This document shows positions 1 to 64,000 of a stretch of 64,000 bases of DNA, in pieces; the stretch's first letter is position 1, and the number at the start of each line of letters is the position of its first letter. The DNA is from Gigantopelta aegis (Eukaryota; Mollusca; Gastropoda; Neomphalida; Peltospiridae): the NCBI RefSeq assembly GCF_016097555.1, contig NC_054703.1, forward strand, positions 9,251,474 through 9,315,473. Reading direction: 5' to 3'. Made by a program: the position numbers and the translations under genes. Below the pieces are notes generated by a model that worked only from the letters and a program-made list of their open reading frames with translations, had not been told where the DNA came from and ran no database searches.

Positions 1-270
1 CATGTTTAGAATGCCAGTGTCTGTATATTTAATGTGTTTCTGGTCGTCTTAATATTTGTAAGACGGTCAAAATGGATTTTTGTTTTGAAATATATTTTAG
101 GAAATAAAAATGAAATTTAACCTAGTACAAATATTAGAACGATCAGAAATACGTTAATATACACCCACTAATATTTTATGCAGATAAATGTATTTCATAT
201 GTAATTACAATCGTTATAAAGTGTCTGTTCGTCAATAATATCTAAAAAAATTGCAGCAAACTCAGGAATG
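1..270. mobile_element. Foldback MITE, TTAA type, partial
   Basis: Right part of a roughly 340-390 bp foldback element seen complete elsewhere in the window (for example 30314-30695). The terminal motif GCAGCAAACTCAGGAATG is present at 253-270. The expected final GTCCCTTTAA is missing because the 3' tail of a LINE copy starts there. The left half lies outside the window. The element has no coding capacity. Confidence 0.7.
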
Positions 271-425
271 AATGAATGTTTAACGATACCCCAGCACGAA
301 AAATACATCGGCTATTGGGTGTCAAACTATGGTTAATGCAACCCAATGTGATGATCAACATCAATATAAAAATTTAACAGGTCAATAAAAGCACAGTGTA
401 AAGGACTGTGTAAAAATACAAATAT

Positions 426-1712
426 CATAGATCGTGAGTGATTTTGAGGCAAATCATCCATCTCATGACCCACGTCCATCGCCAAAGAATCAAACGAATT
501 ACTTATCGGGACAGAACGCATTTCAATTTTTTTCAAACGTCCCGAAGAGTATTCCTTGCTGGCTTTCTTTCCTTTTTCTGACTGAGGAGGACCACTAGGG
601 CCTGGCACCATAGTAGTGGACCTACCTGATGGATTCTGCGAATCCAATGACACTTGTGTAACTTTTGTACAAGTTATAGGTGTTTGGGAAGCTTCCTGCT
701 GCTTCTGCGAAACTTATCAGCCTGTTTAGCAGCTTTTTCAATATCAGAAAGCTTTCGATATTTAGCTTCATCATATCTCCAAGTGATGTCAGTATTAGTT
801 GAAATACTTCTTGTGGAAACCTTGACTGCCATAGCATACGATTTACCTGCTATGACAGGTGTTTCTGTTTCCACAAGTTTCCTAGCCTCAGGAAATGGCA
901 AGTTTTTGTCAACTTTAATCTGTTGTACCCTTTTCTCGAATTTCCATCTGGCACATTCTCGCGAATATGCGAAATGGTTTCCCTTACAGTTGCTACAAAG
1001 AATGTCATTAGTACATGTTTGGCTGTCATGGTCAAACTGACCACAACGAGCACATGTCAACTTGTTTCGACATGCAGTTTGACCATGACCAAACTTCTGA
1101 CACTTAAAACAGCGTAAGGGATTCGGTATAAATGGCACAACAGATATACTGAGATATCCGGCTTTGATTGATTGAGGAAGGACTGGTGTATTGAAAGTTA
1201 AGATCAAAGTATTCGTTGGAACAAACTCATTGTTCCGACGAATATTAATCCTTTTCACCGATGTCACTCCCTGTGATGACAAATTTTCTGTTATTTCATG
1301 TTCAGTAACTCCTTCCAGATCTCTTGACCGGATTACCCCCTTCGATGAACTGAGGGAGGCGTGAGGCGATACCTTTACTGGCACATTACACAATGAAGTA
1401 GACTTGAGAAGACACGATGAATGCCTCTCAGTCATACATTCTACCAGTAGCGATCTACTTTTCAGGTTTTTCACAGACTTTGGCTCGCCAGCCAAGCCCC
1501 TTCTGAATAGCAAATGGAGATAATTTGCTCAAGGCCCCATCAACAGACGAACTGATGACCAGTAACCTTGGCCAGGATTCAGAAGTAATAACTTTTGACT
1601 TTTTCAAGTTCAAACTAGTCCTGGACTCCTCATCAGATGATGCGGAATCCGCAACCTCGGTGTGGACCCTTTTTAGGGTCCCATCTGAAGTTTGAGAGTT
1701 GTTTTTACCCAT
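426..1712 (-). pseudogene. LINE ORF1 (RNA-binding, three CCHC knuckles), frameshifted
   Basis: ORF1 protein of the half-LINE, homologous to the intact ORF1s at 13001-14311 and 21935-23230. The N-terminus (from 1712) carries the family signature DGTLKRVHTEV. An RRM-like segment follows, then three zinc knuckles beginning CFKCQKFGHGQTAC, CARCGQFDHDSQTC and CSNCKGNHFAYSREC, then a serine- and lysine-rich tail. The frame is split into three pieces, with changes of frame near 1455-1513 and near 650-674, so no full protein is made as it stands. In related LINEs this protein binds the element RNA to form the ribonucleoprotein. Confidence 0.75.
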
Positions 1713-2149
1713 ACTGTAGAGTCATGAATTCATCAACCATGCCCCCACCCATCACAGAGTCTAACAAGGGGACATGAAGCTGCGGATAACCACCAGCCAA
1801 TCATGCCAGGGATACATGGTTGATATACTCAGGCAATAAAAAACACAAAAAATCACCTGGTTGACCCTAGCCACCGCCCCAAGAGCAACATATGCACATG
1901 GTCATTCAAGGAATGGTTGTTCTTGGAAAGTATAACAAAAAATTGTTTGTTTGCTCTTGAGCATGGCGTGATCAACCGACTGATCAGGTCGGGCCTCCCT
2001 GACCACCCGTCTGGCTGAATTCCAGGCCAAAGTGGTGTGTTGCCAGAAAACATACCCGTAGATATTCCCCCAACTCAACCACCAGGATCCCATCATCCAG
2101 CATTACGGGATGCACCTCACGGCCAACAAGGTGCCCCAAAAGGGGAGTT

Positions 2150-2221
2150 GTGCTGTATTGACCATTCTCCAAGAGAATGTTACACCCCTGCACCACGGTG
2201 AGGTTACAGCACGCACAGGGG
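2150..2221 (-). ncRNA. HDV-like ribozyme fold at LINE 5' end, probably decayed
   Basis: Same fold as the better copies at 30051-30122 and 23663-23734. P1 is CCCCTGT with GCAGGGG (one wobble), P2 is GTGCTGTA with TACAGCAC, and P4 is CATTCTC with GAGAATG. The joining strand before the P2 3' strand reads GTCAA where other copies have GCCAA. If the first C of CCAA is the catalytic base, this copy has lost it. Confidence 0.55.
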
Positions 2222-2475
2222 GCTGTGAGGGTTGCTGGCTGGAACCTGTTTGACAGATGCGTGGTTCGGATCCCTGTGTCTTGGCGAGGGGTTGTCACGG
2301 GTGGTCGGCCGCTACGGGGACGGACCCTGACTTGGTTGTTTTGTTTATATTGTTGCCATAAGTGCCATATGATGTTTCTGTGGACGTTGAATTGACGTGC
2401 GACGTCACGCTGCGAGATTCCAGATTTAAGCATCCCTATGACTCGCCATCTGTCATTGTCACTGAGACGTGGCAT
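2222..2475 (-). pseudogene. Tc1/mariner transposase, N-terminal fragment
   Basis: Minus-strand frame starting MPRLSDNDRWRVIGMLKSG, followed by a helix-turn-helix segment and the GRPP linker (RPRSGRPPVTTPRQD) typical of Tc1 transposase DNA-binding domains. About 85 residues remain. The frame then runs straight into the 5' end of the half-LINE, so the catalytic DDE domain is missing. The remaining 5' part of this transposon probably extends to roughly 2770, but I could not identify its terminal inverted repeat. Confidence 0.65.
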
Positions 2476-3148
2476 GACAAAATTGCAAACAGTTCACTAA
2501 TGGTGTTTTTCTGACTTCTGAAGGCTGCACAGAGACTGAATGTCTGGCCTTTTATATTGAACACTGGACAGCATTTCTCCCGGAAATTCTTGCACACAGA
2601 ATGCAATCGCTGCAACAACTGCTTGGATGCATTTCTTTGAGCTGGTTAATGTACATTTTCTATGGTTTACATCCATAAATCCATTCACAAATTTATTACT
2701 CCAAACAATCCATATCACAATAACTTTTGCCTTTGAGAATAATTCTTCATTATATATTGAACAGCACCTCCCCTTTAATATTAAGCGGTCGAGACACGTT
2801 TAATGATCATACCAATAAACAAATGTTTGAGCATGTTCACAAATACAAAAGACAGACAACGATTTGACTCGAGAAACGTTATCTCGTGGTGCGGAATCAT
2901 GTGTTTATTTGTTGTTACTTTGACTATTATATTGTTATTAGTTACCATTTGGCCTGTATGAGAAGATAAAATGTTTATAATCAATACTTCGGTCAAAAAT
3001 GACATTTTCGGGATCAAATAGACAATAACACCCGCAAATCTAAAAACTCCATATGGTTATCTCCTAATTTAATGTTTGTAATTATGAGAGGGCCACGTAA
3101 GTTGGACAACTTGTGCCCAATCATTTTGTGTGCATGTATGTACGTACG

Positions 3149-3151
<3 letters not shown>
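2476..3151. other. No gene seen
   Basis: AT-rich sequence. The left part is probably the non-coding end of the Tc1 fragment. Short open frames here lack recognisable domains. Confidence 0.5.
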
Positions 3152-3191
<40 letters not shown>

Positions 3192-3220
3192 CTCTCTCTC
3201 TCTCTCTCTATATATATATA
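3152..3220. repeat. Compound microsatellite (GT)n(TC)n(TA)n
   Basis: Three consecutive dinucleotide runs ending in TATATATA. The final TA is the target dinucleotide of the Tc1 element that begins at 3221. Confidence 0.9.
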
Positions 3221-3809
3221 CTATGTCAAAAAAGAAACGCAGGTGATGGGGAAAGAAGAAAAGTATTTGATTTTACAAAATATCGGATTTTTTTTCACAA
3301 TGTTGCTGAATGACCATATCTGTTAATGTTCCTGGAATGGGACAGCATGCCCAAATGCACCCTAAAACACATTTAACGCACTTTGTGCGACAATTGCAGG
3401 ATAATGGCGTGAAATGGTCAGATGTTGGCGAATGCACGTGAAACTCGGGGACAAGATTGTGGTAGACATGGGTATTTAAAGCTGCAATGCTCGCAATGAT
3501 GCCTCATTTCCATTTCGACGTAGACGTGTTACAAGATGCCAAGACTAAGCCTGCCAAATCGAAATATTGCAATAGGCCGCCTCCAGTTAGGTGAATCGCA
3601 GTCAGCAGTTGCACGCCACATGAACGTCCATCAGAGCACCATTTCACGTATCTGGGACAGGTACCAGCAGTTTCAGTCAGCTGAAGACCGGCCCAGAAGT
3701 GGAAGACCTCGCATAACAATTGCAGCACAAGATCGCTACATCCGGGTTCTGCATTTGTGTCACCGAACTGCCACAGCGACGAACACTGCTGGACGCATAC
3801 CTGGTTTGA

Positions 3810-4117
3810 ATGAATGAATGGAATGAATGAATGAATTAATGTTTAACGACACCCCAGCACGAAAAATACATCGGCTATTGGGTGTCAAACTATGGTAATG
3901 CAAATAAATAAAGTGATGATCAACATCAATATAAAAATTCAAGGTTTAAACAAAAACAGTGTAAAGAACAGTGTAAAGAACTGTGCAAAAACAAAAATAT
4001 CACAGAATTTTACGGATACTGAATTTTACTCAAAACTGCAATTTTGTGCTGTATCGGCCATTATCAAAGAAAATGTTACACCCCTGCACCACGGTGAGGT
4101 TACAGTACGCGCAGGGG
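3810..4117 (-). mobile_element. LINE-derived short element (ribozyme head + LINE tail)
   Basis: The 5' end (right side) is the CCCCTGCGCG ribozyme-like head. The 3' end (left side) is the LINE 3' UTR with GAAT-repeat tail. It is flanked by a perfect 12-bp target duplication, TACCTGGTTTGA, at 3798-3809 and 4118-4129. It carries no coding sequence. Confidence 0.88.
4046..4117 (-). ncRNA. HDV-like ribozyme fold
   Basis: P1 CCCCTGC/GCAGGGG is intact. P2 has one mismatch (GTACTGTA against TACAGCAC). The P4 arms read CATTTTC and GATAATG, and are weaker than in other copies. The predicted cut site is exactly at the element and target junction (4117/4118). Confidence 0.5.
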
Positions 4118-5043
4118 TACCTGGTTTGAGAAGGGTGTCTACACAAACCATTCGGAACAGACTTCAAGAAGCTGGCTTACGGGCTAGGAGACCGTATGTT
4201 GGCCCCGTCCTGTGACGTCAACATCGACATTTACGTGTTCGCTGGTACACGAATGTACAGGTGGTGGAACTTGGTAAACTGGCAGTGAGTATGGTTCAGC
4301 GACGAGTCACGTTTCCTTCTACAGCGACATGATGGATGACAAGGTGTTTACAGACACCGCAATAAATATTTTGCCAAGAACTGCGTCGCCCAAAGTCAAC
4401 AGATTCGGTGGAGGGAGTGTCACGATGTGGGGAGCCATCTCATACACCGGCAGAAGGGAACTTGTGTTCGTACAAGGCAACCTGACAGTTGTACGCTGTA
4501 CGGGATGAAATTCTTCGCCGTCACATGCTTCCCATTTTGGATCGACAGAGAGCTCTCTCTCAGCAGGACAATGCCAGGCCGCATACGGCACGTGTAACAA
4601 TGGATTTCCTACAGCATGAGAACATGAATGTGCTGCCATGGCCATCAAAAGCGTTAGATCTCAACCCCATTGAACATCTACGAGACGAACTGGACAGACG
4701 GGTACGCCAGCGTGACCCAGAGCCTCAGACGCCTCAGCAACTGTCACATGAACTGCAGGAAGAATGGGCTCGGACTCCACGGGCCCGGATTCAGTGACTC
4801 ATTCAATCTATGCCAAGGAGATGTCGCGCAGTGATTGCTGCTGCTGGTGGCCACACAAAGTACTGATTTCAGCGCCCTTGTGCGACGGTGTTTGTGACGA
4901 AAACACCTCCATTGCCGTCAGTCCATAGCAAGATCATTGTCGCATTTTACTGTGATACGATCATAAATAACGAAAGTATGCCACTTTGTATTAAAGCGAT
5001 AATTTCATGAATATTTCGCCTATGCGTTTCTTTTTTGACAGAG

Positions 5044-5689
5044 TATATATATATTACCTCAGCGGTCACTCATAACAGGGAAAGTATTTTTCATATTTTC
5101 CCAGTGGGAAGTATTCTGCATTGGTCTAACGAACAATACTATTGGACGATTTGACGCTTACAAACCAATGACAAGTGTCGGTACTAAATATGACATCATC
5201 ATCGTTTGTGAAAATGTAGCTTAAAGAGTTTGTGTTTACGGCTCTCCGTTTTTGGTGTTTTTGTAAAACAAAATGTCATTTTAATGCAATTCATTATAGA
5301 TTTTTTTACAAGAATAAAGAGGCGTGCATATATATCATATAATATCTTACTTTCAGTGCAATCAAACTATGTGATATTTTTCATATCACATAATTTAAGA
5401 ATTTGATAACTTTGCAAATTAGATGTAAATTAATCGAGGTCACGGAACTAGAGTTATTGACATTTAAACAAACGTACTAGGGTGAAACTCCATAATTGTT
5501 ATATGAATTCAGTCATTTTTCGTATGGCCTAGAATGTTGTTTTATTTAATCGAACGCCGAGTTTTATCAAAGGTATTTGGTGTATATGAGATCTATTTTT
5601 ACACAAGGAGTTAGTATCCTTCTTAGAAAATGTTCAAATCATCATCTAACTGTCATTTCGCTTACAACTGTCTCGTACCATTGGGTCTT
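5044..5689. other. No gene seen
   Basis: AT-rich intergenic sequence after the Tc1 element. No domain, long frame or known repeat was recognised. Confidence 0.5.
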
Positions 5690-5795
5690 TCATATCCCGA
5701 TCATTTCCACATTTCGCGCTGATGCCGGGATGTGAACTCAGTACCTCCCAACCGTAAGTCCAACGGTTTAACCTCAACGCTACAGAGACCCTTTC
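5690..5795 (-). repeat. Possible tRNA-like SINE head
   Basis: Read on the minus strand, it has TAGCGTTGAGGTTAAACCG (A-box-like) and then, some 25 nt on, GAGTTCACATCCC (B-box-like). This spacing is that of a tRNA-type pol III promoter. No matching SINE body was found, so the call is tentative. Confidence 0.3.
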
Positions 5796-5929
5796 ACTCG
5801 TAACATTAACAGTAGATTAATATGTCGACAGTTGTATTTCAAAAAGAGATTTATGAAAGAAAAAAAGAAGCCACAATTTGTTTCCAATTCCGCCTACACA
5901 AATACGTGTTCTGGACTGTAGGCCTACTG

Positions 5930-6238
5930 TAAAGAAGCAGGAAATGCTTTATTTAACGACGCACTCAACACATTTTATTTACGGTTATATGGCGTCGGAC
6001 ACATGGTTAACGACCACTCAGATATTGAGAGAAGAAACCCGCTGTCGGCACTTCATGGGCTACTCTTTTTTATTAGCAGCAAGGGATATTTTGATATGCA
6101 CCATCCCACAGACATGATAGTACATACCACGGCCTTTGTTACACCAGTTGTGGAGCACTGGCTGGAAAGAGAAATAGCCCAACGGGCCCACCGACCAGAA
6201 TCGATCCTAAGTCGATCGCTGTACCACTGAGCTACCCC
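5930..6238 (-). mobile_element. tRNA-derived SINE, family 1
   Basis: Nearly complete copy. The tRNA-like head is at the right (GTAGCTCAGTGGTACAGCGATC on the minus strand, shortly before the C-run at 6233). The core around AACAAAGGCCGTGGTATGTA and GGTGCATATCAAA follows, then the tail ending GTTGAGTGCGTCGTTAAATA. Mild decay only. Confidence 0.85.
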
Positions 6239-6433
6239 CCCCCCCCCCCCCAAATACTGTAAAGAGCAACGACAAATATGTTGTGTAATATTTATATTGT
6301 ACAAGACGCAACAACCACCAAGCTAAAGAAAACGAATCACAGTTGCACACTGTGCTTCAATCTCAGTAATAATCAAACAATGTAACAATGGGACGATGAT
6401 GATAATTATGATGCTTTATTTTGCAGGAAACCA

Positions 6434-7618
6434 ATGAAAATGATGCGAAACTCAACGCAGCAGTCGTTCACGCTTAACGAAACATCCAGTTTTATTGAGA
6501 CCACTATCGGTCTTGACGACTTTACTTATGGAAACTATTCTGATAACGGAGAAGATGATTCGTCCGTCGATGGGTGGCCATATTTAGAGAACTATGGACC
6601 CAGCTACTGGGCAGTTCTTTTGTGTATAGTTGTACTCGGAATCGCTGGAAATATCCTCCTGTATATTATGATGAGTGACGCTAAATTGAACTTCTTATCC
6701 TATTCCGTTTTCTTAAAATGGTTGGCTGTCTCCGATACTTTTTTGCTAGGCACGAGGTTTGTCATGGAAACAGAGAGAGTGTTTTCGCTTCGGTCACTTT
6801 TGGTAATTAACGAGGCCCTCTGTAAAATACTAACCACCTTCAAAATATTTGTGATGATTGTTTCGCCGTGGCTGGTGGCTGGACTCTCTCTTGACAGATA
6901 CGTGTGCGTCTGTTGGCCACTGAAGAGAGAGGTACTTTGTACCCGGATGAAGGCAAGAATCGTCTGCTCCGTAACGCTTGGTATGTCGATCGTCTTGATA
7001 ATCCCCATTTTTACTGAATTACATATGGTGGAAGGACGTTGTACCCCCACCCAGGAAATCTATTACTATTTCATCTTCATTAGAATATTGCTGATGGCTG
7101 GCTTGCCGTGCTTGTTCATTCTCGTGCTAAACATCCTTATAATTATCCAGCTGAAACGAAGCCATGCTTTCCGAAAAGTTTTTACAAGATCAGGGAATGA
7201 TCCAGACAGTCACCCGGAAACTAATGCCACACGTTCCCTAGTGTTGATTTGCATAATGGCTTTTGTTACACTGATGCCAGCGGCGGTATTAGATGCATAT
7301 ATTAGTGCGTTAATAGTACTGGACATTGATGAAAAAGCTCTCATATCAAGTCTGAAAATATGGCCTCTATTTATCATGGTTTACGTGTTAAATTTCGGGC
7401 AGAACTTTTACATCTTGATTGGAAGTTCATCAAACTATCGGAACATCATCAAGAGAAGGCTGGTTTGCTGCAGGTTCAAACAGAATAAAGAGGGAAGAAA
7501 CATGACGATGAATGTCATCCAGCGTTACAGCAGTGGATCAGAATCTGCTTTACCACAGCCAACAGTTTCATCTGGTATAATGTTTTCAACATTGCCAGTC
7601 AGTCCATCTGATATCTAG
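6434..7618 (+). CDS. Class A (rhodopsin-like) GPCR, peptide-receptor type
   Basis: A 394-residue seven-transmembrane receptor at the cell surface; the ligand cannot be told from sequence, but the family look is that of neuropeptide receptors expanded in lophotrochozoans. The N-terminus has N-glycosylation sites at N6, N15 and N34. TM1 (about 58-80) holds GN at 72-73; TM2 holds LAVSD with D101. Cys130 and Cys203 form the expected disulfide pair. DRY is at 154-156 at the end of TM3, followed by WPLK. TM5 has P225. TM6 has P282 but lacks the usual CWxP. TM7 reads LNFGQNFYILI, a divergent NPxxY. Cys345 and Cys346 may be palmitoylated. A polypyrimidine-AG acceptor ends at 6426, just before the ATG, so a 5' UTR intron is likely and the coding region is one exon. 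The last codons (SPSDI-stop) lie within the first unit of a 36-bp minisatellite. A paralog lies at 35704-36866. Confidence 0.9.
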   Translation: MKMMRNSTQQSFTLNETSSFIETTIGLDDFTYGNYSDNGEDDSSVDGWPYLENYGPSYWAVLLCIVVLGIAGNILLYIMMSDAKLNFLSYSVFLKWLAVSDTFLLGTRFVMETERVFSLRSLLVINEALCKILTTFKIFVMIVSPWLVAGLSLDRYVCVCWPLKREVLCTRMKARIVCSVTLGMSIVLIIPIFTELHMVEGRCTPTQEIYYYFIFIRILLMAGLPCLFILVLNILIIIQLKRSHAFRKVFTRSGNDPDSHPETNATRSLVLICIMAFVTLMPAAVLDAYISALIVLDIDEKALISSLKIWPLFIMVYVLNFGQNFYILIGSSSNYRNIIKRRLVCCRFKQNKEGRNMTMNVIQRYSSGSESALPQPTVSSGIMFSTLPVSPSDI

Positions 7619-8161
7619 AACTGAATAGCGTCAGCTAGTCCATCTGATATCTAAAACTAAATAAGTGTCAGCTAGTCCATCTGATATCTACTAGTATATC
7701 TAGAACTATGTATTGTCAGCTAGTCCATTTGATATCTAGAACTGAATAGTGTCGGCTAGTCCATCTGATATCTATATCTAGAACTATGTATTGTCAGCTA
7801 GTCCATCTGATAGCTTGAACTGAGTATTGTCAGCTAGTCCATCTGGCAGCTTGAACTGAGTATTGTCAGCTAGTCCATCTGATAGCTAGAACTGAGTATT
7901 GTCAGCTAGTCCATCTGATATCTTGAACTGAGTATTGTCAGCTAGTCCATCTGATAGCTAGAACTGAGTATTGTCAGCTAGTCCATCTGATATCTAGAAC
8001 TGCGTATTGTCAACTAGTCCATCTGACAGCTAGAACTGAGTATTGTCAGGTACTCCATCCAATATCTAGACGAGTACTGTGAGTTAATCCATCTGATATC
8101 TAAAATTGAATAGTCCATCTGATATTTAAAACTGAATAGTCCATCTGATATCTAGAACTGA

Positions 8162-8489
8162 ATGAATGAATGAATGAATGAATGAATGAATGTTTAACGA
8201 CATGAATGAATGAATGAATGTTTAACGACACCCCAGCACGAAAAATACATCGGCTATTGGGTGTCAAACTATGGTAATGCAAATAAATAAAGTGATGATC
8301 AACATCAATATAAAAATTCAAGTTTTAAACAAAAACAGTGTAAAGAACTGTACAAAAATACAAATACAAATATCACAGAATTTTACGGACACCGAATCTT
8401 ACTCTAAACTTCAATTTGTGCTGTACTGGCCTTTCTCAAAGAGAATGTTACACCCCTGCACCACGGCGAGGTTACAGCACGCGCAGGGG
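8162..8489 (-). mobile_element. LINE-derived short element
   Basis: Ribozyme head at the right and LINE tail at the left, with the tail partly doubled (two GAAT runs each followed by GTTTAACGACA). A perfect 12-bp target duplication, ATCTAGAACTGA, lies at 8150-8161 and 8490-8501, inside the minisatellite. Confidence 0.88.
8418..8489 (-). ncRNA. HDV-like ribozyme fold
   Basis: P1 CCCCTGC/GCAGGGG and P2 GTGCTGTA/TACAGCAC are intact. One change in the P3 loop gives TCGCCGT. P4 is CATTCTC/GAGAAAG with one mismatch. The joining strand is GCCAG in place of GCCAA. Confidence 0.5.
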
Positions 8490-11400
8490 ATCTAGAACTG
8501 AGTATTGTGAAACACTCCATCTGGTATCTAGAACTGAATAGTCCATCTGATATATACAACTGAATAGTCAATCTGATATCTGAAACTGAATAATCCATCT
8601 GAATGAATGAATCAATGAATGTTTAACGACGCCCCAGCACGAAAAATACATCGGCAATTGAGTGTCAAACTATGGTAATGGGAAAAACAAAGTGATGATC
8701 AACATCAATATAAAAATCCAACAGTTAAATAAAAACACAGTGTAAAAGACTGTGTAAAAATACAAATATCACAGATAGATATAATTAAAATTTAGAATAA
8801 AACTCAGTGTCTGGATGGAATCGAAATGAATGAATGAATGAATGTTTAACGACACCCCAGCACGAAAAATACATCGGCTATTGGGTGTCAAACTATGGTA
8901 AAATGAAACAACAGTGTGATGAGCATCATCAGTATAAAAATTCAACAGTTAAATAAAAACACAGTTTAAAGGACTGTGTAAAAAATGCAAATATCACAGA
9001 TATATATATATATATATATATAATTAAAATTTTGAATAAAATTCAGTATCACGTAAACATTGTAAAATAAGTTCTGGATGGAATCGAAAGGATTCCATCA
9101 CAGTTCGTAGTCCAAATATATCTTTTCGAATTGCTTTCAGATGGGTACACTCGACCAAAATGTGTCGCACAGTCAGAAGACACTGACAGTGCTCACACTG
9201 AGGTGGAGGATCTTTCTTTAAGATAAATGAATGGGTTATATATGTATGCCCGATGTGTGGGAACGACACAAGACTTTCATCCTTCCTGCACCGTCTATAG
9301 GAGGACTGCCACTCTCCCAAGACTGGCTTGATAGCATGAAGCTTGTTCGCAACCTCACCGTTCCAATCACGTTGCCAAATTGAAAAGATAAATTTGTTCA
9401 TACCATATTTAAAATCAGTATACGGTACACCAACCCTGGCATGAGGCAAATCCAAAGCAGATTTGGCAGCTAAATCTGCCTTTTCATTACCCCTGATGCC
9501 AACATGGCTGGGTACCCAACAAAATACAATGTCTTTATTAGCAATAGATAAAAAGACACACTTTCTTATCACCATCCCAATTAAGGGATGGTCCAGCTTC
9601 ATATTACGTAAAGCTTGGAGACACGAAAGTGAGTGTAAAAATAATAAATTTGGATGCACTAGAATCCTTTATTTCTTCTAAGGCTTTAATGACTGCCCAA
9701 ACTTCAGCACTAAAGATCGATGCTGAGTCAGGCAGTCGCATGGAAAGTATTGTGTCTGATGGAAAAACTGTAGCACAAGCCACAGAATTCCCATCCCGTG
9801 ATCCATCTGTATACACAGGAATGTAATCACGGTACTTGTCCTGAATTTCCATGAAAAACTGTTTGTACACAACAGCATCTGTACGATCTTTCTTTAGATG
9901 CGAAAGATGAAACACAATTGTAGGTGGTGTAATACACCAAGGTGGTAAAACAAAATATGAAGGTGTTTCCAAAGTGTCAGTTAAATCAATGTTGGAAACC
10001 AACAAAAAACGCTTAATGCGAAGACCAAATGTACGAATAGCATTTAGCCTTGTATCAAACAACTTCATATATTTGTTGTCAAACACCGCATCATGTGTTG
10101 GATGTGTTGGTAACGATTTAATCTTGGCAGCATACTGTAGAGAAAGCTTGGCACGTCTAGCACCCAAACAAGGTTCGTGTCCATCAACGTACAAGCTCTC
10201 TACAGGAGCTGTTCTAAATGCACCAAGACAAAGCCTAAGTCCCTGATTGTGTATATGATCTAGCATCTGCAAGTAAGACTTGCGTACCGACCCATACATA
10301 ATGCATCCATAATCTAGTTTTGATCTGACTAAAGATCTATACAGACGGAGCATAACCTTTCGGTCTGCTCCCCATTCTGTATTACCAATCACGTTTAAAA
10401 TATTAAGAGCTTTTAAGCCCTTCTTTTTAACATATTTAAGATGGGGCACAAAAGATAGCTTCCTGTCAAATATAACCCCCAGAAATTTAGTCTCCTCCAC
10501 AACTGGAATTGGATTTTTGTCCAAAAACAACTGTGGATCTAAGTGAAGACCTCTTTTCTGGCAGGTATGCATACAAACCGTTTTTGCCTTTGAGAATCTA
10601 AAGCCATTGACAGTTGCCCATTGATGAAGTTTATTCAAACAAAACTGCAACTTACGTTCAATGATACTCATATTGGACGATCTATAGCAAATCTGAAAAT
10701 CATCGACATATAACGAGCAATCGACACCAGGTGTTAAACACTGGGTGATGCTGTTAATTTTCACAGAAAATAGAGTTACAGACAGGATACTACCTTGAGG
10801 CACACCCATCTCCTGTGGGTGAATGTCGGACAAAGTCGACCCCACCCGGACTTTAAAAGATCTATCTCTTAAAAACTGAGATATAAAAACTGGAAGTCGA
10901 CCTCTTAGGCCCATGCCATGGAGGTCGTTTAAAATCCCATACTTCAACGTGGTATCGTAAGCCTTCTCCAAATCAAAACACACTGAAACCAAGTGCTGAT
11001 TATGGATGAAAGCTTCCCTACAAAACGTTTCAAATCTAACAAGATGATCAACCGTGCTACGTCTAGATCTGAACCCACATTGCACGTTAGTGAGCAATTT
11101 GTGAGATTCAAGATACCAGACAAGTCTACGATCGATCATTCGTTCCATGGTTTTACAAATGCAACTTGTCAAAGCGATAGGGCGATAACTAGTAGGATTG
11201 GTTGGATCCTTACCAGGCTTGGGAATAGGAATGATAATAGCTTTCCTCCAATCAGAAGGAAAGTCACCAGAAATCCAGATGTTATTAAAAATATTCAAAA
11301 GAACCATCAAAGATGATTCAGGTAAATGTTTTAATAACTGATAATGAATTTCATCTGGACCTACTGAAGTATCATGGGCTCTACGAAGAGCATCCTGCAA

Positions 11401-11685
11401 TTCCTCCATAGAGAAACGGCTGTTGTACACTTCAGCATTTTCAGATGAAAAATTAATGGACTGCTTTTCAGCTTTAGTTCTGACAGATGTAAAAGCATCT
11501 GTACTGAAAGCAGAAGATAAGTTATGAGAAAAGTTGTCTGCCAATGCATTAGCAATGTCACGATGAGACGTGACATCCGTATCATTGACATACAAATGAT
11601 GAACTGTATTACTGGATTCTTTACCTTTGATTTTACGGATCCTATTCCAGACAGATTTTACTGATGTTTGTGAATTCAGTTTGGA

Positions 11686-11964
11686 ATGAATGAATGTTGA
11701 ACGACACCCCAGCACGAAAAATACATCGGCTATTGGGTGTCAAACTATGGTAATGCAAATAAATAAATAAAGTGATGATTAACATCAATATAAAAATCCA
11801 AGACTTAAACAAAAACTGTGTCAAGAACTGTGCAAAAACACAAATATCACAGAATTTTACGGATACTGAATTTTACTCAAAACTTCAATTTTGTGCTGTA
11901 TTGGCCATTCTCAAAGAGAATGTTACACCCCTGCACCACGGTGAGGTTACAGCACACGCAGGGG
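11686..11964 (-). mobile_element. LINE-derived short element nested in LINE A ORF2
   Basis: 279 bp, ribozyme head at the right, LINE tail at the left. A perfect 15-bp target duplication, TGAATTCAGTTTGGA, lies at 11671-11685 and 11965-11979. Removing one duplicate and the element restores continuity with the uninterrupted LINE C at the same point, so the boundaries are exact. Confidence 0.93.
11893..11964 (-). ncRNA. HDV-like ribozyme fold, intact by eye
   Basis: P1 CCCCTGC/GCAGGGG, P2 GTGCTGTA/TACAGCAC, P3 ACC/GGT with loop TCACCGT, P4 CATTCTC/GAGAATG with a TTT loop, and joining strand GCCAA. The predicted cut lies at 11964/11965, exactly the insertion junction set by the 15-bp target duplication. 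Confidence 0.7.
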
Positions 11965-13000
11965 TGAATTCAGTTTGGAGACAAAAGTTCTCCAAGATGT
12001 TTTCTTACTCTGTCTAATCTCTCTGCGAGCCTTAGCCCTAGCAATACGAAATGCATCCAGGTTGTCTGATGTAGGTTCACGTTTGAACCGCTCAAGCAAC
12101 CTGTTTCGCTCTTTGAATGCATCTTTGCACGTATCATTAAACCATGGTTTATTGAAACGCTTTGGTACTGCCGAAGTCTTAGGAATAGTTTCATCTGCAA
12201 TGTCCTTCAAGATGGAAGTGAACAACGACATGGGATCATCAGCATCAGTAATGGCAAATTGTTGCAGACGAGTGCTGCACAGATGCTGAAACTGACCCCA
12301 ATTTGCCTTCGCCAACTTCCACCTTTGAACCCTTTCAAGTGATGGTGGTCCATCATTCTCCAAAATAATGGGAAAGTGGTCACTACCACAAGGGTCTGAA
12401 CCAACTTTCCAGGAGAAATCAAGAAAAAGTGAAGGACTACAAAGGGTTAAATCTATAGAAGTGAAAGAACCACTTGCAGAATGAAAATATGTACGACTTT
12501 TATCATTAAATAAAAGTAAGTCATTTTTGAGAATTAAGTCTTCCAATTGTTTTCCTCTAATATTTACATCCTCGCATCCCCACAAAGTGTGGTGAAGATT
12601 AAAATCTCCCATAACAATGAAGGGAGTAGGGAGCTGATTAATGAGATCTTGAAGATCTCTTGAATTAAAATTAAAATGGTTTCGAGGAGGTAAATAAACT
12701 GAACACAGAGTTATAGTTTTATGAGCCGTGACCTTTACAGCCACAGCTTGTAAATTGGTATTTAATGTCACTATACTCTGAGGAATGTTTTCATTAACAA
12801 GAATGGAAACACCCCCAGATGCTCTATTTTCAGTTTCTTGAAATTTATGATGGAGGTTAAATCCTCTCATAGTAATATGATCAGTGTCCTTCAAGAAAGT
12901 TTCCTGAAGACACACTGCAAGAGGATTATGTTTTTGAATTAAAAGACTTAATTCATCAAAATTGGGCCTAAGCCCACGGCAGTTCCACTGAATGACTGAA

Positions 13001-14311
13001 TTAGCCATTAGGGGGAAGTACGGGAGTTATCTTTGGCTTTCGAGATCTTTGTGATTGTGGACAATCATCTGGCATTATATCCATTTGATCATCCACATCA
13101 GTCAAAGCTTCAAAAGGATTGTTGGTCGGAACCAACTGTTTTTCATATTTCTTCAGACGTCCTGAAGAAGAATCCTTATTGGGTTTTTTAAGGTCTTTCC
13201 GTGGCGAAGGCTTACTGGGACCTGGCTCCCCAGAAGATGAACCTCTTGATGGATTGGTAGAATCCAAAGACACCTGGGATGATTTGGAAACTTGTTTATT
13301 AGCAGCTTTTGTAGTTTGCTTTTGAACTTTTTCAATATTAGAAATCTTCTTAAATTTGTCCTCACCATTAGGCCATGTAAGGTCTGGCTGAATGGCTATA
13401 CTGGTTGTAGATACCTTCACAGCAGCGGCATACGATTTTCCAGCTGCTGGGGGTGTTGATGCTTCCACAACCTTTCTAGCCTCTGTGAAAGAGAGGTGTT
13501 TTTCAACTTTCACATGTTGTACCTCTTTTTCCACTTTCCACCTTGGGCACTCTCGCGAATACGCAAAGTGTTTCCCTTTACAGTTGGTACATGCCATATC
13601 ATTTTGACATGCCTTGCTGTCATGGTCAAATTGACCACAACGAGCACATGTCAATCTGTTACGGCATGTATTTTGTCCATGTCCAAATCTTTGGCATTTG
13701 AAACATCGTAAAGGGTTAGGAATATACGGCACGACAGGTATATTTAAATAACCTGCTTTGACAGAATTTGGAAGGGTTGGCATATTAAATGTAAGGATTA
13801 AGGTGTTCGTCGAAACCAGTTCATTGTTCCGACGGACCTTAATGCGCTTGACTGATGTGACACCTTGTGAGGAGAGATTTTCGCAAATCTCATCCTCACT
13901 GACTCCTTCCAAATCCCTAGACCGAACCACTCCTTTAGAGGAATTAAGGCTGGCGTGAGGACTGACTTTGATGGAAATATTACATAAATGTTTTGATTTA
14001 AGAAGATTTCTGGAATGACTCTCTGTTGAGCATTCGACCAACAATGAGCCACTCCTTAATTTCTTAACACTTTTAGGCTCGCCGGCCAAGCCTTCGAGCC
14101 CTTTTTGAATCGCAAAAGGCGACACTTTCTTCAAGGCCTCATCATCAGTAGACCCGATGACAAGAAACCTTGGCCAGGTTTTTGAAGAAATCACTCTGGA
14201 TTTCTTTACAAACAATGTCGTAGACTCTTCATCTGATGATGAAGAGTCCGAAACTTCGGTGTGGACCCTTTTCAGGGTCCCATCAAAAGTTAGTGTTGTT
14301 GTTTGAGCCAT
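13001..14311 (-). CDS. LINE A ORF1, nucleic-acid-binding protein, intact
   Basis: 436 residues if read from the ATG at 14311 (MAQTTTLTFDGTLKRVHTEV); an upstream in-frame extension is possible but is not shared by LINE C. After an acidic serine-rich stretch comes an RRM-like segment (about 46-175). Three CCHC zinc knuckles follow at about 203-216, 222-235 and 241-255 (CFKCQRFGHGQNTC, CARCGQFDHDSKAC, CTNCKGKHFAYSREC), then a lysine- and serine-rich basic tail. It binds element RNA and acts as a chaperone in related LINEs. Its stop (13001-13003) overlaps the ORF2 ATG (13006-13008). The frame is open throughout, unlike ORF2 of the same copy. Confidence 0.88.
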   Translation of the reverse strand: MAQTTTLTFDGTLKRVHTEVSDSSSSDEESTTLFVKKSRVISSKTWPRFLVIGSTDDEALKKVSPFAIQKGLEGLAGEPKSVKKLRSGSLLVECSTESHSRNLLKSKHLCNISIKVSPHASLNSSKGVVRSRDLEGVSEDEICENLSSQGVTSVKRIKVRRNNELVSTNTLILTFNMPTLPNSVKAGYLNIPVVPYIPNPLRCFKCQRFGHGQNTCRNRLTCARCGQFDHDSKACQNDMACTNCKGKHFAYSRECPRWKVEKEVQHVKVEKHLSFTEARKVVEASTPPAAGKSYAAAVKVSTTSIAIQPDLTWPNGEDKFKKISNIEKVQKQTTKAANKQVSKSSQVSLDSTNPSRGSSSGEPGPSKPSPRKDLKKPNKDSSSGRLKKYEKQLVPTNNPFEALTDVDDQMDIMPDDCPQSQRSRKPKITPVLPPNG

Positions 14312-14746
14312 AATATAGTTCATATAATTCATCACTCATGCTCCCCACCCACCACGGAGTCCAACAAGGGGACATGATGCTGCGGATAACCAGCAGACAA
14401 TCATGCCAGGGATACATGGTTGAGATACTCAGGCAATAAGAAATAATAAATCACCTGATTGACCCTAGCCACCGCCCCAAGAGCAACAAAACATATGACC
14501 ATTGAAACAATGTTTGTTCTTTGGAAATGTAACAAAGCAAAGGGTTGTATGCCCTCGAGCTTGACGTGACCAGCCGATTGATCAGGTCGGGCCTTCCTGA
14601 ACACCCGTCTATATGAACTCCGGGCCAAAGTGATTTATTGTCAGAAGTCATACCCGCAGGTATGCCCCAACTCAATCACCAGGATCCCATCATCCATTTT
14701 CACGGGTTGCACCTCACGGCAAACAAGGTGCCTCATACGAGGAGTT

Positions 14747-14818
14747 GTGCATTTATTGGCCATTCTATAAAAGAATGTTCACCCCTGCACCACGGTGAGG
14801 TTAATGCACACGCAGGGG
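14747..14818 (-). ncRNA. HDV-like ribozyme fold with compensatory P2 changes
   Basis: P1 CCCCTGC/GCAGGGG. P2 here is GTGCATT with AATGCAC, where other copies have GTGCTGT with ACAGCAC: both strands changed together. P4 keeps six pairs (CATTCT/AGAATG). The C-C-A-A joining strand is kept. The 5' end coincides with the target duplication of LINE A. Confidence 0.65.
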
Positions 14819-16858
14819 GGAATCGAAATGATTCCATCACATTTCTTTGTCCAAATAAATCTTTTCGAGTTGCTGACAAATGCTTACACTCCACCAAAAT
14901 GTGGCGTACAGCCAGAGTACACTGGCAGTGCTCATACTGAGGTGGAGGATCCTTATTCAAAAGAAATGAATGGGTCAAGTCAGTATGACCGATGCGAGCA
15001 CGACACAATAATATTTCATCTTTCCTGCACTGTTTATAGGAGCACTGCCACTCTCCCAAGACTGGCTTGATAGCATGACGCTTGTTCGCAACCGCACCGT
15101 CACACTCATGTTGCCAAGTCGAAAAGATAAATTTGTTGATACTATATTTAAAGGGACATTCCTGAGTGCTGCATTGTAATATGTTTCAGACTAATAAAAT
15201 AGTTCTACGATTAAACTTACATATTAAATATATTTTCTTATTTAGAATATCAGTGTCTGTATATTCAATGTGTTTCTGGTCATCACAATATTTGTAAAAA
15301 GCTCAAATTGGATTTTTGACTAAAATTAAATTTAACCTCGTACAAATATTAGAATAATCAGAAACACGTTTAATATACAGCCACTAATATTTTATTCAGA
15401 AAAATATACTTGATATGTAATTACAATCGTTAAAAAAGTCTCTTTTACTCGATAACATCTTTAAAATTGCAACAAACTAAGGAATGTCCCTTTAAAATCA
15501 TTATAAGGTATACCAACCCTGGCATGAGGCAAATCCAAAGCAGACTTGGTAGCTGAATCTGCCTTTTCATTACCCCTGATGCCAACATGGCACCCAACAT
15601 CTTTATTGGCAATAGATAAAGACACACTTTTGTATCACCATCCCAACTAAGGGATGGTCCAGCTTCATATTACGTAAAGCTTGGAGACACGAACGTGAGT
15701 CAGTAATCTTTTTCTAAGGCTTTAATGCCAGCATCGATCTTTAGTGCTAACGTTTGGGCAGAGTCAGGCAATCTCATGGAAAGTATTGTGTCTGATGGAG
15801 AAAAACTAGCACAAGCCACAGAATTCCCATCCCGTGACCCACCTGTATAAACAGGAATGTAATCACGGTACTTGTCTTGAATTTCCATGAAAAACTGTTT
15901 ATACACAACAGCATCTGTACGATCTTTCTTCAGATGCGCACGATCAAACAAAATGTTAGGTGGTGTAATACACCAATGTGATAAAACAAAATATGAAGGT
16001 GTCCAAAATGTCATTTAAATCAATGATGGAAAGCGACAAAAAGCATTTGGCCTTGCATAAAAAAAACCTTCATATATTTGTTGTCAAACACCGCGTCATG
16101 TGTAGGATGTGTTGGTAATGAGTTAATCTTGGTGGCATACTGCAGAGCAAGCTTGGCACGTCTAGCACCCAAACAAGGTTCGTGTGCATCAACGTACAAG
16201 CTCTCTACAGGAGATGTTCTAAATGCACAAAGACAAAGACAAAGCCTGAGTCCCTGGTTGTGTATAGGATCTAGCATTTGCAAGTAAGACTTGCGTGCCG
16301 ACCCATACACAATGCATCCATAATCTAGTTTTGACCTCGCAAGAGATCTATACAGACGTAGCATAACCTTGCGGTCTGCTCCCCATTCTGTATTACCAAT
16401 AACTTTTAAAATATTCAGAGCTTTTAAGCCCTTCTTTTTAACATATTTAAGATGGGGCACAAAAGATAGTTTCCTGTCAAATATAACTCCCAGAAATTTA
16501 GTCTCCTCCACAAATGGAATTGGATTTTTGTCCAAAAACAACTGTGGATCTAAGTGGAGACCTCGTTTCTGGCAGATATGGATACAAACCGTTTTTGCCT
16601 TTGAGAATATAAAGCCGTTGTCAGTTGCCCATTGATGAAGTTTATTCAAACAAAGCTGCAACTTACGTTCTATGATACTCATATTGGACGATCTATAGCA
16701 AATCTGAAAATCATCGACATATAACGAGCAATCCACACCAGGAGTTAAACACTGGGTGATGCTGTTAATTTTCACAGAAAATAAAGTTACAGACATGATA
16801 CTACCTTGAGGCACGCCCATCTCCTGTGAGTGAATATCGAACAATGTCGACCCCACCC
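14819..16858 (-). pseudogene. LINE B ORF2 C-terminal part (RT, RNase H)
   Basis: Homologous to LINE A ORF2 from the RT palm (QEMGVPQGSIMS, YVDD) through RNase H to the C-terminal zinc motif (CEHCQCTLAVRHILVEC). The RT piece at 16020-16856 is open for 278 codons. Beyond it the frame is broken by several indels, by a shortened segment near 15590-15730 and by the MITE at 15152-15491. It is more diverged than LINE A or C, which agrees with its lower position in the nest. Confidence 0.82.
15152..15491. mobile_element. Foldback MITE, TTAA target duplication
   Basis: Ends AGGGACATTCCTGAG and, in reverse complement, AGGGACATTCCTTAG. TTAA flanks both sides (15148-15151 and 15492-15495). The uninterrupted LINE C sequence at the same point contains a single ATATTTAAAATC, so TTAA was duplicated. 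The arms are long inverted repeats. TTAA duplication suggests mobilisation by a piggyBac-like transposase, which is inference. Confidence 0.85.
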
Positions 16859-16861
16859 GAA

Positions 16862-17029
16862 GAATAATCCATGTGATACTTAGAACTGAATGAATGAATG
16901 AAATGAATGTTTAACGACACCCCCAGCACGCAATATACATCGGCTATTGGGTGTCAAACTATGGTAAATGCAAAACGTTAAATGTTGAATCACATCAATA
17001 TAAAAATTGAAGATGTAAATAAAAACACA
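16862..17029 (-). mobile_element. Minisatellite remnant followed by LINE 3' tail fragment
   Basis: 16862-16887 is GPCR minisatellite sequence. From 16888 a GAAT-repeat tail and LINE 3' UTR run to about 17029, where they stop abruptly at AAAAACACA. This is a strongly 5'-truncated LINE insertion. 17030-17060 holds a piece of MITE centre (TTTCGTACGTACGAAA). Confidence 0.7.
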
Positions 17030-17063
17030 AATAATTTCGTACGTACGAAAATATAATATTTAA

Positions 17064-17449
17064 AGGGACATTCCTGAGTTTGCTGCAATGTTTAAGGTGT
17101 TACCAACTAACAGAGACTTTTTAACGATTGTAATTACATATGAAATATATATTTTTCTGCATACAATATTACTGGCTATATATAAAACGTGTTTCTGATC
17201 GTTCTAATATTTGTACTAGGTTAAATTTCATCTTATTTCCTAAAATATTGTTTTTTTCGTACGTACGAAATTATTTGAAGACAAAATCCAGTTTGGGCTT
17301 CTTAGAAATATAATGACGACCAGAAACACATTGAGTATACAGACACTGATATTCTAAACAAGAAAATATATTTAATATGTAACTTTAATCGTAGAACTAT
17401 TTTATTAGTCGGAAACATCTCACAATGGAGCAAACTCAGGAATGTCCGT
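17064..17449. mobile_element. Foldback MITE
   Basis: 386 bp between TTAA at 17060-17063 and 17450-17453. Inverted arms of about 170 bp surround a centre with the 16-bp palindrome TTTCGTACGTACGAAA (near 17256-17273). Its right flank is the GTTTAACGACACC of a LINE tail, a natural TTAA target, but the left flank does not match, so a rearrangement followed. Confidence 0.82.
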
Positions 17450-17950
17450 TTAACGACACCGCAGCACGAAAAATACATCGGCTATTGGGTGTCAAACTAT
17501 GGTTAATGCAAAACTAAAGTGATGATCAACATCAATATAAAAACTATGGTGTCAAACTATCGTAATGGAAACAAACAAGGTGATGATCAACATCAACAGA
17601 AAAATTCAAGCTATAACTAAAAACAGTGTAAAGAACTGTGCAAAAATACAAATACAAATATCAGAGATAAGATACTGACTTACTGTAAACTTCAATTTGT
17701 GCTGTATTGGCCATTCTCAGCGAGAATGTTACACCCCTGCACCACGTTGGGGTTACAGCACGCGCAGAGGCCATTCTCAGCGAGAATGTTACACCCCTGC
17801 ACCACGGTGAGGTTACAGCACGTGCAGAGGCCATTCTCAGCGAGAATGTTACACCCCTGCACCACGGTGAGGTTACAGCACGCGCAGAGGCCATTCTCAG
17901 CGAGAATGTTACACCCCTGCACCACGTTGGGGTTACAGCACGCGCAGTGG
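17450..17950 (-). mobile_element. LINE-derived element with four tandem ribozyme heads
   Basis: The LINE tail part (17450-17700) contains an internal partial duplication (two copies of GTGTCAAACTAT). To its right the 5' head is repeated as four exact 60-bp units (17711-17950). The overall layout resembles tandem 5' monomers of some LINEs. Confidence 0.82.
17699..17950 (-). ncRNA. Tandem HDV-like ribozyme heads (60-bp x 4)
   Basis: Each unit has the P1, P2 5' strand, P3 and P4 parts. Only the innermost unit (17699-17770) is followed by the P2 3' strand TACAGCAC, so only it can form the whole fold. P1 there is CCTCTGC/GCAGGGG with a wobble, P3 loop CCAACGT, P4 CATTCTC/GAGAATG with loop GCT, joining strand GCCAA. 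The two outer units share a GTTGGGG variant, the two inner ones CGGTGAGG. Confidence 0.6.
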
Positions 17951-18008
17951 AGAATCAAGTGGACGTGCCGCATTCACTGAATACAGTGAGGTGTCTCGCT
18001 ACAATTGG
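17951..18008. repeat. Flanking repeat split by LINE C
   Basis: About 58 bp matching 23735-23880 on the other side of LINE C, where a unit of roughly 75 bp (CGCTACAGTTGGTTAAAAGG and onward) occurs nearly twice. It marks the pre-insertion target as a small tandem repeat. Confidence 0.7.
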
Positions 18009-18196
18009 AATGAATGAATGAATGAATGAATGTTTAACGACACCCCAGCACGAAAAATACATCGGCTATTGGGTGTCAAACTATGGTAAAATGCAAGAAA
18101 AGTGTGATGATCATCATCAATATAAAAATTCAACAATTAAATAAAAACACAGTGTAAAGGACTGTGTAAAAGTACAAATATCACAGATAGATATAA

Positions 18197-21100
18197 TTAA
18201 AATTTAGAATAAAATTCAGTATCTCGTAAAAACTGCAATAAAAGTTCTGGATGGAATCGAAATGATTCCATCACATTTCTTTGTCCAAATATATCTTTTC
18301 GAGTTTCTGACAACTGCTTACACTCCACCAAAATGTGTCGCACAGTCAGAAGACACTGGCAGTGCTCACACTGAGGTGGAGGATCTTTCTTCAAGATAAA
18401 TGAATGGGTTAAGTAAGTGTGACCGATGCGGGCACGACACAAGACTATTTCATCCTTCCTGCACCGTCTATAGGAGGACTGCCACTCTCCCAAGACTAGC
18501 TTGATAGCATGAAGCTTGTTCCCGCAACCTCACCGTCCCAATCACGTTGCCAAATCGAAAAGATAAATTTGTTAATACCATATTTAAAATCAGTATACGG
18601 TACACCAACCCTGGCATGAGGCAAATCCAAAGCAGACTTGGCAGCTAAATCTGCCTTTTCATTACCCCTGATGCCAACATGGCTGGGTACCCAACAAAAT
18701 ACAATGTCTTTATTACCAATAGATAAAAAGACACACTTTCGTATCACCATCCCAATTAAGGGATGGTCCAGCTTCATATTACGTAAAGCTTGGAGACAAG
18801 AAAGTGAGTCAGTAAAAATAATAAATTTGGATGCACTAGAATCCTTTATTTCTTCTAAGGCTTTAATGACTGCCCAAACTTCAGCACTAAAGATCGATGC
18901 TGAGTCAGGTAGTCGCATGGAAAGTATTGTCGTTAAACAAACATTCAATCAATCAATCAATCATGGAAAGTATTGTGTCTGATGGAAAAACTGTAGCACA
19001 AGCCACAGAATTCCCATCCCGTGATCCATCTGTATACACAGGAATGTAATCACGGTACTTGTCCTGAATTTCCATGAACAATTGTTTATAAACTACAGCA
19101 TCTGTACGATCTTTCTTCAGATGCGCCAGATGAAACACAATTTTAGGTGATGTAATACACCATGGTGGTAAAACAAAATATGAAGGAGTTTCCAAAGTGT
19201 CAGTTAAATCAATGTTGGAAAGCGACAAAAAACGCTTAATGCGAAGACCAAATGTACGAATAGCATTTAGCCTTGCATCAAACAACTTCATATATTTGTT
19301 GTCAAACACAGCATCATGAGCTGGATGTGTTGGTAAAGATTTAATCTTGGCAGCATACTGCAGAGAAAGCTTTGCACGTCTAGCACCCAAACAGGGTTCA
19401 TGTGCATCAACGTACAAGCTCTCTACAGGTGATGTTCTAAACGCACCAAGACAAAGCCTAAGTCCCTGATTGTGTATAGGATCTAGCATCTGCAAGTAAG
19501 ACTTGCGTGCCGAACCATACACAATGCATCCATAATCAAGTTTAGACCTCACAAGAGATCTATACAGACGGAGCATAACCTTGCGGTCTGCTCCCCATTC
19601 CGTATTACCAATAACTTTTAAAATATTGAGAGCTTTTAAGCCCTTCTTTTTAACATATTTAAGATGGGGCACAAAAGATAGCTTCCTGTCAAATATAACC
19701 CCCAGAAATTTAGTCTCCTCCACAACTGAAATTGGATTTTTGTCCAAAAACAACTGTGGATCTAAGTGAAGACCTCTTTTCTGGCAGATATGCATACAAA
19801 CCGTTTTTGCCTTTGAGAATCTAAAGCCATTGTCAGTTGCCCATTGATGAAGTTATTCAAACAAAGCTGCAACTTACGTTCAATGATACTCATATTGGAC
19901 GATCTATAGGAAATCTGAAAATCATCGACATATAACGAGCAATCGACACCAGGTGTTAAACACTGGGTGATGCTGTTAATTTTCACAAAAAATAGAGTTA
20001 CAGACAGGATACTACCTTGAGGCACACCCATCTCCTGTGGGTGAATGTCGGACAAAGTCGACCCCACCCGGACTTTAAAAGATCTATCTCTTAAAAACTG
20101 AGATATAAAAACTGGAAGTCGACCTCTTAAGCCCATGCCATGGAGGTCGTTTAAAATCCCATACTTCCACGTGGTGTCGTAAGCTTTCTCCAAATCAAAA
20201 AACACTGAAACCAAGTGCTGATTATGGATGAAAGCTTCCCTACAAAACGTTTCAAATCTAAGAAGATGATCAACCGTGCTACGTCTAGATCTGAACCCAC
20301 ATTGCACGTTAGTGAGCAATTTGTGAGATTCAAGATACCAGACAAGTCTACGATTGATCATGCGTTCCATGGTTTTACAAATGCAACTTGTCAAAGCGAT
20401 AGGGCGATAACTAGTAGGATTGGTTGGATCCTTACCAGGCTTGGGAATAGGAATGATAATAGCTTCCTCCAATCAGAAGGAAAGTCACCAGAAATCCAAA
20501 TGTTATTAAAAACATTCAAAAGAACCATCAAAGATGATTCAGGTAAATGTTTTAATAACTGATAATGAATTTCATCTGGACCTACTGAAGTATCACGGGC
20601 TCTACGAAGAGCATCCTGCAATTCCTCCATAGAGAAACGCATGTTGTACACTTCAGCATTTTCAGATGCAAAATTAATGGACTGCTTTTCAGCTTTAGTT
20701 CTGACAGATGTAAAAGCATCTGTACTGAAAGCAGAAGATGAGTTATGAGAAAAGTTGTCTGCCAATGCATTAGCAATGTCACGATGAGACGTGACATCCG
20801 TATCACTGACAGACAAATGATGAACTGTATTACTGGATTCTTTACCTTTGATTTTACGGATCCTATTCCATACAGATTTTACTGATGTTTGTGAATTTAA
20901 CTTGGAGACAAAAGTTCTCCAAGATGTTTTCTTACTCTGTCTAATCTCTCTGCGAGCCTTAGCCCTAGCAATACGAAATGCATCCAGGTTGTCTGATGTA
21001 GGTTCACGTTTGAACCGCTCAAGCAACCTGTTTCGCTGTTTGAATGCATTTTTGCACGTATCATTAAACCATGGTTTACTGAAACGCTTTGGTACTGCCG

Positions 21101-21935
21101 AAGTCTTAGGAATAGTTTCATCTGCAATGTCCTTCAAGATGGAAGTGAACAAAGACATGGGATCATCAGCATCAGTAATGGCAAATTGTTGCAGACGAGT
21201 GCTGCACAGATGCTGAAACTGACCCCAATTTGCCTTCGCCAACTTCCACCTTTGAACCCTTTCAAGTGATGGTGGTCCATCATTCTCCAAAATAATGGGA
21301 AAGTGGTCACTACCACAAGGGTCTGAACCAACTTTCCAGGAGAAATCAAGAAAAAGTGATGGACTACAAAGAGTTAAATCTATGGAAGTGAAAGATCCAC
21401 TTGCAGAATGAAAATATGTACGACTTTTATCATTAAATAAAAGTAAGTCATTTTTGAGAATTAAGTCTTCCAATTGTTTACCTCTAATATTGATATCCTC
21501 GCATCCCCACAAAGTGTGGTGACCATTAAAATCTCCCATAATAATAAAGGGAGTAGGAAGCTGGTTAATGAGATCTTGAAGATCTCTAGAATTAAAATTA
21601 AAATGGTTTCGAGGAGGTAAATAAACTGAACACAGAGTTATAGTTTTATGAGCCGTGACCTTTACAGCCACAGCTTGTAAATTTGTAGTTAAAGCTACTA
21701 TACTCTGAGGAATGTTTTCATTAACAAGAATGGAAACACCCCCAGATGCTCTATTTTCAGTTTCATGAAACTTATGATAGAGGTTAAATCCTCTCATGGT
21801 AATATGATCAGTGTCCTTCAAGAACGTTTCCTGAAGACACACTGCAAGAGGATTATGTTTTTGAATTAAAAGACTTAATTCATCAAAATTGGGCCTAAGC
21901 CCACGGCAGTTCCACTGAATGACTGAATTAGTCAT
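18197..21935 (-). pseudogene. LINE C ORF2: endonuclease, RT, RNase H
   Basis: Starts at the ATG at 21935, sharing TAATG with the ORF1 stop. The first 514 codons are open and cover the AP endonuclease (MGDFNGHHTLWGC, GSDHFPIIL) and the start of RT. Disruptions then fall near 20465 (base change in the run before AIIIPIPKPG), near 19852 (one T lost), at 18931-18976 (31-bp insertion plus a 15-bp duplication) and near 18517 (two extra bases). Between them RT (QEMGVPQGSILS, YVDD), RNase H (YTDGSRDG, CWVPSHVGIRGNEKAD) and the zinc motif CEHCQCLLTVRHILVEC are recognisable. Confidence 0.88.
18931..18961 (+). mobile_element. 31-bp tail-only retrotransposon insertion
   Basis: CGTTAAACAAACATTC followed by a short AATC run, flanked by a perfect 15-bp duplication CATGGAAAGTATTGT (18916-18930 and 18962-18976). 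LINE A has a single copy of that 15-mer. The inserted bases match the 3' end of SINE or LINE tails in this window (GTCGTTAAAC), so this is an extreme 5' truncation. Confidence 0.8.
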
Positions 21936-23230
21936 TAGGGGGAAAGTACAGGAGTTATCTTTGGCTTATGAGATCTCTGTGGGTGTGGACGGTCATCTGG
22001 CACTATATCCATTTGATCATCCACATCAGCCAAAGCTTCAAATGGATTGTTGGTCGAAACCAACTTTGTTTCAGCTTTCTTCAGTCGTCCTGAAGAAGAA
22101 TCCTTATGCTGCTTTTTGGTGTCTTTTCTTGACGGAGGCTTACTGGGACCTGGCTCCCCAGGCGATGAGCCTCTTGATGGATTCCTAGAATCCAAAGACA
22201 CTTGAGTAGATGTTGAAACTTGTTTATGAACAGTCTGTTTTTTGACATCTTTTGGATGAGAAATCTTCTTAAATGTATCCTCACTGTTGGGCCAAGTTAA
22301 ATCAGTTTGAGTAGCTATACTCGTTGTAGAAACCTTGACAGCCGTGGCATATGATTTACCTAATACCACATTTGTCGAAGACTCTACAAGTTTTCTAGCA
22401 TCAATGAAAGTCAGGCGCTTTTCTACCTTGACCTGCTGCACCTGTTTTTCCACTTTCCACTTTGGGCACTCTCGCGAGTACGCAAAGTGTTTCCCTTTAC
22501 AATTGGTACATATCATATCATTCTGACATGTCTTGCTATCATGGTCAAACTGACCACAACGAGCACATGTCAATCTGTTGCGACATGTATTCTGTCCGTG
22601 TCCAAACTTTTGACATTTGAAACACCGTAAAGGGTTCGGGATGTAAGGTACAACTGGTATATTCAGGTAACCTGCTTTAACTGAAGATGGAAGTGTAGGC
22701 ACATTGAATGACAGGATCAAGGTGTTTGTCGGCACAAGTTCATTATTCCGACGAACCTTAATCCGCTTGACTGATGTAACCCCTTGTGAAGAGAGATTTT
22801 CGCAAATCTCATCCTCACTAACTCCTTCCAAATCCCGAGATCGAACTACTCCTTTAGATGAATTTAGAGTAGCGTGAGGACTCACAATGATAGAAATGTT
22901 GCATATCATTTTAGATTTAAGAAGATTTCTGGAATGACTCTCTGTTGAACATTCAACCAACAATGAGCCATTCCTCAATTTCTTGACAGTTTTGGGCTCT
23001 CCGGCCAAGCCTTCGAGCCCTTTCTGAATTGCAAAGGGCGACAGTTTTTTCAAGGCCCCTTCATCGGAAGAACCGATGACGAGAAACCTTGGCCAGGTTT
23101 TCAAAGAAATCACTTTGGATTTCTTAACATTCAAAGACTTAGATTCTTCATCAGATGATGAAGAATCTGAAACTTCGGTGTGAACCCTTTTCAGGGTCCC
23201 ATCAAAAGATTGAGATTGGTTAATATCCAT
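21935..23230 (-). CDS. LINE C ORF1, nucleic-acid-binding protein, intact
   Basis: 431 residues from MDINQSQSFDGTLKRVHTEV at 23230; an in-frame extension upstream to 23335 has no counterpart in LINE A. Same order as the LINE A protein: acidic serine-rich start, RRM-like segment (PRFLVIGSSDEGALKKL onward), three CCHC knuckles (CFKCQKFGHGQNTC, CARCGQFDHDSKTC, CTNCKGKHFAYSREC), basic serine-rich tail ending PVLSP. Its stop TAA (21935-21937) overlaps the ORF2 start as TAATG, which suggests translation by termination and re-initiation. Confidence 0.88.
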   Translation of the reverse strand: MDINQSQSFDGTLKRVHTEVSDSSSSDEESKSLNVKKSKVISLKTWPRFLVIGSSDEGALKKLSPFAIQKGLEGLAGEPKTVKKLRNGSLLVECSTESHSRNLLKSKMICNISIIVSPHATLNSSKGVVRSRDLEGVSEDEICENLSSQGVTSVKRIKVRRNNELVPTNTLILSFNVPTLPSSVKAGYLNIPVVPYIPNPLRCFKCQKFGHGQNTCRNRLTCARCGQFDHDSKTCQNDMICTNCKGKHFAYSRECPKWKVEKQVQQVKVEKRLTFIDARKLVESSTNVVLGKSYATAVKVSTTSIATQTDLTWPNSEDTFKKISHPKDVKKQTVHKQVSTSTQVSLDSRNPSRGSSPGEPGPSKPPSRKDTKKQHKDSSSGRLKKAETKLVSTNNPFEALADVDDQMDIVPDDRPHPQRSHKPKITPVLSP

Positions 23231-23662
23231 ATTAGAAATCAAATGGTTCATCAACCATGCCCCCACCCACCACGGAGTCCAACAAGGGGACATGATGCTG
23301 CGGATAACCAGCAGGCACTCATGCCAGGGATACATGGTTGATATACTCAGGCAAGAAAAAATTAATCACCTGATTGACCCTAGCCACCGCACTAAGAGCA
23401 ACAAATACAAAAGGTAATTAAAACAATGTTTTTTCTTGGCTATATAAACAAAACAAAGGTTGTTTGCTCTAGAGCTTGGCATGACCAGCCGATTAATCAG
23501 GTCGGGCCTTCCTGACCACCCGTCTGGCTGAACTCCAGGCCAAAGTGGTGTGTTGCCAGAAAACATACCCGCAGATATGCCCCCAACTCAACCACCAGGA
23601 TCCCATCATCCAGCATTACGGGATGCACCTCACGGCCAACAAGGTGCCCCAAAAGGGGATTT

Positions 23663-23734
23663 GTGCTGTATTGGCCATTCTCAAAGAGAATGTTACACCC
23701 CTGCACCACGGTGAGGTTACAGCACACGCAGGGG
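23663..23734 (-). ncRNA. HDV-like ribozyme fold at LINE C 5' end, intact by eye
   Basis: P1 CCCCTGC/GCAGGGG, P2 GTGCTGTA/TACAGCAC, P3 ACC/GGT, P4 CATTCTC/GAGAATG, joining strand GCCAA. The first base of P1 is the first base of the element as fixed by the target duplication. Downstream lies the LINE 5' UTR. Confidence 0.7.
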
Positions 23735-23880
23735 CGCTACAGTTGGTTAAAAGGGAGAGAAATTGCATCCTGTGGACATGCCGCGTTCATCGAATACAGT
23801 GAGGTGTCTTGCTACAGTTGGTTGAAAGGGAGAGTCATTCCCATCCTGGGACGCAAACACATATACATCCAGCGGATCTT
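23735..23880. repeat. Short tandem repeat, about 75-bp unit
   Basis: Two diverged units, each starting GCTACAGTTGGTT(A/G)AAAGGGAGAG. No coding or element match was recognised. Confidence 0.6.
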
Positions 23881-23881
23881 A

Positions 23882-23904
23882 AAGGGACATTCCTGAGTTT
23901 GTAA
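23882..23904. mobile_element. MITE terminus remnant
   Basis: AAGGGACATTCCTGAGTTTG preceded by TTAA, matching the foldback MITE left end; the following sequence is unrelated and no right end was found before 24126. Confidence 0.5.
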
Positions 23905-24125
23905 TACATTGCATATACAATGTATGAATTACAATTTGATCAAATATAAACACTATACATTAAATCAAATAAATATGACCAAATCACAGGAGAAGCTACT
24001 GAGTCAATTACTATGAAATACATACGTTTTACATACGATTTTGAATGTTGTACATCTGTTTTAAATATATTTATATTTATTTATTTCGTTTACAGGCGAA
24101 AAGAAAAACAACTGTTGATATTTAC

Positions 24126-24524
24126 CTCGGTGGCGTCGTGGTTAGGCCATCGGTAGGCAGGCTGGTAGGTACTGGGTTCGGATCCCAGTCGAGGCATGGG
24201 ATTTTTAATCCAGATACCGACTCCAAACACTGAGTGAGTGCTCCGCAAGGCTCAATGGGTAGGTGTAAACCACTTACACCGACCAGTGATCCACAACTGG
24301 TTCAACAAAGGCCATGATTTGTGCTATCCTGCCTGTGGGAAGCGCAAATAAAAGATCCCTTGCTGCCTGTCGTAAGAGAGTAGCCTATGTGGCGACAGCG
24401 GGTTTCCTCTAAAAAAAAGTGTCAGAATGACCATATGTTTGACGTCCAATAGCCGATGATAAGATGAAAAATATCAATGTGCTCTAGTGGCGTCGTTAAA
24501 TAAAACAAACTTTACTTTTTTTAT
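24126..24524 (+). mobile_element. tRNA-derived SINE, family 2, near-complete
   Basis: tRNA-like head with A-box-like GTGGTTAGGCC (24139-24149) and B box GGTTCGGATCC (24175-24185). A CORE-like middle follows (CAACTGGTTCAACAAAGGCC, GCAAATAAAAGATCCCTTG). The tail is GACGTCCAATAGCCGATG, then GTGGCGTCGTTAAATAAAAC and a T-rich end. Transcription would be by pol III from the internal boxes. Confidence 0.88.
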
Positions 24525-24540
24525 TCGTATTAAAAACAGT

Positions 24541-24544
<4 letters not shown>

Positions 24545-24604
<60 letters not shown>
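24545..24604. repeat. (TA)n microsatellite
   Basis: About 60 bp of TA directly after the SINE tail region. Confidence 0.95.
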
Positions 24605-24607
<3 letters not shown>

Positions 24608-24649
24608 ACATACATATACAATTGCTAAGTAGTTCTAACTATCGATTTA

Positions 24650-26824
24650 GTTACTGCCCGGGCGACTCCCTGCCGTTGGCCCATGATTTGGTGTGCGTAG
24701 TCGTGTTCGAGTGCGTCTATTTTGTCTATGTAAGAATTTAGGTGTTTAGGTCTTAGAGAGTTAACTGTGAGTTTAATATTATAGTGCCAAGTGTTTTGTG
24801 TTTGTGAAAAAAATCACCTTTACATAGTAGAAAGTTGTGATATATCTGATGATAACCAATCGTTACATGTGTTTTATATATTAAAGGAAACATGCCACGT
24901 GGCCTATATTTGGCACCAACCATGTAAAATAAATTATAAACTGAATCACCTAAAAAAAACAAAAAACAAAAACATTAATTACTTAAAATTGCTCCGTCAA
25001 AACCCCAGATACGAGCTCTTAGCGTTTTCCAGTATCCATTTGAACAGTGATACTGGAGAAGAAAAGGATAGCGAGCCGGAGGGTGGAGAAACCGATGGTG
25101 CCAGACCAGACCGGTCGACCTATGTACAGCCCGGAGCCCGAAAGTAACCAAAACAAAAACTGAACCCGGATGTTAATGCCGATGTGTATACTGTTCATGT
25201 TTAGCACAAAGATACACATCGGTATTATGTATTTAAATATGTAAAAGAAAAATGTAGGAAAAATATACATGTATATATTTTTAAAAAGTCTCATGTTTCT
25301 CGTTCGGGCTGTACATAACGAAATCTGTATTCAACGTTCGAAGAAGGAAACGTCAATTAAGTCATTAAATATAGCTTATACAAACATGGGATTTGGCACG
25401 AGGAAACATCTCAGTATGATGTATTTAAATCTTTCTTTCTTTCTAGGCTGGAACTATATAACATCTAAGCGTTCCAGTCACTGACCATTTTGCCCATAGC
25501 AAAGGTGTGCAGTGTAGTGTAATGTATTTATTTATTTGTATTGTGTGTGGTATTTGTCGTATAACGCACGTGCTCTGTATGCCGCACATGTTTCATGAGC
25601 GCCTGGCCAGTGCAATTGAATTGTAGGTGTGTCGTATAGATTATTGTATTGTTTGTGGTGTATTCCATCACTGGAGATTATGTATTAATATACTGGTGTA
25701 GTAGATACATATTTCCATATTCGACAGATCGGTTAATTAATAAATATAAATATAACAAATGTCTTTACAATTAAGCGTTACGCATTTTATTTACATTTAG
25801 AAGTATTTTATTTTGACCGCAAGTACGTTAAGAGAAGTTACGTTGGTAGTGAAGTGTCTGTATAATTATTCAGGTGTTTAATAAAGGCAGACCGTGTTGT
25901 ACATGTTATTTATATGCCTTGGTATATATTTGAATTATGAATTATGTATATGATTGAGTGTTTTATGTGTGTCTTTTAACTATTTAAGCCTGTGATATTT
26001 ATTATTGTCTTTACAGGGTCGTTTAATTCGTTTTATCTTTGCTGCGTGTGTGCGGAAGTGCAATCCTTTCTTAATAAACTGTGAACCCTTCCGGTGACTC
26101 GTGTTTGTCTTCTAACTAGAGTACCGTTATACATGTACACTGCTTTCTACGGTTTTTTTATTATTATTTTTTTGTAAATGATTCCAAGTCCTCCCTGTCC
26201 GGGCCTTATGTGTAAAAACAATTTGTAAAAAAAATATCCGTTCGTATTGATCTAATATATAGAGGAATGGTTATATGATAACAGTGAATTAATTGGGCAA
26301 ACATTACAACCGGTAGTTCAGTATTACAGTAGGTTTTATGACCACCAAATATCTTGAAGGACGATTGGGGTCAGAAATGAAATTTGAAAGTTGACGTTTT
26401 TTATCAGTAAATCGCAAATTCAAACAATAAAAATGACTAAAACAAAACAATAACAACTGTATGATCAACAGAATGAAAAAGATCGACAGAAATACTGTTC
26501 CACAGTGATTAATGGACCTTCCTGGAAATGGGCAAAATCGAGAATGACACCCCACGCACGTGTACGGGGCAACTGCGTGATGCATGTACAAACTATGGAA
26601 TGTGTTTCGGTGTGTTGATAAACAGACCTGAACGTTCTTTACTAGGATGTCTGTGGTCAAAACGTATGTTCGGTCTAATAGCTGAGATTAACATTAATAT
26701 TCCAGGTTTCCCCATATTTTTTGAAGCGTATATATCGGTGACGAGTCTCTCCATGGGCCCACAATATTGTACTCGAGGGTCAACCTCGACCCGGTGTAAC
26801 TGGCGATACCCCCGCAAAACTATG
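24650..26824. other. Unassigned AT-rich region
   Basis: Nothing securely recognised. A plus-strand frame at 24791-25147 ends in an acidic then basic tail (GEEKDSEPEGGETDGARPDR) without a known domain. 26000-26130 has pyrimidine-rich stretches and an AATAAA. The region could hold an LTR or UTR remnant, but no paired ends were found. Confidence 0.35.
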
Positions 26825-27027
26825 CCCGGGGTTAAAGTGGGCTAGCCTGTTTTATATCCCTAACCCTCATTTTTTATTATTAAAACCTGTATACAAAATA
26901 AATATATAATCTGGATTAGCGAGGTATATTCTGGGCTAGTCTGTTTTATACCCCCGGGATATATTCTGGGCTAGTCTAGTTTATATCCCGGGATACAAAA
27001 CAGGCCAGCCCACTTTAACCCCGGGTA
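26825..27027. repeat. Inverted repeat, MITE-like hairpin
   Basis: CCCGGGGTTAAAGTGGGCTA at the left is matched in reverse complement at the right (CAGCCCACTTTAACCCCGGG). Arms are about 36 bp, and inner copies of the motif GGGCTAGTCTGTTTTATA give a nested palindrome. Target duplication not resolved. Confidence 0.6.
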
Positions 27028-27230
27028 TATTTTGGGCTGTTAGACTGGATCCGAGTACCCGTCACTAGATTATAATAAGACTAAGGAGTAAAGTTAATAG
27101 CATTGTGTTTTCAGCGCTGAACATGGATGTCAAATCTTGTCATTGTATCATGTCATTGAATAACACACGTTCGACTTGGGGTTTTTCTTCAATGTAAGTG
27201 GCGGCAGGCACGTTGCAAAATAACATTTAA

Positions 27231-27617
27231 AGGGACATGCCTGAGTTTGCTGCATTGTAAGATGTTTCCGACTAATACAATATTTCTACGATTAAACTTA
27301 CATATTAAATATATTATTTTCTTGTTTAGAATATCAGTGTCTGTATATTCGATGTGTTTCTGGTCGTCTTAATATTTCTAAGAAGCCCAAACTGGATTTT
27401 GCCTTCAAATAATTTCGTACGCACGAAAAAAAACAATATTTTAGGAAATAAAATGAAATTTAACCTACTACAAATATTAGAACGATCAGAAACATGTTTA
27501 ATATACAGTCACTAATATTTTATGCAGAACAAAATAAATTGATATGTATTTAGGCTACAATCGTTAAAAAGTATGTTAGTCGATAACATCTTAAAAATTG
27601 CAGCAAACTCAGGAATA
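27231..27617. mobile_element. Foldback MITE, right end cut
   Basis: TTAA then AGGGACATGCCTGAGTTTGC at the left. The right arm ends at CAGGAAT where a SINE tail begins, so the terminal bases and second TTAA are lost. Confidence 0.75.
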
Positions 27618-27680
27618 AATAAAATGTGTTGAGTGCGTCATTAAATAAGCCATTTCTTTCTTTCTTTTCTTTCTTCACGT
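27618..27680 (+). mobile_element. SINE family 1, 3' tail only
   Basis: AAATAAAATGTGTTGAGTGC, then GTCATTAAATAAGCCATTTC and a CTTT-rich run. Only the last 60 bp of the SINE are present, a severe 5' truncation next to the MITE. Confidence 0.65.
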
Positions 27681-27891
27681 CGTAGACGCCGCATCACTAA
27701 TTCAAACACAAACAATGCATATCATCCAAAGAACAAAGGTTAACTGATAATGAGATTCAGCAAAATGAACAATAGTAATCACTCAAACGGATGTATCGAC
27801 CGATCTGTGGAGTGTGGAAATCGCGAATGCCTCCCTACCTACGTGCACGGATCTAATGCGTGTTGCACGTGCACATTTTCGGCTGTGCTAA

Positions 27892-28086
27892 TGTAAACAA
27901 ATAAAGTGATGATAAACATCAATATAACAATTCAAGATTTAAAAAAAAACAGTGTAAAGAACTGTGCAAAAATACAAATATCACAGATAGATACTGACTT
28001 TTACTAAAAATTTCAATTGTGCTGTATTGGTCATTCTCAAAGAGAATGTTACACCCTGCACCACAGTGAGGTTACAGCACGCGCAT
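27892..28086 (-). mobile_element. LINE-derived short element, worn at both ends
   Basis: The body matches 11686-11964, but the GAAT tail is missing on the left and the last four bases of the head (P1 5' strand) are missing on the right. P2 and P4 of the ribozyme fold are still present (28024-28086), but P1 cannot form. Confidence 0.75.
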
Positions 28087-28271
28087 TTTTGAAAGCTGAT
28101 CTCTGTTTCAATCATTTGTAATGGCATTTGCATTTTAAATTCGTCTACTTTTTTATAGTTTATAGTGTAGCTTAAATATGGATTGACGCAGTTTCTACCG
28201 TGCTCCGAAGGGGATAGCGGAGGAATCTACTAACCAACCAATCCATCTATGGCAGTCTTCTCATGATACAC

Positions 28272-28560
28272 GGGCGGTGCGTAGCTCAGTGGTGCAGCGA
28301 TCGCCTGATGCGTGGGCCCATTGGGCTATTTTTCGTTCCAGCCAGTGCTCCACAACTTGCGTAACAAAGGCCGTGGTATCTACTATCCTGCCTGTGGGAT
28401 GGTGCATATAAAAGATGATGCTGATCATCATTTTATAGTTTGACACCCAATAGCCGATATACATTTCGTGCTGGGGTGTCGTTAAACATTCATTCATTCA
28501 TGAAAGATTCCTTGCTGATAATCAAAAAGCGTAGCCCATGAAGTGGCGACAGCTGATATT
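28272..28560 (+). mobile_element. SINE family 1 with a LINE tail inserted
   Basis: The head has a good A box (GTAGCTCAGTGGTGCAGCG) but the B-box segment is deleted. The core (AACAAAGGCCGTGGTATCTA, GGTGCATATAAAAGAT) is broken at about 28415 by roughly 85 bp of LINE 3' UTR and tail. The SINE resumes at AAAGATTCCTTGCTGATAAT near 28503. AAAGAT occurs on both sides and may be a short target duplication. Confidence 0.75.
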
Positions 28561-28790
28561 ACCACTGTTGTGACAATGATTCATGAGTGCAAGTCATCAC
28601 AGCTGTATTTATTCCAGTGTCCAGTATTAGTTATGATTTAGTAAACTAAATCTAGTCTGAGTGTGTCAGTCTTCCTTTGGCGGTGCAAGAGGGATGAAAT
28701 CTTCAGAAAATAATCTCGGGAGTGGCTGTCCTACTAATCCGGGTCGTTCCGCCCCAAAACAAATTCGCCCCCGAGTAATTTTTATCCATT
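28555..28790. repeat. Segment repeated at 32050-32255
   Basis: Both contain ACCACTGTTGTGACAATGAT, GTTATGATTTAGTAAACTA and GGGAGTGGCTGTCCT followed by ACTAATCCGGGTCGTT. Similarity is clear with several indels. No coding content or element family was recognised; it could be an unknown repeat or an old local duplication. Confidence 0.6.
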
Positions 28791-29246
28791 TTCGCCCCTT
28801 GTGTATTTTGATCGAAATCTTTGTGGCTTGTGTCCTCTCATGTCATATTCTGTTGTGAAAAAGGTTAAATGCATGTTGTAGTCTAATATTGGCATTCTTC
28901 AGCAACTCCCGTAAACCGAGCTCTATTGTTTTTCAAGATGTCACCAAAACTCTTATGAATCTGCGAAGCAGACGACACATTGCCAATAACAGCGGTGTGA
29001 AACTGTTGTTTATTTAGAGTTATTAGATACTGCACGCTATTTAACATAGTGCGCACAGTGCAAAATGGCGGTCGTGTATAAACATATTTTGAATGTCTGA
29101 TTGTATTTTCCTCATTTGTGCACTTTGTTTTTTGGAAGGTTTGAAAGTATTTCGATTGCAGGGTTCAGTAGTAAGCAGATTCCTTAAAAACAAGACATGC
29201 AAATAGACCGGTTTATGGGGTAGTCCAGTACAGGGTTTTTCACCAC

Positions 29247-29301
29247 ACACACACACACACACACACACACCACCACCACCACCACCACCACCACCACCAC
29301 C
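29247..29301. repeat. (CA)n then (CAC)n microsatellite
   Basis: ACAC run changing to ACC-type trinucleotides with no interruption. Confidence 0.95.
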
Positions 29302-29394
29302 TCTCAAATATCGTGCCTACGCGGATTGTGATCAAGATTTTAAACAATGCAACAAAAACCCAACATCATTACACATTATCATTCTGTTTATTTA

Positions 29395-29645
29395 ATCCCC
29401 GTCGGTGGACCCATTGGGCTGTTTATCGTCCCAGCCAGTGCTCCACAACTGGTGTAACAAAGTCCGTGGTATGTACTATCCTGTCTGAGATGATGCATAT
29501 AAAATATCCCTAGCTGCTAATCGGAAAGAGTAGCCCATGAAGTGGCGACAGCGGGTCTCCTCTCTCAATATGTCCGACGTCATATAACCGTAAATAAAAT
29601 GTGTTGAGTGCCTCGTTAAATAAGACATTTGCTTCCTTCCCATGA
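29395..29645 (+). mobile_element. SINE family 1, head missing
   Basis: Begins inside the sequence after the B box (GGACCCATTGGGCTGTTTAT) and runs to the tail GTTGAGTGCCTCGTTAAATA. Confidence 0.8.
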
Positions 29646-30050
29646 AACACAAAACCGACTAAGATATTTCCTGTCCCTACTAGCAATGAATACATCTAGA
29701 AGGAACCTAACTATACCGTTGAAACTCTTACACATGTATTATTTGTTTCATCGTTTTAGATAAAGTGACAGACAACAGTTGTGGTTGCAGTACTCGTGAC
29801 GGGTGACAGTACTCGCGACGGGTGACAATACTCGCGACGAGTGGCAGTACTCGCGATGGGTGGCAGTACTCGCGATGGGTGACAGTACTCATGACAGGTG
29901 ACTGCTCATGACGGGTGACAGTACTCGCGATGGGCGGCAGTACTGGCGATGGGCGACAGTATTCATGAAGGTGACAGTGCTCATGACGAGTGACAGTACT
30001 CGTAACAGGTGACAGTACTCGTGACGGGTGACAGTACTCATAACAGGTGG

Positions 30051-30122
30051 CCCCTGCGTGTGCTGTAACCTCACCGTGGTGCAGGGGTGTAACATTCTCT
30101 TTGAGAATGGCCAATACAGCAC
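30051..30122 (+). ncRNA. HDV-like ribozyme fold, reference copy
   Basis: P1 30051-30057 with 30081-30087. P2 30060-30067 with 30115-30122. P3 30068-30070 with 30078-30080, closed by a 7-nt loop TCACCGT. P4 30093-30099 with 30103-30109, loop TTT. Joining strand GCCAA at 30110-30114, where C111 or C112 of the 30xxx numbering would be the catalytic cytosine (the C-N-A-A rule favours 30111). All stems are Watson-Crick. No cleavage has been tested. Confidence 0.7.
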
Positions 30123-30313
30123 AAAATTGAAGTTTTGAGTAAAATTCAGTATCCGTAAAATTCTGTGATATTTGTGTTTTTGCACAGTTCTTTACACAGT
30201 TTTTGTTTAAGTCTTGGATTTTTATATTGATGTTGATCATCACTTTATTTATTTGCATTACCATAGTGTGACACCCAATAGCCGATGTATTTTTCGTGCT
30301 GGGGTGTCGTTAA

Positions 30314-30695
30314 AGGGACATTCCTGAGTTTGCTGCAATGTTTTAACATGTTATCGACTAATAAAATATTTCTACGATTAAACTTATACATTAAATATAT
30401 TTTCTTGTTTAGAATATTAGTGGCTGTATATTAAACGTTTTCTGATTGTTCTAATATTTGTTCTAGGTTAATTTTCATTATATTTCCTATACAAATATTT
30501 TTTCGTACGTACGAAATTATTTGAAGACAAAATCCAGTTTGGGCTTCTTACAAATATTAAGACGACCAGAAGCACATTAAATATACAGACACTGATATTC
30601 TAAACAAGAAAATATATTTAATATGTAAGTTTAATCGTAGAAATATTTCATTAATCGGATACATTTTATAATGCAGCAAACTCGGGAATGTCTAT
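30314..30695. mobile_element. Foldback MITE inside a LINE-derived element
   Basis: 382 bp with TTAA on both sides (30310-30313 and 30696-30699). The host sequence GTCGTTAAACATTC is known from many copies, so the insertion point and TTAA duplication are certain. Inverted arms of about 170 bp; the centre holds TTTCGTACGTACGAAA. Confidence 0.92.
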
Positions 30696-30724
30696 TTAAA
30701 CATTCATTCATTCATTCATTCATT

Positions 30725-30796
30725 CCCCTGCGTGTGCTGTAACCTCACCGTGGTGCAGGGGTGTAACATTCTCTTTGAGAATGGCCAATACAACAC
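30725..30796 (+). ncRNA. HDV-like ribozyme fold, one P2 mismatch
   Basis: As 30051-30122, but the P2 3' strand reads TACAACAC, which gives one A-C mismatch. P1, P3, P4 and GCCAA are unchanged. Confidence 0.6.
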
Positions 30797-31016
30797 AAAA
30801 TTGAAGTTTTTAGTAAAATTCAGTATCTGTAAAATTCTGTGATATTTGTGTTTTTGCACAGTTCTTTACACTGTTTTTGTTTGTCTTGAATTTTTACATT
30901 GATGTTGATCATCACTTTATTTATTTGCATTATCATAGTTTGACACCCAATAGCCGATGTATTTTTCGTGCTGGGGTGTCGTTAAACATTCATTCATTCA
31001 TTCATTCATTCATTCA
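30725..31016 (+). mobile_element. Second LINE-derived element, head to tail with the first
   Basis: CCCCTGCGTG begins directly after the ATTC repeats of the previous element with no spacer, and this copy ends in its own ATTC tail before CAGGTGG, the same 7 bp that precede the first element. The pair may therefore have inserted as one dimer. Confidence 0.85.
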
Positions 31017-32049
31017 TCAGGTGGCAGTATTCGTGACGGGTGACAGTACTCCTGACGGGTGACAGTACTCATAACAGGTGGCAGTACTCGTGACGGGTGA
31101 CAGTACTCGTGACGGGTGACATTACTCATAACAGGTGGCAGTACTCGTGACGGGTGACAGTACTCATAACAGGTGGCAGTACTCGCGACGGGTGACAGTA
31201 CTCATAACAGGTGGCAGTACTCATAACAGGTGGCAGTACTCGTGACGGGTGACAGTACTCATAACAGGTGGCAGTACTCGTGACGGGTGACAGTACTCAT
31301 AACAGGTGACAGTACTCATAACAGGTGACAGTATTCGTGACGGGTGACAGTACTCATAACAGGTGGCAGTACTCATAACAGGTGACAGTACTCGTGACGG
31401 GTGACAGTACTCATAACAGGTGACAGTACTCATAACAGGTGACAGTACTCATAACAGGTGACAGTACTCATAACAGGTGGCAGTACTCGTGACGGGTGGC
31501 AGTACTCGTGACGGGTGACAGTACTCATAACAGGTGACAGTACTCGTAACGGGTGGCAGTACTCATAACAGGTGGCAGTACTCATAACAGGTGTACTCAT
31601 AACAGTACTCGTAACAGGTGACAGTACTCATAACAGGTGGCAGTACTCGTGACGGGTGACAGTACTCATAACAGGTGGCAGTACTCATAACAGGTGGCAG
31701 TACTCATAACAGGTGACAGTACTCATAACAGGTGACAGTACTCATAACAGGTGGCAGTACTCGTGACGGGTGGCAGTACTCGTGACGGGTGACAGTACTC
31801 ATAAATTACTCGTGACGGGTGACAGTACTCTCGGGTAACGGGGTGCGTGAGTGACAGTACTCATAACGTGACAGGGTGGCAGGACACGTGACGTAACAGG
31901 TGACAGTACTCGTAACGGGTGGCAGTACCCGTGACGGGTGGCAGGACACGTGACGGGTGACAGTATCCGTGACGGGTGACAGTACCCGTGACCGGTGGCA
32001 GTACTCGTGGCAAGTGCCACCGGTGAGGCTTAATATGCTCAAACTTCCG

Positions 32050-32255
32050 CGATCACCTGATATCACCACTGTTGTGACAATGATTCATCACAGCTGTACT
32101 TATTCCAGTGTCACTGTTAGTTATGATTTAGTAAACTAGTCTGGATGTGGCAGGGATGAAATCTTCAGTAAAGAATCTCCTCGGGAGTGGCTGTCCTCCT
32201 ACTAATCCGGGTCGTTTAGCGACATACCAAATTCGCACCCGAGTCATTTTTGTTG
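32050..32255. repeat. Second copy of the 28555-28790 segment
   Basis: Shares CACTGTTGTGACAATGATTC and GGATGAAATCTTCAGTAAAG-like motifs with the first copy and is followed, as there, by SINE family 1 material a short distance away. Confidence 0.55.
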
Positions 32256-32271
32256 TGATGAGAACACAAAG

Positions 32272-32455
32272 GTCAACAAAGGTCGTGGTATGTACTATCC
32301 TGTCTGTGGGATGGTGCATATAAAAGATCCCTTGCTGCTAATCGAAATGAGTAGCTAATAAAGTGGTGTGTGTGATCCTTAACCATATGTCTGACGCCAT
32401 ATAACCGTAAATAAAATGTGCTGAGTGCGTCGTTAAATAAAACATTTCCTTCCTG
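32272..32455 (+). mobile_element. SINE family 1, 5'-truncated
   Basis: From CAACAAAGGTCGTGGTATGT to the tail GAGTGCGTCGTTAAATAAAA. The 3' half is well preserved. Confidence 0.85.
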
Positions 32456-33144
32456 TTTATTTAATATATACATACAAGTTTGCTAAATATTCACATAAGT
32501 AAACGTACATGTACAATGCATGGCCTTAGATACAAACAAATAAAATTAGGTTCTGGCAATAGTATTAACGTTCCTTTTACGGGGACGCGTGCCCCCCAAA
32601 TGTTTTAAGTGCCCTCAAAATGTTCAAGTGCCCTTTTCGCTTGTATAAAAATTGATGTGCATGTAAGCATTTTTAGCTGCATGAAGTTGTGTGTCTGTGT
32701 TACTGATTCTCAATGTTGCGTGATCAAAGTTGCATAATGATAGCCTAATAGTTTTCGCTTTGAAATTGTATAAATCTTCAAAATTACTAATGTACAACAG
32801 GCCCGTAGCCAGGAGTTTGGGGGGAGGAGGCGTTTAGGCTTATGGTGAGGCACAAAGCGCTCGAGTTATTTAAAGGGGTCCTGGGGCATACTGAAAAAGA
32901 AACCTAGCGGTGTGTGGGGGTGGGGTTGGGGTGGGGGGGGTGGGGTCGACTGATCCACATTGGCTACGGGCCTGAACAATAGGCTATGCCATTTTATGTA
33001 TATCTGCCCTACCTAGACCGAGCCGTCCCTAGAATAGTGCCCTTTAAAGGTATAATGTACAAATGCCCCTTTGTATCGTGTTTTTTGTTGTTGTTTGTTT
33101 GTTTTTGTTGTTGTTGGGGGGTTTTTGCGGGGTGGAGGAAGGAA
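32456..33144. other. No gene seen
   Basis: AT-rich, with a G-rich tract near 32920-32945. No recognisable element or frame. Confidence 0.5.
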
Positions 33145-33412
33145 GGAAGAGCATGTTTTATTTAACGACACACTCAGTGCATTTTATTTACGGCTATATG
33201 GCGTCGGAAATATGGTTAAGGATCACGCATATATTAAGAGAGGAAAGCCGCTGTCGCCACTTCATCCATGGGCTACTCTTTTCGATTAGCAGCAAGGGGT
33301 CTTTTATATGAACCATCCTACAGACAGGATAGCACATACCAAGGCCTTTGTTACACCAGTTGTGGAGCACTGGCTGGAATGAGAAATAGCCCAACGGGCC
33401 CACCGACGGGAA
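33145..33412 (-). mobile_element. SINE family 1, head lost
   Basis: Tail at the left (GTTTTATTTAACGACACACT), core in the middle, ending at the right in CACCGACGGGAATCGA where the B box starts. The tRNA-like A-box part is replaced by unrelated sequence. Confidence 0.85.
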
Positions 33413-33612
33413 TCGAAGGAGAAAGAAAATAAACGTTTTTAAACGTTCAATATTTGTATAACTCTCTGTCGCCACACTGACAAACATTTCTAAAAAAGTG
33501 ACAAGTAGTATTGTGTGCTTACATTCCCATAGCGTTAACAGTATATACAAAGTATAGCAGGCATAGGGTTTGGATGGGTTTGGCGGAGACGTCGATCGTT
33601 CCTGTGACCCGT
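33222..33612. repeat. About 390-bp duplicate of 40558-40962
   Basis: Nearly identical to 40558-40962, running beyond the SINE into about 190 bp of non-SINE sequence (AAATAAACGTTTTTAAACG through GAGACGTCGATCGTTC). The only clear difference in length is one extra GTTTGGATGG unit in the second copy. Confidence 0.85.
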
Positions 33613-34518
<906 letters not shown>

Positions 34519-34749
34519 AATGCGAAATATAAGGACATACAAGAATCAGATAAGAAACAAATAACACATTGCCAGGAAAGGCAGTCAGATTCAAATATAA
34601 ACACGCACGCACACACAGACACACATACACATCCACACACCTACACACACACATATATATACACACACACACACACACTCATGGAATTGTAAACATTCTC
34701 ATGCCAACCTACACCCACATACGTAGGAATGGACACACGTGATACCGTA

Positions 34750-35480
34750 TTGACTAGCCGACAAACTCGTGTGAGCAGATGAATTAGTTGATAGTACTGG
34801 ACTCATGATACCAGATAAATTAGTTGATAGTACTGGACTCATGATACCAGATGGACTAGCTGACAATACTGAACACTTGATACCAAAGACTAGCTGAAAA
34901 TATTTGACTCGTGATACCAGATGGAATAGCTGACAATACTGAACACTTGATACCAAAGACTAGGTGACAATACTAAACTCGTGATTCCAGATGGAATAGC
35001 TGACAATACTGAACTCGGATACCAGATGAATTACCTGACAATACTGAACTCGTGATGTCAGATGAATTAGCTGACAATACTGAACTCGTGATATCAGATG
35101 AATTAGATGACAACACTGGACTCGTGATACCAGGTGGACTAGCTGACAATGCTGAACTCGTGATACCAGGTGGACTAGCTGACAATACTGAACTCGTGAT
35201 ACCAGATGAATTAGCTGACAATACTGGACTCGTGATACCAGATGAATTAGCTGACAATACCGGACTCGTGATATCAGATAGACTAGCTGACAATACTGAA
35301 CTCGTGATACCAGGTGGACTAGCTGACAATACTGAACTCGTGATAATACATGGACTAGCTGGCAATACTGAATTCGTCATACCAAATACTAGGTGGCAAT
35401 ACTGAACTTTTGATACCATATAAACGAGCTGATGACACTGCAAATTACAGACACAGAATGTACGTGCTGTACATACTGAA
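34750..35480. repeat. 36-bp minisatellite on the 3' side of GPCR 2
   Basis: About 20 units of 36 bp. In reverse complement each carries GTATTGTCAGCTA, then TCATCTGGTATCACGAG, matching the array at 7577-8602 unit for unit. Degenerate units reach up to the GPCR 2 stop near 35704. It is open in two frames as 12-residue repeats, but there is no sign of a protein. Confidence 0.9.
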
Positions 35481-35703
35481 CTGCTGATAACTGATGATTA
35501 ACTGACAATACTAAAGTGGTTTAAAGGAAATTTTAGATGCACTATACTGGTTGCACTATATTAGGATACTGAACTCTTACCATATGGATCAGCTGACAAT
35601 GCCACCCTGAGCCTAACTAAACAAATACTACACTAACATCCGTATTGCAAACAACAAACCATGATGTTCAGCTCGTCACACCAGCTCGGCTAGCATTCAT
35701 TCC

Positions 35704-36866
35704 TCATTTGCGGACACCAGATGTAATAGACTCCAGTGATACACCAGTCGTACCGAATCCAGAACCGCTACTGTCAGGAGTATTTATTACTGCAGCTCGA
35801 TTCAGTCGACTTGCATGTTTCTGTTTCGAAGTATAACAACTCAGTCGGTTTCTAATGATCTGTCGATAGTTTGATGAACTTCCAATCAGGATGTAAAAGT
35901 TCTGTGCAAAATTAAACATGTATATTATGTAACAGACTGCCCATATATTACCAAGTAATGTCAGATCTTTGAAATCGTTGTCAAATAGTCTTATTGAAAC
36001 TACAACGCACCTTAACAATGTCTGTGGTATCATGGTGACGAACGCCAGTACAGACACTAACACCAGAGGGCGCGTTGAACTGTCTTGCTGGTGACTAGCT
36101 GAATTAGCCGTTGACCTAATAAAAGTATTTCGGAAGTTGCGGCTTCGTTGGATTTGAATAATGATAAATATGTTCAGCACAAGGATAACCAAGCACGGTA
36201 GAGTGGAAGAAAATAGCAATTGAATGAACATGAAATAATACTTAATGTCTTCTGACGGGAAACATTGACCTCTTACCAATTCTATGTGAAAAGGAAAGGG
36301 TAGGCTTAATACAACAGACAGACCAACCAAACTAGAACAGAAGACAATAGCTTTCATCCGGGTACAAAATATGTCTCGCTTTAATGGAAAACAGACGCAT
36401 ACGTATCTATCTACTGTAAGTCCAACCACCAACCACAACGACACAATCCTAAAGCTGAAAGGTAGCATACACAGGGTTTTCTTTATTTCTACAAATTGCC
36501 CTAGAATGTATATCTTTTCACTTTCATAGATTAGCGTTGTGATTAGAAAACAACTGTCGGAAACGGCCAAACATTTCAAGTAGACTGAATAAGATAAGGA
36601 ATTCAATTTCTTGTCTCCCATCATAATGAACACTAGGATGTTCCCTATGGTTCCTATCACAGTAATGCACAACACGATGCCCCAGAAAATGTGTTTGTAT
36701 TTGTCAAAATCCGACCATAGTTTAAAAAAAATTATGTATTATTGGATTTTAGTTCTTGTCCATGGCCAGAATAGTTTCGATCAGTAAAGTTGTCTCGATC
36801 CGTAGACGTCTGTATAAAGCTAGATGCTTGATTCACTGGGAACAGTGGTTGAGCTGTGGTGGACAT
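35704..36866 (-). pseudogene. Second class A GPCR, frame broken after the N-terminus
   Basis: Paralog of 6434-7618. The main frame (from about 36725 to 35704) carries TM1 with TIGNILVFIMM, LAVSD in TM2, a Cys before TM3, DRYVCVCFPLK, the CFPSED extracellular Cys, a TM6 ending FVTMIPQ, TM7 NFAQNFYILIGSSSNYR, and a cytoplasmic tail. The matching N-terminus (ATG at 36866, MSTTAQPLFPVNQASSFIQT with glycosylation sites) is in another frame and stops at TAA 36732, next to an A8 run (36724-36731). An AG acceptor just upstream (36897) is in the same place as in GPCR 1. A homopolymer error in the assembly would give the same picture, so the gene may be functional. Confidence 0.8.
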
Positions 36867-36949
36867 CTTCTTTACTTGTCGTTTTGGAGTTATATCCTGC
36901 AAAGAAATCAATATCATTATCATGGACATTTTTTATAGATTTTTGAAGA

Positions 36950-37080
36950 TTGTTTTGTTTTTTTGTTTTTTTTTCTTCTTTTTTTTTTGTTATTATTTTT
37001 TATTATTATTATTATTATTCTTGGTGGTGTTGGTCTTGTTGTTGTTGTGCTTGTTCTTCTTCTTGTTATGGGTGTCGTTG
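36950..37080. repeat. T-rich and trinucleotide low-complexity tract
   Basis: Poly-T, then ATT and GTT/CTT-type repeats upstream of GPCR 2. Frames across it are artefacts. Confidence 0.85.
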
Positions 37081-37496
37081 TTGTTATTGATGATGTTTCC
37101 AATACTTGATGGACCTAAACTTATAACCAAATTAATTTGCATCTTTAAGAAAAAAATACTTGTTATCTGAAGTATTGTTGCCAACATTTCAGTGAGGTTT
37201 TGTCAGCATTTTAATGTGAGAATAGCCAACAGCACGTTTAGAAGTTTTGGTAAATTTGCTGTAAATAAAATTCTGTGACGAATTGTATTTGACATCATTA
37301 GTCAGTATACGTAACAGGAGTTGCTCAATACAAAGTTAAACGTGTGACTGTCGCGTCGTTAAATGTTGCTTTATTTTTCAGCGAAATTAGGAAAAGTTTG
37401 ACACCCGCATTTGAGCACATTTGGCATTGCTGTTGAAAGCGGTACAACATTCGACGCATGCTTCTATGTGATGACCGTGGGTCTCTGGAATAGAAT

Positions 37497-37865
37497 GAAA
37501 GAAAGAACTTGCTTTGGACTTAAACGACGCACTCAACACATTTTTGCACGGTTATATGACGTTAGACATATGGTTATTTGCCAACATAGATTCAGAGAGG
37601 ATACCCGCTGTCAGCATTTCAATGCATACTTCTTTCCGATTAGCAGCAAGGGATTTTTTATTTGCGCTTAAATAAAGGCAAAATGTGACTTAAAATTTTG
37701 TTTAACCAGTTTTGAGACATCATTGGTCGGTGCAGGTGGTTTACAAATACCCAATGAGCCTGACGGTCACATCAATCAGGGTTTGGGGTCGGTATCTGGA
37801 GTATAAATCGCATGTCAGTCGACGGTATCCGAACACATTTACCTACCAGATGTAGAAGCGGTACC
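37497..37865 (-). mobile_element. SINE family 2, decayed
   Basis: Tail at the left (AAACGACGCACTCAACACAT). A middle with GCAAGGGATTTTTTATTTGC and GGTCGGTGCAGGTGGTTTAC follows. The worn tRNA-like head at the right includes a B-box-like GTATCCGAACAC on the given strand. Confidence 0.75.
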
Positions 37866-37930
37866 AACATCGACGCATGCATCTGAGTGACCGTAGATCT
37901 CTGAAATAGTGATATAGATCCATTCATGAC

Positions 37931-38300
37931 TTAAAACATGTTTAACGTTGTGGAAGCTCTGAATATGCGCGTGGTTTGTCTCTGCAACCTATGGTCCAAC
38001 AAACCCCGTTCCTGCACAATAGGGAGCAAGTCAGGCAATCGTGCAAGGCAGTTTAGTACCTCAGTATTGTTCCTGTAAAAAAGTTCAGTTGTTAGTCTGT
38101 CTGAATGCTGGCGTAGCTTGTCCTGTTGAAACACAATGCTTGGATTGTGCTGCATAAACGGAATGACAACTGATGCGATGATGTTGTCACTGTAATGCTG
38201 AGTATTCGGTTTGTGTTGTTCAATATAATGACTTCCTGCACATACCAAGACGCTCCTACAATCCCACTGGTCAGGTTACTGACAATTTTCAGATGTCCAT
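37931..38300 (-). pseudogene. Tc1/mariner transposase, C-terminal fragment
   Basis: The minus-strand frame contains VFQQDKLRQHSDRLTTELF and LARLPDLLPI, which align with the QDNARPHTA and SPDLNPIEH motifs of Tc1 transposases but with catalytic-site changes. About 105 residues, no TIR found. Unlike the copy at 3221-5043, it belongs to a different, more diverged lineage. Confidence 0.6.
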
Positions 38301-38887
38301 GTATAGACCCCCAAGCACTATTTCACGATGGGTCACACATTTCATTTTGTATTGAAAATCGCATGTTACTTATACAGACATATGACGCCTCAATTAAATA
38401 AAGTGTCCGATTTTATTTTGTAAGACAAAGTTTTCTTTTATTGAAGAACATTTACCAAATTGCAAAAATTTTTGCTAAGTATATATTCTTTCATCGTCTT
38501 CATGTTCAGGTGATCATCAAACTACGTAATTGGCGGCACCATCTATCCTAGTCATGTTTCTGTTATCTAAGACTCATGTGGTTATGTTGGATGTAATGAT
38601 CTGGCTTTGCAGTCTTTATTTCATGAATGTTCACACAGCTGACACGACGAACATTCAACATTCCGTTGGCGATCGTGCGTCATGTATTTAGTGCAACTTG
38701 TTTTCTCTGAATTATTTCATCTCATTAATAATTTATCGTATACAAAAGACATGCATTATTAAATTGTATTTGTGTTAAAAACATTTTTTTTCCTCTTTTT
38801 TTCTGTTTTTTATCATGTGCGTTTTCTTGTATTTCTTTAATTTTCTGGATAATTTGGCGCTTGTTGCAGAAAAGAAACGTAAAGTTA

Positions 38888-39801
38888 TATCCTAACTGGA
38901 CGCGTGCGACGCGAGCGGCACGAGCGCCTCGATGATATTTATATCCTAACCAGACGCGACCATAACGACAGCCTTCTTTTTAAAATTGTTATCAACAGTT
39001 GAAACCGCCAAGTAAACTCGTATCCTAACCGTCCGCCAGCGATTATTTTAGAAATCATTGACTTCAAGTTCTGGATCATAACCGCACGCGTACGGCGCGA
39101 CATATAGATATGTCGCGTCCAATCTAATTAAAATTAGCTCCACTATTACATGTGGATCTAAAGACAGCCAGTTGGAGCTCATGTCCACCAATCAAAACCT
39201 TACTTGCAGAGTCCTGCCAGTGATTTAAAACTAACAACACTGCGTAGTCCCCAATGTCCAGGTAACATTTCGTCTGTAAATAATAATTCAAATATTGACC
39301 AATCACACTTCGCCTTTTATAACGTTATTTGGGAGCATACAAATTCTAAAAATATCGGGCGAGTCTATTTTAGTGGCCGCAGTACAGCGAACCATACCAA
39401 TACGTACGGGGTGGGTTATCAGTCTTCAATTTTACATTAAAAATATTTATTTATTTATAAAATTAAAAAAAAACTAAATCAGTCTTCAGTTTTACATTAA
39501 AAATTATTTATTTTATAAAATAAAACATGTTTTAAGGCATTTGTAATTCACACGAAACATGTATACCCTCAGGATGATTCGGAATGTTTTCAAATTATTT
39601 TTAAATCACTGGCAGGATTCTGCAAGTAAGGTTTTGATTGGTGAACATGAGCTCCAACTGGCTGTCTTTAGATCCACATGTAATAGTGGAGCTAATTGTA
39701 ATTAGATTGTGTCGCGTCATACGCGTGCGGTTAGAATGCGGCAATTGAAATCAATGATTTCTAAATTAATAGCTCGCGTCGCTAGCGGCTGGTTAGGATA
39801 C
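38888..39801. mobile_element. Long inverted-repeat element, non-coding
   Basis: The left arm starts TATCCTAACTGGACGCGTGC and the right arm ends GGCTGGTTAGGATA. Internally, CCACTATTACATGTGGATCT (39141 onward) is mirrored near 39670-39690, and GGACTCTGCAAGTAAGGTTTTG-type sequence faces it at 39200 and 39620. The centre is AT-rich and has a duplicated AGTCTTCA(A/G)TTTTACATTA. No transposase. The superfamily is unknown to me. Confidence 0.6.
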
Positions 39802-39827
39802 AGGTTAAAAGTTGTTTGATTAGTTAA

Positions 39828-40186
39828 AGGGACATCCCTGAGTTTTCTGTCATTGTTAAGATGTTACCGGCTAATAGAGACTTTTTAACGATTGCAATGA
39901 CATATCAAATATATGTTGCTGCATAAAAAGTAGTGGCTGTATATAAACGTGTTTCTGATCATTCTAATATTTGTATTAGGTTAAATTTCATTTTATTCCT
40001 TAAACATGTTTTTAAAGACAAAATCAAGTTTCGGCTTCTTACAGATATTAAGACGATCAGAAACGCATTGAATATACATAGACTGATATTCTAAACAAGA
40101 AAATATATTTAATATGTGAGTTTAATCGAATAAATATTTTATTAGTAGGAAACATCTTACAATACAGCAAACTCAGGAATGTCCCT
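39828..40186. mobile_element. Foldback MITE
   Basis: 359 bp between TTAA at 39824-39827 and 40187-40190, ends AGGGACATCCCTGAG and CTCAGGAATGTCCCT. The CGTACG centre seen in other copies is deleted. Confidence 0.85.
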
Positions 40187-40199
40187 TTAATATATGTTT

Positions 40200-40425
40200 G
40201 TCTCTAGTGTCGCGCGACAAAAAGTAGAAATGTTTCCTATCGGTTTGGGTCGCGCGTTCGACTACAGCAATCTGCCGCGCCGTACGCGTGCGGTTAGGAT
40301 GCCGCAGTTGAAATTAATGGTTTCTAAAAAAAAACCGCGTCCGGTAAAGCTGTATCCTAACCGGCTGCGAGCGACGCAAGGGACGCGAGCGATGATTTTA
40401 GAAATCATTGCTTTGAATTGCTAAA
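40200..40425. repeat. Pieces related to the 38888-39801 element
   Basis: Contains CGTGCGGTTAGGATGCCGCA and CTGTATCCTAACCGGCTGCG in opposite orientation, plus TGATTTTAGAAATCATTG as at 39040. Probably a shorter relative of the inverted-repeat element. Confidence 0.5.
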
Positions 40426-40557
40426 ATGAACAAAACTAAAATGTCGAATGAGTTCACCGAGGTGGTTCGATTCCAGTACCTTTGTACGCACGAAAACAAA
40501 AGCATACGAGGAAGTAAAAGGAAGGAAGGAAATGTTTTATTTAACATTTTGTTTGTT

Positions 40558-40962
40558 AAGCATCACGCATATATTAAGAGAGGAAAGCCGCTGTCGCCAC
40601 TTCATCCATGGGCTACTCTTTTCGATTAGCAGCAAGGGGTCTTTTATATGAACCATCCTACAGACAGGATAGCACATACCAAGGCCTTTGTTACACCAGT
40701 TGTGGAGCACTGGCTGGAATGAGAAATAGCCCAACGGGACCACCGACGGGAATCGAAAGAGAAAGAAAATAAACGTTTTTAAACGTTCAATATTTGTATA
40801 ACTCTCTGTCGCCACACTGACAAACATTTCTAAAAAAGTGACAAGTAGTATTGTGTGCTTACATTCCCATAGCGTTAACAGTATATACAAAGTATAGCAG
40901 GCATAGGGTTTGGATGGGTTTGGATGGGTTTGGCGGAGACGTCGATCGTTCTTGTGACCCGT
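40558..40962. repeat. Second copy of the 390-bp duplication, with SINE family 1 core
   Basis: See 33222-33612. It ends at GTGACCCGTG, where a separate SINE (40963-41246) begins. The SINE core inside is on the minus strand and shares the same head loss as its twin. Confidence 0.85.
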
Positions 40963-41246
40963 GTTTACAGTTATATAGCGTCAGACATATGGATAAGCAC
41001 CACACAGATATTGAGAGAGGAAACCTGCCGTCGCCACTTCATAGGCTACTCTTTTTGATTAGCAGCAAGGGATCTTTTATATGCACCATCCCACAGACAA
41101 GATAGTACATACCACGGCCTTTGTTACACCAGTTGTGGAGCACTGGCTGGAACGAGAAATAGCGCAATGGGTCCACCCACGGGGATTGATCCTAGGTCGA
41201 CCGCGCATCAAGCGTATGCTTTACCATTGGGCTACGTGCCGCCCCA
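40963..41246 (-). mobile_element. SINE family 1, with tRNA-like head
   Basis: The head at the right reads, on the minus strand, GTAGCCCAATGGTAAAGCAT, then a B-box-like GGATCAATCC. Core and part of the tail are present; the last tail bases are missing on the left. Confidence 0.85.
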
Positions 41247-41520
41247 AAGTAAAAGGACGTTTTAGTTTCTACAAACATTGAGGCGATATTCTATGCAATA
41301 AAATGTTAGGTATTTAACGTAGTATTTTGGTTGTGTATCTGACAACGGCAGCAATCTGAGGACAAATCCTTTAACACGTGAAAATCGTACACGCACCAAT
41401 CAATATCTGCTTACATATATTCGTCAAAACACAACTGTTTAAAATAGGATACCATTAGTTCTTTTTTCATATTGACCGTTCTTACTTTACCTTATATTTA
41501 GCGAAACAAAATTATATAAA

Positions 41521-42095
41521 TGTGACGGAACATGCTCTTAAATTTGTTTTCGCCTGTGGCGATATTAATTGTTTTAGAGGGTCGTGTGCAGTTCTAATAT
41601 GCACTTAAGCCCAGATGGGCACTTTGTTACGTAATACCTCTGCGCGACGGTGGTCGTGCTGTTTTCAATACACACCCAGACCGAGTGCGGAGGACATGTG
41701 GCCAGTAGTTACGTAATACCTCTGCGAGTGCGGTTTTTACGACCGTGATTTTGGCGACTAGGCGACAGTGAGTCTGGCCATCTAAGAGAAAATTTCCGTC
41801 TTGGTCGCTGTGGAAATATCACTTGTAGGTATTCGGTGCCGCGATGTACCCCCAGGCGATATTCGGTTTTGTAATAAATAGCTAGGATTTAGATTTATCG
41901 GGGAGAAACATATTGGAAGGCTTCCAGGGAACGCGTCCGTTTGGACTTGGTAAATATTATTTCTGCTCTGTTGTATAACCTTGATGTGATTGATGTGACT
42001 TTAAATATTTTAATACTGTATTATACCAATATTATTTAGATGGTGCTGCCGGTAATCTGACGCAGTAAATTGTAGGCTCACTGTTCTAATATATA
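41521..42095 (+). mobile_element. LTR fossil, partial
   Basis: Homologous to the first half of the LTR at 50234-51543, starting TGTGACGGAACATGCTCTT and ending after the shared TAAATTGTAGGCT segment. A TTGTAATAAA stretch lies inside. No internal retroelement genes are attached. Clearly diverged from the other copy, so it is old. Confidence 0.55.
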
Positions 42096-42419
42096 TAAAG
42101 CTTAACCAGTCATATTTGTATTTCTTAAGTGCAGAAGTCATTACCGAAGCCGATTTACATGTACAGATATTATTAATATGCATTGTCCACTTGACATTTG
42201 CTGAAAGGTTAAACCTAAATGTTTATGAGTTGTGTAACAACGCTAGCTTTAGTTGGATTGAACGATACAAGTACTTTTTTGTACCATTCCTGAAGCTTTA
42301 ACAAGTTTGATTTAAGGTTGTTTTCAATAAATGAGATGTCATTAGATGAAGATGTGATGTTGGTATAGTAAGCAAATAGTCTTGTTACTCAGTTTAGGTT
42401 ATTCGCAATATCATCAATA

Positions 42420-42890
42420 TATAAAATAATAATAATAGCAATATCATCAATATATAAAATAATAATAATAATAATAACAACAATAACAATAATAATAACA
42501 ACAATAACAATAAGAATACCAATAATAATAACAACAATAAGAATACCAATAAGAATAATAATAATAATAATAATAACAATAACAATAATAATAATAATAA
42601 CAATAATAGTAATAATAACTATAATAATAATGATAATGATAATAACAATAAAAATAATAACAACAATAATAATAACAACACTAATAATAGTAATAATAAT
42701 AACAACAATAATAATAATAATAAAAACAATAATAATAATAATAGTAATAACAGTAATAATAATAATGATAATGATAACAATAATAATAATAACAACAATA
42801 ACAACAATAATAATAATAATAATAATAATAACAACAATAACAACAATAATAATAATAATAATAACAACAATAATAATAATAATGGTCCTA
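42420..42890. repeat. (AAT/AAC)n trinucleotide tract
   Basis: About 470 bp of AAT, AAC and variants. Long poly-Leu and poly-Ile frames across it are artefacts. Confidence 0.95.
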
Positions 42891-43255
42891 ATACTTTCTT
42901 AATCCAATTTTATGCCACAATTTTCGAGTTTATGGATTAATCGTCTATGCCGCACTCTATGAAATGCCTTTGACATATCACAGGACACAATACAAACGTG
43001 TTCCTTTCTGTTCATAGATTCGCACATGTTGGACTGAAAAACAGTACTGTGGTTAGGGCGATATGCGCACTGATATTTGAAAAGAACGTCATTGTAAATA
43101 ATCCAATTATATACTTTTCCAATGCAACTAGTAACGACATCGGCCTATAGTTAGTACAATAACATGTGTCACCTTTTTTGAAGAGAGGTTTAATATGAGC
43201 TATTTTCCATCGGTTAGGGAATTTTGATGTACGTAAAGATGTGTTAAAAGGCAAC
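42890..43255 (-). pseudogene. LINE reverse transcriptase fragment, different family
   Basis: The minus-strand translation shows SKFPNRWKIAHIKPLFKKGD and NYRPMSLL, then in another frame PNHSTVFQSN and CDMSKAFHRVRHRRLIHKL (RT motif A region). This is not the I-group family above; it is closer in look to jockey/CR1-type RTs. Both ends are truncated and the frame shifts in between. The trinucleotide tract abuts its 3' side. Confidence 0.75.
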
Positions 43256-43474
43256 TGAAGAGGAACTTAGACAGAATGAATGGAAGGTTTAAGTAATAAT
43301 CCAGTTACTAACAATCATTAAAAGTACAGTATACATTTAGGAAGAGGAGTAAATTAAAAATAAATAATAAAAAGGGATAAGTAGTCTAGTCAAAAAAATA
43401 AATAAAATTATATATTAGGGACCAAGATATAACACCGAGCATACTGAAGTATATAGTAATTGCATCCATGTGAT

Positions 43475-43630
43475 CGTCAAACTTTGATCCCTTGCAGCTA
43501 CTACTAATGGACAAATGTAGTGGGTTTTCTCTTTAAGACTATATTTCAAAATTACCAAATATTTGACATCCAATAACCGATGAGTAATAAATAAATGTGC
43601 TCTAGTGGTGTCGTTAAACAAAATAAAAAA
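43475..43630 (+). mobile_element. SINE family 3, 3' end
   Basis: From CCCTTGCAGCTACTACTAAT through GACATCCAATAACCGATG to TCTAGTGGTGTCGTTAAACA. It shares the LINE-like tail with families 1 and 2 but has the CTCTAGTGGTG variant. Confidence 0.7.
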
Positions 43631-44860
43631 CACGTTGAGATCATTGTGAGGCATAAATTAACCAAATTCAGAAGCTGTATTCAAGTCATTCACATGCTGT
43701 TCGAGCTCACATACTTTAAAATCATGGTAAGACACAAATAAAAACACCCTCAGAAGCAGCATTCATGCGATTCCCGTGTTGATGAGTTCACAGACTATGA
43801 GTTCGTTGTGAGGCATAAAGTACCCAGAACACAAAAATAAACACAAAACAAGGCACTTCTCCACCCCACCCCCAATGTACTAAAATTGAATGTATTGTAA
43901 TTGTGACGTAACTAATGATGCTCCTTAAAATGCATCATGCAAATAGCCAAAACGTCAACCCCTTCAGTATCACCTGTGAATATAGTTGTAACTAAATTAA
44001 ATGGCGTGCCTAAGGTTACGTGATGTTTCGTACCATATCTGGGCCGTCCATAGATTTCTCGTCCCTTGGGCCCAGTTCCACGAAGCGACCTTAGAACTCA
44101 GATTACCTTACGTGCATTAAGGTAGACCTTTTTACAATTAATATGATATTAGGGCTATGCTCGCTTCGTGTAACATGCTTCTGGTTATTTAGTAGGTATA
44201 ATATCCGCCCGCATCCCCCCCCCCCCCCCCATCCCTCCTAAAATGTGTTTGATTATTATTTTTTATAAACGTTTTATATTAAGGAAGAAATTAAAAGTGA
44301 TTACACACTAAAAGGTAAGTAGTTAAATACAGCAAATAGAACCAAACAATTATTTAACATTTCAAGCGATAATACGAACGATGTTGTTATGTCGGCCATT
44401 TTAATTCTCATACAAAGTAATACATTCCAAAAGATACTCACCATTAACACATATATTCCAAAGTGATGGCTTGCAACAGTTCACTGAAAACGTCCTCCTT
44501 GTTATATTTACTCCTCCACGCGATGAAGGCCAAAATTCCCACGTGTGTAACGTGTACTTGGTAGTTGTCTCTTCACGCACCACCATCTGTTTTCAATTAA
44601 GTTGGTACATGCCTTGGTTGTTGGATCTGACGAATAAGCATATGATTAATATAATAAAGTGTAATAAATTAATTTTACATTATTAATTTTTATGTTATTC
44701 ATGTAATTAATACAGGCACGTAGAAAAAAATTGTAATTTTTGTTTTTTACACATTAATGTTTGCCATTGTAAAACAAACACTTTAATATAGATTTTGTAC
44801 CCGATCCGCCAGTGCCCCACCTCCCCAACTGATCAAGTTATTCCTATGGGCCTATAATAT
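43631..44860. other. No gene seen
   Basis: AT-rich, with a C-run at 44215-44230. No domain or repeat family was recognised. Confidence 0.5.
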
Positions 44861-44869
44861 ACTATATTT

Positions 44870-45924
44870 ACCTACCAAATTCTCCGAATTATTCTCCGTT
44901 TCATGGATGTAATTTTGTTCTAATCTCCAATTCTGGAATAAGCCGCCCACTGGTCTGATATAATTTTTGTTTTTGTTTTTATGTATTTAACAATTAAACT
45001 TAATAATGTTTCTGAATTTCTTTTTTTTCCACTGGAATTAAGAAAAGCATATCTTGTTTCACAACAAATTCCACCAAATACCCACTGTCCGTCTACTTGG
45101 CGACCCCGGTTGTATTTTATCTTGCCGAATTTTGCTTCGTCTATTTCAACAGTACAACCTTCCCCGCCTATTATGTTTGTTTCCACTTTTTTCAACTGAT
45201 GCAGCGCAAATTTCACGACAATAGTTGTAGTAATCAACAATAGTCTCAGATGAAGTTTTTTTTTATCTCCTTTGATCTCTTCCTCGGAAATCGTTTCAGT
45301 CTGAGCAATTTCTATTGGATATTGTCTTGAAAAGCAGTACAAAATTAATAAACTTCTTCTTATGGAAAGGTTTGACGCCTCAACCCACGTACCTTTTCTT
45401 AAAGGCACCTCATTTTTACTTTTGTTTTTACTTATTTTTTTATTACACTGAAATCGATAATGTAAGTAATTATGATTTTTCCGTTTCACCGATATTAATT
45501 TGTGTAATTAAGATTTACAATTGGGACATCTCACAATCTTTGGTAGAAGTTTTAAATTTTGGCAAAAGTTAATTGCTTCCTCCTCGGTTATAACTTCACT
45601 ACATAGTGTAAATAAATTGTAATACTTCAATATAGGGGTATTAACACCATGGTCTATTGTAGCAGTAACAGGTTCTTCGTTGTTGTTTTCTTCAATAGTG
45701 TCAAACAGGTCAGCACTCTGGTCGAACGAACAAGATGGGGTGGGTTCGGTTTCGCTGCAAAACTTCTTTTGACCGCAGGGTATTTCAAAATCACTACTGG
45801 AAGAAAATAAATTGTCACTAGACGATTCCGGTAATGTTGTGATACTTTTTAAAAACGTATTAGGTGGTATGACATCATCATCATCGTCACTGGATATATT
45901 TCGCTTCTTTCTATCATTACTCAT
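44870..45924 (-). pseudogene. Merlin-type (ISXO2-like) DNA transposase with an in-frame stop
   Basis: From ATG 45924 (MSNDRKKRNISSDDDDD), an acidic N-terminus of about 130 residues leads to a zinc-ribbon half CPNCK. An in-frame TAA follows at once (45508-45510), and the same frame then continues with FQCNKK and the DDE core: CTVEIDEAKFGKIKYNRGR, QWVFGGICCETRYAF and SDQWAAYSRIGD, matching the IS1595/ISXO2 DDE fold used by Merlin elements. The frame ends at 44920, but YIHETENNSENL follows in another frame, then a donor-like GTAGGTAAAT. No TIR pair was located. With a stop and a frame change it is a dead copy unless the stop is read through. Confidence 0.72.
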
Positions 45925-46162
45925 TTTACAAATGTGTCCATTAATATGGCGTGATATGGTTCTTTTATAGCTCACAGATATTGCTTTTGTCTACTATCAT
46001 ACACTGTATGTGAGGAATGTGTACAAAAACATATAATCATTACGCTTACAATGAAGCTTTGGTCACTAATTGCACGTGCATTCATATTCAATACCTGGGT
46101 GTTATACAACAATCCGAATGGGATCCATAACTATATCAATTTCATTACTTACGGTAAGTAGG

Positions 46163-46229
46163 TTTTACGGAAAATTACGAATACATGTAGCTATATATTG
46201 TCGGTATATTTCGGTATTTTCCGTAAAAC
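46163..46229. repeat. Short inverted repeat
   Basis: GGTTTTACGGAAAAT and ATTTTCCGTAAAACC, 15 bp each, separated by about 37 bp. It may be a transposon end pair or a cruciform; the Merlin-type gene lies 240 bp away. Confidence 0.6.
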
Positions 46230-46275
46230 CAGCGGAAGAATGACTAAAACAAATTAACTAAGTTCACCAAAGTAC

Positions 46276-46695
46276 GTGTTTGGTCGAGTGTGTACAGTCG
46301 TGGACTACGCTTCTGAAGGTCTGGTGTTCAAGACGGTGTTTGGTCGAGTGCGTACAGTCGTGGACTACGCTTCTGAAGGTCTGGTGTTCAAGACGGTGTT
46401 TGGTCGAGTGTGTACAGTCGTGGACTACGCTTCTGAAGGTCTGGTGTTCAAGACGCTGTTTGGTCGAGTGCGTACAGTCGTGGACTACGCTTCTGAAGGT
46501 CTGGTGTTCAATACGGTGTTTGGTCGAGTGCGTACAGTCGTGGACTACGCTTCTGAAGGTCTGGTGTTCAAGACGCTGTTTGGTCGAGTGCGTACAGTCG
46601 TGGACTACGCTTCTGAAGGTCTGGTGTTCAAGACGGTGTTTGGTCGAGTGCGTACAGTCGTGGACTACGCTTCTGAAGGTCTGGTGTTCAAGACG
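46276..46695. repeat. 60-bp minisatellite, 7 units
   Basis: Seven almost identical units containing GGTCGAGTG(C/T)GTACAG and GAAGGTCTGGTGTTCA. The unit is a multiple of 3 and open in more than one frame (for example a 20-residue repeat with VVDYASEGLVFKT), but there is no start context, splice signal or flanking domain. Very low divergence marks it as recent. Confidence 0.93.
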
Positions 46696-47040
46696 TCGTA
46701 ATGTAAGGTAAGTGTTTATAAAAATAAATAGTGTTAATTAGTGTATGTAAATGTATGTGAATGTTTGTGATAGCATATAAATGTATGATATGTGAAAAGT
46801 AAACAACTGTGAAAGGAATAATAGTACATAGAATAATACAACATAACACAACACTATTTTAAATTATATTTTATTTTTTAAAAATAATAATAATATAAAA
46901 AAAAAAAAAAATAAAAAAAAATATAAAAAATATTTATATCCCCCACAGAAACCATGCCCCATTTTTTTTTATGGAAACCCATCAAACAAATCCCTCTTTA
47001 TATCAATGATAACCAGGGGTGATGCGGGAGGAAATCTAAG

Positions 47041-47746
47041 GGTACACACATTGCAGACGGAACAAGGTATGTGCGTGTGAAATTTCCACCCAGCATAAAG
47101 AGTTTGCCCTATTCAATGAAGTTCAATACAATGGAGGGCGTGGAGTATTTCAGAATGCTGCATAATAACCAACTAAAAGTGTATCATAACTGCATGTCGG
47201 AAAATCATGTGATTAAAGACTGCCCCAATATTGAGTGTCATTTTTGCAAAGGAAATGGACATTACGCGAGAAAATGTAATTCGAGTTTTCTTTGTGAAAT
47301 ATGTGGGAATAATGAGGATGAGTGTGTGTGTAGTGAGCATGGTCGTGATAGCGAGTGTTTTGATGATTGTGACAGTGATAGTGACGGGATGAATGAAGCA
47401 GACACAGCACGATTGGCCACGCAGGAGAAAAAGTGTTAGTAAAGCAGTAACATCAGAGTTGAATTCGGACAAGCCGTACAGGAAAACAAGTGTCCCGGTG
47501 ACTGAAAAAGTCGAAGGCAAGGGAATGAAGTGGATCGCTAATTGTGAACATAAAGAAGCGGATACTATGGCAACCGACACTGACAACGTTCAACAGCGAA
47601 AGTTAAGGCGTCGGTCGCAGCTTATCAAACGACCAGCGGATGAGACGATTACGAATAATGTGGTCACCAGAAAACAAAAGAAAACAAAAGAGAACTGTGC
47701 GTGCAAAAGGTGTGGTAGAGAGAGACTAAATGAAGTATGTGTGTGA
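47041..47746 (+). pseudogene. CCHC-knuckle ORF1-like gene of a LINE (Tx1/L1-like look)
   Basis: The frame before 47071 reads DGTRYVRVKFPPS, then LPYSMKFNTMEGVEYFRML. Zinc knuckles follow: an imperfect CMSENHVIKDC, a good CHFCKGNGHYARKC, and CEICGNNEDECVC. The frame stops at 47439 and a basic region continues in another frame (47393-47746), ending CACKRCGRERLNEVCV. The pattern (KFPP, eyFR, knuckles) is that of ORF1 proteins of Tx1-like non-LTR elements. No RT was found nearby, so it is a fragment. A host CCHC protein cannot be excluded. Confidence 0.6.
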
Positions 47747-47880
47747 GGGTGTGGATAAACTTGGAACTACGTGTATTAGTAATAGCTTATTTCATGACAT
47801 TATTTTCTATGCACAGTTTTTTTTTTTTTTGTCTTTTAATGTCAGTTAATGTCTTAAACTTAGTAGTTACAAATTATTAA

Positions 47881-48430
47881 AACTACACTTTATTTATTTA
47901 TTATTTTTTATTTATTTATTTATTTTATTTATTATTTTTGGTGGGGTGGGGGGAGTGGCGGTGAAGGGTGGATTGTATATTTGTGTGGTTGTTTTTTTTG
48001 TTTGTGTGTGTTTGTGGCTTTTAATATGTTTTTGTGAATGTGTATAAGGGTTTCTGATAATAGGATAAATGTCATAGTCGTTCTGTTTTGTATGTGTGTT
48101 TGTGTGTGTTTGTGGCTTTTAATATGTTTTTGTGAATGTGTATAAGGTTTTCTGATAATAGGATAAATGTCATAGTGGTTCTGTTTTGTATGTGTGTTTG
48201 TGTGTTTATTTATTATCATTTTTATCAATATGTATTTGTGTATACTTGCAATATTAAGTTTGAGAAATAAAAATATTTAACAAAATGCACTTGCCTTATG
48301 CGTGGTCGGTCATGGATCGATCCCCGTCTGAGGGTACATTGAGGTATTTTTTTATTTTATTATTTTTTACTCTTTTTTTTTTTTTTTTATGACTGGGTTT
48401 TTTTCTTTTTTAATTTTTCGTTTCGCGTTT
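47881..48430. repeat. Low complexity with a 98-bp tandem pair
   Basis: T-rich tracts. 48003-48205 holds two copies of a 98-bp unit with GTGGCTTTTAATATGTTTTT and GATAATAGGATAAATGTCAT. Confidence 0.8.
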
Positions 48431-48811
48431 TTAATTAATTTATTTTATTATTATTTTATTTTATGTTGTGTTCTTTTTGTGCGTGCGTTAAGGTCAGACT
48501 ATTTTTATATTTGCTATATTTGTGTTTTATGAACTTGCATTTTTGTATATGTGTGTGGGGGCTGGATGTTTTGTTGTTTTTTGTTTTTTTTCTCCATAAC
48601 TGTCATCCTTGTTTAAACTTTAATAGACGATCACATTATAAAATACATGTTGAAAACTTCAGGCATATCACACATTGTTTTAGCATCGACCCTGAACGTC
48701 ATCTTGTATATTGATGATTTTCGAAACACACGCAGATACCGATTACCAATAATCGAATATGATAAATACTCGACGTTGTGCGACGTTGGAAACTAGAAAG
48801 ACACGTCGTAT

Positions 48812-49090
48812 ATGCAAAACAACTTATGCAAAATCAAGATTTTTCCTCCACAATTTACGTATTTTGTCAGTGTTCCTGTTAATAAACTAGGCTGCGTGTT
48901 TCAATGCTCCGAGGACGAGAAATGTCTGTCGTTCCATTTCGAGAAATCCTCTCTCAGATGTCATCTCAACATACAGAGGTCAACATTGGATTGTGGCAAC
49001 ATGACAACGAGAACAGGCGCAACTATCTGTGATAAGGCAAGAAATAATACTGCATTGTGTTACCTTTACAACAGACGTGACTCAGTTTGA
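48812..49090 (+). CDS. Possible PAN/apple-domain exon of a host gene
   Basis: Contains CVFQCSEDEKCLSFHFEKS, SLRCHLN and a further Cys pair, the spacing seen in PAN/apple modules, which are extracellular adhesion or carbohydrate-binding units. The exon may begin at an acceptor within TATTTTGTCAGTGTTCC (near 48866) and not at the ATG. Donor-like GTAAG sites follow at 49160 and 49200. Farther on, a frame near 49480-49530 reads WKGYIGTKCD, like the end of an EGF module. The gene is incomplete here; its other exons are not visible. Confidence 0.45.
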   Translation: MQNNLCKIKIFPPQFTYFVSVPVNKLGCVFQCSEDEKCLSFHFEKSSLRCHLNIQRSTLDCGNMTTRTGATICDKARNNTALCYLYNRRDSV

Positions 49091-49268
49091 TACGGTGAAC
49101 AATTTATATAAAACAAAATGTGTTACCATAACATCAGAAGAGATTCGCTTTGATAAGGTAAGAAGTCGTCGTGGCAATAGACATAAACCGTTTCGACAAG
49201 GTAAGTAATTAACATACCATTGTGATGCCACGACAGCACATACATAGGTGTCACACTCATTAGCATTA

Positions 49269-49470
49269 TCATCATCATCATCATCATAATAATCATTATC
49301 ATCATCATCTCCATTGTTATCTGTATATCCACCTTCATTATCTCATATCATCATTATCGTCATCATGCCATCAATCTAAACCATCATTAACATTATCATT
49401 ATTACCATCGCTACTACCACCACCACAACCATCACCATAACCATCAACATCCTCGTCATTATTATCATTT
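49269..49470. repeat. ATC/ATT-type imperfect trinucleotide tract
   Basis: CATCAT-rich run with ACC interruptions. Confidence 0.85.
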
Positions 49471-49534
49471 ATTTCAGGACGCATGTTTACATGGTGGAAG
49501 GGTTACATAGGGACGAAGTGTGACCGGCTCATGA

Positions 49535-49675
49535 CTGGTAAACACATTTAATACACAACAAGATGTGATAACAAACGGGTTTTATAATTGAATCATGACT
49601 GGTAAATATATTTAATACATAACATGCTATGATTGCAGACGGATTTTGTAATCGAATCTTGACTGGTAAATATAC
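49535..49675. repeat. Short diverged tandem repeat
   Basis: Three units of about 65-70 bp, each containing a variant of TCATGACTGGTAAA and TTAATACA(T)AACA. It starts at the donor-like ACTGGTAAAC of the possible EGF-like exon. Confidence 0.55.
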
Positions 49676-49989
49676 TGATGGAAAGAAATAAGGAAACATA
49701 TCAAATTGTAAACCAAATTTAATTTACTACTAGCGTAGTAATATCTGTAGTTCATACTAAGTTGTAATGTGGGACTGAATGTATGTACTGTTGAATGTGC
49801 TGCCTATATGTTCCAAGTCAACGTCGGACAATATGAATAGATTTTTGATGCAGTCATTATTTCCTATTGGAAGATATGTCATTTAGAAGTTAATTCCTGG
49901 TATTATTAAAGACGCTGACCCTAGGGGCTTTTTTTTGACACTACGTTTAACTAATTTACAAACCTACAACACTTATGGATAAAGTTACA

Positions 49990-50189
49990 NNNNNNNNNNN
50001 NNNNNNNNNNNNNNNNNNNNNNNNNNNNNNNNNNNNNNNNNNNNNNNNNNNNNNNNNNNNNNNNNNNNNNNNNNNNNNNNNNNNNNNNNNNNNNNNNNNN
50101 NNNNNNNNNNNNNNNNNNNNNNNNNNNNNNNNNNNNNNNNNNNNNNNNNNNNNNNNNNNNNNNNNNNNNNNNNNNNNNNNNNNNNNNNN
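49990..50189. other. Assembly gap, 200 N
   Basis: Exactly 200 undetermined bases, a usual placeholder length, so the true distance is unknown. Confidence 1.
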
Positions 50190-50460
50190 GACTTCTAGCT
50201 AGCTCCTAATACACCTATCTCCCCTATATCAACTGTGACGGCACATGCTCTTATCTTTTCGCCTGTGGCGATATTAATTGTTTTAGAGGGCTGTGTGCAG
50301 CTTGGTTACGTAATACCCTCGCGCGACGGTGGTAGTCTTTTGTCCCAATATGCACACAGCCCTCTAAAACAATTAATATCGCCACAGGCGAAAAGATAAG
50401 AGCATGTGCCGTCACAGTTGATATAGGGGAGATAGGTGTATTAGGAGACTTGGTTACGTA
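50190..50460. repeat. Inverted duplication beside the gap
   Basis: 50195-50300 (CTCCTAATACACCTATCTCC through the first LTR bases) recurs in reverse complement at 50345-50455. The mirrored piece includes both flank and LTR start. It may be a real palindrome or a misassembly next to the N-run. Confidence 0.75.
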
Positions 50461-51543
50461 ATACCTCCGCGCGACCGTACCCCCTAATACACAATTAGAC
50501 CAGATGTGGAGGCCATGTGACCAGTAGTTACGTAATACCTTCGATAGTGCGGTTTTACGACCGTGGTTTCTGGCGAAACTAGGCGACAGTAAGTCTGACC
50601 ATCTAAGAAAAAATACCGTCTCTGGGAGTTGTGGGAATATGATATGATAGGTGAGGTACCGCGTTGTGCCCCCAGGCGATATTCGCTGTCTCTCAGATTT
50701 TTGAATAAATATATAGGATTTTAGAGATATCGGGGAGAAACATTGGAAGTATCCAGGGGAAACGGACGTCGTCCACTGAACGATCTATATAAGTTCAGTC
50801 CGGACGTGGTAAATATATTTTTCTGCTCTGTTGTATAACCTTGATGTGATTGATGTGACTTTAAATATGTTAATACTGTATTATACCAATATTATTTAGA
50901 CAGTGTTTCCGGTAATCTAACGAAGTAAATTGTAGGCTTCACTGTCTGATATTTTATACGAGTATTTGGTAATATAAACCTTAGCCGGTCATCCTAGAGG
51001 ACCTAGGTAAACTGTAGGGTATTGTCTTTATTGTGATAGGTACCAGTATTAATTCTGTATTACAAGGTTACTGCATGAGTAGTTAAAGGTTAATTAAAAA
51101 TTAACCAAGTAGGAATAGAGTTGTAATTCCTTTATTAATTAAGTTCCCCTGGAAGCATTTCTCAATTAGCACACGTGTGTGTGTTGTATTACCGTGAAGT
51201 GATTAGAATATTGTGTAAACCAGACACCTAGTGATTAACTAATTAAGTTATTGGTTCTGGGTTGTTATTATTTGTTGTTGTTAATTAACTACTGCGGCAA
51301 ATACATTTGTCAGCGTAGTGTTAATACAGATTCCAAAGTGTATTGTGTTTTGTTGTGTTTTCTAGTGAACTAAACGTGCTATATTATATACTTTATATAA
51401 GATCTTATCTCTGATTACCTAGAGCCGAGCTACTCGGGTATTGGACTGCCCGATACAGAGAGATCTAATAGATATACAGTTAGGAGAGATATTTGGATAA
51501 TCTTGTTTTATTCAGTTACGGGTATTATAGGATCTCCGTGACA
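50234..51543 (+). mobile_element. Solo LTR fossil
   Basis: Begins TGTGACGG and ends CCGTGACA, with a 5-bp duplication TCAAC on both sides (50229-50233 and 51544-51548). About 1.3 kb, with TATA-like and AATAAA motifs inside. No internal genes. The Gypsy, BEL or other superfamily cannot be told from the LTR. Its first 220 bp are complicated by the inverted duplication. The sequence CTTCTAGCTGGCTCCTA beyond the right end (51586) resembles the left flank. Confidence 0.6.
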
Positions 51544-51723
51544 TCAACATACAAATAAAACAAAGCAATCAGTCATTTCACAGACTTCTAGCTGGCTCCT
51601 ATTGCACCTATCTCCCGTATATATCTGGTACAGTTTTTGCAATAGATTGTTAAATGTTTGGTTCCGTGTTAGCCATATTTTGTTGTGCTGTTTCAGCTAA
51701 CAGGCACAGCGAAGCAGTGAGGA

Positions 51724-51856
51724 GGGGGGGGGGGGGGGTCAGAGATTTATTTTACAATTTTTTACAATTTTACGGTGAAGCATATCACCGAACCCCCTAG
51801 AAACTTTGTTTTACGCCCTCGATATCAGTTATCCTCCTCCCCCCCCCCCCCCCCTC
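51724..51856. repeat. G-run and C-run pair
   Basis: About 16 G at 51724-51739 and about 16 C at 51839-51854, capable of pairing or of G-quadruplex formation. Nothing else was recognised in 51640-52870. Confidence 0.8.
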
Positions 51857-52875
51857 CAAATGTCTGCTTGCTTTTGCTGTACCTGGCTAACGCTAGGTTC
51901 AGTTTTGTCCAATTTGGTTTCGTTATCGCTTGGGGTCGTTTTGGCACGGTAGCACCTTCAGTATAATCCGTTTCCAGAATGTCGCGTTTGCCTAGTTCGG
52001 AAGTCCGAAGTCGTCTATTGACAATGCGGTACATGTATTGTTGTGTATTTCGTCATCATTCCTAACCTAGTTTTGTTTAATAGTTTGGAATGCTGGCATG
52101 ACAGATGGCGTGGGTGGTAGTTTCGTTATTTAACTCGTCCGTCAGAATATTTACTTTCATTTGGCGAGAGGGCGAGTACTTTCTGTCCGGATTACCAATA
52201 CATTTGATCGGATTTGAAAAAAAAGAAGTAATTTAAACAATAATTGTACCTTGGATGGATATGAAATGCAATTACGATAAAATATATAAAGTTGATGGAG
52301 AACGACGCTAATATATGATGACAAAATGTCCTGTCGTTGAATGTAAGTTAACAAATAATTTGCGTTCCATTCAATGTGGGTTTGTTTTTGTTTGTTTGTT
52401 TGTTTTTGTTTTTTTCTGTATGTTGTTGCAGGATCGCTTTATCAGATATTTTTCCATACCAATATTATTAAACAATTATTGATTTAATAATTAAATACAG
52501 ATATTTGTTTTGGGTTTTTTTCAATGTCAACGGTAAAGTAATTTTTCTGGAAAAGTTGAAACGGAACAAAGATATCATGATGTTACGTGTTTTCGATAGG
52601 ATAAGCGAAATATATTAATAAAAAGCGAACGATATTGTCGTGATGTGTGAAACCATATTTTCACTCGTTGCTTCCCAATTCTTGAAAATATGGTTTTCAC
52701 ACATCACTCTTTGACATACAAATCATATTCAAAATAACCCACAATATAGCATCTATGTACGCTAATTTCCATTTGTGTAGCCCCCACTGTAATAACGTAC
52801 ATTGTACCTGTTTGCTAGAGCGGAGAATTACCAATTTATGATTTTGTATTTTGATCTGCAGTACATTCGAAAAAG

Positions 52876-53140
52876 TTTGTTTGGTTTAACGACACCACTG
52901 GAGCACATATATTGTTAATCATCGCCTATTAGATGTCATACATTTGGTAATTTCGACATATAGTCTAAGAGAGGACATCAACTGCATTTTGTTCCATTAG
53001 TAGCAAGGGATCTTTTATATGCACCATTCCACAGATAGGATAGCTCATACCACGGCCTTTGGCATATTAGTCGTGGTGCACTGGTTGGAACGAGACATAC
53101 CCCAATGGGCCCACTTACGGGGATCGATCCCAAGCAGTAC
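52876..53140 (-). mobile_element. SINE family 3
   Basis: Tail at the left (TTTGGTTTAACGACACCACT). The core has GCAAGGGATCTTTTATATGC, and the head at the right is reduced to a B-box-like GGGATCGATCCC. Confidence 0.8.
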
Positions 53141-53167
53141 GTTTGAATCTTAAAAAGGTACAAAAAT

Positions 53168-53335
53168 GCAGATACACACACGCACGCACACGCACGTGCA
53201 TACGCACACATACACCATACACACACACCATACACACATAAATACACATACACAAACACAGACAAACACACGGACACACACACATACATACACACGCACA
53301 CACACACATATACACACACACACATACACAACTGT
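53168..53335. repeat. CA-rich microsatellite
   Basis: Imperfect ACAC with ATAC and ACGC variants. Open in several frames by chance. Confidence 0.93.
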
Positions 53336-53415
53336 TACCATAGTTTGATACCCAATATCGGATGTATGTTTCGTGCTGGAGTGTAGTTAAAGATTCATTC
53401 ATTCATTCATTCAGA
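53336..53415 (+). mobile_element. LINE 3' tail fragment
   Basis: TTACCATAGTTTGATACCCA through GTGTAGTTAAAGATTCATTC, ending in ATTC repeats. About 80 bp of the I-group LINE tail. Confidence 0.75.
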
Positions 53416-53646
53416 TACACCAGCGCACACTCACATAGATACGCGTACGTGCTCTCACTTACGTTGCGGGCAAACTGAAATGCCCTAATCTGAATAACAA
53501 CGTTTAGGGCAGCAAACGAATCACTACCCATTTTAAAATGGATTACAATGATTCCATGACAGCTCATTTTGCCCGAATATCTATATCGATTTGCTGGAAT
53601 TTTAGGATTTGCATCAGCTCTGGGGAGGGGTAGTATGTATGTATAT

Positions 53647-53800
53647 GGATGTCAGACATTTGGTAATTTTGATATTTAGTCATACACAAGAATCCCGCTA
53701 CATTTGTTTTCATTAGTAGCAAGGAATCTTTTATATGCACCATCCCACATATAGGATAGCACATACCACGGCCTTTGATATATCAGTCGTGGTCGGCTAT
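53647..53800 (-). mobile_element. SINE core joined to LINE-tail sequence
   Basis: A SINE family 3/1 core (AGCAAGGAATCTTTTATATG, CACGGCCTTTGATATA) changes at about 53793 into CGGCTATTGGGTGTCAAACT, which is LINE 3' UTR. Template switching or adjacent truncated insertions are possible. Confidence 0.6.
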
Positions 53801-54164
53801 TGGGTGTCAAACTGCGATAGTCAAATTCGGAAATTAACGTGCTTATATCTAATAAATTATGAAACACGCTTGTGGTCGATAGGACGTTTGACTTCGGCAA
53901 GGCGCTGTACCCAAAACAAGATGGGGGAGGGGGGGGGGGGGGTAACAAAGTAATACAAAATGCATCTTCAAATTATACTAAATATAATTAGAAGTAAACC
54001 ACACAATAATTCTGGAGCTTTAATTAATGTCAAATATATGATTTATGAGCGCCAATCCACAAACGTGATGGAAAATTGGACGCAATTTTAACGGTTTTCC
54101 AATACTAAATACTATAATTAAGACTGTTAACAAAGAATAATTTTGAACCAGAACTAACTGTGTG

Positions 54165-54478
54165 TTTGTTGTGGTTAACGACACCACTAGAGCGCATTGA
54201 TGTATTAATCATATGCTATTGTATATCAAACATTTGTTAAGTTAGACAGTAAATCGTAGAGAGGAAACCCGCTACATCATTATATTAGTAGCAAGGGATC
54301 TTTTTTATATATGCCCCACATCACAGATAAGATAGGGCATATTTACGGTCTTTGATATACCAGTTGTAGTGCACTGGCTGGAACGAAACATAACCCAATG
54401 GGATCACCGATGGGGATCGATCTCAAACCGACCGCGCATCAAGCGAGCGCGTTACCACTGGGCTATATCTCGCGCCTG
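54165..54478 (-). mobile_element. SINE family 3, near-complete
   Basis: Tail at the left (GTGGTTAACGACACCACTAG), core with GTAGCAAGGGATC, and head at the right with GGGATCGATC and ACCGCGCATCAAGCGAGCG, then GTTACCACTGGGCTATATCT, the reverse of an A-box region. Confidence 0.85.
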
Positions 54479-54816
54479 AACCAGAAATAAAATCATTCCT
54501 AAAATAAATCCAAGGTGGTTTTCCAATTCCACTCAACGGAATATAGATTTAAATAATAGGTCCACATGAAATGTTAATTTAAAAGTTATATTTTTCAAGG
54601 GTTATAGAAAACGTGAGATTCCAGCCAAGTTCGAATACACAGCTAATTGTTGTCAGTGTTTCGATAACAATGTATAGATACCAAAACACACACGTATAAC
54701 CGGACATTTGTGTGGTCTAAAATGTTCGTGGTTCGAGGACTAAAATATATTTCAAGGTTTCTCATTTTCAAGGTTTGTCAACACAGAAATCAGATTGGTT
54801 TTATTTTCATAGTTTA

Positions 54817-55022
54817 TCATATTGGTTTATCATACTGGTTTATCATATCGGTTTATCATACTGATTTATCATACCGGTTTATCATATCAGTTTATCATAC
54901 CGGTTTATCATATCGGTTTATCATTGGTTTATCATATTGGTTATCATACTGGTTTATCATATCGGTTTATCATATTGGTTTATCATATCGGTTTATCATA
55001 TTGGTTTATCATATTGATAATC
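54817..55022. repeat. 13-bp minisatellite
   Basis: About 15 units of TCGGTTTATCATA with variants at the first three bases. Confidence 0.92.
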
Positions 55023-55304
55023 AGTATTAAAAGATACCCGTCGGGTTCCATCTACATGATATTGCCGCTGTTTAAAGTTAAACAACAGAACAACCAATTG
55101 CAATAGAGTAATACGCTTATATGGTAATAATAAAATAATGACCATATCAACCACACGGATAACACATAAAACTAGAATTTTATATAAATTAAACATCAAA
55201 TAACAAAAACCCAACAACGTCATTTAAGACATATTCATTGTTAAAACGATTGCTACCAATAACAAGCCATGGATCACACTTAAAAGAAATAACTCACCAA
55301 AGTG

Positions 55305-55487
55305 CTAAACAGCGCTATAATCGTTTGCGTCTGTTGACGATTCTTTAAGACTGTCGCAGGATCTGAATTCACGATCGCCTTCCTTGTAATTTAAAGCAGT
55401 CAAATAACCAATCAAATTGTGTCTTAAATGTGATTGACATGGGGTGTGATCAATATTGTTGAAGCACCAATAACAATTTGGATCCAT
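55305..55487 (-). CDS. Small open frame, 60 codons, unproven
   Basis: MDPNCYWCFNNIDHTPCQSH begins a frame with varied codon use and four Cys in the first half, in a stretch without obvious repeats. It ends in a TAG ten bases before a donor-like GGTGAGT. No family was recognised; it could be chance. Confidence 0.22.
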   Translation of the reverse strand: MDPNCYWCFNNIDHTPCQSHLRHNLIGYLTALNYKEGDREFRSCDSLKESSTDANDYSAV

Positions 55488-55598
55488 CGTGATTTTTCTG
55501 GAACGTATATGTGTAATTGAATAACTCTATTGCTTTAGCGTTTTAATGTTGTTCGCTAGATCAATGAGCTCCTGTGAGCTTGACTATTCTCGTCATGC

Positions 55599-58500
55599 TT
55601 TAAATGATAGCCCGGCACGAAAAGTACATCGGCTATTGGGTGATAAACTACTGTAAATACAAGAAATAAAGTGATGAACAATATCAGTATAAAAATTCAA
55701 CAGTTACATAAAACGCAGCGCAAACATGCAAATAACACAAATAGGGAAAATTAAAATTTATAACAAAAGTTCAGGTCGAAATGATTCCATAAGATTTCTT
55801 CTAACAAATGCGTGTTATCTAGTTTCCTTGAGATGATTGCACTCCACCAAAATGTGGCGTACTATGAGAGTACAGTGACAGTGCCGACACTGAGGTGGGG
55901 GATCCTTCTTCAGAATACATGCAGAGGTCAAGTATATAAACCCGATCCCAGCACGACACGATACTATTTCAACATTCCTGTGTCACATATAACAAGACTG
56001 TCACTCTCAGCACGACACAATACTATTTCAACCTTCCTGTGCCTCGTATAACAAGGCTGTCACTCTCTGCACGACACAATACTATTTCAACCTTCCTGTG
56101 CCACGTATAACAAGACTGTCATTCTCACCACGACACAATACTATTTCAACCTTCCTGTGCCACGTATAACAAGAGTGTCATTCTCAGCACGACACAATAC
56201 TGTTTCAACCTTCCTGTGCCACGTATAACAAGAATGTCACTCTCAGCACGACACAATACTGTTTCAACCTTCCTGTGCCACATATAACAAGACTGTCACT
56301 CCCAGCACGACACAATACTATTTCAACCTTCCTGTGCCACGTATAACAAGACTGTCACTCTCAGCACGACACAATACTATTTCAACCTTCCTGTGCCACG
56401 TATAACAAGGCTGTCACTCTCAGCACGACACAATATTATTTCAACCTTCCTGTGCCACGTATAACAAGACGGTCACTCTCAGCACGACACAATACTATTT
56501 CAACCTTCCTGTGCCACGTATAATAAGACTGTCACTCTCAGCACGACACAATACTATTTCAACCTTCCTGTGCCACGTATAACAAGACTGTCATTCTCAG
56601 CACGACACAATACTATTTCAACCTTCCTGTGCCACGTATAACAAGACTGTCACTCTCAGCACGACACAATACTATTTCAACCTTCCTGTGTCACGTATAA
56701 CAAGGCTGTCACTCTCAGCACGACACAATACTATTTCAACCTTCCTGTGTCACGTATAACAAGGCTGTCACTCTCACCACGACACAATACTATTTCAACC
56801 TTCCTGTGTCACGTATAACAAGGATGTCACTCTCAGCACGACACAATACTGTTTCAACCTTCCTGTGCCACGTATAACAAGACTGTCATTCTCAGCACGA
56901 CACAATACTATTTCAACCTTCCTGTGCCACGTATAACAAGGCTGTCACTCTCAGCACGACACAATACTGTTTCAACCTTCCTGTGCCACGTATAACAAGA
57001 ATGTCACTCTCAGCACGACACAATACTGTTTCAACCTTCCTGTGCCACGTATAACAAGACTGTCACTCCCAGCACGACACAATACTATTTCAACCTTCCT
57101 GTGCCACGTATAACAAGACTGTAACTCTCAGCACGACACAATACTATTTCAACCTTCCTGTGCCTCGTATAACAAGGCTGTCACTCTCAGCACGACACAA
57201 TACTATTTCAACCTTCCTGTGCCACGTATAACAAGACTGTCACTCTCAGCACGACACAATACTATTTCAACCTTCCTGTGCCTCGTATAACAAGGCTGTC
57301 ACTCTCAGCACGACACAATACTATTTCAACCTTCCTGTGCCACGTATAACAAGACTGTCACTCTCAGCACGACACAATACTATTTCAACCTTCCTGTGCC
57401 ACGTATAACAAGACTGTCACTCTCAGCACGACACAATACTATTTCAACCTTCCTGTGCCACGTATAACAAGGCTGTCACTCTCAGCACGACACAATACTA
57501 TTTCAACCTTCCTGTGCCACGTATAACAAGAATGTCACTCTCAGCACGACACAATACTATTTCAACCTTCCTGTGCCACGTATAACAAGACTGTCACTCT
57601 CAGCACGACACAATACTATTTCAACCTTCCTGTGCCACGTATAACAAGACTGTCACTCTCAGCACGACACAATACTATTTCAACCTTCCTGTGCCACGTA
57701 TAACAAGACGGTCACTCTCAGCACGACACAATACTATTTCAACCTTCCTGTGCCACGTATAACAAGACGGTCACTCTCAGCACGACACAATACTATTTCA
57801 ACCTTCCTGTGCCACGTATAACAAGACGGTCACTCTCAGCACGACACAATACTATTTCAACCTTCCTGTGCCACGTATAACAAGACTGTCACTCTCAGCA
57901 CGACACAATACTATTTCAACCTTCCTGTGCCACGTATAACAAGACTGTCACTCTCAGCACGACACAATACTATTTCAACCTTCCTGTGCCACGTATAACA
58001 AGACTGTCACTCTCAGCACGACACAATATTATTTCAACCTTCCTGTGCCACGTATAACAAGACGGTCACTCTCAGCACGACACAATACTATTTCAACCTT
58101 CCTGTGCCACGTATAACAAGACTGTCACTCTCAGCACGACACAATACTATTTCAACCTTCCTGTGCCACGTATAACAAGACTGTCACTCTCAGCACGACA
58201 CAATACTATTTCAACCTTCCTGTGCCACGTATAACAAGGCTGTCATTCTCAGCACGACACAATACTATTTCAACCTTCCTGTGCCACGTATAACAAGGCT
58301 GTCACTCTCAGCACGACACAATACTGTTTCAACCTTCCTGTGCCACGTATAACAAGAATGTCACTCTCAGCACGACACAATACTGTTTCAACCTTCCTGT
58401 GCCACGTATAACAAGACTGTCACTCCCAGCACGACACAATACTATTTCAACCTTCCTGTGCCACGTATAACAAGACTGTAACTCTCAGCACGACACAATA

Positions 58501-61428
58501 CTATTTCAACCTTCCTGTGCCACGTATAACAAGGCTGTCACTCTCAGCACGACACAATACTATTTCAACCTTCCTGTGCCACGTATAACAAGACTGTCAC
58601 TCTCAGCACGACACAATACTATTTCAACCTTCCTGTGCCACGTATAACAAGACTGTCACTCTCAGCACGACACAATACTATTTCAACCTTCCTGTGCCAC
58701 GTATAACAAGGCTGTCACTCTCAGCACGACACAATACTATTTCAACCTTCCTGTGCCACGTATAACAAGAATGTCACTCTCAGCACGACACAATACTATT
58801 TCAACCTTCCTGTGCCACGTATAACAAGACTGTCACTCTCAGCACGACACAATACTATTTCAACCTTCCTGTGCCACGTATAACAAGACTGTCACTATCA
58901 GCACGACACAATACTATTTCAACCTTCCTGTGCCACGTATAACAAGACTGTCACTCTCAGCACGACACAATACTATTTCAACCTTCCTGTGCCACGTATA
59001 ACAAGACTGTCACTCTCAGCACGACACAATACTATTTCAACCTTCCTGTGCCACGTATAACAAGACGGTCACTCTCAGCACGACACAATACTATTTCAAC
59101 CTTCCTGTGCCACGTATAACAAGACTGTCACTCTCAGCACGACACAATATTATTTCAACCTTCCTGTGCCACGTATAACAAGACTGTCACTCTCAGCACG
59201 ACACAATACTAGTTCAACCTTCCTGTGCCACGTATAACAAGACTGTCACTCTCAGCACGACACAATACTATTTCAACCTTCCTGTGCCACGTATAACAAT
59301 ACTGTCACTCTCAGCACGACACAATATTATTTCAACCTTCCTGTGCCACGTATAACAAGACGGTCACTCTCAGCACGACACAATACTATTTCAACCTTCC
59401 TGTGCCACGTATAACAAGACTGTCACTCTCAGCACGACACAATACTATTTCAACCTTCCTGTGCCACGTATAACAAGACTGTCACTCTCAGCACGACACA
59501 ATACTATTTCAACCTTCCTGTGCCACGTATAACAAGACTGTCATTCTCAGCACGACACAATATTATTTCAACCTTCCTGTGCCACGTATAACAAGACTGT
59601 CACTCTCAGCACGACACAATACAATTTCAACCTTCCTGTGTCACGTATAACAAGGCTGTCACTCTCAGCACGACACAATACTAGTTCAACCTTCCTGTGC
59701 CACGTATAACAAGACTGTCACTCTCAGCACGACACAATACTATTTCAACCTTCCTGTGCCACGTATAACAAGACTGTCACTCTCAGCACGACACAATATT
59801 ATTTCAACCTTCCTGTGCCACGTATAACAAGACGGTCACTCTCAGCACGACACAATACTATTTCAACCTTCCTGTGCCACGTATAACAAGACTGTCACTC
59901 TCAGCACGACACAATACTATTTCAACCTTCCTGTGCCACGTATAACAAGACTGTCATTCTCAGCACGACACAATACTATTTCAACCTTCCTGTGCCACGT
60001 ATAACAAGGCTGTCACTCTCAGCACGACACAGTACTATTTCAACATTCCTGTGCCACGTATAACAAGACTGTCACTCTCAGCACGACACAATACTATTTC
60101 AACCTTCCTGTGTCACGTATAACAAGACTGTCACTCTCAGCACGACACAATACTATTTCAACCTTCCTGTGCCACGTATAACAAGACTGTCACTATCAGC
60201 ACGACACAATACTATTTCAACCTTCCTGTGCCACGTATAACAAGACGGTCACTCTCAGCACGACACAATACTATTTCAACCTTCCTGTGCCACGTATAAC
60301 AAGACGGTCACTCTCAGCACGACACAATACTATTTCAACCTTCCTGTGCCACGTATAACAAGACTGTCACTCTCAGCACGACACAATATTATTTCAACCT
60401 TCCTGTGCCACGTATAACAAGACGGTCACTATCAGCACGACACAATACTATTTCAACCTTCCTGTGCCACGTATAACAAGACGGTCACTCTCAGCACGAC
60501 ACAATACTATTTCAACCTTCCTGTGCCACGTATAACAAGACTGTCACTCTCAGCACGACACAATATTATTTCAACCTTCCTGTGCCACGTATAACAAGAC
60601 TGTCACTCTCAGAACGACACAATACTAGTTCAACCTTCCTGTGCCACGTATAACAAGACTGTCACTCTCAGCACGACACAATACTATTTCAACCTTCCTG
60701 TGCCACGTATAACAAGACTGTCACTCTCAGCACGACACAATATTATTTCAATCTTCCTGTGCCACGTATAACAAGACTGACACTCTCAGCACGACACAAT
60801 ATTATTTCAACCTTCCTGTGCCACGTATAACAAGACTGTCACTCTCAGCACGACACAATACTATTTCAACCTTCCTGTGCCACGTATAACAATACTGTCA
60901 CTCTCAGCACGACACAATATTATTTCAATCTTCCTGTGCCACGTATAACAAGACGGTCACTCTCAGCACGACACAATATTATTTCAACCTTCCTGTGCCA
61001 CGTATAACAAGACTGTCACTATCAGCACGACACAATACTATTTCAACCTTCCTGTGCCACGTATAACAAGACGGTCACTCTCAGCACGACACAATACTAT
61101 TTCAACCTTTCTGTGCCACGTATAACAAGACTGTCACTCTCAGCACGACACAATACTATTTCAACCTTCCTGTGCCACGTATAACAAGACTGTCATTCTC
61201 AGCACGACACAATATTATTTCAACCTTCCTGTGCCACGTATAACAAGACTGTCACTCTCAGCACGACACAGTACTATTTCAACCTTCCTGTGCCACGTAT
61301 AACAAGACTGTCACTCTCAGCACGACACAATATTATTTCAATCTACCTGTGCCACATATAACATGACTGTCACTCAGGACTGGCCTGACAGTATTAAGCT
61401 TGTTCGCGAACTTTGCCACGTTACTTAT
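55599..61428 (-). mobile_element. LINE D, old fragment containing a satellite
   Basis: 55599-55948 is the I-group LINE 3' UTR and ORF2 C-terminus (CACTCCACCAAAATGTGGCG corresponds to the zinc-motif region). 61376-61428 continues ORF2 (GACTGGCCTGACAGTATTAA, TTAAGCTTGTTCGCGAAC). Between them a 59-bp piece has expanded to 5.4 kb. The GAAT tail is worn to CTTTAAATGATAGCCCGGCA. Confidence 0.8.
55949..61375. repeat. 59-bp satellite, about 92 units, derived from LINE ORF2
   Basis: The unit begins CAGCACGACACAATACTATT and ends GTATAACAAGACTGTCACTCT-like (59 bp; each 60-base row slips by one). It aligns to one stretch of LINE B ORF2 (AGCACGACACAATAATATTT near 14998) present once in each intact LINE. 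Most units differ at 0-3 positions. Variant blocks recur at 13- and 23-unit spacing. Confidence 0.95.
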
Positions 61429-61586
61429 TGTTGTGCGCACGTACTAAAGTTATGTCTCCGCGGTTTTGCAGCCACGATACAAAAAAACACCAACAAAAAC
61501 GCGCAATGCCACAATTAGCATGGCAGAAGGCAAACTTTATTTAGCTTGATTTCCCTGAACAACAACAGAACCGGCAAGATCCCTTG
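61429..61586. other. No gene seen
   Basis: Short unassigned stretch after LINE D. Confidence 0.5.
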
Positions 61587-61961
<375 letters not shown>

Positions 61962-62053
61962 AGAGACAGAGAAAGTATGCATGCAATCAATATTCATTTA
62001 TTTCATAAGCCAGACAACATTCATGGTAGCAATTATGGAATTAGATACATAGG

Positions 62054-62163
62054 TACATACATGCATACATACATACATACATACATACATACATACATAC
62101 ATACATGCATACATACATGCATACATACATACATACATACATACATACATACATACATACATG
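62054..62163. repeat. (CATA)n tetranucleotide
   Basis: ACATACAT run with occasional GCAT. Confidence 0.95.
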
Positions 62164-62324
62164 TAAATATATAAACAATAAAGTTTAAGCAAGTAAGTAT
62201 CTTATTAGAAAACTTTACAAAACTTTAAAACTATTAATTTTATTAAGTCCTTTTATATTGCTTATAGTTGCTGTTATCGGATACATATTCACTTTTATAA
62301 ATTGTATACAAATGAAGGAAAGAA

Positions 62325-62700
62325 AGAAAGAAATGCTTTATTGAACGACGCACTCAACACATTTTATTTACGGTTATATGGCGTCAAACATATGGTTAAG
62401 GACCATGGAGAGAAAACCCGCTGTCGCCACTACATGGGGGCTACTCTTCCGATTAGCAGCAAGGGATCTTTTATTTGCGCTTCCCACAGGCAGGATAGCA
62501 CAAACCATGGCCTTTGTTGAACCAGTTATGGATCACTGGTCGGTGCAAGTGGTTTACACCTACCCATTGAGCCTTGCGGAGCACTCACTCAGGGTCGGTA
62601 TATGGATTAAAAATCCCATGCCTCGACTGGGATCCGAACCCATTACCTACCAGCATGTAGACCGATGGCCTGGCACGACGCCACCGAGGCCGGTAAAAAG
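62325..62700 (-). mobile_element. SINE family 2, near-complete
   Basis: Tail at the left (GAACGACGCACTCAACACAT), core GCAAGGGATCTTTTATTTGC, and at the right a tRNA-like head whose B box reads GGGATCCGAACCC on the given strand, with GCCTGGCACGACGCCACCGA at the 5' end. Confidence 0.88.
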
Positions 62701-62889
62701 AAAAGAAAAAACAAGAAGGATGCCACATTTAGTTTCAGTGCCTGTTCCATGACCACACATACATTGATTCCTCTAGCTACAGCGTTCTTTTTTAAATATT
62801 AGTACAAACTTAGCCTTTCAAAACCGGATACACCTCAAATTTACTTGGTCCATCTAGTTTGTGGTTCCATCTTCAGGACATTTTCTAGC

Positions 62890-62895
<6 letters not shown>

Positions 62896-62949
<54 letters not shown>
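62896..62949. repeat. (TA)n microsatellite
   Basis: About 54 bp of TA followed by a short CA run. Confidence 0.95.
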
Positions 62950-62953
<4 letters not shown>

Positions 62954-63242
62954 CACACACACGGCTCCATGTCATTTAATTATAAATATTAATACTCCAT
63001 CCACCTACATATTTTATGGCATGTTACAATATAATATATACTCAGAATGTGTTTAACCTATATAATGGATATCTCAATACAAACAAAAAGTTACATAAAA
63101 CGATGTTTGTCGATTGACTAGCTACTGTCAACAGGACATCTCTTTTTCCATGTCAGTTTGGTGTTGTTGTTTTTTTTCATTTTAATTTTATTATGTTTTC
63201 AATGTTTCATTTTAATAAATACTGACGTGTACTAGTATCACG

Positions 63243-63593
63243 AATGAATAACATACAACACACCTCGTATAAAATGACGATCACCGTTGTGGGATTGACA
63301 AAGAATAACATACAACACACCTTGTATAAAATGACGATCACCGTTGTGGGATTGGCAAAGAATAACATACAACACACCTTGTATAAAATGACGGTCACCG
63401 TCGTGGGATTGGCAAAGAATAACACACAACACACCTTGTATAAAATGACGGTCACCGTCGTGGGATTGGCAAAGAATAACACACAACACACCTTGTATAA
63501 AATGACGATCACCGTCGTGGGATTGGCAAAGAATAACATACAACATACCTTGTATAAAATGACGATCACCATTGTGGGATTGGCAAAGTTGAT
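63243..63593. repeat. 57-bp minisatellite, 6 units
   Basis: Each unit carries AATAACATACAACACACCTT and GTGGGATTGGCAAAG. 57 is a multiple of 3, so three frames stay open; no sign of real coding. Confidence 0.93.
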
Positions 63594-64000
63594 TGTTGCC
63601 AATTAACTGTTCGACGTTTCGCTACCAGAGGTATTTGATGAAACGAATTCCAATAATCCTTCCTACGGTGATTTTTGCAGCTTACAACACCGTACGAAAG
63701 TATCATGACGCATTACCATTCATCAAAACACTGATTTAATTAAGGCAAAACATTAGATGTTTCATTACAACTAATGCCAACAGATTATCGTGTCAAAGTT
63801 ATTTGATGTTAAAATCTTTAGATGCTGTTGGGTACATTCATTGGGCTATAAAAGTGAAACAAAGTTTATTTAATTATGATTTTGGGTTTACATGGCTATT
63901 TCAGGAAGTAGGTAATCTTGATTTGTTTATCTCACTGATTAAACAGAGAATTTACGACAGATTACCGCAACAATGGTCAGCTGATATAAATATATCTGCC
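63594..64000. other. No gene seen
   Basis: AT-rich end of the window. A plus-strand stretch from about 63800 could be translated but shows no domain. Confidence 0.4.

Follow-up and report, generated by a model that had tools for sequence, protein, structure and literature searches.

A probable HDV-like self-cleaving ribozyme at the 5' end of a LINE and its short derivative in the mollusc Gigantopelta aegis

Known elements with a 5' ribozyme

HDV-like ribozymes have been reported at the 5' ends of a number of non-LTR elements, including R2, R4/Dong, Baggins, RTE, and L1Tc (PMC3774820). The original prediction for this DNA had named R2, RTE-like, and L1Tc/ingi elements. In trypanosomatids, L1Tc/NARTc, ingi/RIME, and the SIDERs are described as having a common 5' HDV-like ribozyme, several of which are active in vitro (PMC4035085). 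Drosophila R2 SIDEs combine the R2 ribozyme with the R2 3' end, and both the R2 and the SIDE ribozymes are reported to self-cleave in vitro (PMC3414825). R2 has also been reported from an oyster (PMC5035012), and an HDV-like ribozyme is described from the abalone Haliotis discus (PMC3774820).

The locus described here resembles these systems in several ways. A LINE and its internally deleted derivatives (SIDEs) are both headed by an HDV-like ribozyme, as in L1Tc/ingi (PMC4035085). As in the Drosophila R2 SIDEs and R2/R1 hybrid SIDEs, the 5' HDV-like ribozyme of a LINE is joined to a LINE 3' end. The sharing of such a ribozyme by a LINE and a SIDE is already known in trypanosomatids and in Drosophila R2. 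Compared with the trypanosomatids, however, the host here is an animal, the derivative has a small inversion, and the ribozyme is putative. The Drosophila R2 SIDEs are described as rare, as occupying fixed rDNA sites, and as using 28S co-transcripts (PMC3414825), whereas the mollusc family is dispersed, with 9,119 core matches when LINE, SIDE, and fragments are taken together. R2 ribozymes often cut at a site upstream of their element, but the mollusc element starts exactly at base 1. The Haliotis discus ribozyme has five nucleotides in place of the P4 stem (PMC3774820), unlike the P4 of 7 bp found here. Searches of an open library, by title and start of abstract, listed no report of a 5' HDV-like ribozyme on a LINE or SIDE from molluscs, which is no proof of novelty.

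The fold of the first 72 nucleotides

The whole 64-kb stretch of DNA that was analysed is referred to as the window. Within it, positions 30051-30122 (72 nt) fit the nested double pseudoknot of HDV-like ribozymes. The helices P1, P2, P3, P1.1, and P4 have 7, 8, 3, 2, and 7 bp, respectively.

30051..30122, + strand: putative HDV-like ribozyme at the 5' end of a SIDE copy (from sequence, descriptor, pair counts, and Rfam); pairings P1 1-7/31-37, P2 10-17/65-72, P3 18-20/28-30, and P4 43-49/53-59

The sequence and the P1, P2, P3, and P4 pairings match the original prediction. P1.1 was not named there, yet two pairs (C22-G39 and A23-U38) could possibly form it. The J4/2 strand is G60-C61-C62-A63-A64. 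The C-C-A-A that had been placed before the P2 3' strand is thus present as C61 to A64, with G60 omitted from the earlier description. By HDV numbering, we take C61 (position 30111) to be the catalytic-type C of J4/2. U21 and G26 are presumably the reverse wobble pair of L3, also by HDV numbering.

A BLAST search of the window with the 72 nt found 13 copies, four of them units of one 60-nt tandem, and a covariance model (R1) gave 11 matches. The further copies and their carriers are the following.

30725..30796, + strand: ribozyme of the next SIDE copy, with one P2 pair broken
18009..23734, - strand: LINE copy with broken frames, comprising the 5' ribozyme, ORF1, ORF2 (APE and RT pieces), 3' tail, and (ATTC)n; target duplication CCAACTGTAGCG/CCAATTGTAGCG
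23663..23734, - strand: ribozyme of this full-length LINE copy, identical to 30051-30122
8827..14818, - strand: second LINE copy, interrupted by a SIDE; ORF1 14335-13001, APE 13026-11947, RT and weak RNase H 11739-9604 and 9668-9024; target duplication TTTCGATTCC (by eye)
14745..14818, - strand: ribozyme of the second LINE, with two P2 pairs changed on both sides, a bulged A, and 6 of 7 P4 pairs
11686..11964, - strand: SIDE within ORF2 of the 14818 LINE; ribozyme 11893-11964; duplication TCCAAACTGAATTCA
8163..8489, - strand: SIDE; ribozyme 8418-8489, with one P4 pair broken; duplication TCAGTTCTAGAT, in satellite (by eye)
3810..4117, - strand: SIDE; ribozyme 4046-4117, with one P2 and one P4 pair broken; duplication TCAAACCAGGTA
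2150..2221, - strand: ribozyme of a LINE copy heading to the left edge of the window, with T at position 61
28019..28089, - strand: decayed copy, with the P1 5' strand lost and 3 of 7 pairs left
17699..17950, - strand: four tandem units of ribozyme positions 1-60 with L3 variants, starting at 17950, 17890, 17830, and 17770

Ten window copies were tabulated for pairing. P3 and P1.1 are fully paired in all ten, P1 in nine, P2 in eight, and P4 in seven. C61 is kept in 9/10, U21 is present in 9/10, and G26 is present in 10/10. These counts were made with one gap placed by hand and one bulged A removed in copy 14818, and with one gap placed in copy 28089. The exceptions look like decayed copies, as 28089 is without a P1 strand and 2221 has T61. 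The most telling structural sign of the predicted fold is a two-sided change in P2 of the LINE copy 14818. Its pairs 14-68 and 15-67 are A-U and U-A, in contrast to U-A and G-C in the other nine tabulated copies. The change was seen in this one copy only, which also has one bulged A. A third LINE copy (locus L023) has the same altered P2 5' strand, and the rest of its ribozyme is deleted. No two-sided pair changes were seen by eye in 31 genome copies, in which the P1 3' strand was fixed by the way they were selected.

The fold was also explored with descriptors. An HDV-like descriptor gave six matches in the window, each at element base 1. The same strict descriptor gave 31 matches in total in 100 dinucleotide-shuffled windows, with at most two in any one (0.31 per window on average). 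With a somewhat looser descriptor, only seven of 20,000 dinucleotide shuffles of a 75-mer had any match, and two of these were at base 1. The 30051 copy scored 45 and the 14818 copy scored 42, and no shuffle scored 43 or higher. These shuffle figures are somewhat favourable because both descriptors were written with the 30051 sequence in view. This, together with the background of 0.31 matches per shuffled window, speaks for the pseudoknot having arisen by chance in a repeat end rich in G+C. Such a reading is almost certainly wrong, since all six window matches are at element base 1, very few composition-matched shuffles match at all, and P2 appears to be compensated in copy 14818. When loose descriptors were applied to 200 kb of neighbouring DNA, simple repeats dominated the output. 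Minimum-free-energy folding, which cannot form a pseudoknot, was unremarkable (z of -1.31 and -1.50).

Comparison with the Rfam covariance models had been proposed with the original prediction. No match was found in the 64-kb window at gathering scores. When 30031-30140 was searched alone against 4,227 families, the best match was to the HDV-like family RF02682 (E 3e-4), in register, with model position 1 on 30051. The score of 29.5 bits is below the gathering score of 44. RF02682 (HDV-F-prausnitzii) has the same start, the same P3, and a similar L3. It is, however, bacterial, and the mollusc element, scoring below the gathering score, is not filed as a member. RF01787 (drz-agam-1), which is also HDV-like, was at chance level for 30031-30140 (E 4.2). 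In an E-value search of 3000-32000, RF02682 was found at two copies only (11964, E 0.08, and 14818, E 0.32), and these ranked below unrelated families, some of them microRNA. Neither 30051 nor 23734, two copies with the same sequence, appeared in the results of that search, perhaps due to filters.

The original prediction pointed to a likeness to L1Tc/ingi in the P3 and loop region. This likeness is real, as positions 18-28 agree with L1Tc at 10 of 11 letters taken from a published mutation list (PMC4748587). It is not particular to L1Tc. The Rfam consensus of RF02682 (F. prausnitzii) has a similar loop, as does a conserved R2 sequence (PMC5035012), and the L1Tc-like loop therefore points to structural constraint and not to descent. 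The same region bears on whether the 5' 72 nt could combine a ribozyme with an internal promoter for Pol II that has CGTG as a downstream element. The trypanosome sequence Pr77 is reported to have both functions, promoter and ribozyme (PMC4035085), and CGTG lies at 25-28 in the mollusc element, the same positions as the DPE of L1Tc Pr77 (PMC4748587). However, these letters complete L3 and supply the opening base of the P3 3' strand, where they would be constrained by the HDV-like fold, and RF02682 has the same four letters at that site. A double role of this kind is conceivable and, on these grounds, unlikely.

Carriers, element start, and copies in the genome

The two long LINE copies in the window (23734 to 18009 and 14818 to 8827) are interrupted or frame-broken, and the second sits in the ORF2 end of another LINE copy. 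ORF1 has CCHC motifs (by eye), and the one ORF1 tested matched no Pfam family. ORF2 has endonuclease (APE) and reverse transcriptase domains, with an RNase H match below the Pfam cut-off. By architecture, this combination would allow an I-type element. The SIDE is ~280-330 nt long and runs in the order LINE 1-75, inverted 5540-5504 (~36 nt), LINE 5548-5702, and tail. Because it is built of the two ends of the LINE without the coding middle, it is a SIDE made from the LINE. The inversion is of the kind that twin priming could leave. No Pol III A or B boxes were found in the SIDE with a simple consensus, and the best B-box match had four mismatches. With its LINE-end build, the element is a SIDE and not a tRNA-type SINE. 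The claim that a LINE and its dependants share the 5' ribozyme holds, with the correction that the dependants are internally deleted LINE derivatives with an inversion and not SINEs of unrelated origin.

Other features were seen among and around these copies. An inverted-repeat element with ends like GGACATTCCTGAGTTTGCT is found inside the tails of two SIDE-type copies (~30314-30690 and 17440-17060, by eye). An open frame at 1984-2493 is interrupted by LINE copy 2221, and its start resembles the N-terminus of a helix-turn-helix transposase (by eye). The window also contains two long, mutually similar GPCR-like frames at 6386-7618 (+) and 35704-36738 (-), both by eye, and a 59-bp satellite from 55831 to ~61500 with 92 registered copies.

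The start of the element can be read from target duplications. Five of the 11 element starts in the window (4117, 8489, 11964, 14818, and 23734) have a duplication that ends at base -1. Of these, 8489 is in satellite sequence, 23734 has one mismatch in 12, and at 11964 one C leaves the boundary ambiguous. Two of the five, 8489 and 14818, were identified by eye. The other six starts in the window have no usable target duplication, being decayed, in tandem, in satellite, or with none found. None was found for the 17950 tandem copy.

Copies elsewhere in the 1.15-Gb genome were sought with a 30-base core (positions 17-46). With three or fewer mismatches there were 9,119 matches, a number that includes LINE, SIDE, fragments, tandem units, and decayed copies and is not one of intact ribozymes. 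A reversed control pattern gave none. A genome-wide DNA query with the 72 nt, in a search that skips common words, gave no match. The sample studied was the loci of exact core matches, namely the first 30 along contig C1, which is not a random draw from the 9,119. In these 30 loci, model R1 gave 33 matches, corresponding to 31 distinct copies after two duplicates from overlapping loci. Two of the loci (L047 and L048) may be one duplicated insertion counted twice, because their ribozymes are identical, as are the 16 bases just upstream. All helices and C61 are intact in 18 of the 31 copies (7 distinct sequences), and the other 13 are without a helix pair or C61. Taken singly, P1 is intact in 24, P2 in 27, P4 in 25, and C61 in 29. 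P3, L3 (U21/G26 in 31/31), P1.1, and the P1 3' strand are intact as well, which is no proof since they were fixed by the search pattern.

In 22 of the 31 genome copies, a direct repeat with no mismatch ends at base -1. The search covered exact repeats of 7 to 20 nt within 6.5 kb and gives figures without a shuffle control. The repeats are of 11 to at least 20 nt in 21 copies and of 8 nt in one. In 18/22, the second repeat is preceded by twelve bases that resemble (ATTC)n, and in four (L032, L041, L046, and L053) it is not. Information in the 31 copies is 0.49 bits at base -1 and 1.39 bits at base +1. Base 1 is C in 28/31, and C is found at base -1 in 0/31. A further copy in neighbouring DNA (L024) has a target duplication (by eye), an extra C at its start, and a deletion of the ribozyme middle. 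The five duplications named in the original prediction are present and all end at base -1, and together with the 22 genome junctions they agree that the first P1 base is the first element base.

A promoter starting at base 1 would also give exact 5' ends. The conserved 5' end could then serve just as a promoter, or as an RNA structure that binds protein, and would not cleave, and the Rfam gathering score that was not reached is in keeping with this. We consider it highly improbable, since element base 1 is the start of a putative double pseudoknot with C61, the top Rfam family is HDV-like and in register, and the pseudoknot helix P2 has changed on both sides in one copy. A self-cleaving ribozyme is the preferred reading.

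Portions of the ribozyme are also found in tandem arrays. In the array at 17950-17770, the units run head to tail, with base 1 of the next unit directly after base 60. C61-C62 match C1-C2, and the P2 3' strand is present only in the last unit. Four core matches spaced 57 nt are present on contig C1 (G000:C1:19288067-19288267). When model R1 was run on 200 kb of neighbouring DNA (L012-L031, E up to 1), only one truncated copy and a satellite at L018 were found, and LINE and tail pieces are frequent in L022-L025 despite so few matches. The L018 satellite (L018:7651-8343; G000:C5 near 9.383 Mb) has about ten 69-bp tandem units. By eye, these match ribozyme positions 19 to ~68, including P3, L3, P1', P4, and the catalytic-type C. 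They are without the first P1 and P2 strands, and model R1 gives E 0.28. The satellite is probably derived from the ribozyme region. As a lead only, such arrays could have been seeded by a copying jump from base 1 back to 61-62, or by later unequal exchange. Template jumps are reported for R2 (PMC3414825), and tandem 5' signatures are described in SIDER2 (PMC4035085).

Among the best 120 of 2,899 relatives of the LINE, most are unnamed proteins, up to 87% identical, and the named ones include those from Patella caerulea (63%), Plakobranchus ocellatus (52%), and the spider Araneus ventricosus (49%). Relatives, as proteins or loci, are also found in assemblies of lucinid and Solemya symbionts and of other bacteria. 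An RT alignment search of prokaryote assemblies gave eight loci (L004-L011). Animal-type LINEs in symbiont and MAG records are presumably host DNA contamination. An RT alignment search of viral contigs gave no relatives. The P3/P1' core pattern was seen in three viral contigs, and by eye these look like chance matches.

In these eight relatives, neither model R1 nor Rfam found anything HDV-like. Of the eight, only L005 is shown to extend past the ribozyme site, and L007 starts inside the 5' region. Scattered weak descriptor matches in the eight were taken as chance. From about position 85 onwards, the L005 relative is homologous to the 5' region of the LINE. It does not share the ribozyme, and no HDV-like match was found at its 5' end. 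At L005:7150-7720, on a contig of a Solemya velum symbiont, the place of the ribozyme is taken by a different 5' module that includes a closing stem and GTCGTAAGAGGCGACTAAAAGGG. This module is possibly another structured or catalytic RNA. The ribozyme could be imagined as an old I/Ingi-type LINE module that predates the animal-trypanosome split, was kept by mollusc LINEs and SIDEs, and was replaced in the L005 relative. We regard this history as quite improbable.

Proposed mechanism and significance

Judged from its sequence, the first 72 nt of the LINE and of its short derivative are very probably an HDV-like self-cleaving ribozyme. The reading first proposed for this DNA, which comprised the fold, the catalytic-type C, the exact 5' position, and the carriage by a LINE and its dependants, is supported, and 22/31 genome junctions have been added to it.

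To the observed pairing, exact start, carriers, and number of core matches, a mechanism can be added. A genomic copy would be transcribed within a longer (host) RNA. In this RNA the ribozyme would fold as a nested double pseudoknot and would cut just before its own base 1. The cut would release an element RNA with its 5' end exactly at base 1, and the LINE endonuclease and reverse transcriptase could copy the released RNA at a new site. Because the released RNA would start at base 1, full-length copies would carry their own ribozyme and would need no promoter of their own. The SIDE keeps the 5' ribozyme and the 3' tail of the LINE, and we infer that it is mobilised in trans by the LINE proteins through the shared 3' end.

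One animal genome has about nine thousand matches to the core of a probable HDV-like ribozyme, carried on a LINE and on a SIDE built from that LINE. This allows tests of how non-LTR elements with no known promoter define their 5' ends, of whether derivatives mobilised in trans depend on keeping the ribozyme, and of whether host transcripts are cut by dispersed ribozymes in their thousands. A dispersed mollusc family would join the trypanosomatids and Drosophila R2 in showing the pattern of a ribozyme shared by LINE and SIDE.
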